This document shows positions 1 through 42,343 of a stretch of 42,343 nucleotides of DNA, piece after piece. Made by a program: the position numbers and the translations under genes. Every line of letters starts with the position of its first letter. The stretch's first letter is position 1. The notes beneath the pieces are model-generated. The model did not search any database and had not been told where the DNA came from. It saw only the letters and a list, made by a program, of their open reading frames with translations. The stretch comes from Deltaproteobacteria bacterium (GTDB lineage Bacteria > Desulfobacterota > GWC2-55-46 > UBA9637), in NCBI GenBank assembly GCA_016219285.1, contig JACRNJ010000073.1, positions 1-42,343 of the forward strand, read 5' to 3'.

Positions 1-1
1 A

Positions 2-124
2 GACAATACAAGCCTTGAAGTAGAGCTTATCATGCCCATAGCAATGGACGAAGGACTCCGATTTGCCATAAGAGAAGGCGGAAGGACAGTAGGCGCAGGC
101 GTGGTAACAAAGATAATAGCATAG
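2..124 (+). CDS. tuf: Elongation factor Tu, C-terminal fragment
   Basis: Only the last 40 codons are inside the window, and the gene continues beyond the left edge. The reading frame starting at base 2 gives the EF-Tu domain 3 ending, with [20 protein letters not shown] followed by GAGVVTKI and a TAG stop. EF-Tu is the GTPase that delivers aminoacyl-tRNA to the ribosome; domain 3 contacts tRNA. Its position directly before rpsJ is the classic str-S10 junction. The stop codon lies three bases before the first heptamer of the repeat element that fills the gap to rpsJ. Confidence 0.93.
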
Positions 125-126
125 AT

Positions 127-217
127 GCAAATTGAAAAATGCAAAATGCAAATTGCAAAAGGGAAAAACAATTAGAATTTGCAACTTAGAATTTGCAATT
201 TTCATTTTCTAATGGAG
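127..217. repeat. Heptamer inverted-repeat element upstream of rpsJ
   Basis: Five 7-nt words form the left arm (127-161): GCAAATT, GAAAAAT, GCAAAAT, GCAAATT, GCAAAAG. A 14-nt core follows, then a right arm of five words (176-210) that is largely the reverse complement: AATTTGC, AACTTAG, AATTTGC, AATTTTC, ATTTTCT. The next seven bases, AATGGAG, carry the Shine-Dalgarno sequence of rpsJ. This is the clearest example of the 5 x 7 / core / 5 x 7 plan. Confidence 0.85.
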
Positions 218-226
218 CGAAGCGAC

Positions 227-541
227 ATGAAAGATCAGAAGATACGGATAAGGCTAAAGGCATACGATCATAGATTGCTGGACCACTCTGTCAAAGAGAT
301 TGTGGAAACAGCCAAGAGGACAGGTGCCAATATAAAAGGTCCTATACCGCTGCCAACACAGATAAATAAATATTGTGTGCTTCGTTCGCCGCATGTTGAT
401 AAGAAGTCCAGAGAGCAATTTGAAATGAGAACGCATAACAGATTGATGGATATAGTTGAACCAAACCAACAGACTATTGATGCTTTGATGAAACTGGATT
501 TGCCTGCTGGTGTGGATGTGGAGATAAAGCTTAATGCGTAA
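227..541 (+). CDS. rpsJ: 30S ribosomal protein S10
   Basis: The product is S10 (uS10), a 30S head protein that also acts as NusE in antitermination. The chosen start gives 104 aa, the usual length, beginning [15 protein letters not shown] and containing the family segment GPIPLPTQ and the end VDVEIKL. The ORF track starts 16 codons earlier, but those codons come from the upstream repeat element; GGAG at 214-217 lies 9 nt before the ATG at 227 and decides the start. It is the first gene of the S10 operon. The block ATGGAGCGAAGCGAC just before the start is in frame (MERSD) and recurs in front of three other ribosomal genes. Confidence 0.95.
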
Positions 542-621
542 ATTCGTGCTGAAAAATACCAGACCCAGCCTCTGGCTGGGCGCCCCGCTTTGTTGTCTTC
601 GTCGCCGCGATGCTGACATCT

Positions 622-675
622 GTAGCTTGCCCATTTATGGGTGTCTTTAAAAGCGTCGATAAATCGGTAAACTAC
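622..675. repeat. GTAG/CTAC dispersed palindromic element, copy 1
   Basis: Lies in the 201-nt gap between rpsJ and rplC. It starts GTAGCTTGCCCATTTATGGG and ends CGATAAATCGGTAAACTAC, giving terminal GTAG/CTAC and two small internal hairpins (CCCATTTATGGG and CGATAAATCG). Five other loci in the window carry relatives. Just upstream, at about 562-585, is a small hairpin (CCAGCC...GGCTGG) followed by GCGCCCCG, resembling the CCCAACC...GGTTGGG hairpin inside the copies at 22442 and 33128. No gene is seen in the gap. Confidence 0.8.
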
Positions 676-742
676 GGCGCATCTGGGCAATTTTTGAGCA
701 TGAATTTTTGCAAACTATAAATAAGAGAGTAGGTATTAAGCA

Positions 743-1396
743 ATGTTAAACGGGATGTTAGGAAAGAAGCTTGGAATGACACAAATATTCACCAAGGATG
801 GAGAAGTAATTCCTGTTACCGTAATAAAGGCCGGCCCTTGTTTTGTGATACAGAAGAAGAATAAGGCCAATGACGGGTACGATTCTATTCAACTTGGGTT
901 TGTGGAAAAAAAGAAGGAACGTGTGAACAAACCCATTCAAGGTAGTTTTGCAAAGGCAAAAACATCGAGTTTCTATCATCTAAGAGAATTTAAGGGTGAG
1001 ATGCTGGATAGCTATCAGGCAGGTCAAAAGGTAACATGCGAAACAATATTCAAGGCAGGCGAGTTCGTGGATGTATCAGGGAGGACAAAGGGAAGGGGTT
1101 TTACAGGTGTTATGAAACGGTGGAATTTTGCAGGAGGCCCAGGCAGTCATGGCTCCATGTTTAACAAGGCGCCAGGTTCAATAGGTTCAAGTTCTGATCC
1201 GTCCAGAGTTTATAAGGGGATGAGAATGGGCGGCCATTATGGGAATGAAAGAGTAACTACCCAAAATCTTAAGATTGTAGCTGTCAGGACAGAGGATGGT
1301 ATAGTGTTGCTTAAAGGCGGGGTTCCAGGACCTGTAAACAGTATTATTGAGATAAGAAAGGCCAAGAAGAAGAGTCATAGTGTTAAAGGGTCATAG
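743..1396 (+). CDS. rplC: 50S ribosomal protein L3
   Basis: uL3 is an early-assembly 50S protein that reaches the peptidyl-transferase centre. The 217-aa product begins [16 protein letters not shown] and has the conserved core [22 protein letters not shown] and [20 protein letters not shown] about ten bases upstream is a plausible ribosome-binding site. The last residues ([10 protein letters not shown]) look like an added tail: the DNA encoding them is already part of the repeat that fills the gap to rplD, so the repeat seems to have supplied the stop codon. Second gene of the S10 operon. Confidence 0.96.
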
Positions 1397-1440
1397 AGTC
1401 ATAGAGTCAAAGTGTGCCCTCTGAATCCCTGACCCTTTGG
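1384..1440. repeat. Inverted-repeat element at the rplC/rplD junction
   Basis: The left arm repeats GTCATAGA (AAAGGGTCATAGAGTCATAG, period 8 here) and overlaps the last codons and stop of rplC. The right arm reads CTCTGAATCCCTGACCCTTT. AAAGGGTCA and TGACCCTTT are exact reverse complements. It has the same plan as the other elements with a different word. The Shine-Dalgarno sequence of rplD follows it. Confidence 0.7.
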
Positions 1441-1463
1441 CTTTAATAAAATGGAGTGCCGAG

Positions 1464-2087
1464 ATGCCAATAATAGATATAGTAAATTCAGAAAATCAAA
1501 AGGTTGGAGATGTTAAGTTGAATGATGGTATTTTTGCAGGTCAAGTAAAGCAAGACTTGTTTTATGAAACTGTAAAGATGCAATTGGCCAATAGAAGGAG
1601 CGGCACAGCTTCTACAAAGACAAGGGCTAATGTTTCTGGTGGTGGAGTAAAACCATGGAAGCAAAAAGGAACTGGGAGGGCAAGGGCTGGTTCAAACCGT
1701 TCACCTCTCTGGAGACATGGTGGAACAGTTTTTGGTCCGCACCCAAGAGATTATTCATATAAGTTGCCGAAGAAGGTTAGCAAGGCTGCGCTTATGTCAG
1801 GTTTGGCTTTAAAGATAAAAGATGGGAAGTTGAAGGTTTTAGATAGTATATTGATTAATGAACCAAAGACTAAAGATGTTATTGTAATTCTAAAAAAAAT
1901 TAACTCAACCAGAGGACTGATAATTATAGATAACGCCAATCCAAATCTTGAATTAGCTGTTAGAAACTTGAAGGATTTTAAATTGTTGAATGTCAATGGG
2001 CTCAATGTATTTGATCTTTTGCATTATGATGATTTGATAATAACGAAAACAGCCATAGAGCATCTTGAAAGAAATTTGCTTCAATGA
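1464..2087 (+). CDS. rplD: 50S ribosomal protein L4
   Basis: uL4 is a 50S assembly protein with an extended loop in the exit tunnel; in enterobacteria it also represses its own operon. The chosen ATG gives 207 aa starting MPIIDIVNSENQKVG, with GGAG at 1453-1456 at good spacing; the ORF track's nine-codon extension lacks a binding site. The conserved loop motif GGGVKPWKQKGTGRARAGS is present, followed by SPLWRHGG and VFGPHPRDY. It lies between rplC and rplW as usual. Confidence 0.95.
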   Translation: MPIIDIVNSENQKVGDVKLNDGIFAGQVKQDLFYETVKMQLANRRSGTASTKTRANVSGGGVKPWKQKGTGRARAGSNRSPLWRHGGTVFGPHPRDYSYKLPKKVSKAALMSGLALKIKDGKLKVLDSILINEPKTKDVIVILKKINSTRGLIIIDNANPNLELAVRNLKDFKLLNVNGLNVFDLLHYDDLIITKTAIEHLERNLLQ

Positions 2088-2172
2088 ACCATGGTAGACT
2101 TTTGTGGTATTAAACAAGTCTAATGGGATAAACAACCGGATTGAAATGGTAGGTGGAGGGAGGTCTAACAGG

Positions 2173-2463
2173 GTGAAGGACATATATCAGATATTAAAGG
2201 CGCCTGTTATCACTGAAAAAAGCACAATGCAGAGGGCTGAATCAAACAAGGTGGTATTTTGGGTGGACTTACAGGCTAATAAAAACGAAGTAGCAGAGGC
2301 GGTTGAAAAGGTTTTTAATGTTAAGGTGCTTGATGTAAATACCATGAGAGTGCCTGGAAAGGTTAAAAGGACAGGTAGGAATATTAGCAAGAAACCAACC
2401 AGGAAAAAGGCGTATATTACATTAAAAGATGGAGATAAAATACCGTTGTTTGAAGGAACATAA
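2173..2463 (+). CDS. rplW: 50S ribosomal protein L23
   Basis: uL23 sits at the tunnel exit and docks trigger factor and SRP. I choose a GTG start at 2173, giving 96 aa beginning (V/M)KDIYQILKAPVITEKST. GGGAGG at 2158-2163 lies nine bases upstream, and the 23-codon extension in the ORF track (starting at 2104) has no family match. The Arg/Lys-rich loop KVKRTGRNISKKPTRKKA and final YITLKDGD are typical. Next to rplB, the usual order. Confidence 0.93.
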   Translation: MKDIYQILKAPVITEKSTMQRAESNKVVFWVDLQANKNEVAEAVEKVFNVKVLDVNTMRVPGKVKRTGRNISKKPTRKKAYITLKDGDKIPLFEGT

Positions 2464-2484
2464 AGAACATAAAATAAGGAGGAT

Positions 2485-2540
2485 TTTTAGATTTAAGAAT
2501 TACGAATTACGATTTAAAATCTAAAATCATAAATCTAAAA
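2485..2540. repeat. Heptamer element between the rplB Shine-Dalgarno and start codon
   Basis: The words GATTTAA, GAATTAC, GAATTAC, GATTTAA are followed by AATCTAA, AATCATA, AATCTAA. The outermost arms TTTTAGATTTA (2485-2495) and TAAATCTAAAA (2530-2540) are a perfect 11-bp inverted repeat. A strong AAGGAGG (2476-2482) lies upstream of the element and the rplB ATG lies at 2549. Folding the element out leaves 2 + 8 = 10 nt between them. Bases 2501-2541 are identical to 35256-35296 upstream of lon. Confidence 0.85.
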
Positions 2541-2548
2541 TTAATACA

Positions 2549-3370
2549 ATGCCTATTAAGACATATAAGCCAACATCGCCAGGAATGAGGAAGCTAACCA
2601 CCTTGACCTTTGATGAGATTACAAAGATAAGGCCGGAAAAATCTCTTCTTGTACCATTAAAAAGGACGGGTGGCAGAAATTCATACGGCAGGGTTACATC
2701 CAGATGGATGGGCGGGGGCCATAAAAAGGCATACAGGATTATAGATTTTAAACGTGATAAAAGAGGAGTTCCTGCAAAGGTTGCGGCAATAGAATATGAC
2801 CCAAATCGTTCCAGCAGGATTGCCTTGCTCAGCTATGCCGACGGAGAGAAAAGATATATATTGGCCCCGCTTGACTTAAAGATTGGGGATACTGTTCTTG
2901 CAGGAGAGGGTGTGGACATAAAACCAGCCAATGCCATGCCTATAAAATCAATACCACTTGGAACATTTATTCATAATATTGAACTTAAGATAAGCGGCGG
3001 CGGGCAGATGGCGAGAAGCGCCGGCAGTTTTGCCCAACTCATGGCCAAAGAGGGGAGCATGGCTCAGGTAAAACTTCCTTCTGGTGAGGTTAGATATGTT
3101 TTGCAGGATTGTTATGCAAGCATAGGACAGCTTGGTAATATAGACCATGAGAATGTGACCATAGGCAAGGCAGGCAGGTCAAGATGGCTTGGTAAAAATC
3201 CAAGAGTCAGAGGTGTTGCAATGAACCCTGTAGATCATCCGCATGGCGGAGGAGAAGGCAAGAGCAAGGGCGGCAATCATCCTCAAAGCCCTTGGGGCAC
3301 TCCGGCAAAAGGTTTTAAGACAAGAAGACGCAAGCAGACAGATAAGTATATAGTGTCAAGGAGGAAATAG
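2549..3370 (+). CDS. rplB: 50S ribosomal protein L2
   Basis: uL2 is the largest core 50S protein, needed for peptidyl-transferase activity and subunit joining. The 273-aa product starts [17 protein letters not shown] and contains the conserved C-terminal segment [17 protein letters not shown], including the functional His. Length is normal. There is no Shine-Dalgarno sequence directly before the ATG; the AAGGAGG 66 nt upstream is separated by a hairpin-forming element (see 2485-2540). The TAG stop shares its G with the GTG start of rpsS, so the two are translationally coupled. Confidence 0.96.
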
Positions 3371-3672
3371 TGGCGCGTTCTGTGAAAAAAGGCCCTTTTG
3401 TAGATGGTCACCTGCTAAAAAAAATAGAGCAGGCAAATGAAGTAAAGGCCAAGAAGATTATTAAAACATGGTCCAGGCGTTCTACCATTACCCCGGATAT
3501 GATTGGCCATACTATAGCTGTTCATAATGGCAAGAAGTTCATACCTGTTTTTATAACTGAAAATATGGTGGGCCATAAACTGGGCGAATTTTCACCTACC
3601 AGGACATTTCGCACTCACTCTGGAGAGAAAAAAACCAAGGTCTCTGGCGCAGGTGATAATAAAGCAGTATAA
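3370..3672 (+). CDS. rpsS: 30S ribosomal protein S19
   Basis: uS19 is a 30S head protein near the A-site finger. The 100-aa product begins [20 protein letters not shown] and has [18 protein letters not shown], both diagnostic. The start is GTG at 3370, overlapping the rplB stop by one base, with AAGGAGG (3358-3364) five bases upstream inside rplB. This is one of the few tight junctions left in this operon. Confidence 0.96.
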
Positions 3673-3753
3673 AGACAATATGTGATTGCAGATGAAAAAT
3701 TTACAAAGTATTAATTTTAAAGATTAGGTTTATATAAATAGAGAGGTATAGAA

Positions 3754-4086
3754 ATGGAATCAAAGGCGATTGCAAAATATGCAAGGGTTAGCCCGCAAAA
3801 GGCGCGGCTTGTGGTAGACCTTATAAGAGGTAAAAAGGTGGATGAGGCTATTGCGACTTTGACTTTTACCAAAAAGGCAGTTTCTAAAATTGTTGATAAG
3901 ATTTTAAAAAGCGCAGTGGCAAATGCAGAGAACACAAAGAAGATGGATGTGGATACGCTTTATGTAAAGAAAGCATATGTTGATCAAGCCCCTACTATGA
4001 AGAGGACACATGCAAAGGCTATGGGCAGGGCAAATATTATAAGAAGGCGAAGCAGCCACATTACTATAATATTAGATGAGAAGTAG
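3754..4086 (+). CDS. rplV: 50S ribosomal protein L22
   Basis: uL22 lines the exit tunnel with a long beta hairpin. The 110-aa product begins MESKAIAKYARVSPQKARLV, the conserved N-terminus, and contains the hairpin segment PTMKRTHAKAMGRANIIRRR. GAGAGG lies about nine bases upstream of the ATG. The 81-nt gap after rpsS holds no recognisable element; it is simply AT-rich. Confidence 0.95.
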   Translation: MESKAIAKYARVSPQKARLVVDLIRGKKVDEAIATLTFTKKAVSKIVDKILKSAVANAENTKKMDVDTLYVKKAYVDQAPTMKRTHAKAMGRANIIRRRSSHITIILDEK

Positions 4087-4091
4087 ATATT

Positions 4092-4150
4092 TTTGATTTG
4101 CGATTTTCGGTTTGCGATTTAAAAACAATTTCTAAATCGTAAATCTATAG
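4092..4150. repeat. Heptamer inverted-repeat element upstream of rpsC
   Basis: Left words GATTTGC, GATTTTC, GGTTTGC, GATTTAA (4095-4122); core; right words AAATCGT and AAATCTA (4134-4147). AAGGAGG for rpsC begins immediately after (4151). Confidence 0.75.
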
Positions 4151-4164
4151 AAGGAGGTATATTT

Positions 4165-4818
4165 TTGGGCCAGAAGGTTCATCCAATAGGTTTTAGGGTA
4201 GGTATTTACAAGAACTGGAATTCCAGATGGTATGGGGAAAAGGACTATGCCAAATTCCTGCATGAGGATATAAAAATAAGGAAGTTTGTAAAGGCTAAAC
4301 TTAAACATGCAAGCATTTCAAAGATAGATATAGAAAGAACAGCTAGCAATACCAAGATTATTATACATACAGCTAAGCCTGGCATAGTGATAGGTAAAAA
4401 AGGCTCTGAGATTGATATATTGAAAAAGGATGTAGTTAAGTTTGCTGGGAAGGCGCTTGATATTGACATCCAGGAGGTTAGAAAACCAGATACCGATGCT
4501 CAGCTTGTGGCCGAGAATATAGCCTTGCAAATGGAAAGAAGGGTTGCATTCAGGAGGGCCATGAAGAAGGCTGTGACAACTGCGCTCAAGCTTGGTGTGA
4601 AGGGGATAAAGGTTATGTGTGCCGGAAGGCTTGGCGGCAGTGAAATTGCAAGAACAGAATGGTATAGAGAAGGAAGGGTGCCACTTCATACACTTAGAGC
4701 AGATATTGACTATGGCTTTGCAGAGGCTATGACAACTTATGGGCTAATAGGGGTAAAGGTATGGGTATTTAAGGGAGAGATAATGCCACAGGAGACAACT
4801 ACCGCAAGAACGATGTAG
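4165..4818 (+). CDS. rpsC: 30S ribosomal protein S3
   Basis: uS3 is a head protein at the mRNA entry tunnel with helicase function. The 217-aa product starts at TTG (4165), seven bases after AAGGAGG, and reads [20 protein letters not shown]. The KH-domain motif [17 protein letters not shown] (around residues 68-84) and the C-terminal KVWVFKGEI are clear. Length is normal for the family. The TAG stop overlaps the first heptamer (GATTTAC) of the next element. Confidence 0.96.
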
Positions 4819-4892
4819 ATTTACGATTTACGAATTACGATTTAAAATCCACATCCGAAATCGTAAATCTAAAATCGTAATTCGTCAATGGA
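4818..4892. repeat. Heptamer inverted-repeat element upstream of rplP
   Basis: Four left words (4818-4845: GATTTAC, GATTTAC, GAATTAC, GATTTAA), a 12-nt core, and four right words (4858-4885: AAATCGT, AAATCTA, AAATCGT, AATTCGT). The following CAATGGAG supplies the Shine-Dalgarno sequence of rplP. The first base is the last base of the rpsC stop. Confidence 0.85.
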
Positions 4893-4903
4893 GTAATTGA
4901 CTT

Positions 4904-5320
4904 ATGTTAATGCCGAAAAGGACAAAATTTAGAAAGCAGCAAAGAGGTAAGAGAAGGGGCAAAGCCACAAGAGGCGCCGAGCTTAACTTTGGCGATTACG
5001 GTCTTCAGGCCATAGAGTGCGGCTGGCTTACAACCAGAGAGATAGAAGCCGCTCGTATTGCTATAACTCGGTTTATAAAGAGGGGCGGTAAGATATGGAT
5101 AAGGGTATTCCCTGATAAGCCTGTTACCAAAAAGCCTGCTGAGACAAGAATGGGGAGTGGAAAGGGTAATCCTGAGGATTGGGTTGCTGTTATAAAGCCG
5201 GGTAGGATTCTTTATGAAATGGAAGGTGTTACAGAGGATATTGCTAAAGAGGCCTTTAGGTTGGCAAGTTACAAATTATCCCTACCAACTAAAATTGTTT
5301 ATAGGGAGGAGCATGTATGA
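4904..5320 (+). CDS. rplP: 50S ribosomal protein L16
   Basis: uL16 organises the A-site region of the 50S and is needed for subunit maturation. The 138-aa product starts [20 protein letters not shown], the usual beginning, and contains [19 protein letters not shown] and [23 protein letters not shown] (4889-4892) lies 11 nt before the ATG at 4904; a second ATG six bases on is possible. Its stop overlaps the start of rpmC (ATGA), so the pair is coupled. Confidence 0.95.
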
Positions 5321-5517
5321 AAGCTGTAGAAATAAGGGAAATGATTTTGGACGATATTAAGCTAAAGCTTAATGAGATATCTAAAGAACTTTTTAATATA
5401 AGGCTTCAACATGCAGCAGGCAGGCTTGATAATCCCATGAAGATATCCCAGTTAAAAAAAGATATGGCTCGTATAAAAACTATTATTAAAGAAAAGAGTA
5501 TGGAAAAGAGGGCATAA
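5317..5517 (+). CDS. rpmC: 50S ribosomal protein L29
   Basis: uL29 is a small helical protein at the tunnel exit beside L23. The 66-aa product begins [20 protein letters not shown] and contains the typical [20 protein letters not shown] and [11 protein letters not shown] segments. GGGAGG about six bases before the ATG lies inside rplP. The ATGA overlap with rplP and the four-base gap to rpsQ make rplP-rpmC-rpsQ a compact block. Confidence 0.94.
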
Positions 5518-5521
5518 GATT

Positions 5522-5803
5522 ATGACAGACAATGTAAAAAATGTTTTAAAGAAGAGCAGAATAGGGGCTGTTGTAAGCAACAGAATGAAAAAGACTGTGA
5601 TGGTTTCGGTTGAAAGGCTTGTTAAAGACCCGCTTTATGGCAAGTATATTAAGAAGCAGGTTAAATATATGGCACATGATGAAAAAGCTGAATGTAAAGA
5701 GGGCGATAAGGTGAAGATTGTAGAGATGAGGCCATTAAGCAAATTAAAGAGATGGCGTGTAAATCAAATACTTGTCCCTGCAGGCAGTAAGCAGGGAAGA
5801 TGA
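5522..5803 (+). CDS. rpsQ: 30S ribosomal protein S17
   Basis: uS17 binds helix 11 of 16S rRNA early in 30S assembly. The 93-aa product has the OB-fold signatures [37 protein letters not shown] and [13 protein letters not shown]. It starts four bases after the rpmC stop; the binding site is weak (AAGAGGGC inside rpmC), which suggests coupling. The C-terminus is short and basic, as usual. Confidence 0.95.
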
Positions 5804-5808
5804 AAGAA

Positions 5809-5881
5809 TGATTTACGAATTACGATTTACGAATTACGATTTAAAGTCTTAAATCACAAATCTAAAATCGTAAATCTAAAA
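5809..5881. repeat. Heptamer inverted-repeat element upstream of rplN
   Basis: Left words GATTTAC, GAATTAC, GATTTAC, GAATTAC, GATTTAA, then core AGTCTT, then AAATCAC, AAATCTA, AAATCGT, AAATCTA. The following AAATGGAGCGCAGCGAT carries the rplN Shine-Dalgarno sequence and the recurrent MERSD-like block. Confidence 0.85.
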
Positions 5882-5896
5882 TGGAGCGCAGCGATT

Positions 5897-6265
5897 ATGA
5901 TTCAGATGAGAAGCATACTTAATGTGGCTGATAATTCGGGTGCAAAAAGAATAGCGTGCATAGGTGTTATAGGCGCCTCTAATAAGAGATATGCTGTAAT
6001 TGGAGATATTATTACAGCGTCTGTGAAAATGGCAATTCCTAATGCTAAGGTAAAAAAGGGTGATAAGGTAAGGGCAGTTGTTGTCCGTACCGTTAAAGAA
6101 ACAAGACGCATTGACGGTTCTTATATAAGATTTGATGAGAATTCTGCTGTTATTATAAATAAAGACAACGAGCCTGTAGGCACCCGTATATTTGGCCCTG
6201 TGGCAAGGGAACTCAGAGCAAAAAAGTTTATGAAGATTATTTCTCTTGCGCCGGAGGTGCTGTAG
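5897..6265 (+). CDS. rplN: 50S ribosomal protein L14
   Basis: uL14 forms intersubunit bridge B8. The 122-aa product is the standard length, starts [20 protein letters not shown], and ends with the conserved [27 protein letters not shown] at 5882-5885 is the likely binding site, 11 nt before the ATG. It opens the spc operon; no separate promoter was seen, and the intervening element separates it from rpsQ. Confidence 0.96.
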
Positions 6266-6274
6266 AAAAGATAA

Positions 6275-6336
6275 TTTGGATTTACGAATTACGATTTATG
6301 AATTAAAATTCCAAACAGTAAATCTAAAATAGCAAA
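6275..6336. repeat. Heptamer inverted-repeat element upstream of rplX
   Basis: Left words GATTTAC, GAATTAC, GATTTAT, GAATTAA; core AATTCC; right words AAACAGT, AAATCTA, AAATAGC, AAATAAT. AGGAG for rplX follows at 6345-6349. The right arm is more degenerate than in other copies. Confidence 0.75.
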
Positions 6337-6354
6337 TAATTGACAGGAGATGCA

Positions 6355-6684
6355 ATGCAGCTAACCAGGTATAAAATAAAAAAGAACGATCAGGTTATGA
6401 TAATCAAAGGCAGAGAGCAGGGAAAGACAGGCAGGGTTATGAAGGTTATTCCAGGTAAAGGCCATGTGTTAATTGAAAAGTTGAATCTGGTAAAAAGACA
6501 TGCAAAACCATCTTCCAAATATAAACAGGGTGGCATTATCGAGAAAGAAGCGCCGTTGGCCATCCCTAATGTAATGCTTATATGTGATAAATGTAAAGGG
6601 CCTGTTCGCGCCGGGAAAAAGATTCTTGATAACGGTAAAAAGGTGAGACTCTGCAAAAAGTGTGGGGAGGCTTTGGAGAAGTGA
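6355..6684 (+). CDS. rplX: 50S ribosomal protein L24 (zinc-ribbon form)
   Basis: uL24 is an assembly initiator of the 50S. The ATG at 6355 gives 109 aa ([19 protein letters not shown]); AGGAG at 6345-6349 excludes the five-codon extension in the track. The KOW motif ([20 protein letters not shown]) and NLVKRHAKP are typical. Cys77, Cys80, Cys100 and Cys103 form two CxxC knuckles (CDKC, CKKC), a probable zinc ribbon found in only part of the family. Its TGA overlaps the rplE ATG. Confidence 0.94.
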
Positions 6685-7226
6685 TGGCCAGATTAAAAGA
6701 TATATACAATAAAAATATAGTCCCAAGCATGATGAAAGAGTTTAAGTATAAAAATGTCATGCAGGTGCCTCGTTTTGAAAAGGTTGTCTTGAATGTTGGG
6801 CTTGGAGAGGCTACTCAAAACGTCAAGGTGGTAGACCATGCGGTGCAGGATATTGCCAGTATAACAGGACAGAAACCAGTTGTAACTACGGCAAAACAAT
6901 CCATAGCATCATTCAAATTAAGACAGGGAATGCCAATAGGTTGTATGGTTACCCTTAGGGGCGCCAAGATGTACGAATTTTTAGATAGATTTATTAACTT
7001 TGCGCTTCCACGTGTGAGAGATTTTAAGGGTGTATCTGACAAGTCTTTTGACGGCAGGGGCAGCTACACAATCGGTATTAGAGAGCAGATTATCTTTCTT
7101 GAAGTAGAATATGACAAAATAGATAAGATAAGAGGTATGAATATAACGTTTGTCACTACTGCAAAAAGTGATAATGAGGCAAAGGCGCTTTTAAAGAATT
7201 TTGGAATGCCGTTTAGATTACAGTGA
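6684..7226 (+). CDS. rplE: 50S ribosomal protein L5
   Basis: uL5 binds 5S rRNA and contacts P-site tRNA. The ATG at 6684 overlaps the rplX stop (TGATG) and gives 180 aa, the normal size; the track's eight-codon extension runs into rplX. Motifs include [34 protein letters not shown] and [23 protein letters not shown] lies six bases upstream. The stop codon sits inside the first heptamer (CAGTGAA) of the following element, so the last residues may be repeat-derived. Confidence 0.96.
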
Positions 7227-7289
7227 ACAGTTATCAGTAAACAGTTATCAGTGAAAAACCAAAGTTGATAACTGGTAACTGATAACTGA
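7221..7289. repeat. Heptamer inverted-repeat element with CAGTTAT word, upstream of rpsZ
   Basis: Exactly five left words (7221-7255): CAGTGAA, CAGTTAT, CAGTAAA, CAGTTAT, CAGTGAA. After the core come AACTGGT, AACTGAT, AACTGAA. CAGTTATCAG (7228-7237) and CTGATAACTG (7279-7288) are perfect reverse complements. It has the same 35-nt arm length as elements built from other words. The rplE stop codon is inside the first word. Confidence 0.85.
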
Positions 7290-7301
7290 AATGGGGGTTT
7301 T

Positions 7302-7487
7302 GTGGCAAAAAAATGTTTAGCAGTAAAGGCTGTCAGAAAAAATAAATTTAAAGTCAGAGAATATAACCGATGCCCTTTATGTGGAAGGTCCAGGGCTTAT
7401 TACAGAAAGTTTAAGATGTGCAGGCTCTGTTTGCGTAAACTTGCATTAAAAGGTGAAATTCCTGGAATTATTAAATCAAGTTGGTAA
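7302..7487 (+). CDS. rpsZ: 30S ribosomal protein S14, zinc type
   Basis: uS14 is a 30S head protein. The 61-aa length and Cys24, Cys27, Cys40, Cys43 (CPLC...CRLC) mark the short zinc-binding form. It ends [15 protein letters not shown], the conserved C-terminus. The start is GTG at 7302 after TGGGGG; the reading [20 protein letters not shown] is slightly different from the common MAKKS(M)I start but ordinary. Flanked on both sides by repeat elements. Confidence 0.94.
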
Positions 7488-7492
7488 ATGAG

Positions 7493-7575
7493 AGACCGTG
7501 AAGTGTGACCGTTCAACGTGTCCGTTAGATGAAAATTTTGTTTTTACGGTCACGGATAACTGACACGAATAACGG
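7493..7575. repeat. Degenerate inverted-repeat element upstream of rpsH
   Basis: GTGACCGTT and GTGTCCGTTA words on the left face ACGGTCACGG and AACTGACACG on the right, around an AT-rich core. The arms are less regular than in other copies, but the plan (direct words, core, reverse-complement words, then Shine-Dalgarno AAAGGAGC) is the same. Confidence 0.65.
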
Positions 7576-7596
7576 CAGTTATAAAGGAGCTTAAAA

Positions 7597-7995
7597 ATGG
7601 CTATTACAGACCCTATTGCAGACATGCTTACCCGAATAAGAAATGCCAATTGTGCTAATCATAAGGAAGTAGAAATACCTTTATCTAATCTTAAGCTTGA
7701 GATAGCTAAGATATTGAAGCAAGAAGGTTATATCAAAGAGTATGCGCTTATCAAGGATAATAGGCAGGGTATAATTAAAATTCAGATCAAATATGATGCA
7801 ACAAAGAAAGGCGTCATATCTGCTATAAAAAGGATAAGCAAGCCATGTCTCAGAATGTTTGTTAAAAAAGACAATGTTCCAAAGGTGTTAAATGGGCTCG
7901 GCATATCAATCCTTTCTACATCTAAAGGGGTTCTTACTGATAAAAAAGCCGTTGAGATTGGTGTTGGAGGAGAAGTTATTTGCACAGTGTATTAA
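7597..7995 (+). CDS. rpsH: 30S ribosomal protein S8
   Basis: uS8 binds the central domain of 16S rRNA and, in enterobacteria, represses the spc operon. The 132-aa product starts [18 protein letters not shown] and ends with GILTDKKA-type and GGEVICTVY segments, all typical. AAAGGAGC is seven bases before the ATG. Length is normal. Confidence 0.96.
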
Positions 7996-8002
7996 AAACA
8001 AA

Positions 8003-8052
8003 GAGTAGGCAAGAGGCAGTGGGTAAAAACCCATAGCCCATAGTCTCTATTT
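8003..8052. repeat. Short inverted-repeat element upstream of rplF
   Basis: Left words GAGTAGG, CAAGAGG, CAGTGGG; core TAAAAA; right words CCCATAG, CCCATAG. The inner GGGTAAAAACCC can form a small hairpin. GGAGGAG of rplF follows. Confidence 0.65.
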
Positions 8053-8065
8053 GGAGGAGTTTTAG

Positions 8066-8626
8066 ATGTCAAGGATAGGTAAAAAGAATATAATTATTCC
8101 AGCAGGCGCTAAGGTTAGTCTTGATGGCGATGTTATAAAGGTTGAAGGGCCAAAGGGTAGTCTTGTCCAGCCTTTAAGTAAAGAACTTAAAACTGTTGTT
8201 TCTGGCAGTGAAATAACAATAACAAGGAATGGAGAGGATAAGAAAACAGTAATGCTTCATGGTTTGACCCGTAGTTTGGTGGCAAATATGGTTCAAGGGG
8301 TTACTGAGGGCTTTCAAAAGAGCCTTGAAATTGTTGGAGTCGGTTACAGGGCTGAGGTTCAGGGTAGTGTGCTGAATTTGAGCCTTGGTTATTCACATCA
8401 GATTAAATATGCGTTGCCCAAAGGTATTACTGCAGCAGTAGATAAACAGACTAGTATTATATTAAAAGGAGTGGATAAACAGCTTTTAGGCCATACTGCA
8501 GCTGAGATAAGGGCATTCAGACTTCCGGATCCTTACAAGGGCAAGGGTATAAAATATGCAGAAGAGGTTGTAAGAAGAAAAGCAGGTAAGGCTGGAAAGG
8601 CTGCAGGCGGAGGCAAGGCGGCTTAA
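8066..8626 (+). CDS. rplF: 50S ribosomal protein L6
   Basis: uL6 binds 23S rRNA helix 97 near the factor-binding site. The 186-aa product begins MSRIGKKNIIIPAGAKVSL, contains VKGPKGSL-like VEGPKGSLVQPL, and ends with the signature PDPYKGKGIKYAEEVVRRKAGK. The extra Gly/Ala/Lys tail (GKAAGGGKAA) is low-complexity. GGAGGAG lies seven bases upstream. Confidence 0.96.
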   Translation: MSRIGKKNIIIPAGAKVSLDGDVIKVEGPKGSLVQPLSKELKTVVSGSEITITRNGEDKKTVMLHGLTRSLVANMVQGVTEGFQKSLEIVGVGYRAEVQGSVLNLSLGYSHQIKYALPKGITAAVDKQTSIILKGVDKQLLGHTAAEIRAFRLPDPYKGKGIKYAEEVVRRKAGKAGKAAGGGKAA

Positions 8627-8641
8627 GAATAAAGAAGGGGG

Positions 8642-8710
8642 TAGATTTACGATTTTAGATTTACGATTTTATTTTTAATTCGTAATTCGCAATTCGTAAT
8701 TCGTAAATTA
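8642..8710. repeat. Heptamer element between the rplR Shine-Dalgarno and start codon
   Basis: Words GATTTAC, GATTTTA, GATTTAC, GATTTTA on the left; AATTCGT, AATTCGC, AATTCGT, AATTCGT, AAATTAT on the right. AAGGGGG (8635-8641) is upstream of the element and the ATG is at 8715. The outer stem ATTTACGA (8645-8652) with TCGTAAAT (8701-8708), plus one G.U pair, would leave about 2 + 5 = 7 nt between Shine-Dalgarno and start. Confidence 0.8.
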
Positions 8711-8714
8711 TTGT

Positions 8715-9080
8715 ATGAATATAGAAAAGAAAAAAGAGAGCCACTTAAAAAGAAAACGGAGGATTAGGAGAAAAATCAAAGGCGCTTCCGAAAGACCAAG
8801 ATTGAATGTATATAGGAGCAACAACCATATCTACGCCCAGATAATAGAAGATGTTACCGGCAAGACGCTTGTGGCAGTTTCTACCATAAGTAAAGACATT
8901 AAAAATAAAATTAAAGATATTAAAAAAACAGAGGCAGCCAAAAAGATAGGGGAATTTATAGCAAAAGAGGCGATTTCTCAAGGCATAGATAAAGTGGTTT
9001 TTGATAGGGGAGGATTTCTCTATCACGGAAGAATTAAAGCTGTAGCAGATGGCGCAAGAGAGGCAGGACTTAAATTTTAG
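8715..9080 (+). CDS. rplR: 50S ribosomal protein L18
   Basis: uL18 binds 5S rRNA with L5. The 121-aa product contains the family core [21 protein letters not shown] and the end [25 protein letters not shown]. No Shine-Dalgarno sequence lies directly before the ATG (AATTATTGTATG); the only candidate, AAGGGGG, is 73 nt upstream across a hairpin-forming element. The TAG stop runs straight into the next element. Confidence 0.95.
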
Positions 9081-9151
9081 ATTTACGATTGTCGATTTCC
9101 GGTTTTTGAATTTTAGCGGTTAAATCGTAAATCTAAAATCGTAAATCAAAA
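9079..9151. repeat. Heptamer inverted-repeat element upstream of rpsE
   Basis: Left words GATTTAC, GATTGTC, GATTTCC, GGTTTTT; core GAATTTTAGCGGTT; right words AAATCGT, AAATCTA, AAATCGT, AAATCAA. It begins in the stop codon of rplR. AGGGAGG of rpsE follows at 9161. Confidence 0.8.
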
Positions 9152-9171
9152 TTTAAGAAAAGGGAGGCAGT

Positions 9172-9681
9172 TTGGCAATGATAGATTCAAAAGGATTGGA
9201 ATTAAAGGATAAGGTTGTTTATCTCAATAGGGTAGCTAAGGTTGTTAAGGGTGGCAAAAGATTTAGCTTTAATGCCATAGTGGTTGTGGGAGATAATAAT
9301 GGCCATATTGGGGTAGGTTTGGGGAAGTCAAATGAGGTTCCTGAATCAATAAGAAAGGCAATAGAACAGGCTAAAAAAAATCTGGTGAAATTTCCTCTTG
9401 CAGCGCGTACTATTCCTCATGAAATTATCGGTCATTACAGCTCAGGAAGGGTGATATTAAAACCAGCGTCTCCTGGAACAGGGATTATAGCAGGTGGAGC
9501 AGTGAGGATGGTTTTAGAGGTATCAGGTATCCAGGATGTATTAACAAAATCTCTCGGTTCAACTAATCCGCACAATATGGTAAAGGCTACAATGAATGCC
9601 CTTATGCAGCTTAAGAGCCCTGAATCTGTATCTAAGGCAAGATGCGTAGGGTTATCATTACAGAACAGCATAAAAGGTTGA
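9172..9681 (+). CDS. rpsE: 30S ribosomal protein S5
   Basis: uS5 shapes the decoding centre and the mRNA entry site. The product of about 169 aa has [34 protein letters not shown], the glycine-rich [15 protein letters not shown] and the end segment SPESVSKAR. Both TTG 9172 and ATG 9178 follow AGGGAGG (9161-9167); spacing is 4 or 10 nt, so the start is uncertain by two codons. The gene normally following, rpmD (L30), is absent. Confidence 0.95.
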
Positions 9682-9724
9682 ATGATAATATTGCAATTCA
9701 TGGTTTTAGCCTTAAAAAAAACGT

Positions 9725-9743
9725 CAAACCTGAAGGGTTTGAG
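9725..9743 (+). promoter_or_regulatory. Small hairpin in the rpsE-rplO gap where rpmD is missing
   Basis: CAAACCTGAAGGGTTTG forms a short stem with a tetraloop-like turn. It lies 20-40 nt upstream of the rplO ATG. It lacks a T-run, so it is not a convincing terminator. No L30-like reading frame exists in the 82-nt gap. Confidence 0.4.
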
Positions 9744-9763
9744 TTACTACAAAGGGAATAATA

Positions 9764-10201
9764 ATGCTAAACAGACTTAAGGCTCCAAAAGGGGCAGTAA
9801 AGAAAAAGACAAGGGTTGGCAGAGGAGAAGGCTCTGGTCTGGGTAAGACATCAGGAAAGGGACATAAGGGCCAAAAGGCAAGGACAGGCGGGAGCACAAA
9901 ACTTGGATATGAAGGCGGTCAGACGCCTCTTCACAGAAGGCTTCCAAAGAGAGGATTTACCAGTAAATTTAAGAAAATATATAATGTTGTCAATGTGGAA
10001 AAGCTATCTGTTTTTAATAAAGGAGATGTAATTGACAGAGAGCGGCTTATTAGAGAAGGTATTGTAAAGAATGTAAAAGGCGGTGTCAAAATATTAGGCG
10101 ACGGCGCAATAACAATTTCCTTGACGGTGAAGGCCGATAAGTTTACTGCTGCAGCCATAAAGAAGATAGAGGCAGCCGGTGGAAAGGCAGAGGTAGTATA
10201 A
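9764..10201 (+). CDS. rplO: 50S ribosomal protein L15
   Basis: uL15 is a late-assembly 50S protein. The 145-aa product starts MLNRLKAPKGAVKKKTRVGR and has the Gly/Lys-rich GRGEGSGLGKTSGKGHKGQK region, then GGQTPLHRRLPKRGF. Length is normal. AAAGGGAA lies upstream of the ATG. The stop abuts the TTG of secY. Confidence 0.95.
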   Translation: MLNRLKAPKGAVKKKTRVGRGEGSGLGKTSGKGHKGQKARTGGSTKLGYEGGQTPLHRRLPKRGFTSKFKKIYNVVNVEKLSVFNKGDVIDRERLIREGIVKNVKGGVKILGDGAITISLTVKADKFTAAAIKKIEAAGGKAEVV

Positions 10202-11512
10202 TTGGCAGGCGGCATTCAAAATATAGGTAGAATCCCAGAACTTAACCGCCGTATACTGTTTACTATTCTTCTTCTGGTTGTATACAGGATTGGTGTATTT
10301 ATTCCTACGCCAGGAATAGATGCCCAGGCTCTGGCTGGTTTTTTCAATCAGGCAAAGGGAACACTTCTGGATTTTATTGTGATGTTTACAGGCGGGGCGC
10401 TGGAGAGGTTTTCGGTTTTTGCCCTTGGTATAATGCCGTATATAAGCGCCTCCATTATTATACAGCTTCTTACAGTTGTTGTACCACATCTGGAAAAACT
10501 CTCAAAAGAGGGTGAATCAGGCCGAAAACAGATAACCCAGTATACCAGATACGGAACAGTCGCTCTGAGTTTAATACAGGGGCTTGGTATAAGCATAGGT
10601 CTTGAAAGCATGAAAGGCCCTGCTGGCGAATTAGTTGTTCAAATGCCTGGCTGGGGCTTCAGGATTGTGACTATCATAACACTGACAGCAGGGACCGCTT
10701 TTATAATGTGGCTTGGCGAGCAGATAACCGAGAGAGGGATAGGCAACGGCATATCGTTAATCATATTTGCCGGCATTGTAGCGCAATTTCCTACAGCTGT
10801 TGGCAACACCTTCAGTCTTGTAAAGACAGGTGAGATGAATTTTTTATTTGTTCTGTTATTGGTTGTTATGATGGTCGGTGTTATTGCCTTTATAATTTTT
10901 GTGGAGTTGGGACAAAGGAGAATCCAGATACAATATCCAAAGAGAATGGTTGGGAGAAAGATGTATGGCGGGCAGAGCAGTCATATCCCATTGAAGGTAA
11001 ATTCGGCAGGTGTTATACCGCCTATATTCGCTTCTTCTTTAATTATATTTCCGGCTACTGCTATTAATTTTATAGACCTACCGTGGCTTAAAAGTATTGC
11101 AAATGGTCTTAACCCCACAGGGGGTATTTATAATGCCCTTTATGCCGGGCTGATAATATTTTTTACATATTTTTATACTGCAATCCAGTTTAATCCTAAT
11201 GATGTGGCTGAAAATCTGAAAAAATACGGCGGTTTTGTTCCTGGTATAAGGCCAGGGGCTAATACAGCCGAGCATATAGATAAAATTCTTACAAGACTGA
11301 CGCTCTGGGGAGCAATTTATCTTGCGGTTGTATGCGTCCTTCCGTCATTTTTAATAGGCTGGTGGAATGTTCCATTCTATTTTGGAGGTACTTCTCTCTT
11401 GATAGTTGTGGGTGTTGCACTGGATACCGCTCAGCAAATAGAATCACATGTGTTGGCTAGATCGTACGACGGCCTTCTCAAAACAGGCAGACTCAAAGGC
11501 AGGAGAGGGTAG
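10202..11512 (+). CDS. secY: Preprotein translocase subunit SecY
   Basis: SecY is the channel of the Sec translocon in the inner membrane. The 436-aa product shows about ten hydrophobic helices and the family signatures LNRRILFTILLLVVYRIGVF, IPTPGID, GIMPYISASIIIQLL and the cytosolic loop GQRRIQIQYPKRMVGRKMYG. The start is TTG at 10202, the base after the rplO stop; AGAGG inside rplO is the probable binding site. The C-terminus ends near ARSYDGLLKTGRLKGRRG, as usual. Coupled to adk. Confidence 0.96.
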   Translation: MAGGIQNIGRIPELNRRILFTILLLVVYRIGVFIPTPGIDAQALAGFFNQAKGTLLDFIVMFTGGALERFSVFALGIMPYISASIIIQLLTVVVPHLEKLSKEGESGRKQITQYTRYGTVALSLIQGLGISIGLESMKGPAGELVVQMPGWGFRIVTIITLTAGTAFIMWLGEQITERGIGNGISLIIFAGIVAQFPTAVGNTFSLVKTGEMNFLFVLLLVVMMVGVIAFIIFVELGQRRIQIQYPKRMVGRKMYGGQSSHIPLKVNSAGVIPPIFASSLIIFPATAINFIDLPWLKSIANGLNPTGGIYNALYAGLIIFFTYFYTAIQFNPNDVAENLKKYGGFVPGIRPGANTAEHIDKILTRLTLWGAIYLAVVCVLPSFLIGWWNVPFYFGGTSLLIVVGVALDTAQQIESHVLARSYDGLLKTGRLKGRRG

Positions 11513-12163
11513 ATGTTAAATCTTATCCTCCTCGGACCGCCTGGGGCTGGAAAGGGGAGCCAAGCCAAAAGCCTTGCAGCCAGATACGGTATTTCGCAGA
11601 TTTCTACAGGCGATATACTGCGGGTTGCTGTAAGGGATAAGACGCCACTTGGCATAAAGGTCAGATCATTTATGGATAAAGGGGCATTGGTGCCTGATAA
11701 TCTTGTGGTGGAGATAGTTGCAGAAAGACTTACAATGGACGACTGTAAGACAGGTTTCATACTCGATGGCTTTCCGAGGAACATCACACAGGCAGAGGTT
11801 GTTGAAAAGATGCTGGGAGGGTTGGGGGAAAAAATAGACAAGGTAATAAACATAGAGGTTTCGCATAAGGAGATTGTAAAGAGACTTAGCGGCAGGAGGG
11901 TGTGCAGAAATTGCGGAGAGGGCTATCATATTATTTTTAATCCTTCTATTGAAGATAAAATATGCGATAAATGCAAGGGTGAGATATATCAGAGAGATGA
12001 TGATAAAGAAGATACAATTGAGGATAGATTGAAGGTTTATGAAGGACAGACCTCGCCGCTTACAGATTTTTATAAGAAAAAAGGGCTTCTTGTTGCAATA
12101 GGTGGTGTTGGAGGATTTAAGGAGATAACAGAGAAGATAGTAAATGCCATTGAATCCCGTTAG
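11513..12163 (+). CDS. adk: Adenylate kinase, long zinc-lid form
   Basis: Converts AMP + ATP to 2 ADP in the cytoplasm. The 216-aa protein has the P-loop GPPGAGKGSQ (residues 8-17), DGFPRN and a LID domain with Cys131, Cys134, Cys151, Cys154 (CRNC...CDKC), the zinc-binding lid of Gram-positive and some proteobacterial enzymes. It starts at the base after the secY stop; AGGAGAGGG upstream is a good binding site. The last codons (..IESR, stop) fall in the left arm of a 12-bp perfect inverted repeat that ends at the map start codon. Confidence 0.95.
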   Translation: MLNLILLGPPGAGKGSQAKSLAARYGISQISTGDILRVAVRDKTPLGIKVRSFMDKGALVPDNLVVEIVAERLTMDDCKTGFILDGFPRNITQAEVVEKMLGGLGEKIDKVINIEVSHKEIVKRLSGRRVCRNCGEGYHIIFNPSIEDKICDKCKGEIYQRDDDKEDTIEDRLKVYEGQTSPLTDFYKKKGLLVAIGGVGGFKEITEKIVNAIESR

Positions 12164-12232
12164 AAAATGTTTTAATCTACGCATGTGCGAATGTGTCTAT
12201 TAATAGTTTTCCGGCTGGGGTTTTCTAACGGG
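12156..12232. repeat. Inverted-repeat element bridging adk stop and map start
   Basis: CCCGTTAGAAAA (12156-12167) and TTTTCTAACGGG (12221-12232) are a perfect 12-bp inverted repeat. The left arm contains the adk TAG stop, and the right arm directly abuts the map ATG. Inside is a second small palindrome CGCATGTGCG. It has no heptamer periodicity, so it looks like a different family. The strong hairpin at the map start could limit map translation. Confidence 0.75.
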
Positions 12233-12994
12233 ATGAAAGAAAGTAAAACAATAGTCCTCAAGTCTCCTGATGAGATAGCAAAGATGAGGAAGAGCAACCT
12301 GGTTGTTGCTGAAATTATTGCTGTTATAAAAGGCGCTGCAAGGCCTGGGGTTGCAACTATAGAGCTTGAAGAATTGTGCGAGGCAGAGCTAAAGAAAAGA
12401 AAAGTCAGGTCAGCTTTCAAAGGTTACAGAGGTTATCCGTATTGCATATGTGTTTCAGTGAATGAAGAGGTTGTTCATGGCATGCCTTCAAATAGGGTTC
12501 TAATAGAAGGTGATATACTGAGCATAGATATAGGTGTTGAGTGTGATGGTTATTATGGCGATGCTGCTATAACGATACCACTAGGTAAGATATCAGAAGA
12601 GGCCAGTAGATTAATAGATGTTACTGAGACAGCATTATCAAGGGCGATAGAAAAGGTTTACGTTGGCAACAGGCTTTTTGATATATCTTATGCTGTTCAA
12701 AGTTATGTAGAAGAGAATGGTTTTTCAGTAGTACGGGCATTTGTTGGGCATGGGATAGGCAGGGAACTGCATGAAGCTCCGCAGGTTCCAAACTTTGGAG
12801 TCCCTGGAAGAGGGGCAAGGCTGAAGGCAGGAATGGTTTTTGCAATAGAGCCTATGATAAATGCCGGTGGAAGCGATATAGTTATTCTGGATGACGGTTG
12901 GACAGCTGTTACAAAGGATGGCAGTATTTCAGCGCATTTTGAACATACGGTGGCTGTAACTGAAAATGGTCCGTACATTTTGAGTAAATTATGA
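12233..12994 (+). CDS. map: Methionine aminopeptidase type I
   Basis: Removes the N-terminal methionine from nascent proteins; a dinuclear metal enzyme. With ATG at 12233 the product is 253 aa ([20 protein letters not shown]), normal for type I; the track's 16-codon extension comes from the inverted repeat. Metal-ligand motifs are present: [25 protein letters not shown] and FEHTVAVTE. The ribosome-binding site is poor (GGCTGGGG about 13-18 nt upstream) and the ATG abuts a hairpin arm. The adk-map-infA-rpmJ order is common in deltaproteobacteria and Firmicutes. Confidence 0.95.
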
Positions 12995-13001
12995 GGAATG
13001 T

Positions 13002-13220
13002 ATGTCTAAGGAAGAGGCGATACAAGTAGAAGGCACTGTAATTGAAACCCTGCCAAATGCTATGTTTAGGGTAGAACTTGAAAATAAGCATGTAGTGCTG
13101 GCGCATGTTTCCGGAAAAATGAGGATGCATTTTATAAAAATTTTGCCGGGAGATAAGGTTACTGTTGAGCTTTCGCCATACGACCTTACGAGGGGCAGGA
13201 TAATATATAGAGTAAAGTAA
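13002..13220 (+). CDS. infA: Translation initiation factor IF-1
   Basis: IF-1 occupies the A site during initiation. The 72-aa product is the standard length with OB-fold signatures [39 protein letters not shown] and the end [21 protein letters not shown] just before the ATG, within the end of map, serves as the binding site. Spacing from map is only seven bases. Confidence 0.96.
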
Positions 13221-13221
13221 A

Positions 13222-13260
13222 TAACAGTAAGCAGCGAGCAGTAGGCAATAAACAGTAAAA
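13222..13260. repeat. Heptamer words upstream of rpmJ (single arm)
   Basis: AACAGTA, AGCAGCG, AGCAGTA, GGCAATA, AACAGTA: five words with period 7, starting just after the infA stop. No clear reverse-complement arm is visible before the rpmJ binding site. Confidence 0.6.
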
Positions 13261-13287
13261 AATCAAAAGCTATAGAGGAATATAAAA

Positions 13288-13401
13288 ATGAAAGTTAGAA
13301 GTTCTGTTAAAAAGATATGCGATAAGTGCAAAGTGGTAGTGCGCAAAAGAGTTGTTAGGGTTGTATGCAATAATCCAAAGCATAAGCAAAGACAGGGATA
13401 A
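13288..13401 (+). CDS. rpmJ: 50S ribosomal protein L36, zinc form
   Basis: This 37-aa gene is too short for the ORF track. It reads [20 protein letters not shown] and ends [10 protein letters not shown]. Cys11, Cys14, Cys27 and His32 are the zinc ligands of the C+ form of bL36. GAGG at 13275-13278 lies ten bases before the ATG. Its position between infA and rpsM is conserved in many bacteria. Confidence 0.95.
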
Positions 13402-13403
13402 TT

Positions 13404-13475
13404 TCGATTTGCGATTTCCGAATGTCGAATTTAATGCGTAATTCGAAAATCGTCAATCGTAAATCGACATTTGTA
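13404..13475. repeat. Heptamer inverted-repeat element upstream of rpsM
   Basis: Left words GATTTGC, GATTTCC, GAATGTC, GAATTTA; right words AATTCGA, AAATCGT, CAATCGT, AAATCGA, CATTTGT. The rpsM Shine-Dalgarno sequence GGGAGG follows. Confidence 0.8.
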
Positions 13476-13488
13476 AAGGGAGGTAAAA

Positions 13489-13863
13489 TTGGCCAGAATA
13501 GCAGGGGTAGACTTACCTAAAAATAAAAGAATAGAAATAGCTCTCACCTATTTATACGGAGTGGGTAAAACTGCTTCCAAGAAGATTCTTGAAGATGCAG
13601 AGGTAAACCCTAATACCAGAACACAGAATCTTACAGAGGGACAGATTGCCAATATAAGAAAGATATTGGACAGAGATTTTAAGGTGGAGGGCGACCTTAG
13701 AAAAGAGGTTGCTATGAATATCAAGAGGCTTATGGATGTTGGTTCTTACAAGGGACTCAGGCATAGGAGAGGGTTGCCGGTCAGGGGACAAAGGACACAT
13801 ACCAATGCCAGGACACGAAAGGGACCGCGTAAGGCCAGTATAGCAATAAGAAAGGCGGAATAA
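13489..13863 (+). CDS. rpsM: 30S ribosomal protein S13
   Basis: uS13 is a head protein contacting P-site tRNA and the 50S (bridge B1). The 124-aa product begins [21 protein letters not shown] at TTG 13489, seven bases after GGGAGG. The signature [22 protein letters not shown] and the basic tail are normal. Confidence 0.96.
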
Positions 13864-13870
13864 AAAATAA

Positions 13871-13974
13871 ATTTACGATTTACGATTTACGAATTGAAAA
13901 ATAGAAAATTTTTTCCATTTTTTCATTTTCTGCTTTCTTTTGAAATCGTAAATCTAAAATCGTAATTCGTAAAT
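13871..13974. repeat. Heptamer element with long core, upstream of rpsK (inverted copy of 16734-16833)
   Basis: Left words ATTTACG (three times) and AATTGAA; core TTTTTTCCATTTTTTCATTT and following bases; right words AAATCGT, AAATCTA, AAATCGT, AATTCGT. The reverse complement of the whole segment aligns almost base for base with the element upstream of tRNA-Gly, including the non-repetitive core. TGGGGGTG before rpsK follows. Confidence 0.85.
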
Positions 13975-13983
13975 GGGGGTGTC

Positions 13984-14358
13984 ATGGCAAAGATTAAAAA
14001 AGAAAAAAAAGTAGCATCAAAGGGTATTGCCAGCATACAGTCTACTTTTAATAATACCATAATTACTATAACAGATAATAGCGGCAACGTGATTGCGTGG
14101 AGCAGCGCAGGGAGCCATGGTTTTAAAGGTTCCAGAAAAGGGACTCCGTTTGCTGCTCAAGTTGCCGCTGAAGCTGCCGCAAAAAAGGCTATGGAGTATG
14201 GTGTAAGAAACGTTGATGTCTATATAAATGGACCTGGAGCAGGCAGAGAGGCTGCGCTCAGGTCGGTTCAGGCCGCTGGACTTAACATAAGCCTTATAAA
14301 AGATGTGACCCCTATTCCGCATAATGGATGCAGGCCGCCTAAGAGAAGAAGGGTTTAA
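13984..14358 (+). CDS. rpsK: 30S ribosomal protein S11
   Basis: uS11 lies on the 30S platform by the E site. The 124-aa product has [37 protein letters not shown] and the end [18 protein letters not shown], all diagnostic. The ATG at 13984 is preceded by GGGGG. Length is normal. Confidence 0.96.
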
Positions 14359-14361
14359 ATA

Positions 14362-14454
14362 ATAATTGTAAATTGAAAATTGCAAAATGCAGAATGCAAA
14401 ATTAAGGATATTTTTCAATTTAAAATTTGCACTTTGCATTTTGCAATGAAGCGA
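14362..14454. repeat. Heptamer inverted-repeat element upstream of rpsD
   Basis: Left words GAAAATT, GCAAAAT, GCAGAAT, GCAAAAT; core; right words AATTTAA, AATTTGC, ACTTTGC, ATTTTGC, AATGAAG. It is the same word family as the rpsJ and rplQ elements. It continues into GCGAAGCGAC, the recurrent block. Confidence 0.8.
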
Positions 14455-14473
14455 AGCGACAAGGGAGGAAGCT

Positions 14474-15100
14474 TTGGGAAGATATATTGAATCTGTATGT
14501 AAGATGTGTAGAAGAGAAGGGATGAAGCTCTTTTTCAAGGGTGACAGGTGTTATACCGATAAATGCGCCTTTGAGCGAAGAAGTTATGCTCCTGGCCAGC
14601 ATGGCCAGGGACGAGGAAAGGCTACCGCATATGCCCAGCAGCTTAGAGAAAAACAACGGCTTAAAAGAGTCTATGGTTTAATGGAGAGGCAATTCCATGG
14701 TTACTTTAAAAAAGCGGAGAGGCTGCGCGGTATTACAGGCGAAAACCTCCTTTCCCTTTTGGAAAGGAGACTAGACAATGTTGTTTATCGGCTTGGATTT
14801 GCCGACTCGAGAAGCGATGCCAGGCAACTTATTATGCACAGCCATCTTTTGGTAAATGGTAAAAAGGTGAATATTCCTGCATATCTTGTTAAACCAGGAG
14901 AGATGATAGAAATTAAAGAAAAGAGCAGGGGCAAGGCAAGATTTAATGAGGCGTTGGAAACTGTAGAAAGACGCGGCGTTCCTCAATGGTTGGAGCTCGA
15001 TAAGGCACGCTACAAAGGGGTTATTAAATCGCTGCCTAAACGTGAAGATATAACCATGCCTGTTCAAGAACAATTCATAGTTGAACTGTATTCTAGATAA
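14474..15100 (+). CDS. rpsD: 30S ribosomal protein S4, zinc form
   Basis: uS4 nucleates 30S assembly and guards decoding fidelity. The 208-aa product starts at TTG 14474 after GGGAGG and reads [20 protein letters not shown]. Cys9, Cys12, Cys26 and Cys31 form the zinc knuckle of the C+ form. The SYAPGQHGQ motif and the S4 RNA-binding domain ([20 protein letters not shown]) are clear. Confidence 0.96.
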
Positions 15101-15105
15101 AATTA

Positions 15106-15133
15106 TTTCAAATTTCAAAACTGAAATTTGAAA
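15106..15133. repeat. Short palindrome upstream of rpoA
   Basis: TTTCAAATTTCA (15106-15117) and TGAAATTTGAAA (15122-15133) form a perfect 12-bp inverted repeat with a four-base loop, running directly into the GGGGG of rpoA. Its word, CAAATTT, resembles the heptamer families, but each arm is only 12 nt. Confidence 0.7.
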
Positions 15134-15142
15134 GGGGGATAT

Positions 15143-16168
15143 ATGCAAAAAAATTGGCGGGATCTGATTAAACCTAAAACATTAGAGGTTGATAAGGATA
15201 CCTTGACCAACACTTACGGCAAATTTACAGCTGAACCTCTGGAGAGAGGATTTGGCATCACTATAGGCAATTCACTGAGGAGAATACTGCTTTCTTCTTT
15301 ACAAGGCGCCGCCATTGTTTCTGCTAAATTTACCGGCGCCCTACACGAGTTTTCTTCTATCCCTGGAGTGAAAGAGGATGTGTCGGATATTATATTGAAT
15401 CTGAAACAGGTAAAAATCAGGCTGCATGGTTATGGTCATAAAACTATCAGGATAAAGGCAAAAGGCGAGGCGGATGTGAAGGCAGGGGATATAATCTGTG
15501 ATTCAACAGTTGAGATTTTAAATCCAGAGTTGCATATTGCCACACTTGACAAGGATGCTAAGCTGGACGCAGAGTTGCTTGTAAAGACAGGGAAAGGTTA
15601 TGTCCAGGCTGCAAGAAATAAGGAAGAGAATCAGCCCATAGGCACTATATCTATTGATGCTATATTTACTCCTGTCATACGGGTGAATTACAATGTGGGT
15701 TATGCAAGGGTAGGGCAGAGGACTGATTACGACAAGCTTACCATGGAAGTTTGGACTACAGGAGCTGTAAGCTCTCAGGATGCAGTTGGTTTTGCAGCTA
15801 AAATACTTAAAGACCAACTGAGTATTTTTATACCATTTGTGGAGGCAGAAGAAAGGTTTGAGGCTGAAGAAGAGGCGGAGGAGAAACAGTCTGTTTTAAA
15901 TGAAAATCTTTTCAGATTAGTGGATGAGGTGGAGCTTTCTGTCCGTTCAGCCAACTGCCTTAAGAACGCCGATATAAAATATATAGGGGAGTTGGTACAG
16001 AAGACGGAGCAGGAAATGTTAAAGACAAAGAATTTTGGCAGAAAATCCTTAAACGAAATAAAAGATATGATTATCAGTATGGGTCTTAATTTCAGCATGA
16101 AGTTGGATAACTTTCCATCCCGAGAGGAATTGGATAGGATGTCATTAGAGAAAAAAGAAACAGTATAA
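15143..16168 (+). CDS. rpoA: RNA polymerase alpha subunit
   Basis: Alpha dimerises to nucleate RNA polymerase assembly; its C-terminal domain binds UP elements and activators. The ATG at 15143 after AAAGGGGG gives 341 aa; the track start five codons earlier has no site. The N-terminal domain shows [21 protein letters not shown] and [14 protein letters not shown]. An acidic linker ([10 protein letters not shown], around residue 245) leads to the helix-hairpin-helix domain [19 protein letters not shown] and [12 protein letters not shown]. The end of the alpha operon continues to rplQ. Confidence 0.96.
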
Positions 16169-16182
16169 GCCCTGATGGTGAC

Positions 16183-16281
16183 GGGCAATTGCAAAATGAA
16201 AAATGCAGATTGCAAAATGCAAAATTAAGAATGTTTAAGTTTACAATTTAAAATTTACAATCTTCAATTTGCAATGGAGAG
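16183..16281. repeat. Heptamer inverted-repeat element upstream of rplQ
   Basis: Left words GCAAAAT, GAAAAAT, GCAGATT, GCAAAAT, GCAAAAT; core; right words AATTTAA, AATTTAC, AATCTTC, AATTTGC, AATGGAG. The same words occur upstream of rpsJ. The rplQ Shine-Dalgarno sequence lies in the last word. Confidence 0.82.
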
Positions 16282-16290
16282 GAGCGACTT

Positions 16291-16731
16291 ATGAGACACA
16301 ATAGAGATGAAAAAAGATTTGACAGAGCGGTTGGCCATTTAAGATGTATGATGGCTAATATGGTCAATTCGCTTTTCTTACACGGAAGAATAAGAACAAC
16401 ATTGCCGAAGGCTAAAGAATTAAGAAGCAAGGTTGAAAATATGATTACGCTTGGCAAAAAAGGGGATATGGTTGCAAGGAGGCGGGCAATAGCCTTTATG
16501 AGAGACAAGGCCGTTGTAACAAAGCTTTTTGAGGAAATATCTCCTAAATATAAAGATAGAAACGGCGGCTATACAAGAATACTTCATGCAGATGTCAGAC
16601 CAGGCGATTCAAGTCCCATGGCGCTGCTTGAACTGATTGAAGAAGGCGAAGGTAAAAAAGATAAGGCAAAAAAACCTGTATCACGGAAGAGAGCAGTATA
16701 TCCAGCAAAGCAGAAGAAAAAGGCGGCATAA
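16291..16731 (+). CDS. rplQ: 50S ribosomal protein L17
   Basis: bL17 lies near the tunnel exit. The 146-aa product begins MRHNRDEKRFDRAVGHLRCM and has HGRIRTTLPKAKELR, then RNGGYTRILHADVRPGDSSP, all characteristic; the first residue after Met-Arg-His lacks the usual KGR/KLG variation, but the fold region is intact. The C-terminus carries a basic tail. A five-residue open frame (ATGGAGAGGAGCGAC, TTA, TGA) ends overlapping the ATG, so initiation may be coupled to it. Last gene of the alpha operon. Confidence 0.95.
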   Translation: MRHNRDEKRFDRAVGHLRCMMANMVNSLFLHGRIRTTLPKAKELRSKVENMITLGKKGDMVARRRAIAFMRDKAVVTKLFEEISPKYKDRNGGYTRILHADVRPGDSSPMALLELIEEGEGKKDKAKKPVSRKRAVYPAKQKKKAA

Positions 16732-16733
16732 AA

Positions 16734-16833
16734 GATTTACGATTTTAGATTTACGATTTCAAAAGAAAGCAGAAAATGAAAAAATGGAAAAAAATTTCTA
16801 TTTTTCGATTCGTAAATCGTAATTCGTAAATCG
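16734..16833. repeat. Heptamer element with long core, upstream of tRNA-Gly (inverted copy of 13871-13974)
   Basis: Left words GATTTAC, GATTTTA, GATTTAC, GATTTCA; core AAAGAAAGCAGAAAATGAAA and following bases; right words AATTCGT-type. The core is the reverse complement of the rpsK-upstream core with only one or two differences over about 50 nt. Confidence 0.85.
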
Positions 16834-16838
16834 GTATT

Positions 16839-16914
<76 letters not shown>

Positions 16915-16927
16915 ATTTTTAATTTTA

Positions 16928-17003
16928 GATTTACGAATTACGAATTACGAATTACGAATTAAAACCCCAAATCGTAAATCTAAAATCGTAAATCGTAAAT
17001 TCC
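16928..17003. repeat. Heptamer inverted-repeat element upstream of fur
   Basis: Exactly five left words (16928-16962): GATTTAC, GAATTAC three times, GAATTAA; core AACCCC; right words AAATCGT, AAATCTA, AAATCGT, AAATCGT, AAATTCC (16969-17003). It ends two bases before the fur ATG, leaving no room for a Shine-Dalgarno sequence. Confidence 0.88.
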
Positions 17004-17004
17004 T

Positions 17005-17439
17005 ATGAAATTAGCGGACAAGAAAGAACTTCTCCAAAAATATCTGCACGAAAAGGGCCTCAAATCTACTACTCAGAGAAATGACATCATAGCTACCTTT
17101 TTTAAGACAAACACTCACATAAATCTTGAAGAGCTTCTCAAGAGGGTCAGGCGCACAAACCCCAAGGTTGGGTATGCAACGGTTTATAGAACCATGAAGC
17201 TCTTAACAGGGTGCGGCATTGCCATTGAAAGGCAGTTTGGCGATGGGCAGACAAGGTATGAGCACATACCCGATGACAGCCACCATGACCACTGCATCTG
17301 CGTTAAATGCGGGAAGATTGTAGAATTTGAGAGTCAGAAGATAGAGCATATGCAAAAGGAAATAGCCGAAAAGCTGAGATTTACTGTGACAAATCACAAA
17401 TTGGAATTATACGGTTTTTGCTCAAAATGCAGTAGTTAG
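17005..17439 (+). CDS. fur: Ferric uptake regulator family repressor
   Basis: A 144-aa Fur-family metalloregulator. The N-terminal winged helix includes STTQRNDIIATFF and PKVGYATVYRTMKLL. The metal and zinc sites are HHDHCICVKCGKIVEFE and the C-terminal CSKC. Length is typical. No ribosome-binding site precedes the ATG because a heptamer element ends two bases upstream; translation may be leaderless-like or weak. A Fur-box-like palindrome lies between this gene and feoB, which supports Fur rather than Zur or PerR, though the subfamily is inferred. Confidence 0.92.
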   Translation: MKLADKKELLQKYLHEKGLKSTTQRNDIIATFFKTNTHINLEELLKRVRRTNPKVGYATVYRTMKLLTGCGIAIERQFGDGQTRYEHIPDDSHHDHCICVKCGKIVEFESQKIEHMQKEIAEKLRFTVTNHKLELYGFCSKCSS

Positions 17440-17457
17440 TTTTTTTATGTTGATATT

Positions 17458-17476
17458 GAAAATGATTTTTGTTATC
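17458..17476. promoter_or_regulatory. Fur-box-like operator upstream of feoB
   Basis: GAAAATGATTTTTGTTATC matches 14 of 19 positions of the classical Fur box (GATAATGATAATCATTATC). The wider segment contains a perfect AAATGAT/ATCATTT inverted repeat. It is centred about 115 nt before the feoB ATG and just after the fur stop. No clear promoter hexamers were resolved around it. Confidence 0.55.
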
Positions 17477-17486
17477 ATTTGAATAG

Positions 17487-17574
17487 TTCAAAACTTAAAA
17501 CTTAAAACCTTAAAACTGGTTTAAAAAGTTTTGAGTTTTAAGGTTGTAGTTTTGACATTTGAGTTTTGAGTTAA
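17487..17574. repeat. Heptamer inverted-repeat element upstream of feoB
   Basis: Left words of the AAAACTT type (AAAACTT twice, then AAAACCTT and AAAACTG); right side GTTTTGAG, GTTTTAAG, GTTGTAG, TTTTGAC, ATTTGAG, TTTTGAG. It has the same layout with a different word. It ends seven bases before the feoB ATG. Confidence 0.75.
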
Positions 17575-17581
17575 TTTTAGT

Positions 17582-19552
17582 ATGCACGAACATAATAATA
17601 TAAAGACAGAGGAAGGCGCCAAACGGCTTATCCTTGTTGGCAATCCCAATGTTGGCAAAAGCGTCATCTTTGGCGCATTGACAGGCAGATACGTCACTGT
17701 GTCAAATTATCCAGGGACAACTGTTGAGGTAAGCAGGGGCAGAGCCTCTCTGGAGGGTGTAAAATATACTGTAATAGATACCCCTGGTGTAAATAGCATT
17801 GTGCCTATGTCTGAAGATGAGCGGGTTACAAGGGATATATTATTAAACGAGAAAGCTTATAGTGTAATACAGGTGGCTGATACAAAGAATTTAAGAAGGG
17901 CGCTTCTTATATCCATTCAACTGGCAGAGCTTGGGCTTTCTTTTTCGCTTGCACTGAATATGATAGATGAGGCAAGGAGCAGGGGGTGGGAGGTAAATAT
18001 ACCCAAACTATCCAGGCTGTTGGGAATAGATGTAGTTCCAACCATTGCAACCCAGAGACGTGGGATAGATAACCTGGCTAAGACGGTCTCCTCTCAAAGG
18101 TTATCTAATTTTAAAATAGATTATACCCGAGATATAGAGGATGCAGTGCAAGTCATTGAGGGATTGCTTCCAGAGATGTTTATATCCAGGAGGGCTATTG
18201 CCTTAATGCTGCTTTCAGGCGATGAAACTCTCAACAGCTGGCTGCACAAGAATCTTTCTGAGGGAGAAATTAAAAAGGTAGAAGATATTCGCTACAATAT
18301 TCAGTCCGGATATACAGAACCCTTGAGCTATATATTGAATATAGAGAGGCTAAAGATGGTCGACAGAGTTGTGGCGGATGTTGTGACCATAGAACCTGCA
18401 AGCGGCGGGCGATTGGCCGGATTTATAGGCAAGTGGTCAATGCACCCTGTTGCCGGTATTCCTATCTTGCTTGCCATCTTATATTTAATGTATGCGTTTG
18501 TTGGACAGTTTGGGGCAGGAACCAGCGTTGACTTTTTAGAAGAGGTTGTATTTGGCGAGTATCTCAATCCATGGGTGTCAAGGGTTGTTAAGGCCACAGT
18601 GCCAATAGAGATTGTGCATGAGTTGATAGTCGGGCCGTATGGTCTCGTAACAATGGCGCTCACCTATGCCATTGCAATTATTCTTCCTATTGTAGGGTAT
18701 TTTTTTATATTCTTCGGTTTGCTTGAAGATTCAGGTTATCTCCCGAGGCTTGCGGTAATGGTTGATAAGATATTCAAACTTATTGGTCTCAACGGCAAGG
18801 CAGTGCTTCCCATGGTTCTCGGCCTGGGCTGTGATACAATGGCTACAATGACCACAAGGATATTGGAGACAAAAAAAGAAAGGATACTTGTAACCCTGCT
18901 TCTGGCCCTCGGGGTGCCGTGTTCTGCACAGCTTGGGGTAATACTTGGTATGCTTGGCGGGTTGTCTTTCAAGGCGACACTGTGGTGGGGAGGTGTTATA
19001 GTTTTTATTATGTTTATGGTAGGTTTTCTTGCATCAAAGATTATTTCTGGCGAGACATCGGATTTTCTGCTGGAGATACCGCCTATAAGGATTCCCAAAT
19101 TCTCCAATATACTCATTAAAACCCTTGTAAGGATAGAATGGTATTTAAGAGAGGCCGTGCCTCTTTTTATCCTCGGGACGCTGTTTTTGTTCATACTGGA
19201 TAAGCTGGCAATATTAAATGTGTTGGAAAGGATTACAGCGCCTGTTGTTGTTAATTTCCTTGATTTGCCTGCCAAGGCCACAGGGGCATTTATCATTGGC
19301 TTTTTAAGAAGGGACTATGGTGCAGCAGGGCTTCTTATATTGCAGAAGGACGGTCTGTTAAATCCGATTCAGGTTGTTGTCAGCCTCGTTACAATAACTC
19401 TCTTTATTCCGTGTATAGCAAATTTCTTTATGATAGCCAAAGAGAGGGGGCTTATGGCCGCAGTATGGATGAGTGTATTTATATTTCCTTTTGCAATAAT
19501 GGTTGGCGGGGTGTTAAATTTTATCTTAAGGATGTTGGAGGTAAAGCTATAA
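17582..19552 (+). CDS. feoB: Ferrous iron transporter FeoB
   Basis: FeoB is the inner-membrane Fe(II) transporter with a cytosolic G domain. In this 656-aa protein G1 is GNPNVGKS (residues 20-27), the switch region YPGTTVEVSRG, G3 DTPG and G4 NMID. The membrane part has the gate motifs LGLGCDTMATMTTRILETKK and GVPCSAQLGV, a variant of the usual GC-VPA and PCSA motifs. It is shorter than E. coli FeoB (773 aa). No separate feoA; a FeoA-like domain is fused to the regulator downstream. The Fur-box-like site upstream suggests iron repression. No strong Shine-Dalgarno sequence precedes the ATG. Confidence 0.93.
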   Translation: MHEHNNIKTEEGAKRLILVGNPNVGKSVIFGALTGRYVTVSNYPGTTVEVSRGRASLEGVKYTVIDTPGVNSIVPMSEDERVTRDILLNEKAYSVIQVADTKNLRRALLISIQLAELGLSFSLALNMIDEARSRGWEVNIPKLSRLLGIDVVPTIATQRRGIDNLAKTVSSQRLSNFKIDYTRDIEDAVQVIEGLLPEMFISRRAIALMLLSGDETLNSWLHKNLSEGEIKKVEDIRYNIQSGYTEPLSYILNIERLKMVDRVVADVVTIEPASGGRLAGFIGKWSMHPVAGIPILLAILYLMYAFVGQFGAGTSVDFLEEVVFGEYLNPWVSRVVKATVPIEIVHELIVGPYGLVTMALTYAIAIILPIVGYFFIFFGLLEDSGYLPRLAVMVDKIFKLIGLNGKAVLPMVLGLGCDTMATMTTRILETKKERILVTLLLALGVPCSAQLGVILGMLGGLSFKATLWWGGVIVFIMFMVGFLASKIISGETSDFLLEIPPIRIPKFSNILIKTLVRIEWYLREAVPLFILGTLFLFILDKLAILNVLERITAPVVVNFLDLPAKATGAFIIGFLRRDYGAAGLLILQKDGLLNPIQVVVSLVTITLFIPCIANFFMIAKERGLMAAVWMSVFIFPFAIMVGGVLNFILRMLEVKL

Positions 19553-19553
19553 T

Positions 19554-19609
19554 TTACGATTTAAGATTTACGAATTACAATTTAAAATATAAAATCGTAA
19601 ATTTATTAA
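19554..19609. repeat. Heptamer inverted-repeat element between feoB and the DtxR gene
   Basis: Words TTACGATT/GATTTAA, GATTTAC, GAATTAC, AATTTAA on the left and AATATAA, AATCGTA, AATTTAT on the right. GGGAGA for the next gene follows. Confidence 0.75.
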
Positions 19610-19619
19610 GGGAGACACT

Positions 19620-20294
19620 ATGATAGACCAAAAGGTAGTAGAGGAGATTTTAGAATTTGTGTGGACGCAAAGAGAATCTGGGAATGACAGCATTGCCGAC
19701 CTTTTGAGCATAGCGGAGGTTAAAGAGGCAAAAGCCAACACGGCAATTTTACAGGAGTTGGAAAACGATGGAATTGTATATATAAAAGATAACAGCAGGA
19801 TTGCGCTTACGGCAAAAGGTGAAAAGCTGGCAGAGGCAACGGTCAGGAGGCATAGGCTTGCAGAGAGGCTTTTAACTGATGTTCTGGAAATAAAAGAAGA
19901 CATGGAAATAGAGGAGAATGCATGCAATTTTGAACACTCTCTTTCGCCCATTGTTACTGACAGCATATGCACATTGTTAGGCCATCCGCCGAGATGTCCG
20001 CATGGGCTTCCTATACCAAGAGGGGAATGCTGCAACAAATTTAAGGTGGATGTAAAGCCGCTTGTTCAGCCATTAAAGGATATGGAGATAGGACAGAGCG
20101 GCAGGATAGTTTTTATTATACCAAGCTCTCACTCCAGGTTAGACAGACTTGGCTCCCTTGGTATTGTTCCCGGGAGCATTATAAGGCTTCATCAGAAAAG
20201 GCCGTCTTTTGTTATAGAAATTGGCGAAACTTCATTGGCAATAGATTATGACATTACAAAAGAGATATATGTAAAAAAAGATGGTGGGGTTTAA
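19620..20294 (+). CDS. DtxR/MntR-type metalloregulator with FeoA domain
   Basis: A 224-aa iron- or manganese-dependent repressor. Residues about 1-65 form a winged helix; RRHRLAERLLTDVLEI and the metal-binding segment EENACNFEHSLSPIVTDSIC, then LGHPPRCPHGLPIPRGECC, are the dimerisation domain. The last 75 residues are an SH3-like FeoA domain (GQSGRIVFIIPSSHSRLDRL, LGIVPGSIIRLHQK). GGGAGA lies seven bases before the ATG. With fur and feoB it makes an iron-homeostasis locus with two different regulators. Whether Fe or Mn is the co-repressor cannot be told from sequence. Confidence 0.9.
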   Translation: MIDQKVVEEILEFVWTQRESGNDSIADLLSIAEVKEAKANTAILQELENDGIVYIKDNSRIALTAKGEKLAEATVRRHRLAERLLTDVLEIKEDMEIEENACNFEHSLSPIVTDSICTLLGHPPRCPHGLPIPRGECCNKFKVDVKPLVQPLKDMEIGQSGRIVFIIPSSHSRLDRLGSLGIVPGSIIRLHQKRPSFVIEIGETSLAIDYDITKEIYVKKDGGV

Positions 20295-20557
20295 ATTTTC
20301 TAATAAAACGCAAAATAAAAGTATTTTGACCTTTGGGTACTTTTCCCATTATGTTGTGCTTATCCATTGAATGTGCATTATGAAACCCTCATGAGCTATT
20401 GGCTCACAAAGGGGGATGAAATTTGGGTTTTGGTTGTCATTCCGAACGGAGTGAGGAATCTTTAAGATTTCTCCCTTCGGTCGAAATGACAATTTCAGGT
20501 GAAAAGAGTAATGGATAAATAGCAGAAGATGTGTCTATTAAACTGAGGATGTGAATT
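20295..20557. other. 263-nt gap with dispersed hairpins
   Basis: No gene is seen. A weak promoter-like pair TTGACC (20326-20331) and TATGTT (20350-20355), spacing 18, may serve the usp gene. TTATCCATT (20362-20370 region) and AATGGATAA (20511-20519 region) are an outer inverted repeat enclosing smaller hairpins, including TGAGCTATTGGCTCA and the dispersed 20434-20492 palindrome. Confidence 0.5.
20434..20492. repeat. Dispersed palindrome of the TTGTCATTCCGA type
   Basis: The segment begins TTGTCATTCCGAACGGAG and ends CTTCGGTCGAAATGACAA, forming a long imperfect hairpin around AATCTTTAAGATTT. Sequences of this type are widespread intergenic repeats in many unrelated bacteria. One copy is seen in this window. 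Confidence 0.75.
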
Positions 20558-21796
20558 ATGTTTCAAAAGATTCTTACAGCGCTAGACAATTCCCTATATT
20601 CTGATTATGGTATGGAGGCTGCCATTGCTATTGCCAGCGCATACAAGGCGACACTTACAGGCTGCCATGTTTATGCTGCCAGGCTTCATGAGACCAGATT
20701 TATGGATATGGAATCCGGCTTGCCTGAGAGATATCAATCGGAGGCAATACTAAAACGGCAGAGGGATATACATGAGAGCCTGATATCCAAAGGGCTTGGT
20801 ATTATTTCTGATTCCTATTTAGACAGGTTTGAGAAGAGATGTGTGGAAGTTAAAGTCTCCTGTTTTCGTAAAAACAGAGAAGGCAAAAACTTTGTAGAGA
20901 TACTAAAGGAGATAGAAGAGGGCAACTATGATTTAACGGTAATGGGCAGCCTTGGCATGGGTGTTGTGGAAAACAGCATCATAGGCGGCGTCTGTGAACG
21001 GGTAGCAAGAAAGACGAAACAAGATACCCTCATTATTAAATCTCAAATCTCAAATCCTAAATCCGAAATCTTGAAGAACATCCTCGTTGCCATAGATGGA
21101 AGCGCATACTCCTACTGGGGTTTGATGGTTGCCCTTGGTTTTCAAAAGGCATTCGGCTGTGAAATAGAGGCGGTAGCTGCGTTTGACCCATACTTTCATC
21201 AGACGGCGTTTAAAAATATTGCAGATGCCATTTCAGAAGAAGCTGCAAAGGTTTTTAAATTCAAAGAGCAGGAAAAACTTCACGATGAGATTATAGACAA
21301 GGGCATGGCAAAATTATATCAGGGCTATCTGGATACTGCGGCCCAAATAGCACAGGCAAGGGGGTTGGAGATAAAAACAACGCTGTTGGCAGGAAAGGTA
21401 TACAACGAGATACTTAAGCATATCCATATGACAAGGCCAGCGCTTCTGGTTATCGGCCGTTTTGGCCTTCACCATGTGCCTGAGTCGGATATGGGGAGCA
21501 ATGCGGAAAATCTTTTAAGGCTTGTGCCATGCAGTGTTTTTATGGGTGGAAGAGGGTTTAACCCCGACGATATTATTAAGAAGCAATCAGATTCCACATC
21601 TGTCATAGAATGGGCTGACGATGTCTTGAAGAGATTGGAAAAGGTTCCTCCCTTTGCAAAAGGTATGGCAAAGAAGGCTATTGAAGATTATGCAAGGGAA
21701 AGGAACCAGACAATTATAACTGAAAAGCTTATGGATGAGGCTGTGCAGAAACTTCTTCCGCCTTCTGCCAGAAAGGCAATGGGTATTCAGGAGTAG
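20558..21796 (+). CDS. Double universal-stress-protein with PCP_red-like tail
   Basis: A 412-aa protein with two Usp alpha/beta domains: residues about 1-160 (ILTALDNSLYSDYGMEAA; LTVMGSLGMG) and about 172-330 (NILVAIDGSAYSYWGL; LLVIGRFGLH). The last 60 residues (WADDVLKRLEKVPPFAKGMAKKAIE, then ERNQTIITEKLMDEA) resemble the PCP_red domain of light-independent protochlorophyllide reductase and its non-photosynthetic relatives. A 35-nt heptamer array encodes the linker between the two Usp domains. GAGG lies nine bases before the ATG. It precedes a cytochrome b gene, so a role in respiratory or redox stress is plausible but inferred. Confidence 0.88.
   Translation: MFQKILTALDNSLYSDYGMEAAIAIASAYKATLTGCHVYAARLHETRFMDMESGLPERYQSEAILKRQRDIHESLISKGLGIISDSYLDRFEKRCVEVKVSCFRKNREGKNFVEILKEIEEGNYDLTVMGSLGMGVVENSIIGGVCERVARKTKQDTLIIKSQISNPKSEILKNILVAIDGSAYSYWGLMVALGFQKAFGCEIEAVAAFDPYFHQTAFKNIADAISEEAAKVFKFKEQEKLHDEIIDKGMAKLYQGYLDTAAQIAQARGLEIKTTLLAGKVYNEILKHIHMTRPALLVIGRFGLHHVPESDMGSNAENLLRLVPCSVFMGGRGFNPDDIIKKQSDSTSVIEWADDVLKRLEKVPPFAKGMAKKAIEDYARERNQTIITEKLMDEAVQKLLPPSARKAMGIQE
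21038..21072 (+). repeat. Five-heptamer array inside usp
   Basis: AAATCTC, AAATCTC, AAATCCT, AAATCCG, AAATCTT: 35 nt in the coding sequence. It encodes the interdomain linker (around KSQISNPKSEIL, residues 161-172). The word matches the AAATCTA/AAATCGT arm of the intergenic elements, but there is no opposite arm. Confidence 0.8.
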
Positions 21797-21811
21797 CAAG
21801 GTGGATTTTGC

Positions 21812-21840
21812 TTGACAATTGAGAAATGGAGATATAAAAT
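21812..21840 (+). promoter_or_regulatory. Sigma-70-type promoter for the TPR gene
   Basis: TTGACA (21812-21817) and TAAAAT (21835-21840) are separated by 17 nt, a near-consensus pair. The TPR gene starts 36 nt downstream of the -10 box, with an AAGGAGGG binding site. Confidence 0.75.
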
Positions 21841-21876
21841 TTCGGTATTATTACTACTAACAAGGAGGGAAATTAT

Positions 21877-22353
21877 ATGATAAAGAAATGGTTAACAAAA
21901 GGCATATTGTTATGCGGCATAATCTCCTTTATATTTATGGGCGCTGCAAATGCAGGTGAAAAAACAACAGCCGTTTCAAAACAGGAAGCAGAAAAACTGG
22001 CGATTGAGCATCAAGCATACGGCAATAAATACGATGATAATGGTCAGTTCAAGGAAGCGATAGAAGAATATAAGAAATCTCTGGAATATGCTTCTAATAA
22101 TGCGGAGACACTCTTTAATCTCGCCATTGTTTATTTGAAGGCCAATAAGCCGACAGAGGCTGCGGCAACATTGGAAAGGCTGGTTAAACTCTCTGCAAAT
22201 GATGCAGAAGGATATACCCTTCTGGGAATTGCATATAGAGGCTGCGGAAAAGAAACAGAGGCAAAAAGCGCATGGGAAAGGTCTCTGAAAATAAACCCAG
22301 ACCAGCCAAAGGTTAAAGAAATGCTGAATGATAAGGTGTCTAAACACCAATAA
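21877..22353 (+). CDS. Exported tetratricopeptide-repeat protein
   Basis: A 158-aa protein with an N-terminal signal peptide (basic MIKKWLTKG, hydrophobic core, cleavage likely after ANA near residue 26). Three TPR units follow: about residues 46-75, 80-110 and 112-146 (NAETLFNLAIVYLKANKPTE; AEGYTLLGIAYRGCGKETEA). TPR proteins mediate protein contacts; here probably in the periplasm. It has its own promoter, a strong ribosome-binding site and a terminator, so it is likely monocistronic. Partner unknown; the neighbouring cytochrome b complex is a candidate. Confidence 0.85.
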   Translation: MIKKWLTKGILLCGIISFIFMGAANAGEKTTAVSKQEAEKLAIEHQAYGNKYDDNGQFKEAIEEYKKSLEYASNNAETLFNLAIVYLKANKPTEAAATLERLVKLSANDAEGYTLLGIAYRGCGKETEAKSAWERSLKINPDQPKVKEMLNDKVSKHQ

Positions 22354-22377
22354 ACAACTTGATATTTATCATGTTAA

Positions 22378-22416
22378 AATCCCCATAATCACGGATATGA
22401 TTATGGGGATTTTTTA
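22378..22416 (+). terminator. Rho-independent terminator after the TPR gene
   Basis: AATCCCCATAATC and GATTATGGGGATT form a perfect 13-bp stem with an eight-base loop, followed by TTTTT. It lies 25 nt after the stop codon. Confidence 0.92.
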
Positions 22417-22441
22417 TTACTATAGGCAGCGACATAAATTT

Positions 22442-22517
22442 GTAGTCTGCCGATTTATCGGCGCTTTTAAAATACGCCCATGTGGCACCCAACATAAGGT
22501 TGGGTCGGGCAAACTAC
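22442..22517. repeat. GTAG/CTAC dispersed palindromic element, copy 2
   Basis: Starts GTAGTCTGCCGATTTATCGG and ends GGTTGGGTCGGGCAAACTAC. It contains an internal CCCAACATAAGGTTGGG hairpin not present in the shorter copies but also found in the 33128 copy. Confidence 0.85.
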
Positions 22518-22563
22518 AGCTACTTATTTTTGTCGTCCACTATAATGAGAGCCGATACCCATT

Positions 22564-23724
22564 ATGAATAACTTAAAACCTGAACATGTAAATTGGAGGC
22601 ACTATTTCGGCGGCTTGTCGTTGGTAATGATAATACTCCAGTTGTTGACAGGCCTATTCCTTATATTCTTTTATGAGCCGACACTCTCAGATGCCTATAA
22701 AACAGTCCAGAAGATATCAAATGAGGTTTATGGCGGAGGCCTGATGCGCAATCTCCACCGATGGATACCCGGTTTTTTATTCATTGCCGTTCTTGTGCAT
22801 ACAATAAGATGTTTCCTGAGAAAGGATTTTTCAAATCAGCAAAAAAGAGTTTTGTGGCTGACCGGGTTTTTGCTTCTGCTGCCTCTATTTCTACTTGTAG
22901 CTACAGGTTTAATAATCCCGTGGGAATGGAAAGGCTACTGGTTTATGGAGATGGCGCCGAACTATTTTGAGACAGTTCCGATTATCGGACCTGAATTGAA
23001 ATCGTTTTTTCTTGAGACATATACTGTGCCAAGATATTATGTCCTGCATATACTTGTATTTCCTATAATCACATTTGTGCTGGTTGATTATCATATGCTT
23101 TCTAAACTAAGAAGACGCGGTATTTTCCTCTATATATTAAAACATGCAATAATAGCCCTGCCATTTTTAATATTGTTGTTTTACCTTTCGATAACGGTGC
23201 AAATCCCTTCAGCAGATCCGCAGGAAGTGCCGCTGCCGCTGGAAGGAGCAAATATTATTGCGCCCGAATGGTATTTTTTGATAATCCTGTTGCCGTTCAT
23301 GTATCTTAAAAACAGCCCGTGGATTCCATTCATAGCCATATTCGCGCCGCTTGTCATACTTTTCCTGGCTGCATTTATGCCATATTATTTGAAAGGGAAT
23401 AAAGACAATGAAGCTGAATCTGGCGAGATGCATCACAAGGCAAGAGGCATAAGGCTTGTCTGTCATAAGATTATGAGGAACACCATTGCAAAGAAAATTG
23501 CCACAGGTGTTCTTGTTGCTGTAATCACGTTTGTTTTTGTTGCGCTCATTTATCTCGGAAATTATAATTCACCGACATTCGGCTGTAACTCATGCCATAA
23601 TGTGTCAAAAGGCGAGAGGCTGGGTATCCCCCCTCACTTTTTTAAAGACCGCTCCAAGCTTCCGCTGTTGGACGATAATGAGTGGATGATGAAGCACTGG
23701 TATTATCCAAACGAAGTCTGGTAA
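22564..23724 (+). CDS. Cytochrome b (b6-type His spacing) with C-terminal haem-c motif
   Basis: A 386-aa membrane protein fusing cytochrome b N- and C-terminal domains. The haem ligands are probably His65/His79 and His162/His177; the 14-residue interval in the second pair is that of cytochrome b6, not mitochondrial-type b. The quinol-site motif PEWYF is at about 234-238. After a further membrane helix (about 312-332) the C-terminus has CNSCH (341-345), a single haem-c site. This suggests a quinol-cytochrome c oxidoreductase component with built-in electron exit. No Rieske gene is in the window. The ribosome-binding site is weak (GAGAG). Confidence 0.88.
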   Translation: MNNLKPEHVNWRHYFGGLSLVMIILQLLTGLFLIFFYEPTLSDAYKTVQKISNEVYGGGLMRNLHRWIPGFLFIAVLVHTIRCFLRKDFSNQQKRVLWLTGFLLLLPLFLLVATGLIIPWEWKGYWFMEMAPNYFETVPIIGPELKSFFLETYTVPRYYVLHILVFPIITFVLVDYHMLSKLRRRGIFLYILKHAIIALPFLILLFYLSITVQIPSADPQEVPLPLEGANIIAPEWYFLIILLPFMYLKNSPWIPFIAIFAPLVILFLAAFMPYYLKGNKDNEAESGEMHHKARGIRLVCHKIMRNTIAKKIATGVLVAVITFVFVALIYLGNYNSPTFGCNSCHNVSKGERLGIPPHFFKDRSKLPLLDDNEWMMKHWYYPNEVW

Positions 23725-23726
23725 TT

Positions 23727-24341
23727 ATGACAAAGACAAATATTATCATAGCTGTTTTTATTATTCTTATTGCGGCGGCAGGCGCATATATATTTGTGAT
23801 TGGGGATGATAAGAAGGCTGTGCAAGAGGCTGCCGACCTTTATATAAAGGCTGTAAGGGATAGAAATTTTGACATTATATACAACCTGAATGCTTCGTCT
23901 CAAAAGCGCAGGTTGTTTGTTCTCAAAGATAGCAGCGCAGACAGAGATGAACTATTAAAGCGGGCTTATAATGAACATAAGGCATTATTTGATTCAGCTC
24001 AGCCGGTATTTGGCTTTAATGCCATCTGGGTTGAGAAATTCATTTTTATTACTGATATGAACTATAAGATAGTGGATGTTGTAATGGAAAGAAATATAGA
24101 TAATCCTACAGCATTTTACAGAAAGAGGATAGATGCTGCTGTTGTGGTAGAGGTTGAATATAAGAAAAAAGATACCGCTCCGATATATGATGGTAAAAAT
24201 ATAAAAAAGGCTGTTTATCTCGTAAAGATGATACACATCTGGAATATTACAAGGGCTGTAAAGGGTGTGGTTGTTGATGATAAGTGGTTATTCAAAGGCA
24301 TTGCTATACAAAAAGACGGAAATATAGTTTATTGGGAGTGA
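23727..24341 (+). CDS. Membrane-anchored protein of unknown function
   Basis: I do not recognise this protein. The ATG at 23727, three bases after the cytochrome b gene, gives 204 aa; the track's 15-codon extension overlaps that gene out of frame. Residues 5-25 (IIIAVFIILIAAAGAYIFVIG) form one membrane helix, and the rest is a soluble alpha/beta region resembling an NTF2-like or Tim44-like fold (AADLYIKAVRDRNFDIIYNL) in general appearance only. The close spacing suggests cotranscription with the cytochrome b gene and a role as an accessory subunit or assembly factor of that complex. Confidence 0.75.
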   Translation: MTKTNIIIAVFIILIAAAGAYIFVIGDDKKAVQEAADLYIKAVRDRNFDIIYNLNASSQKRRLFVLKDSSADRDELLKRAYNEHKALFDSAQPVFGFNAIWVEKFIFITDMNYKIVDVVMERNIDNPTAFYRKRIDAAVVVEVEYKKKDTAPIYDGKNIKKAVYLVKMIHIWNITRAVKGVVVDDKWLFKGIAIQKDGNIVYWE

Positions 24342-24354
24342 AATTTAAATCAAT

Positions 24355-24552
24355 TTAATTTTTTCTATTTTTCCATACACCTGTTGCAAATAAAACTGCT
24401 CCGGCAGCTATCAGGAAGATATAGAACCCCTGAACCTCTATCCCTGCCTTGAAAGAAAACATAATATTTATCACTCCGAGAAAAAACAGGATGATGCCAA
24501 AGACCCTTAAGCCAACGGCTCGTTTTGGCCTGATATTATCTTTATCTTCCAT
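24355..24552 (-). CDS. Small two-helix membrane protein
   Basis: A 65-aa minus-strand frame with a charged N-terminus (MEDKDNIRPKRAVGLRV), two predicted membrane helices (FGIILFFLGVINIMF; FYIFLIAAGAVLFATGVW) and a basic end. It converges with the upstream gene. No ribosome-binding site is visible before the ATG. The composition is that of a genuine membrane protein, but I do not recognise a family. Confidence 0.55.
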   Translation of the reverse strand: MEDKDNIRPKRAVGLRVFGIILFFLGVINIMFSFKAGIEVQGFYIFLIAAGAVLFATGVWKNRKN

Positions 24553-24557
24553 GAATT

Positions 24558-24634
24558 TTTAAATACGCCCATGGGTCGGGCAAGCTACATAATAATTTTT
24601 CGTAGTCTGCCGATTTGTCGGCGTTTTTGTATTT
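24558..24634. repeat. Two facing-outward half copies of the GTAG/CTAC element
   Basis: The left piece ends GGGTCGGGCAAGCTAC (24564-24588), a right half with an internal deletion. After 13 bases a left half follows, GTAGTCTGCCGATTTGTCGG with GCGTTTTTGTATT. The order (right half, spacer, left half) is the reverse of intact copies. Confidence 0.75.
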
Positions 24635-24691
24635 TGCCACTGTTATTTTAATAACATAATCTGCCTGCCGATGAAAGTCAACTAACTTTTC

Positions 24692-24719
24692 TTGACATAA
24701 AAGTGTGGTTTGATATATT
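24692..24719 (+). promoter_or_regulatory. Sigma-70-type promoter just upstream of kdsB
   Basis: TTGACA (24692-24697) and TATATT (24714-24719), spacing 16. Transcription would begin near 24726, one to three bases before the kdsB ATG at 24728, so the mRNA would be leaderless or nearly so. Confidence 0.65.
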
Positions 24720-24727
24720 TGAGTTCA

Positions 24728-27959
<3,232 letters not shown>

Positions 27960-28031
27960 TTGCAAGCGGTAAGATGCAAGATTCAAGTGGTTGTATTTTT
28001 ACCCAAAAATCAATTGCTATTTTTGGGATTT

Positions 28032-28086
28032 GTAGTTTGCCGATTCATCGGCGTTTTTTCAATACGCCCATAAATGGGCAGACTAC
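28032..28086. repeat. GTAG/CTAC dispersed palindromic element, copy 4
   Basis: Starts GTAGTTTGCCGATTCATCGG and ends CCCATAAATGGGCAGACTAC. This is the compact 55-nt form with both internal hairpins and no CCCAACC insert. Confidence 0.88.
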
Positions 28087-28126
28087 AAAGGGGTGGTGTA
28101 AAAATTAAAAAAAATTAAAAAAACAC

Positions 28127-28155
28127 TTGACAACCTATTTGTTGTGGTGTAAAAC
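28127..28155 (+). promoter_or_regulatory. Sigma-70-type promoter of the porin gene
   Basis: TTGACA (28127-28132), 17-nt spacer, TAAAAC (28150-28155). The implied transcript has a leader of about 197 nt before the porin ATG. Confidence 0.65.
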
Positions 28156-28159
28156 AAGG

Positions 28160-28359
28160 TTAATTTGAAATTGGCCCTATTATTTGGATACATAACTTAC
28201 ATACAAGAATAGGGGGAGGTGATAGGATAAGAAAATCGAGTTGAGAGCAGCGCTGCAACCTTATGGTTGCAATGAGTCAGCCTAAAAAACGGCAAATAAA
28301 AACCACAGACTGAGACTATGAAGACTTTGTCTGTAAATTAAAAAAAAGAGGAGGAAGAG
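28160..28359 (+). promoter_or_regulatory. Long structured 5' leader of the porin mRNA
   Basis: No gene is present. GGGGGAGGTGATAGG at about 28211-28225 looks like a second ribosome-binding site without a following reading frame. Hairpins include GCAACCTTATGGTTGC (about 28255-28270) and CAGACTGAG...TTTGTCTG (about 28306-28333). The true binding site GAGGAGGAAGAG precedes the ATG. It matches no riboswitch consensus I know. Confidence 0.45.
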
Positions 28360-29697
28360 ATGAAAAAGGTTTTAATAGCAATTTTTGCAGTCATTGTGAC
28401 CGCAATGTGGGTGGTGCCTGCAATGGCAGTTGACGCCACATTTGACGGCCAGTACAGGGTAAGGACAATCTACACGAACAATGTCGTTGATAATGACAGT
28501 AGTACAGTAGATGAATCATCATGGATAGACCAGAGGTTCAGGCTCGGCATAAAGATGACAGAGGCGCCTGTAATGGGTTATGTGCAGTTACAGATGGGCG
28601 GCAGTGGTGCCAATAGCTCAAAGGTATGGGGTATAGACGCCAGCACTAGTGCTATTCAGGTTCGTCAGGCATATCTTGATTTCCCGGTTGGGCCGGTTGG
28701 CATAAGGCTTGGAAGGACATATGCAAGCCACGGCTTCCTTGCAGGCGGCATGTTTGAAAATATCGCTGACAGATATATATTCACATACAAGGTGAGCGAT
28801 GTGCTTACAACATCATTCATCCATGCAAAGGCAAGGGATGCAAAGACAGCAGGACCTGCTGCAGGGGCAAATGATAATGATAGGAACATCTATAACCTTG
28901 GCGCTAACTATAAAATGGGAGACATGGGCGATGCAGCAGCAAGGGTATATTATGTGACTGACGGCCTTAATTATTTAAGCCAGGCAGGGGTTTCCACAGC
29001 AGGCGGTGATATGAGTGCATGGTGGGCTACTGCGCAGGCAAATCTCAAGTTTGACGCTATTAAGGTATATGTATCAGGCGCATACCTCACAGGAACGAGC
29101 AACCGTGCTGCAGTTGGAGCAACTACATCAGCATCCTATAACTTGACCGGCTATGCACTCCATGGCGATGTGAGCGCAAGCTTTGGCTCTGGCCAGGCAA
29201 AGGTTGGTGTTGTCGCAGGAATGGGCTCAGGGGATGACAATACAACCGATGATACACTCAATACCTTCTTTGCACCGGGCGGCGCATCATACATCCAGAG
29301 CGTCCTTTTCTTCCAGTCAGGTGAAAATAACTACAGCATTGGGTCTATCGGTGGTGGTCTAAACCTCCAGAATGGAAGCAGGGAGACGCTTTCCAATGTT
29401 ACATGGGGCGGCATATACGGAGACTTTAAGGCATCAGATGACCTGAGCCTCAGCGCAAAGTATGCCATATTCCAGCAGACAGCGGAAAGCTCCACAGTAA
29501 ACGCTGCTACAAATTCCAAAGACATAGGCAATGAACTTGACCTTATAGCCAGTTATAAGCTGCATAAGGGATTGTCTCTCCTTGCCGCTGCGGCGTATTT
29601 TACGCCTGGCGACGCTTATACAGGCAAGGATGTTACCACAGCAGCAAAAAGTGATACAATTTCAGCGTATTATGCAAGACTTCAGTGGGATTTTTAA
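28360..29697 (+). CDS. Outer-membrane beta-barrel porin
   Basis: A 445-aa exported protein. The signal peptide is MKKVLIAIFAVIVTAMWVVP, with cleavage near AMA/V at residues 22-24. The mature protein is rich in alternating strands (GQYRVRTIY, QRFRLGIKM, GYVQLQMGG, GVRLGRTYA-like GIRLGRTYASHG) and ends in the aromatic QWDF, the C-terminal signature of outer-membrane barrels. Function is probably a general or substrate-specific porin of the alginate-export or anaerobic-lineage type; the substrate cannot be read. It has a strong own promoter and good ribosome-binding site, so expression is likely high. Confidence 0.85.
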   Translation: MKKVLIAIFAVIVTAMWVVPAMAVDATFDGQYRVRTIYTNNVVDNDSSTVDESSWIDQRFRLGIKMTEAPVMGYVQLQMGGSGANSSKVWGIDASTSAIQVRQAYLDFPVGPVGIRLGRTYASHGFLAGGMFENIADRYIFTYKVSDVLTTSFIHAKARDAKTAGPAAGANDNDRNIYNLGANYKMGDMGDAAARVYYVTDGLNYLSQAGVSTAGGDMSAWWATAQANLKFDAIKVYVSGAYLTGTSNRAAVGATTSASYNLTGYALHGDVSASFGSGQAKVGVVAGMGSGDDNTTDDTLNTFFAPGGASYIQSVLFFQSGENNYSIGSIGGGLNLQNGSRETLSNVTWGGIYGDFKASDDLSLSAKYAIFQQTAESSTVNAATNSKDIGNELDLIASYKLHKGLSLLAAAAYFTPGDAYTGKDVTTAAKSDTISAYYARLQWDF

Positions 29698-29757
29698 GAA
29701 ACAGTTGACAGTTAACTGTTCAAAGTTGTAGGGTGGGCAATGCCCACCAATGATTGC

Positions 29758-29876
29758 AAAAAAGGGCGGGCATACCCTTGACTAATCAGGCGTTTTGTTA
29801 AAAACAAAAACGCTAAAAATACTTTGCGCAGCAAAGCATCTGATTTGTCAAGGGCATAAAACCCCGCCCTTTTTTA
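29758..29876. terminator. Very large hairpin downstream of the porin
   Basis: AAAAAAGGGCGGG with CCCTTGAC on the left faces GTCAAGGG with CCCCGCCCTTTTTT on the right, enclosing GGCGTTTTGTTAAAAAC-type and CTTTGCGCAGCAAAG hairpins. The run of T at the end makes it a possible terminator for the porin, but its size suggests a dispersed repeat. The short GTAGGGTGGGCAATGCCCACC hairpin at about 29728-29748 precedes it. Confidence 0.6.
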
Positions 29877-29920
29877 TTTGACATGATTATATTGAAAGAC
29901 TATACTACAATTAAATAGTT

Positions 29921-30112
29921 ATGCAGTTCAATAAAGAGCAGAAAGATATCCTTTCTAAATATTTTGTTGATGTAAGCAGATTTACCTTTACTGCTCTTGT
30001 GGTAGGTAAATTTATAGCGCCAAATATTAAAGACTGGGTTTTTCTTCTTGGTGTATTTTTTACAATAGTTACTTTGGCCATTGCTCTCATTATGAAGAAG
30101 GAGGGAGATTGA
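29921..30112 (+). CDS. Small membrane protein, DUF6722-like
   Basis: A 63-aa protein beginning MQFNKEQKDILSKYFVDVSR, followed by two hydrophobic segments (FTALVVGKFIAPN; WVFLLGVFFTIVTLAIALIM) and MKKEGD. The arrangement resembles the small DUF6722 membrane family by memory only; function unknown. The next microprotein starts one base after the stop, so they are cotranscribed. Its ribosome-binding site is weak. Confidence 0.65.
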   Translation: MQFNKEQKDILSKYFVDVSRFTFTALVVGKFIAPNIKDWVFLLGVFFTIVTLAIALIMKKEGD

Positions 30113-30113
30113 T

Positions 30114-30215
30114 ATGGATATTCTTGGATATACTTTCTTGGGTCTTTCAATTGCTGTAATAGTTTTTTACCTCTTTGTTCGCTACACAGAAAAACACCAT
30201 CCAAAACACCACTGA
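30114..30215 (+). CDS. 33-aa membrane microprotein with HHPKHH tail
   Basis: Too short for the ORF track. ATG at 30114, one base after the preceding stop, with GGAGGGAG just upstream (30099-30106), an excellent ribosome-binding site. The sequence is one helix (GYTFLGLSIAVIVFYLFV) and a polar tail YTEKHHPKHH. It is related in layout and ending to the 36-aa protein at 30355. No family recognised; small single-helix proteins of this type are often subunits of respiratory oxidases or transporters. Confidence 0.65.
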   Translation: MDILGYTFLGLSIAVIVFYLFVRYTEKHHPKHH

Positions 30216-30267
30216 CCTTTTGCGGCAAGGGTGTCTAGTTAAAATAGGGACAGATACCATTTACCTT

Positions 30268-30342
30268 ATGGCGGTTGGTATTGTGGCAACTGCCCTGATA
30301 ATATTGATGATAGCATTTTTTACATTACCGCCTGATGAATAG
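30268..30342 (+). CDS. Possible 24-aa membrane microprotein
   Basis: MAVGIVATALIILMIAFFTL and a PPDE end form a single hydrophobic helix. No ribosome-binding site precedes the ATG, and the sequence before it (GGGTGTCT...CAGATACC) looks like a dispersed repeat end, so this may be a chance frame. The stop codon overlaps the AGGAGG of the next microprotein. Confidence 0.35.
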   Translation: MAVGIVATALIILMIAFFTLPPDE

Positions 30343-30354
30343 GAGGTGTTATAT

Positions 30355-30465
30355 ATGGATCCGCTATACATTCTGCTTGCCGGTATTATCATAATAGCCT
30401 TGGTATTCCTTATTATTTTTAAGATTGAGGATTACAAGGAAAAACAGCATCCGAAACATTCTTAA
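30355..30465 (+). CDS. 36-aa membrane microprotein with HPKH tail
   Basis: Too short for the ORF track. It has a strong AGGAGG eight bases before ATG 30355. One helix (LYILLAGIIIIALVFLIIF) is followed by KIEDYKEKQHPKHS. The EK(Q/H)HPKH ending is shared with the microprotein at 30114, so the two are probably paralogues. Function unknown. Confidence 0.65.
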   Translation: MDPLYILLAGIIIIALVFLIIFKIEDYKEKQHPKHS

Positions 30466-30487
30466 AGACAAGAGAATAAGAAGAATA

Positions 30488-30570
30488 AGGGGTCAAATCT
30501 TTCTATTTGACAAAGTAAAGGGAAGCAGAGAGACGCTATATGAATTGTCAAAACAAAAGATTTGACCCCT
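30488..30570. repeat. Inverted-repeat element with 15-bp perfect arms
   Basis: AGGGGTCAAATCTTT (30488-30502) and AAAGATTTGACCCCT (30556-30570) are exact reverse complements. A nested ATTTGACAAA/TTGTCAAAAC pair lies inside. Sequences of this GGGGTCAAATCTTT kind resemble REP-type elements associated with Y1 transposases, from memory. No transposase is here. Confidence 0.75.
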
Positions 30571-30619
30571 AAAATTTGAAGTGTTCGGGTAATGTTATTT
30601 ATAACGACAAGAGGAAATT

Positions 30620-30823
30620 ATGAAACTAAAAATAATAGTTCACAAGGCTGAAGAAGGCGGATTTTGGGCTGAAGCGCCTGCGCTTCCCGGATGTTATACG
30701 CAGGGAGATACATGGGAGGAATTATTACAGAATCTCTACGAAGCAATCGAGGCCTGCCTTTCTGTTGATGCCGAAGGGATTGAATTAAAGCCGGAAGACA
30801 AGGTGCTGGAAATTGCTGTATGA
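30620..30823 (+). CDS. hicB: HicB-like antitoxin
   Basis: A 67-aa protein with the HicB fold: IIVHKAEEGGFWAEAPALPG, CYTQGDTWEELLQNLYEAIE. This is the short form, without a C-terminal ribbon-helix-helix DNA-binding domain. HicB binds and neutralises HicA. GAGGAAATT precedes the ATG. A weak promoter-like pair TTGAAG (30576-30581) and TATAAC (30600-30605) is upstream. Its stop overlaps the hicA start (ATGA). Confidence 0.85.
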   Translation: MKLKIIVHKAEEGGFWAEAPALPGCYTQGDTWEELLQNLYEAIEACLSVDAEGIELKPEDKVLEIAV

Positions 30824-31026
30824 AAAGTATTTCGGGCAAGTATCTGTGCAAGCTTCTGGAGAAAAGGGATTGGCAAGTAAAGAAAATACATGGCAGTCAT
30901 TATGTATACATGAAGGCTGGAAGGAAAGAAAGAATAAGCGTTCCTGTCCACGGCAACAAAGATTTGAAAATTGGCATGGCAAAGGCAATAATGAAACTTG
31001 CCGGAATTGATGAAAGCGAACTATAA
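30820..31026 (+). CDS. hicA: HicA-like mRNA interferase toxin
   Basis: A 68-aa protein of the HicA double-stranded-RNA-binding-like fold. KYLCKLLEKRDWQVKKIHGSHYVY includes the catalytic His27 in GSHYVY. The usual variant is GSHHIF or GSHHVY, so the active-site context is intact. The end is IPVHGNKDLKIGMAKAIMKLAGI-like. Gene order is hicB-hicA, reversed from the E. coli order but common. The overlap with hicB ensures the antitoxin is made first. Confidence 0.88.
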   Translation: MKSISGKYLCKLLEKRDWQVKKIHGSHYVYMKAGRKERISVPVHGNKDLKIGMAKAIMKLAGIDESEL

Positions 31027-31056
31027 AGTTTTCTTCTTACAATCCGTACTTTCCCA

Positions 31057-31085
31057 TTGCAACCGTCATAAGAATCCCCTATAAT
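31057..31085 (+). promoter_or_regulatory. Sigma-70-type promoter of tRNA-Leu
   Basis: TTGCAA (31057-31062), 17-nt spacer, perfect TATAAT (31080-31085). The predicted start near 31092 puts the heptamer hairpin (31102-31162) in the tRNA precursor leader. Confidence 0.75.
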
Positions 31086-31101
31086 GATTTCACTAAAAAG
31101 C

Positions 31102-31162
31102 AGGCAATAGGCTATGGGCAATAGGATTTTCCTATCGCCCTATTGCCGCTCACCCATTGCCT
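31102..31162. repeat. Inverted-repeat element in the tRNA-Leu leader
   Basis: Left AGGCAATAGGCTATGGGCAA with TAGGA; right TCCTATCGCCCTATTGCC, GCTCACCC, ATTGCCT. Words such as GCAATAG and GCTATGG recur with period 7. It has the same plan as the other elements but is built from a GC-richer word. Confidence 0.75.
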
Positions 31163-31170
31163 GTATTTAC

Positions 31171-31253
31171 GCGAGGGTGGCGGAACTGGCAGACGCGCCA
31201 GACTTAGGATCTGGTGGGCAACCATGGGGGTTCGACTCCCCCCTCTCGCACCA
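31171..31253 (+). tRNA. tRNA-Leu (UAG)
   Basis: A class II tRNA with a long variable arm and encoded CCA. Acceptor GCGAGGG pairs with CTCTCGC, anticodon stem CCAGA/TCTGG holds loop CTTAGGA with anticodon TAG at 31205-31207, and the T arm GGGGGTTCGACTCCCCC is standard. Confidence 0.97.
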
Positions 31254-31264
31254 AAAAATGAAAA

Positions 31265-31800
31265 GATTAAATCTAAAATTACAAACAAACAATTAAAAAT
31301 TAAATTTTAATTTGTAATTTATTATTTAGCATGTAGAATTTATATTTATAATAGAGATTCGTTTTATGATTTCCTATACAATTCAAAATTAAAATGATTA
31401 AAGGCTCGGATATTTCTGATAGATTGGTGCAATTCTCGGTGAGAATTATTAGGATCGTGAGGTCATTGCCTAACAATGCTGTTAACAAGCATATATCTAA
31501 CCAACTTCTCAGGTCTGCAACTTCTCCTGGCGCCAATTATGAAGAAGCTAGAGGAGCTGAAAGTGCTTCTGATTTTATCCATAAACTTAAGGTGGTATTG
31601 AAAGAGTTGAGGGAATCTATTTATTGGTTGAAGGTTATTCAGCAGGCAGAAATAATTCCTGTAAATAAGTTAAGCGATATTCTTAAAGAGGCTGAAGAGT
31701 TAAGTAAAATTATTGGCCAGTCAATTATTACTGCACGAAAAAATCAAGATCAAAAGTAATTTTACTTTTTAATTGTTTATTTAGATATTTCTATTTAATA
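31265..31800. mobile_element. Four-helix-bundle gene cassette framed by inverted repeats
   Basis: The arms 31265-31304 and 31761-31800 align as imperfect inverted repeats (about 31 of 40 positions; 20 of 22 over AAACAAACAATTAAAAATTA with AA). The left arm divides into five 7-nt words (31269-31303: AAATCTA, AAATTAC, AAACAAA, CAATTAA, AAATTAA), and the right arm contains their partners (TTACTTT, TTAATTG, TTTATTT). The first base after the tRNA-Leu CCA is only 11 nt away. AT-richness weakens the statistics. Confidence 0.5.
31394..31759 (+). CDS. Four-helix-bundle protein (23S rRNA intervening-sequence protein type)
   Basis: A 121-aa all-helical protein: DISDRLVQFSVRIIRIVRSL, NNAVNKHISNQLLRSATSPGANYEEARGAES and DFIHKLKVVLKELRESIYWL. 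This is the S23/IVP family (PF05635-like), first found in insertions of 23S rRNA genes and structurally similar to Avd of diversity-generating retroelements. Here it is free-standing, between tRNA-Leu and tig, with no rRNA nearby. There is no ribosome-binding site before the ATG. Its molecular role is unknown. It is the only accessory protein in the window directly framed by arms like those of the small repeats. Confidence 0.88.
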   Translation: MIKGSDISDRLVQFSVRIIRIVRSLPNNAVNKHISNQLLRSATSPGANYEEARGAESASDFIHKLKVVLKELRESIYWLKVIQQAEIIPVNKLSDILKEAEELSKIIGQSIITARKNQDQK

Positions 31801-31820
31801 CTATAAGGAGAGACAACTCA

Positions 31821-33110
31821 ATGAAGATATCAGTAGAAGATATAAGTCCTGTAAAAAAGAGGCTCATTATAGAAGTTCCGTCTGAAGATATTGACAAGGA
31901 GCTGGATGCTGCATACAGTGAGCTTGCAGCAACTGTCTCTATAGACGGTTTCAGAAAAGGGAGGGTGCCGAAGGCGGTGTTGGAAAAACGGTATAAAGAC
32001 CACGTGTTTGGAGAGGTTGTCTCAAAAGTTATTGAGAATTCTTATCCAAAGGCGGTTCAGGGGAACAATATCAATCCTGTTTCAAGGCCTGATATAGAAG
32101 TAAAGGCGGGCATAGAGCGCGGCCGCTCTTTCTCCTATATTGCAACTGTTGAGGTTAGGCCGAGTATAAATGTAGATGGTTATATAGGTATGGAGCTTAA
32201 AAAGGGAGATGTGACAGTTAGCGATGATGAGGCGGAAAAGAGTATGGAGCTTTTGAGGGAGGGGAATGCGCATTTCAGCGAGGTTGAACGGCCTGCCATA
32301 GAAAAGGATATGGTTGTCATAGATTTTGAAGGATTTATTGGCGGCAAGTCTGTAGAAAATGCAAAGGCATCTGAATATCCTGCTGTAATAGGCACAAATA
32401 CGCTTGTTCCTGAAATTGAGCAGGTGTTGCCCGGGATGAAAAAGGGGGATGAAAAAGATGTGCATGTAAAATTCCCTCAGGGATACGGCCATAAAAAACT
32501 TGCAGGCAAAGAGGCGCTCTTTAAGGTAAAGGTCAAGGCGGTGAAAGAGAGGGTGCTGCCTGCACTGGATGATGAATTTGCAAAGGATTTAAAACTTGAC
32601 AATATCGCCCAACTGAAAGATAAGGTAAGAGAGGCCATAATAAAACAGAAAGAGGCGGCAGAAAAGGAAGAGTTTAAGAAAGAGATACTTGAGAAGCTCA
32701 TTGAAAAGAACACCTTTGATTCCCCGCCGGCGCTTGTTGCAGGTTATCTGCAGTCATTTGTTTCTCAGGCGATAGAGAGTATAAAAAATGGAAGGGTAAA
32801 GCCTGAGGATGCGGCAGAAATGGCCCCGGAAAGATTAAAAGAGAAATATTCCAATATAGCGGAAATGAGGGTTAAGGAAGAGATGATACTGGATGCTGTG
32901 GCAAGGCAGGAGAATATAACTGTTGCAGAAGATGAGATAAATTTACGTATACAACAGATGGCCGAGCAGCGCCACCAGAGGTTTGATGATGTTAAGAGAC
33001 AGCTCATGGAGCAAGGTTCTGACAGTATGCTGGCGGCTCAAATGCTGGAAGAAAAGGTGTTTGATTTTATCATAGAAAAGGCAAAAATGCAGCGCCTGAC
33101 TAACAGATAG
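31821..33110 (+). CDS. tig: Trigger factor
   Basis: A ribosome-associated chaperone and peptidyl-prolyl isomerase, binding at L23. In this 429-aa protein the N-terminal ribosome-binding signature is GFRKGRVPKAVLEKRYKD (around residues 44-61). The FKBP-type PPIase domain is about 150-240 (VVIDFEGFIGGKS, VKFPQGYGHKKLAGKEALF), and the remainder is the helical chaperone domain. AAGGAGAG lies before the ATG. tig-clpP-clpX-lon is a classical protein-quality operon order. Confidence 0.94.
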   Translation: MKISVEDISPVKKRLIIEVPSEDIDKELDAAYSELAATVSIDGFRKGRVPKAVLEKRYKDHVFGEVVSKVIENSYPKAVQGNNINPVSRPDIEVKAGIERGRSFSYIATVEVRPSINVDGYIGMELKKGDVTVSDDEAEKSMELLREGNAHFSEVERPAIEKDMVVIDFEGFIGGKSVENAKASEYPAVIGTNTLVPEIEQVLPGMKKGDEKDVHVKFPQGYGHKKLAGKEALFKVKVKAVKERVLPALDDEFAKDLKLDNIAQLKDKVREAIIKQKEAAEKEEFKKEILEKLIEKNTFDSPPALVAGYLQSFVSQAIESIKNGRVKPEDAAEMAPERLKEKYSNIAEMRVKEEMILDAVARQENITVAEDEINLRIQQMAEQRHQRFDDVKRQLMEQGSDSMLAAQMLEEKVFDFIIEKAKMQRLTNR

Positions 33111-33127
33111 CCTTAAGATGAGAAATT

Positions 33128-33201
33128 GCAGCTTGCCCGACCCAACCTTTGGTTGGGTGCCCCATGGGCGTTTTAAAGACGCCGATGAATCGGCAGGCTA
33201 C
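33128..33201. repeat. GTAG/CTAC dispersed palindromic element, copy 5
   Basis: Starts GCAGCTTGCCCGACCCAACC (first base changed from GTAG) and ends CCGATGAATCGGCAGGCTAC. It carries the CCCAACCTTTGGTTGGG hairpin insert also seen in copy 2, here near the left end rather than the right. It begins 17 nt after the tig stop. Confidence 0.82.
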
Positions 33202-33237
33202 AAAAAACATTGTTATTTTTTGTTAAGATATTTAATT

Positions 33238-33290
33238 GTAGTTTGCCCATTTATGGGCGTTTTAAAGACGCCGATAAATCGGCAGGCTAC
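33238..33290. repeat. GTAG/CTAC dispersed palindromic element, copy 6
   Basis: Starts GTAGTTTGCCCATTTATGGG and ends CCGATAAATCGGCAGGCTAC (53 nt). It lies in the same orientation as copy 5, 36 nt further on, directly upstream of clpP. Hairpin order (CCCAT first, CCGAT second) is opposite to copy 4. Confidence 0.88.
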
Positions 33291-33308
33291 CCATAAAATG
33301 GAGGCAAA

Positions 33309-33893
33309 ATGACATTAATTCCCATGGTAGTTGAACAGACAGGCCGCGGCGAGAGGGCATTTGACATCTATTCAAGACTCTTAAAGGACAGAATAATATT
33401 TTTGGGAACAGCCATTGACGATGATGTCGCAAATCTTGTGATTGCCCAGATGCTATTTCTGGAATCGGAAGACCCTGATAAGGAGATGCACATTTATATA
33501 AATTCGCCTGGCGGGATTGTAAGCGCAGGGCTTGCAATATATGATACTATGCAGTATGTTAAGCCGCCAGTATCAACAATCTGCATGGGCCAGGCCGCCA
33601 GTATGGGGGCCCTTCTTTTGGCAGGGGGAGCCGCCGGCAAGAGATCAGCCCTTCCACATTCCAGAATTTTGATACATCAGCCTCTTGGGGGAGCACAAGG
33701 GCAGGCAACAGATATAGGCATTCAGGCGCAAGAGATACTCCGTCTCAGGGAGGAGTTGAATCACATACTTGCTAAACATACCGGCCAGTCTGTGGAGAAA
33801 ATAGGCAGGGATACGGAAAGAGACTTTTTTATGACTGGCGAACAGGCAAGGAAATATGGTATAATTGATGCGGTGATAGAGAAGAGAAGGTAA
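33309..33893 (+). CDS. clpP: ATP-dependent Clp protease proteolytic subunit
   Basis: ClpP forms the tetradecameric serine-protease chamber. The 194-aa product has the catalytic Ser in [14 protein letters not shown], His in [10 protein letters not shown] and Asp in the DTERDFFM segment. The N-terminus [19 protein letters not shown] is typical for the mature form. GGAGG lies just before the ATG. It is followed by clpX in the same operon. Confidence 0.96.
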
Positions 33894-33895
33894 AA

Positions 33896-33960
33896 AGTTG
33901 TAAGATGCAAGTTGCAGGTTACAAGTAAAAACTTGAATCTTGAAACTTGCAACTGTTGTT
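33896..33960. repeat. Heptamer inverted-repeat element between clpP and clpX
   Basis: Left words GTAAGAT, GCAAGTT, GCAGGTT, ACAAGTA; right ACTTGAA, TCTTGAA, ACTTGCA, ACTGTTG. The same GCAAGAT-type words follow kdsA in a single arm. GGGGG of clpX follows. Confidence 0.8.
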
Positions 33961-33973
33961 AAGCGGGGGTTTT

Positions 33974-35236
33974 ATGGCAGACAAAAAGAGAGGAAACGAC
34001 GGTTTGCGCTGTTCGTTTTGCGGCAAAAACCAGGCTGAGGTGAAAAAGCTTATCGCCGGTCCGATGGTATATATATGCGATAGCTGCGTAGAACTCTGCA
34101 ATGATATAATTGCTGAAGAGTATGAAAAAGATGAGATAACTCATGACAGGGAAATGACGGTTCCAAAGCCTGCTGATATTAAGAAGATACTGGATGAGTA
34201 TGTTGTTGGGCAGGAACGGGCAAAAAAGATATTGTCTGTTGCAGTTCATAATCATTATAAAAGGATTGAGAGCAAGGAAAAGAAGTTTAATATGGGAGGG
34301 GTTGAGCTTCAGAAAAGCAATATACTCCTGCTAGGTCCGACAGGTTCAGGCAAGACGCTTCTTGCGCAGACGCTTGCAAAGATACTGAATGTTCCATTTA
34401 CCATAGCCGATGCCACAACATTAACAGAAGCTGGATATGTAGGCGAAGATGTTGAAAATATAATTTTAAACCTGCTGCAGAACTCAAATTATGAGATAGA
34501 TAAATGCCAGAAAGGTATTGTATATATAGATGAGATAGACAAGATATCAAGAAAATCTGACAGCCCTTCTATTACAAGGGATGTCTCAGGCGAAGGGGTT
34601 CAGCAGGCTCTTTTAAAGATAATTGAAGGCACTATTGCAAATGTCCCTCCAAAAGGGGGGAGGAAGCACCCTCAGCAGGAATTTCTGCAGGTTGACACTA
34701 CAAATATCCTTTTTATATGCGGCGGCGCCTTTGCCGGATTGGAAAATATCATTCAGCAGAGGATAGGCAAGAAGACCCTGGGTTTTGGCGCAGAGGTAAA
34801 AAGGAAGACGGAAAGAAATATAAATGAACTCCTGTGCGAGATTCAACCTGAAGATTTGCTGAAATACGGTTTGATACCTGAATTTGTGGGAAGGCTGCCT
34901 GTTGTTGCTGTTCTGGATGAATTGGACGAGAATGTCCTTGTAAAGATACTTACGGAGCCGCGCAACGCCCTTGTCAAGCAGTATCAGAAACTTTTCGAAT
35001 TTGAGAATGTCAAACTTAAATTCACGGACAGCGCAGTTGCTGCGGTTGCCAGAGAGGCAATGAAGAGGAAAACAGGCGCAAGGGGGCTGAGGGCCATTCT
35101 TGAAAATGCCATGCTGGATGTGATGTATGAAATGCCTTCACAGATTAATATAAGAGAATGCCTTGTTAATGAGGATGTGATACTGGGCAAGGGGAATCCG
35201 ATAATGGTTTATGAGAAGAAGGCGGAATCAGCATGA
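33974..35236 (+). CDS. clpX: ATP-dependent Clp protease ATP-binding subunit ClpX
   Basis: ClpX unfolds substrates for ClpP. The ATG at 33974 after GCGGGGGT gives 420 aa; the track's extension comes from the repeat. The zinc-binding domain is [18 protein letters not shown]...CDSCVELC (residues 15-48), Walker A is GPTGSGKT, the pore loop is in the [18 protein letters not shown] region, and Walker B is IVYIDEIDK. The IGF-type ClpP-binding loop appears as LGFGAEV. It lies between clpP and lon. Confidence 0.96.
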
Positions 35237-35306
35237 CGATTTACGAATTGCGATTTACGAATTACGATTTAAAATCTAAAATCATAAATCTAAAATCGTA
35301 AATCAA
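35236..35306. repeat. Heptamer inverted-repeat element upstream of lon
   Basis: Left words GATTTAC, GAATTGC, GATTTAC, GAATTAC, GATTTAA; right AATCTAA, AATCATA, AATCTAA, AATCGTA, AATCAAA. Bases 35256-35296 are identical over 41 nt to 2501-2541 upstream of rplB. CGAGGTGA of lon follows. Confidence 0.87.
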
Positions 35307-35321
35307 ATAACGAGGTGACCA

Positions 35322-37766
35322 ATGTTCTTTAAAGACAATAAAGATATGCCTGAAAAAGTACAAGAATTATCCGTTCCGCTCATACCGTTGCGGGATATCG
35401 TAATATTTCCGTATATGGTTGTGCCGCTTTTTGTAGGCAGGGATAAGTCTATAAAAGCGTTGGAGCTTGCCATGTCCCAGAATAAGAATGTCCTTCTGGC
35501 GGCGCAGAAAAAGGCAAAGACCGACGAACCTTTGCCCGATGACATATATAAGATCGGCACCATGGGAAATATATTGCAGCTTTTAAAGCTGCCTGACGGA
35601 AGTGTAAAGGTGCTTGTAGAGGGGAAGAAAAGGGCGCAGATAAAAGAATTTCTCCCATCTAATGAATGTTTCATGGTCAAGGCTTTTGAGATAGATGAGG
35701 AGGTAGAGGAGACTGTTGAGACAGAGGCGCTTATTCGTAATGTTATTAAGGCCTTTGAGGTATATGTAAAGCTGAACAAAAAGATACCCCCCGAGATGGT
35801 AATGTCGGTATCTTCTATTGACGATCCGGGCAGGCTTGCGGATATCATAGCCAGTCATCTCATAATAAAACTCCATGATAAACAGGCAATTCTGGAGCTT
35901 ATAAATGCTGCACACAGACTTGAGAGGCTATATGGTTTTATGGAGGGTGAAATAGAGATACTTGAGGCTGAGCAGAGGATAAGGCAACGTGTCAAAAAGC
36001 AGATGGAGAAGACACAGAAAGAATATTATTTGAGCGAGCAGATGAAGGCTATCCAGAAAGAGCTTGGAGAGAAGGATGAATTTAAGAGCGAACTTCATGA
36101 ACTGGAAGAACGGATTAAAAATAAGAAGATGAGCAAAGAGGCTGCCAAGAAGGCGAAACAGGAATTTAAAAAACTTAAACTCATGGCGCCCATGGCTGCT
36201 GAGGCTACTGTGGTGAGAAACTATCTTGACTGGCTTTTATCCCTGCCATGGGCAGAGGTGACAGAAGAGAAAAAGGACATCAATGAAGCGGAAAAGTGCC
36301 TTGAAGAGGATCATTATGGTTTAAAACAGGTCAAGGAAAGAATTGTAGAGCACCTTGCCGTCCACGGTCTTGTAGAGGAGATGAAAGGGCCGATATTGTG
36401 CCTTGTAGGTCCTCCGGGGGTTGGAAAAACCTCGCTGGCCAAATCCGTTGCAAGGGCAACAAATAGAAAATTTGTCCGCTTATCGCTTGGAGGGGTAAGG
36501 GATGAGGCGGAGATAAGAGGACACAGGCGCACTTATATAGGCTCTATGCCTGGTAAAATAATCCAGTCTTTAAAAAAGGCAGGCGCAAACAATCCTGTTT
36601 TTTTATTGGATGAAGTTGACAAGATGTCTACAGATTTCAGAGGCGACCCAGCGTCAGCGCTGCTGGAGGTTTTGGATCCTGAGCAGAATCATTCTTTTAA
36701 CGATCACTATCTGGATTGCGACTACGACCTTTCAAAGGTGATGTTTATAACCACGGCCAACAGCCTTCAGGGAATTCCATACCCGTTGCTTGATAGGATG
36801 GAAATAATAAGAATAACCGGTTATACAGAGATGGAAAAGGCAAACATAGGCCGCAGGTTTCTTATCCCGAAACAGGTGAAGGCGCACGGCCTTTCTGATA
36901 AAAATCTTGAGGTTCCGGATGCTGCACTATTAACTATTATAAGAAAGTATACACGGGAGGCAGGTGTAAGAAATTTAGAGAGGGAGATTGCCTCCATATG
37001 CAGAAAGACTGCAAAGGAGGTTCTTAAAAAGGGCAAGGATATAAGCATAAAAATAGCTGCAAAGAGTTTGTCTAAATATCTTGGCATACCAAAGTATCGT
37101 TATGGCAGGATTGAGGAAAAAGACGAGATAGGGGTTTCAACCGGTCTGGCATGGACAGAGACCGGCGGCGAGCTTTTGTCAATAGAGGTAACCGTGGTGA
37201 CTGGTACAGGCAAGCTGACTGTAACTGGTAAACTTGGCGATGTGATGCAAGAATCTGCCCAGGCGGCGCTTACCTATATCCGTTCCAGGGCTGATTTTTT
37301 GGGTATAGATAAGGATTTCTACCAGAAGATTGATATACATATACATGTGCCTGAAGGCGCTATACCCAAAGATGGGCCATCGGCCGGTATTGCCATAGCA
37401 ACTGCGATTGCATCAAGCATTATGAAGGTTCCAGTAAGAAAGGATGTTGCCATGACAGGCGAGATTACCCTTCGTGGAAAGGTTCTGCCTATCGGCGGTT
37501 TGAAAGAAAAGATACTTGCTGCGCACAGAGGCATGATACCCAAAGTTCTTGTGCCAAAGGAGAACGAAAAGGATATAAAGGAAATCCCTGCCGTCATATT
37601 GAAAAAAGTTGGCATCTCTTTTGTAGAGCATATGGATGACGTGCTTAAGGCTTCTCTTGTTTTGGAAAAACCAGAAGAGATATTCAAAAAGGCTCAGGAA
37701 AAGGATATATATCAAAAACAAGGCATGCCAGACACAGCGCCAAACGACGGAATTATTACCCACTGA
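35322..37766 (+). CDS. lon: ATP-dependent Lon protease
   Basis: A cytoplasmic AAA+ protease degrading misfolded and regulatory proteins. Of its 814 aa, the N-terminal LON domain begins around [20 protein letters not shown], Walker A is GPPGVGKT, Walker [10 protein letters not shown], and the protease domain has the catalytic Ser in [10 protein letters not shown] and the Lys in [14 protein letters not shown]. The ribosome-binding site GAGGTGA is seven bases upstream. It ends in a rho-independent terminator, closing the tig-clpPX-lon cluster. Confidence 0.96.
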
Positions 37767-37803
37767 AAGAGCGGGGATGCATTAAAATGCGTCTCTGCTC
37801 TTT
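37766..37803 (+). terminator. Rho-independent terminator after lon
   Basis: AAAGAGCGGGGATGCAT and ATGCGTCTCTGCTCTTT form a 17-bp stem (with G.U pairs) around TAAA, followed by a T-rich stretch. It begins in the lon stop codon. Confidence 0.85.
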
Positions 37804-37901
37804 ATCTTAATTTTAGACTTGTATCTAATCTCTTATTGTGTATTGTGTGCATGGGCAGAGCGCTTATCACAGACCATTTAACCCCGTTCTTCACACTATC
37901 C

Positions 37902-38324
37902 ATGAAAAAACCTAAAAATCCCATCCCTGCTGTTGATATAATTATAGAGCTTAAACATAGAGGTATTGTGCTTATACAAAGGGAAAACCCGCCATTAGGT
38001 TGGGCTATTCCGGGTGGTTTTGTGGATTATGGAGAAACGCTTGAGCATGCGGCTGAAAGAGAGGCATTGGAAGAGACATGTTTAAAAGTAAGACTAAAAT
38101 TTCAGTTTCACTCCTATTCTGACCCGAAAAGAGATAATAGAGTTCATACAATTTCTACAGTATTTGTTGCAGAGGCAGATGGTATGCCGCAGGCAAGGGA
38201 TGATGCGAAAGGGATTGGCGTTTTTAAAAAGGATAATCTGCCGCAGCCTCTGGTTTTTGACCATTGTAAGATACTTGAAGATTATTTCAGATGGAAGCAG
38301 GGAGGATATGGTGTTTTTCATTGA
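37902..38324 (+). CDS. Nudix hydrolase
   Basis: The Nudix box [23 protein letters not shown] matches the Gx5Ex7REUxEExGU consensus, with Cys at the last Gly position region. The family hydrolyses nucleoside diphosphates linked to other groups; the segment [21 protein letters not shown] suggests the ADP-ribose or NADH-pyrophosphatase-like group, but the substrate is not certain. I use ATG 37902 ([21 protein letters not shown], 140 aa); ATG 37851 would add 17 residues. Neither has a clear ribosome-binding site. Separated from lon by a terminator, so it has its own promoter or readthrough. Confidence 0.85.
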
Positions 38325-38370
38325 AACCTCCAATATTCCATGTTTTGCAGATTGACAGAGGTCTGACTGT

Positions 38371-38838
38371 GTGAAGTGCCCATTTTGCGCCTATATAGAA
38401 GATAAGGTTATAGATTCCAGGCTTTCCCATGACGGCGATGTAACGCGTCGCCGCAGGGAATGTCTGAAATGCGGAAAACGTTTTACCACATATGAGAGGG
38501 TGGAAGAGGCATTGCCGTTTGTTATAAAAAAGGACGGGAGGCGGGAGCTCTTTGATAGGACAAAGATATTAAACGGCATCAAACGGGCGTGTGAGAAAAG
38601 GCCTGTGGGGATTGAAGCCATAGAAAAGATTGTTGATAAAATTGAAAAGATATTTATAGAAGCAGGCGAAAGGGAGATACAAAGTTCTGCTATAGGGGCT
38701 GCGGTAATGGAGGAGCTTAAAAATCTTGATGAAGTGGCATATGTCAGGTTCGCCTCTGTCTACAGAGAGTTTAGGGACATAAGCGAGTTTATGAAGGAGT
38801 TAAAGGGGTTGCTTGAGGTAAGCAAGAAGAAAAAATGA
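38371..38838 (+). CDS. nrdR: Transcriptional repressor NrdR
   Basis: NrdR is the ATP/dATP-sensing repressor of ribonucleotide reductase genes. The 155-aa product begins [20 protein letters not shown] at a GTG (38371) after AGAGG, with the second zinc knuckle [13 protein letters not shown]. The ATP-cone domain follows ([20 protein letters not shown]). The stop overlaps the ribD start (ATGA). nrdR-ribD is a conserved pair in many bacteria. Confidence 0.95.
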
Positions 38839-39965
38839 AATCGGAAATCGGAAATCGGAAATTGGAAATTATGAAAATCGCCCTTACCCTTGCCAAAAGA
38901 GGTATCGGCAAGACAAGCCCTAATCCGGCAGTAGGCGCTGTAATTGTAAAGGGCGGTAGAATTATAGGCAAGGGTTATCACAAAAAGGCAGGTCTTGCCC
39001 ATGCGGAGATAAATGCCTTGCTGAAGGCAGGTGCGAAGGCAAAAGGGGCAGATATGTATGTAACCCTTGAGCCGTGCAATCATTTTGGGAAAACCCCTCC
39101 CTGCACAGATGCTATAATAAAGGCAGGGATAAAAAGGGTTTTTATAGGCATGGAGGACCCTAATCCATTGATACAAGGAAATGGGGCAAGACAGTTACGG
39201 AACGCCGGGATAACAGTAGAGAGCAGGATATTAGAGGATAAATGTAAGGACATAAATGAAGCCTATATTAAATATATAACTGCAAAAATACCGTTTGTAA
39301 CATTGAAGCTTGCCTCAACCATTGACGGAAGGATTGCTACATGTACAGGAGAATCAAAATGGATTACAGGCCTAACGTCACGCATGTTTGTCCACAGGAT
39401 GAGGGCGAATGCCGATGCTGTTATGGTTGGTATTGGCACAATTTTAAAAGACAACCCTGAGCTTACAACACGGTTTGTTAAAGGCAAAGACCCTGTAAAA
39501 ATAGTTGTTGACAGCAAATTGAGGATACCGCCTGGCGCAAGGGTTTTAAACTCAGGGGAAGGCGGTATAATTGTAGCGACGACGAAAGAAAGAAGTCAGA
39601 GGTCAGAAGTTAGAAGTCAGAAGGAAAAAAGGATAAAATCTTTACAGGCAAAAGGGGTGGATATTTTGCTGCTTCCATCACAAAACGGAGTGGTAGATTT
39701 GAAGGCTCTTATGAGAGAACTTGGTAAAAGAGAAATAACCAGCCTTATTATAGAAGGAGGCTCAACCCTTGCAGCATCAGCTATTAAGCAAGGTATTATT
39801 GATAAGGCTACAATATTTACGGCGCCAAAGATTCTTGGAAAAGAGGGCTTGCCAATGATAGGAGATCTTGCTATAAGAAGACTTAAACATGCTATCCGCT
39901 TAAGCAGGTTTGAATGCAAGAGGCTTGGAGAGGATATATTGGTGCAGGGATATTTGAAAAAGTGA
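38835..39965 (+). CDS. ribD: Bifunctional riboflavin deaminase/reductase
   Basis: Catalyses deamination and then side-chain reduction of the pyrimidine intermediate in riboflavin synthesis. Deaminase zinc site: HAEINAL and [12 protein letters not shown]. Reductase domain from about residue 152 ([31 protein letters not shown]). The 376-aa form begins inside a 35-nt heptamer array, giving the N-terminal extension [12 protein letters not shown] before [11 protein letters not shown]; the second ATG at 38871 fits the family start better but lacks a binding site. A second array inserts residues about 253-264. Both enzyme domains are otherwise complete. Confidence 0.94.
38837..38871 (+). repeat. Five-heptamer array at the ribD 5' end
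   Basis: GAAATCG three times, GAAATTG, GAAATTA: 35 nt lying exactly between the first ATG (overlapping the nrdR stop) and the second in-frame ATG of ribD. No opposite arm. Confidence 0.85.
39592..39626 (+). repeat. Five-heptamer array inside the ribD reductase domain
   Basis: GAAGTCA, GAGGTCA, GAAGTTA, GAAGTCA, GAAGGAA: 35 nt encoding [11 protein letters not shown]-type residues between IIVATTKE and [14 protein letters not shown]. Same word as in kdsB. Confidence 0.85.
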
Positions 39966-40041
39966 ATGTTAAAGTTTAGGTTAAGGTTAGGATTCCATGT
40001 TTATTTTTTGTCCTCAGCCTCAACCTTAGCCTTGACCCAAA
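39966..40041. repeat. Hexamer-type inverted-repeat element between ribD and ribE
   Basis: Left side GTTTAGGTTAAGGTTAGG; right side CCTCAGCCTCAACCTTAGCC and TTGACCC. The period is about 6 rather than 7. It ends just before the ribE ATG. Confidence 0.6.
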
Positions 40042-40045
40042 AACT

Positions 40046-40696
40046 ATGTTTACAGGCATAATACAGACTATTGGCAAAATAAAAGGATTTGACAAAAAAG
40101 GAGATTTTGCCGGGATAATTGTTGAACACAATGGAGGACTTTCCGAAGTAAACACAGGGGACAGTGTGGCAGTAGATGGTGTTTGTTTGACTGTCGTAGG
40201 ATTTTCTCCCTCTGTTTTAGAGGCGGATATCTCCAAAGAAACCCTTAATCTTACGACCCTTGGAAGAATGAAGAGCGGTGAGAAAGTTAATCTTGAAAAA
40301 GCCCTTACACCAGCAATGTCAATGGGGGGGCATTTTGTTACAGGCCATATAGACGGGGTTGGTTTTATTAAAAGGAAAGATATGGATGGCGAGTTTGCAA
40401 CATTGGACTTTGATGTCCCTGATGAATTGCAGGCGCAGATAGCCCAAAAGGGATCTATTGCAGTAGATGGCATAAGTCTTACAGTGACAGATATTATTCC
40501 CAATGGATTCAGGGTTGTTATTATCCCTCATACATTGAAAAACACTACATTAGCTGTCAAGAAGCAAGGAGATAAGGTTAATATAGAAACGGATGTCATT
40601 GCAAAATATGTGGGAAGATTTTTGTCAGTCAAGAAAAAAGGCATTGACGAAGCATTTTTAAGGGAGCATGGGTTTATAAAAAACCATGAATTGTGA
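40046..40696 (+). CDS. ribE: Riboflavin synthase alpha chain
   Basis: Dismutates two 6,7-dimethyl-8-ribityllumazine molecules to riboflavin. Of its 216 aa, the start MFTGIIQTIGKIKGF is diagnostic. Two lumazine-binding repeats are seen: GDSVAVDGVCLTVVGFSPSV with MGGHFVTGHIDGVG (about 30-110), and GSIAVDGISLTVTDIIPNGF (about 135-200). No ribosome-binding site is close to the ATG; a hexamer repeat lies between it and ribD. Downstream ribBA/ribH genes are not in the window. Confidence 0.94.
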   Translation: MFTGIIQTIGKIKGFDKKGDFAGIIVEHNGGLSEVNTGDSVAVDGVCLTVVGFSPSVLEADISKETLNLTTLGRMKSGEKVNLEKALTPAMSMGGHFVTGHIDGVGFIKRKDMDGEFATLDFDVPDELQAQIAQKGSIAVDGISLTVTDIIPNGFRVVIIPHTLKNTTLAVKKQGDKVNIETDVIAKYVGRFLSVKKKGIDEAFLREHGFIKNHEL

Positions 40697-40794
40697 CAGT
40701 TCAGTAAATTGAAAACATCTTCATTAAAACGGAATAGATTAAAATGCCTGCTGGGTAAAACAATCAACCCAAAGGATTTAAGCCTCTTCCTCAT

Positions 40795-42099
40795 TTACAC
40801 CTTGTTTCCTTGCTTTAAATCTTTGTCAAAATACTGGTTCACATTGTCAAGGGCGCAGAAACTCCCGCACATGGTGCATGTGTCAGGTTCTTCCGGGTAT
40901 CGGCTGTTTCTGATTTCCTGCGCCCGCCCGCCAAAAAAGCCGTGCTTTTGCTGGTCATCCCATCGCAAGTCCCTCCGCGCCTTTGCCATGTCCATGTCTC
41001 TATCCTTTGAGCCAAGTTTTACCATATCGCCGACATGCGCGGCAATCCGCGCTGCGCGCACTCCTTCAATCACATCTTCTTTATTTGGAAGCGCAAGATG
41101 TTCAGCCGGGGTCACATAGCATATCAGATCGGCGCCGTATCTCGCGGCCTGCGCTGCGCCTATTGCGGCAGAGATATGGTCGTAGCCTGCGGCAATATCA
41201 GTTGTAAGCGGGCCAAGCACATAAAACGGCGCATCGCTGCTCATCCTTTTCTGCAATTTTACATTCGCCTCAATATCATCAAGCGGGAGATGTCCCGGCC
41301 CTTCGCACATCATCTGGCAGCCCATATTTTGCCCGATTTCTGCAAGCTCGCAGTTTATAAGCAGTTCCTGAACCTGCGCCCTGTCCAAACTGTCATGAAC
41401 AGCGCCTGCGCGAAGGCCGTTTCCCAAGCTTAATACGCAGTCATACTTTTTCAGGATTTCAATAACCCTGTCAAATTTTTCATAAAGGGGGTTTTCCCTG
41501 TTATTCTTGAGCATCCAGCCGACCATGTATGAACCGCCGCGGGATACAAGCCCTCCGTAGCGGTAGCCCTGTTTTTTCAGTCTTTCAATAGTCAATCTGT
41601 TTATCCCGCAATGAACAGCCATAAACGAAATGCCGTCAGCGCACTGCCTTTCCAGAACATCAAAGAGAAGTTCCTCTGTAAGTTTATTCGGGTCGTGGTA
41701 TTTTTTTATTGCCTCTGCAAATGCCTGATAAAGAGGGACGCTCCCCACAGACAGGTTTGTTGCTGCCAAAACCTCTTTTCTTATTGCATCCAAATCCCCG
41801 CCAACAGAAAGTTCCATGAGCGTGTCTGCGCCAGCATCCTCCGCTGCAATCGCCTTTTCAATCTCTGCCTTCACATCAACAATGTCAGATGATGTGCCGA
41901 TAGAGGCATTTACCTTTGTCCTTAGGCCTTTGCCGATGCCCACCAGCCTTGCCTTGCGATTGGTGTTGTTGGGAATAACCATCTGGCCGTATGCAATCAT
42001 ATCCCTTATATATTCCGGCGGCTTGCCTTCTGACACGGCGACCTCCTTAATCTCTTTTGTGATGATGTCTTTCCTTGCTGATTCAATCTGTGTTGGCAT
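40795..42099 (-). CDS. thiC: ThiC-family radical SAM enzyme (phosphomethylpyrimidine synthase or BzaF-like)
   Basis: ThiC converts aminoimidazole ribotide to the HMP-phosphate of thiamine. This 434-aa protein has RKARLVGIGKGLRTKVNASIG, NLSVGSVPLYQAF, VSRGGSYMVGWM and CEGPGHLPLDDI. The C-terminal iron-sulfur motif is CTMCGSFC (CX2CX3C), one residue shorter than CX2CX4C of the long E. coli-type enzymes. This short form is shared with anaerobe ThiC and with BzaF, which makes 5-hydroxybenzimidazole for cobamides; the sequence alone does not settle which. AGAGGAGA precedes the ATG. No TPP riboswitch was found upstream. Confidence 0.85.
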   Translation of the reverse strand: MPTQIESARKDIITKEIKEVAVSEGKPPEYIRDMIAYGQMVIPNNTNRKARLVGIGKGLRTKVNASIGTSSDIVDVKAEIEKAIAAEDAGADTLMELSVGGDLDAIRKEVLAATNLSVGSVPLYQAFAEAIKKYHDPNKLTEELLFDVLERQCADGISFMAVHCGINRLTIERLKKQGYRYGGLVSRGGSYMVGWMLKNNRENPLYEKFDRVIEILKKYDCVLSLGNGLRAGAVHDSLDRAQVQELLINCELAEIGQNMGCQMMCEGPGHLPLDDIEANVKLQKRMSSDAPFYVLGPLTTDIAAGYDHISAAIGAAQAARYGADLICYVTPAEHLALPNKEDVIEGVRAARIAAHVGDMVKLGSKDRDMDMAKARRDLRWDDQQKHGFFGGRAQEIRNSRYPEEPDTCTMCGSFCALDNVNQYFDKDLKQGNKV

Positions 42100-42187
42100 T
42101 AAATTCTCCTCTCTAATTATACAAGTGTAGGCAAATGATACTATAACAAGTGGAGATTACAAAACAAAAAATGGTTTTTGGTCAATC

Positions 42188-42206
42188 TTTTTTTTTGGGG
42201 GGGGGG
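42188..42206. repeat. T9-G10 homopolymer run
   Basis: Nine T followed directly by ten G, between thiC and the transposase remnant, next to the probable insertion-sequence end GGGTAATGTCAATACC. It may be genuine, hypervariable, or an assembly artefact. Confidence 0.7.
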
Positions 42207-42211
42207 TAATG

Positions 42212-42343
42212 TCAATACCTATGTGTAAATTCATTCAGAGGGTTATTCTCCCAGTTGACATTCAAATAGTGAAAAACAGCAAAGACAATCCTTTCAACAC
42301 TCTCCCTATTGGTAAACACCCCTATAGGCCGTGTCCTTCGTCT
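42212..42343 (-). pseudogene. C-terminal fragment of an IS256/Mutator-type transposase
   Basis: The minus-strand frame from the right edge gives 43 residues and a TGA: it begins RRRTRPIGVFTNRESVER and continues IVFAVFHYLNVNWENN, then PLNEFTHRY. This matches the conserved end of Mutator-family transposases (R-x-R-x(2)-GxFxNxxSxxRI...W). The gene runs off the window, so whether it is intact cannot be said; I list it as partial. The insertion-sequence end probably lies at about 42200-42212. Confidence 0.6.

Follow-up and report, generated by a model that had tools for sequence, protein, structure and literature searches.

Free-standing IVP genes between inverted arrays of seven-nucleotide words point to an undescribed class of bacterial mobile cassettes

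Most free-standing S23/IVP genes that we examined lie between two inverted arms made of tandem 7-nt words, and these armed genes point to an undescribed class of mobile cassettes. The evidence comprises the architecture itself, its specificity for the gene family, arms that pair element by element, words that match the protein, and gene-plus-arm blocks that differ between related genomes. We consider it probable (roughly 0.6) that free-standing IVP genes belong, as its coding members, to a class of small cassettes present across bacteria, with a protein that would bind its own words and thereby enable insertion or copying. Such a cassette would have a four-helix-bundle gene at its center and an inverted arm on either side; each arm would be an array of 7-nt (sometimes 8-nt) words, usually of about 4 to 9 units. 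The mechanism by which the cassettes spread is something that we infer.

An IVP gene in a tRNA-Leu/tig slot

The window, by which we mean the whole 42,343-nt stretch of DNA analyzed, is contig C58 of a 2.28-Mb deltaproteobacterial genome (G000). Its IVP locus has the following features, all on the forward strand:

31171..31253, +, tRNA-Leu (UAG), the left neighbor of the insertion slot
31262..31347, +, period-7 segment that takes in the left arm, with a small hairpin of its own inside (31268-31296 / 31300-31328)
31266..31304, +, left arm of the IVP cassette, with inverted-repeat and period-7 scores above the shuffle maxima
31394..31759, +, S23/IVP four-helix-bundle gene, 121 aa (PF05635, TIGR02436)
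31761..31799, +, right arm of the IVP cassette, the reverse complement of the left arm, with weak heptad structure
31821..33110, +, right neighbor gene, putative trigger factor (tig), judging by sequence and gene neighbors

The gene product matches PF05635 23S_rRNA_IVP (E 8e-18, 65 bits against a curated cutoff of 33.8) and TIGR02436 (E 3e-26, 91.6 bits against a curated cutoff of 24). Its AlphaFold2 model (pLDDT 94.9) is a four-helix bundle like 2RLD and 2GSC, which are its best and second-best PDB matches, followed by Avd (4DWL). The solved relatives 2RLD and 2GSC contain five chains each. To our knowledge, no catalytic activity is known for the S23/IVP family. The S23p of X. campestris is reported to be a homopentamer (PMC4990558).

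The original prediction described imperfect inverted repeats of about 40 nt around this gene and a left repeat that divides into five 7-nt words, and both descriptions proved accurate. Positions 31266-31304 pair imperfectly with 31761-31799, at an alignment score of 23 against a maximum of 21 among 2,000 dinucleotide-preserving shuffles. Complementary ends therefore enclose the gene, with the right arm beginning no more than 2 nt from the stop codon. The left-arm words (AAATCTA, AAATTAC, AAACAAA, CAATTAA, and AAATTAA) are contiguous at 31269-31303, and the left flank has a period-7 score of 27 against a shuffle maximum of 20. Heptads are clear in the left arm only, the right arm scoring 9 (P = 0.018). 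A self-fold on the left side (31268-31328) also makes this cassette less than the cleanest example. No rRNA was found in the window, and the slot has tRNA-Leu on one side and a protein gene on the other and is thus not inside a 23S rRNA helix. None of the IVP loci fetched up to the point of a search for conserved 23S motifs had one, and PADLOC matched no defense-system model.

Several other elements lie close to the locus. Just upstream of tRNA-Leu (30620-31026) are two small adjacent open reading frames that read as HicB/HicA toxin-antitoxin-like from their sequence only. Downstream, 33127-33211 and 33237-33291 carry a non-heptad dispersed repeat (GGGCGTTTTAAAGACGCCGATAAATCGGCAGGCTAC) with dozens of copies in the related genomes G001 to G007. 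G002, G003, and G007 contain an AT-rich core, about 120 nt long, in dispersed and nearly identical copies (L134-L143). Some of its copies have octamer AGAGTCAA arms and others GCAGTAA-type arms, and window positions 31751-31798, in the right-arm region, are 96 to 98% identical to its right half in these three genomes.

Arms around IVP genes across bacteria

The IVP loci that we gathered came from relatives and the phylum of the window, from cyanobacteria, and from a set of 80 named loci spread over the bacteria. The resulting survey set comprised 167 nonredundant IVP genes with usable flanks from more than 10 phyla, with query-returned loci leaning toward the best-scoring family members. At the thresholds that we chose for periodicity and inverted repeats, 113 of the 167 genes carry a period-7 array in either flank and 64 carry one in both (strict threshold). 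Period 8 is found in a flank of 17 genes, an array of period 7 or 8 in a flank of 126, and about one-quarter of IVP genes have neither within 250 nt. The numbers of genes with periods of 5, 6, 9, 10, and 11 are 0, 2, 1, 1, and 0, respectively. Base agreement within the arms is 65% at a distance of 7 and 62% at 14, compared with 25 to 34% at the other distances from 3 to 15. Arrays in both flanks frame 30 of 73 IVP genes but only 2 of 284 control open reading frames of the same loci, and a gene-spanning inverted repeat (score of at least 19) encloses 100 of 162 IVP genes and 5 of 279 controls. In G000 itself, word arrays can be seen in one flank or both of most of its roughly nine IVP genes. 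The idea that the window locus follows the plan of the small elements with a gene as its core thus extends to most of the free-standing IVP genes examined in many phyla, whose inspected flanks are for the most part armed.

The prevailing layout of armed genes is left arm, gene, and right arm, with few self-contained hairpins on a single flank. Arm pairing is specific to the element: at 61 loci, the left flank finds its best partner, out of 112 candidates, in the right flank of the same gene, and left and right flanks match with a median score of 20.5 in inverted orientation versus 11 in direct orientation. Period 8 replaces period 7 in the arms of L014, L037, L039, L070, L092, L097, and L114. 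We rejected the notion that the period is fixed by protein clade, as the period-8 loci are scattered on the tree (6 changes versus 6.9 when shuffled).

A second gene family has arms of another period. GxxExxY genes (TIGR04256, PF13366 PDDEXK_3; PD-(D/E)XK superfamily) carry strong gene-spanning inverted arms in 21 of 27 loci, and their words repeat at 8 to 10 nt, none at period 7. Examples among L376-L405 include CACGGAATA, ACGCAGATGA, and CGCAAAGG. The period depends on the gene family, and GxxExxY arms therefore serve both as a control and as an extension of the plan. Inverted word arms are common to the two families, which differ in word length and in the nuclease-superfamily protein encoded by GxxExxY genes.

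When matching sites are compared between congeners, arms and gene vary together as a unit, or else the site is vacant. The tRNA-Leu/tig slot holds the window IVP gene in G000 and G002 and a different IVP gene with different arms in G003, and it is empty in G001, where tig directly follows the tRNA. One site in genus g51 carries the same armed IVP gene in G071 and G136 and another IVP gene with other arms in G107, the flanks being 92 to 97% identical across the two different cassettes. At another g51 site, an armed IVP gene in G107 faces a broken GxxExxY gene with its own arms in G071, so that the two families resemble each other also in taking the same slot. Arms change by whole units, as illustrated by a 14-nt (2 x 7) insertion in G002 (L151) relative to the window segment 31262..31347. 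No target-site duplication was definable and no insertion was caught in the act, and shared slots could reflect a scarcity of neutral intergenic sites.

IVP genes on other replicons, and in one fusion, were also recorded. An IVP match was present in 29 of 72,556 records of a plasmid collection, almost all of them cyanobacterial, and Avd accounted for the sole matches of the IVP search in a phage collection. The IVP gene of a Trichormus conjugative plasmid (L295) is armed too. Two 40-kb Trichormus plasmid stretches compared for strain-level arm change were identical, and a Calothrix plasmid pair was rejected as separate insertions because the plasmid backbone is common to both. L010 (G000:C34:46612-46824) encodes an IVP-like protein fused to a TIGR04258 "4helix_suffix" domain and has no arms.

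Arm words and the protein

Across phyla, arm words and protein sequence vary together. For cross-phylum pairs, mean word similarity rises from 0.002-0.003 below 40% protein identity to 0.010 at 50 to 55%, 0.039 at 55 to 60%, and 0.17 at 60 to 70%, and word sharing is about 0.5% below 40% identity versus 40% at 60 to 70%. For pairs with at least 50% identity, the mean is 0.0185, compared with 0.0070 +/- 0.0015 when permuted within phyla (P<0.0005), with kinship among the sampled genomes controlled in part. Thus, AGTGGTT is common to a Ruminococcus and a Thiohalocapsa locus, AGTCGGG to Treponema and Phormidium loci, ACGGTGG to Hydrogenedentota and Planctomycetota loci, and AGGATTG to Chitinophaga and Betaproteobacteria loci. 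Neutral noncoding DNA should be fully diverged at 55 to 65% protein identity; the simplest explanation for the words is therefore recognition by the protein, and from these comparisons we infer that the IVP protein reads its arm words.

Mismatches in the arm stems comprise 148 of the G-U type and 181 of the A-C type, and selection on a sense-strand RNA stem was rejected for want of a G-U excess. This balance favors recognition at the DNA level over a sense RNA hairpin, with RNA as the lesser possibility. The original prediction that the protein binds the folded arms thus gains indirect support for recognition, through the cross-phylum co-variation, and loses it for folded RNA.

Co-variation would also be expected of a self-regulating or tolerance module. 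In such a module, the arms would serve as operators or as sites of processing, the target of the IVP protein would be its own transcript or DNA, and the unit would be passed on like any ordinary gene rather than being mobile. Left arms are purine-rich on the gene's strand at 71 of 84 loci, like a ribosome-binding region, and RNase III removes the hairpin of the Coxiella 23S rRNA intervening sequence (IVS) (PMC4990558), both of which would suit such a module. Against it stand the congener sites that are empty or occupied by different IVP cassettes, IVP copies from distant clades inside one genome, the dispersal of species-specific gene-less hairpins, and the lack of a G-U excess in the stem. 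We therefore regard such a module as unlikely.

Gene-less hairpins and modes of spread

The window contains 23 period-7 array segments (score of at least 14), i.e., 22 beside the IVP left arm, while each of the other periods from 4 to 13 yields 0 to 2 segments. The neighborhood folds as a single hairpin at 14 of the 23. Four gene-less hairpins, listed without strand, are as follows:

5810..5882, gene-less heptad hairpin with GATTTAC/GAATTAC words
7220..7289, gene-less heptad hairpin with TAACTGA words, the heptamer described in Beggiatoaceae (PMC4679880)
33895..33954, gene-less heptad hairpin with AAGTTGC words, between putative clpP and clpX
35236..35304, gene-less heptad hairpin in the interval from putative clpX to putative lon

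No Rfam family matched the hairpins at gathering thresholds. Gene-less heptad hairpins crowd the G000 genome, and they are scattered and species-specific. For example, G000, G003, G005, and G007 each have a heptad hairpin between putative clpX and lon, with words that differ among them, and in G001 this slot holds none. Gene-less arrays tend to have words in common with IVP genes of the same genome, and the window IVP gene ranks third of 131 loci for word match to the window arrays, a rank to which AT-rich composition contributes. At one locus (L165; G006:C60 near 3480-3820), a GATTTAC heptad hairpin has a foreign repeat of about 250 nt in its loop, which gives the impression that such loops are targets for insertion.

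We compared array counts among genomes outside the window's own family, in samples of mostly 20 kb and up to 54 kb. Gene-less arrays number 3 in 751 kb from 40 IVP-free genomes and 25 in 831 kb from 42 IVP-containing genomes (p = 4e-5), being present in 2 of the former and 13 of the latter (p = 0.003), and other periods do not differ between the two groups. IVP gene number had been predicted to track element number, and it does so only loosely, with a Spearman rho of 0.46 over 50 genomes and 0.32 outside the window's family. The prediction would have suffered from element-rich genomes that lack IVP genes, and every sampled hairpin-rich genome has them. Several IVP-rich genomes have zero gene-less arrays in the 20 kb sampled, yet their IVP genes are armed (L215 and L204).

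Polymerase slippage, a hypothesis for bacterial heptamers cited in PMC4692102, could make the arrays by itself, with IVP genes merely landing in existing hairpin loops. It would accommodate the gain or loss of whole arm units between G000 and G002 (14 nt) and among Coxiella strains (PMC4990558), as well as heptamers found without a gene. Nevertheless, arrays are rare in IVP-free genomes, where other periods are equally common, and armed IVP genes occur in genomes whose sampled background has no arrays. The words moreover track the protein, and GxxExxY arms have a different period, which together make slippage alone quite improbable.

We give similarly little credence to mobilization of the hairpins and IVP genes by another enzyme, either a Y1/RAYT transposase, as with REP, or a reverse transcriptase in trans, with IVP as a passenger or adaptor like Avd. 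IVP is indeed homologous in fold to Avd, the accessory protein of diversity-generating retroelements (4DWL and 8UBx structures; PHROG 3206), and Y1 transposases are common in the window's family. Unlike Avd, the IVP gene has no adjacent reverse transcriptase (the only match in G000 is on contig C3, whereas the window is C58), and a reverse transcriptase in trans was rejected because none was found in the hairpin-rich genomes G003, G005, and G006, which have 4, 9, and 12 IVP genes, respectively. Y1/RAYT transposases were rejected as owners of the arms, as 0 of 20 Y1 genes in the same genomes have a period-7 flank, and only 2 Y1 genes occur in G003, which ranks second in array density.

Under the preferred reading, that of a cassette whose protein binds its own words, the IVP protein, a ring of five in solved relatives, would bind its word arrays, likelier as DNA. 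Binding would let the cassette and word-matched gene-less hairpins insert or copy into short intergenic slots, a step that host replication or repair enzymes may carry out. A more specific version is tentative: the pentamer may read the words, perhaps one for each subunit where arms have about five units, and drive the spread of the cassette and its matching hairpins, while the GxxExxY sister class competes for slots. On the preferred reading as such, the IVP-bearing 23S rRNA IVS would be the same cassette in an rRNA helix, excised from the transcript by RNase III.

Known systems resemble the cassettes in part. The 23S rRNA IVSs of Leptospira and Coxiella have the same protein family and hairpin-forming ends, and in Coxiella, tandem GACAGAT heptamers of strain-variable copy number lie just upstream of S23p, which is apparently not expressed and whose gene is decaying (Warrier et al., PMC4990558). 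The loci described here differ in that they are intergenic, have gene-less relatives, and carry words that co-vary with the protein. REP/BIME elements with RAYT (Y1) likewise combine a chromosomal gene between palindromic repeats with many dispersed gene-less copies; however, IVP is not a Y1 transposase, its arms are tandem 7-nt word arrays, and such arms are absent from Y1 genes of the same genomes. Heptanucleotides of cyanobacteria (Nostoc) and Xanthomonas (GGGAATC) (PMC4692102) and the TAACTGA repeats of Beggiatoaceae (PMC4679880) are the same kind of word as in IVP arms, but they have mainly been described as direct repeats, and these papers link no protein to them. Xanthomonadaceae IVP loci, fetched after GGGAATC was known from the literature, have GGGAATC/GGGATTC words in 8 of 29 flanks versus 3 of 135 armed loci elsewhere (p = 5e-6, comparing armed loci). 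The heptamers of the Coxiella IVS, Xanthomonas, Nostoc, and Beggiatoaceae all fit the cassette class. Among the open-access papers searched, none connected IVP proteins with heptamer repeats, and novelty is provisional, subscription papers lying outside this search.

If the cassette reading is true, it would give a role to S23/IVP, among the commonest small protein families without one, and would turn the 23S rRNA intervening sequence into one site at which a general element lands. The cross-phylum protein/word pairs offer ready binding assays with built-in controls, a protein's own words against those of another pair. The reading would also join S23/IVP to the heptanucleotide repeats of cyanobacteria, Xanthomonas, and Beggiatoaceae, so far treated separately and ascribed to slippage, and IVP cassettes may thus explain the long-puzzling 7-letter repeats of bacterial genomes.
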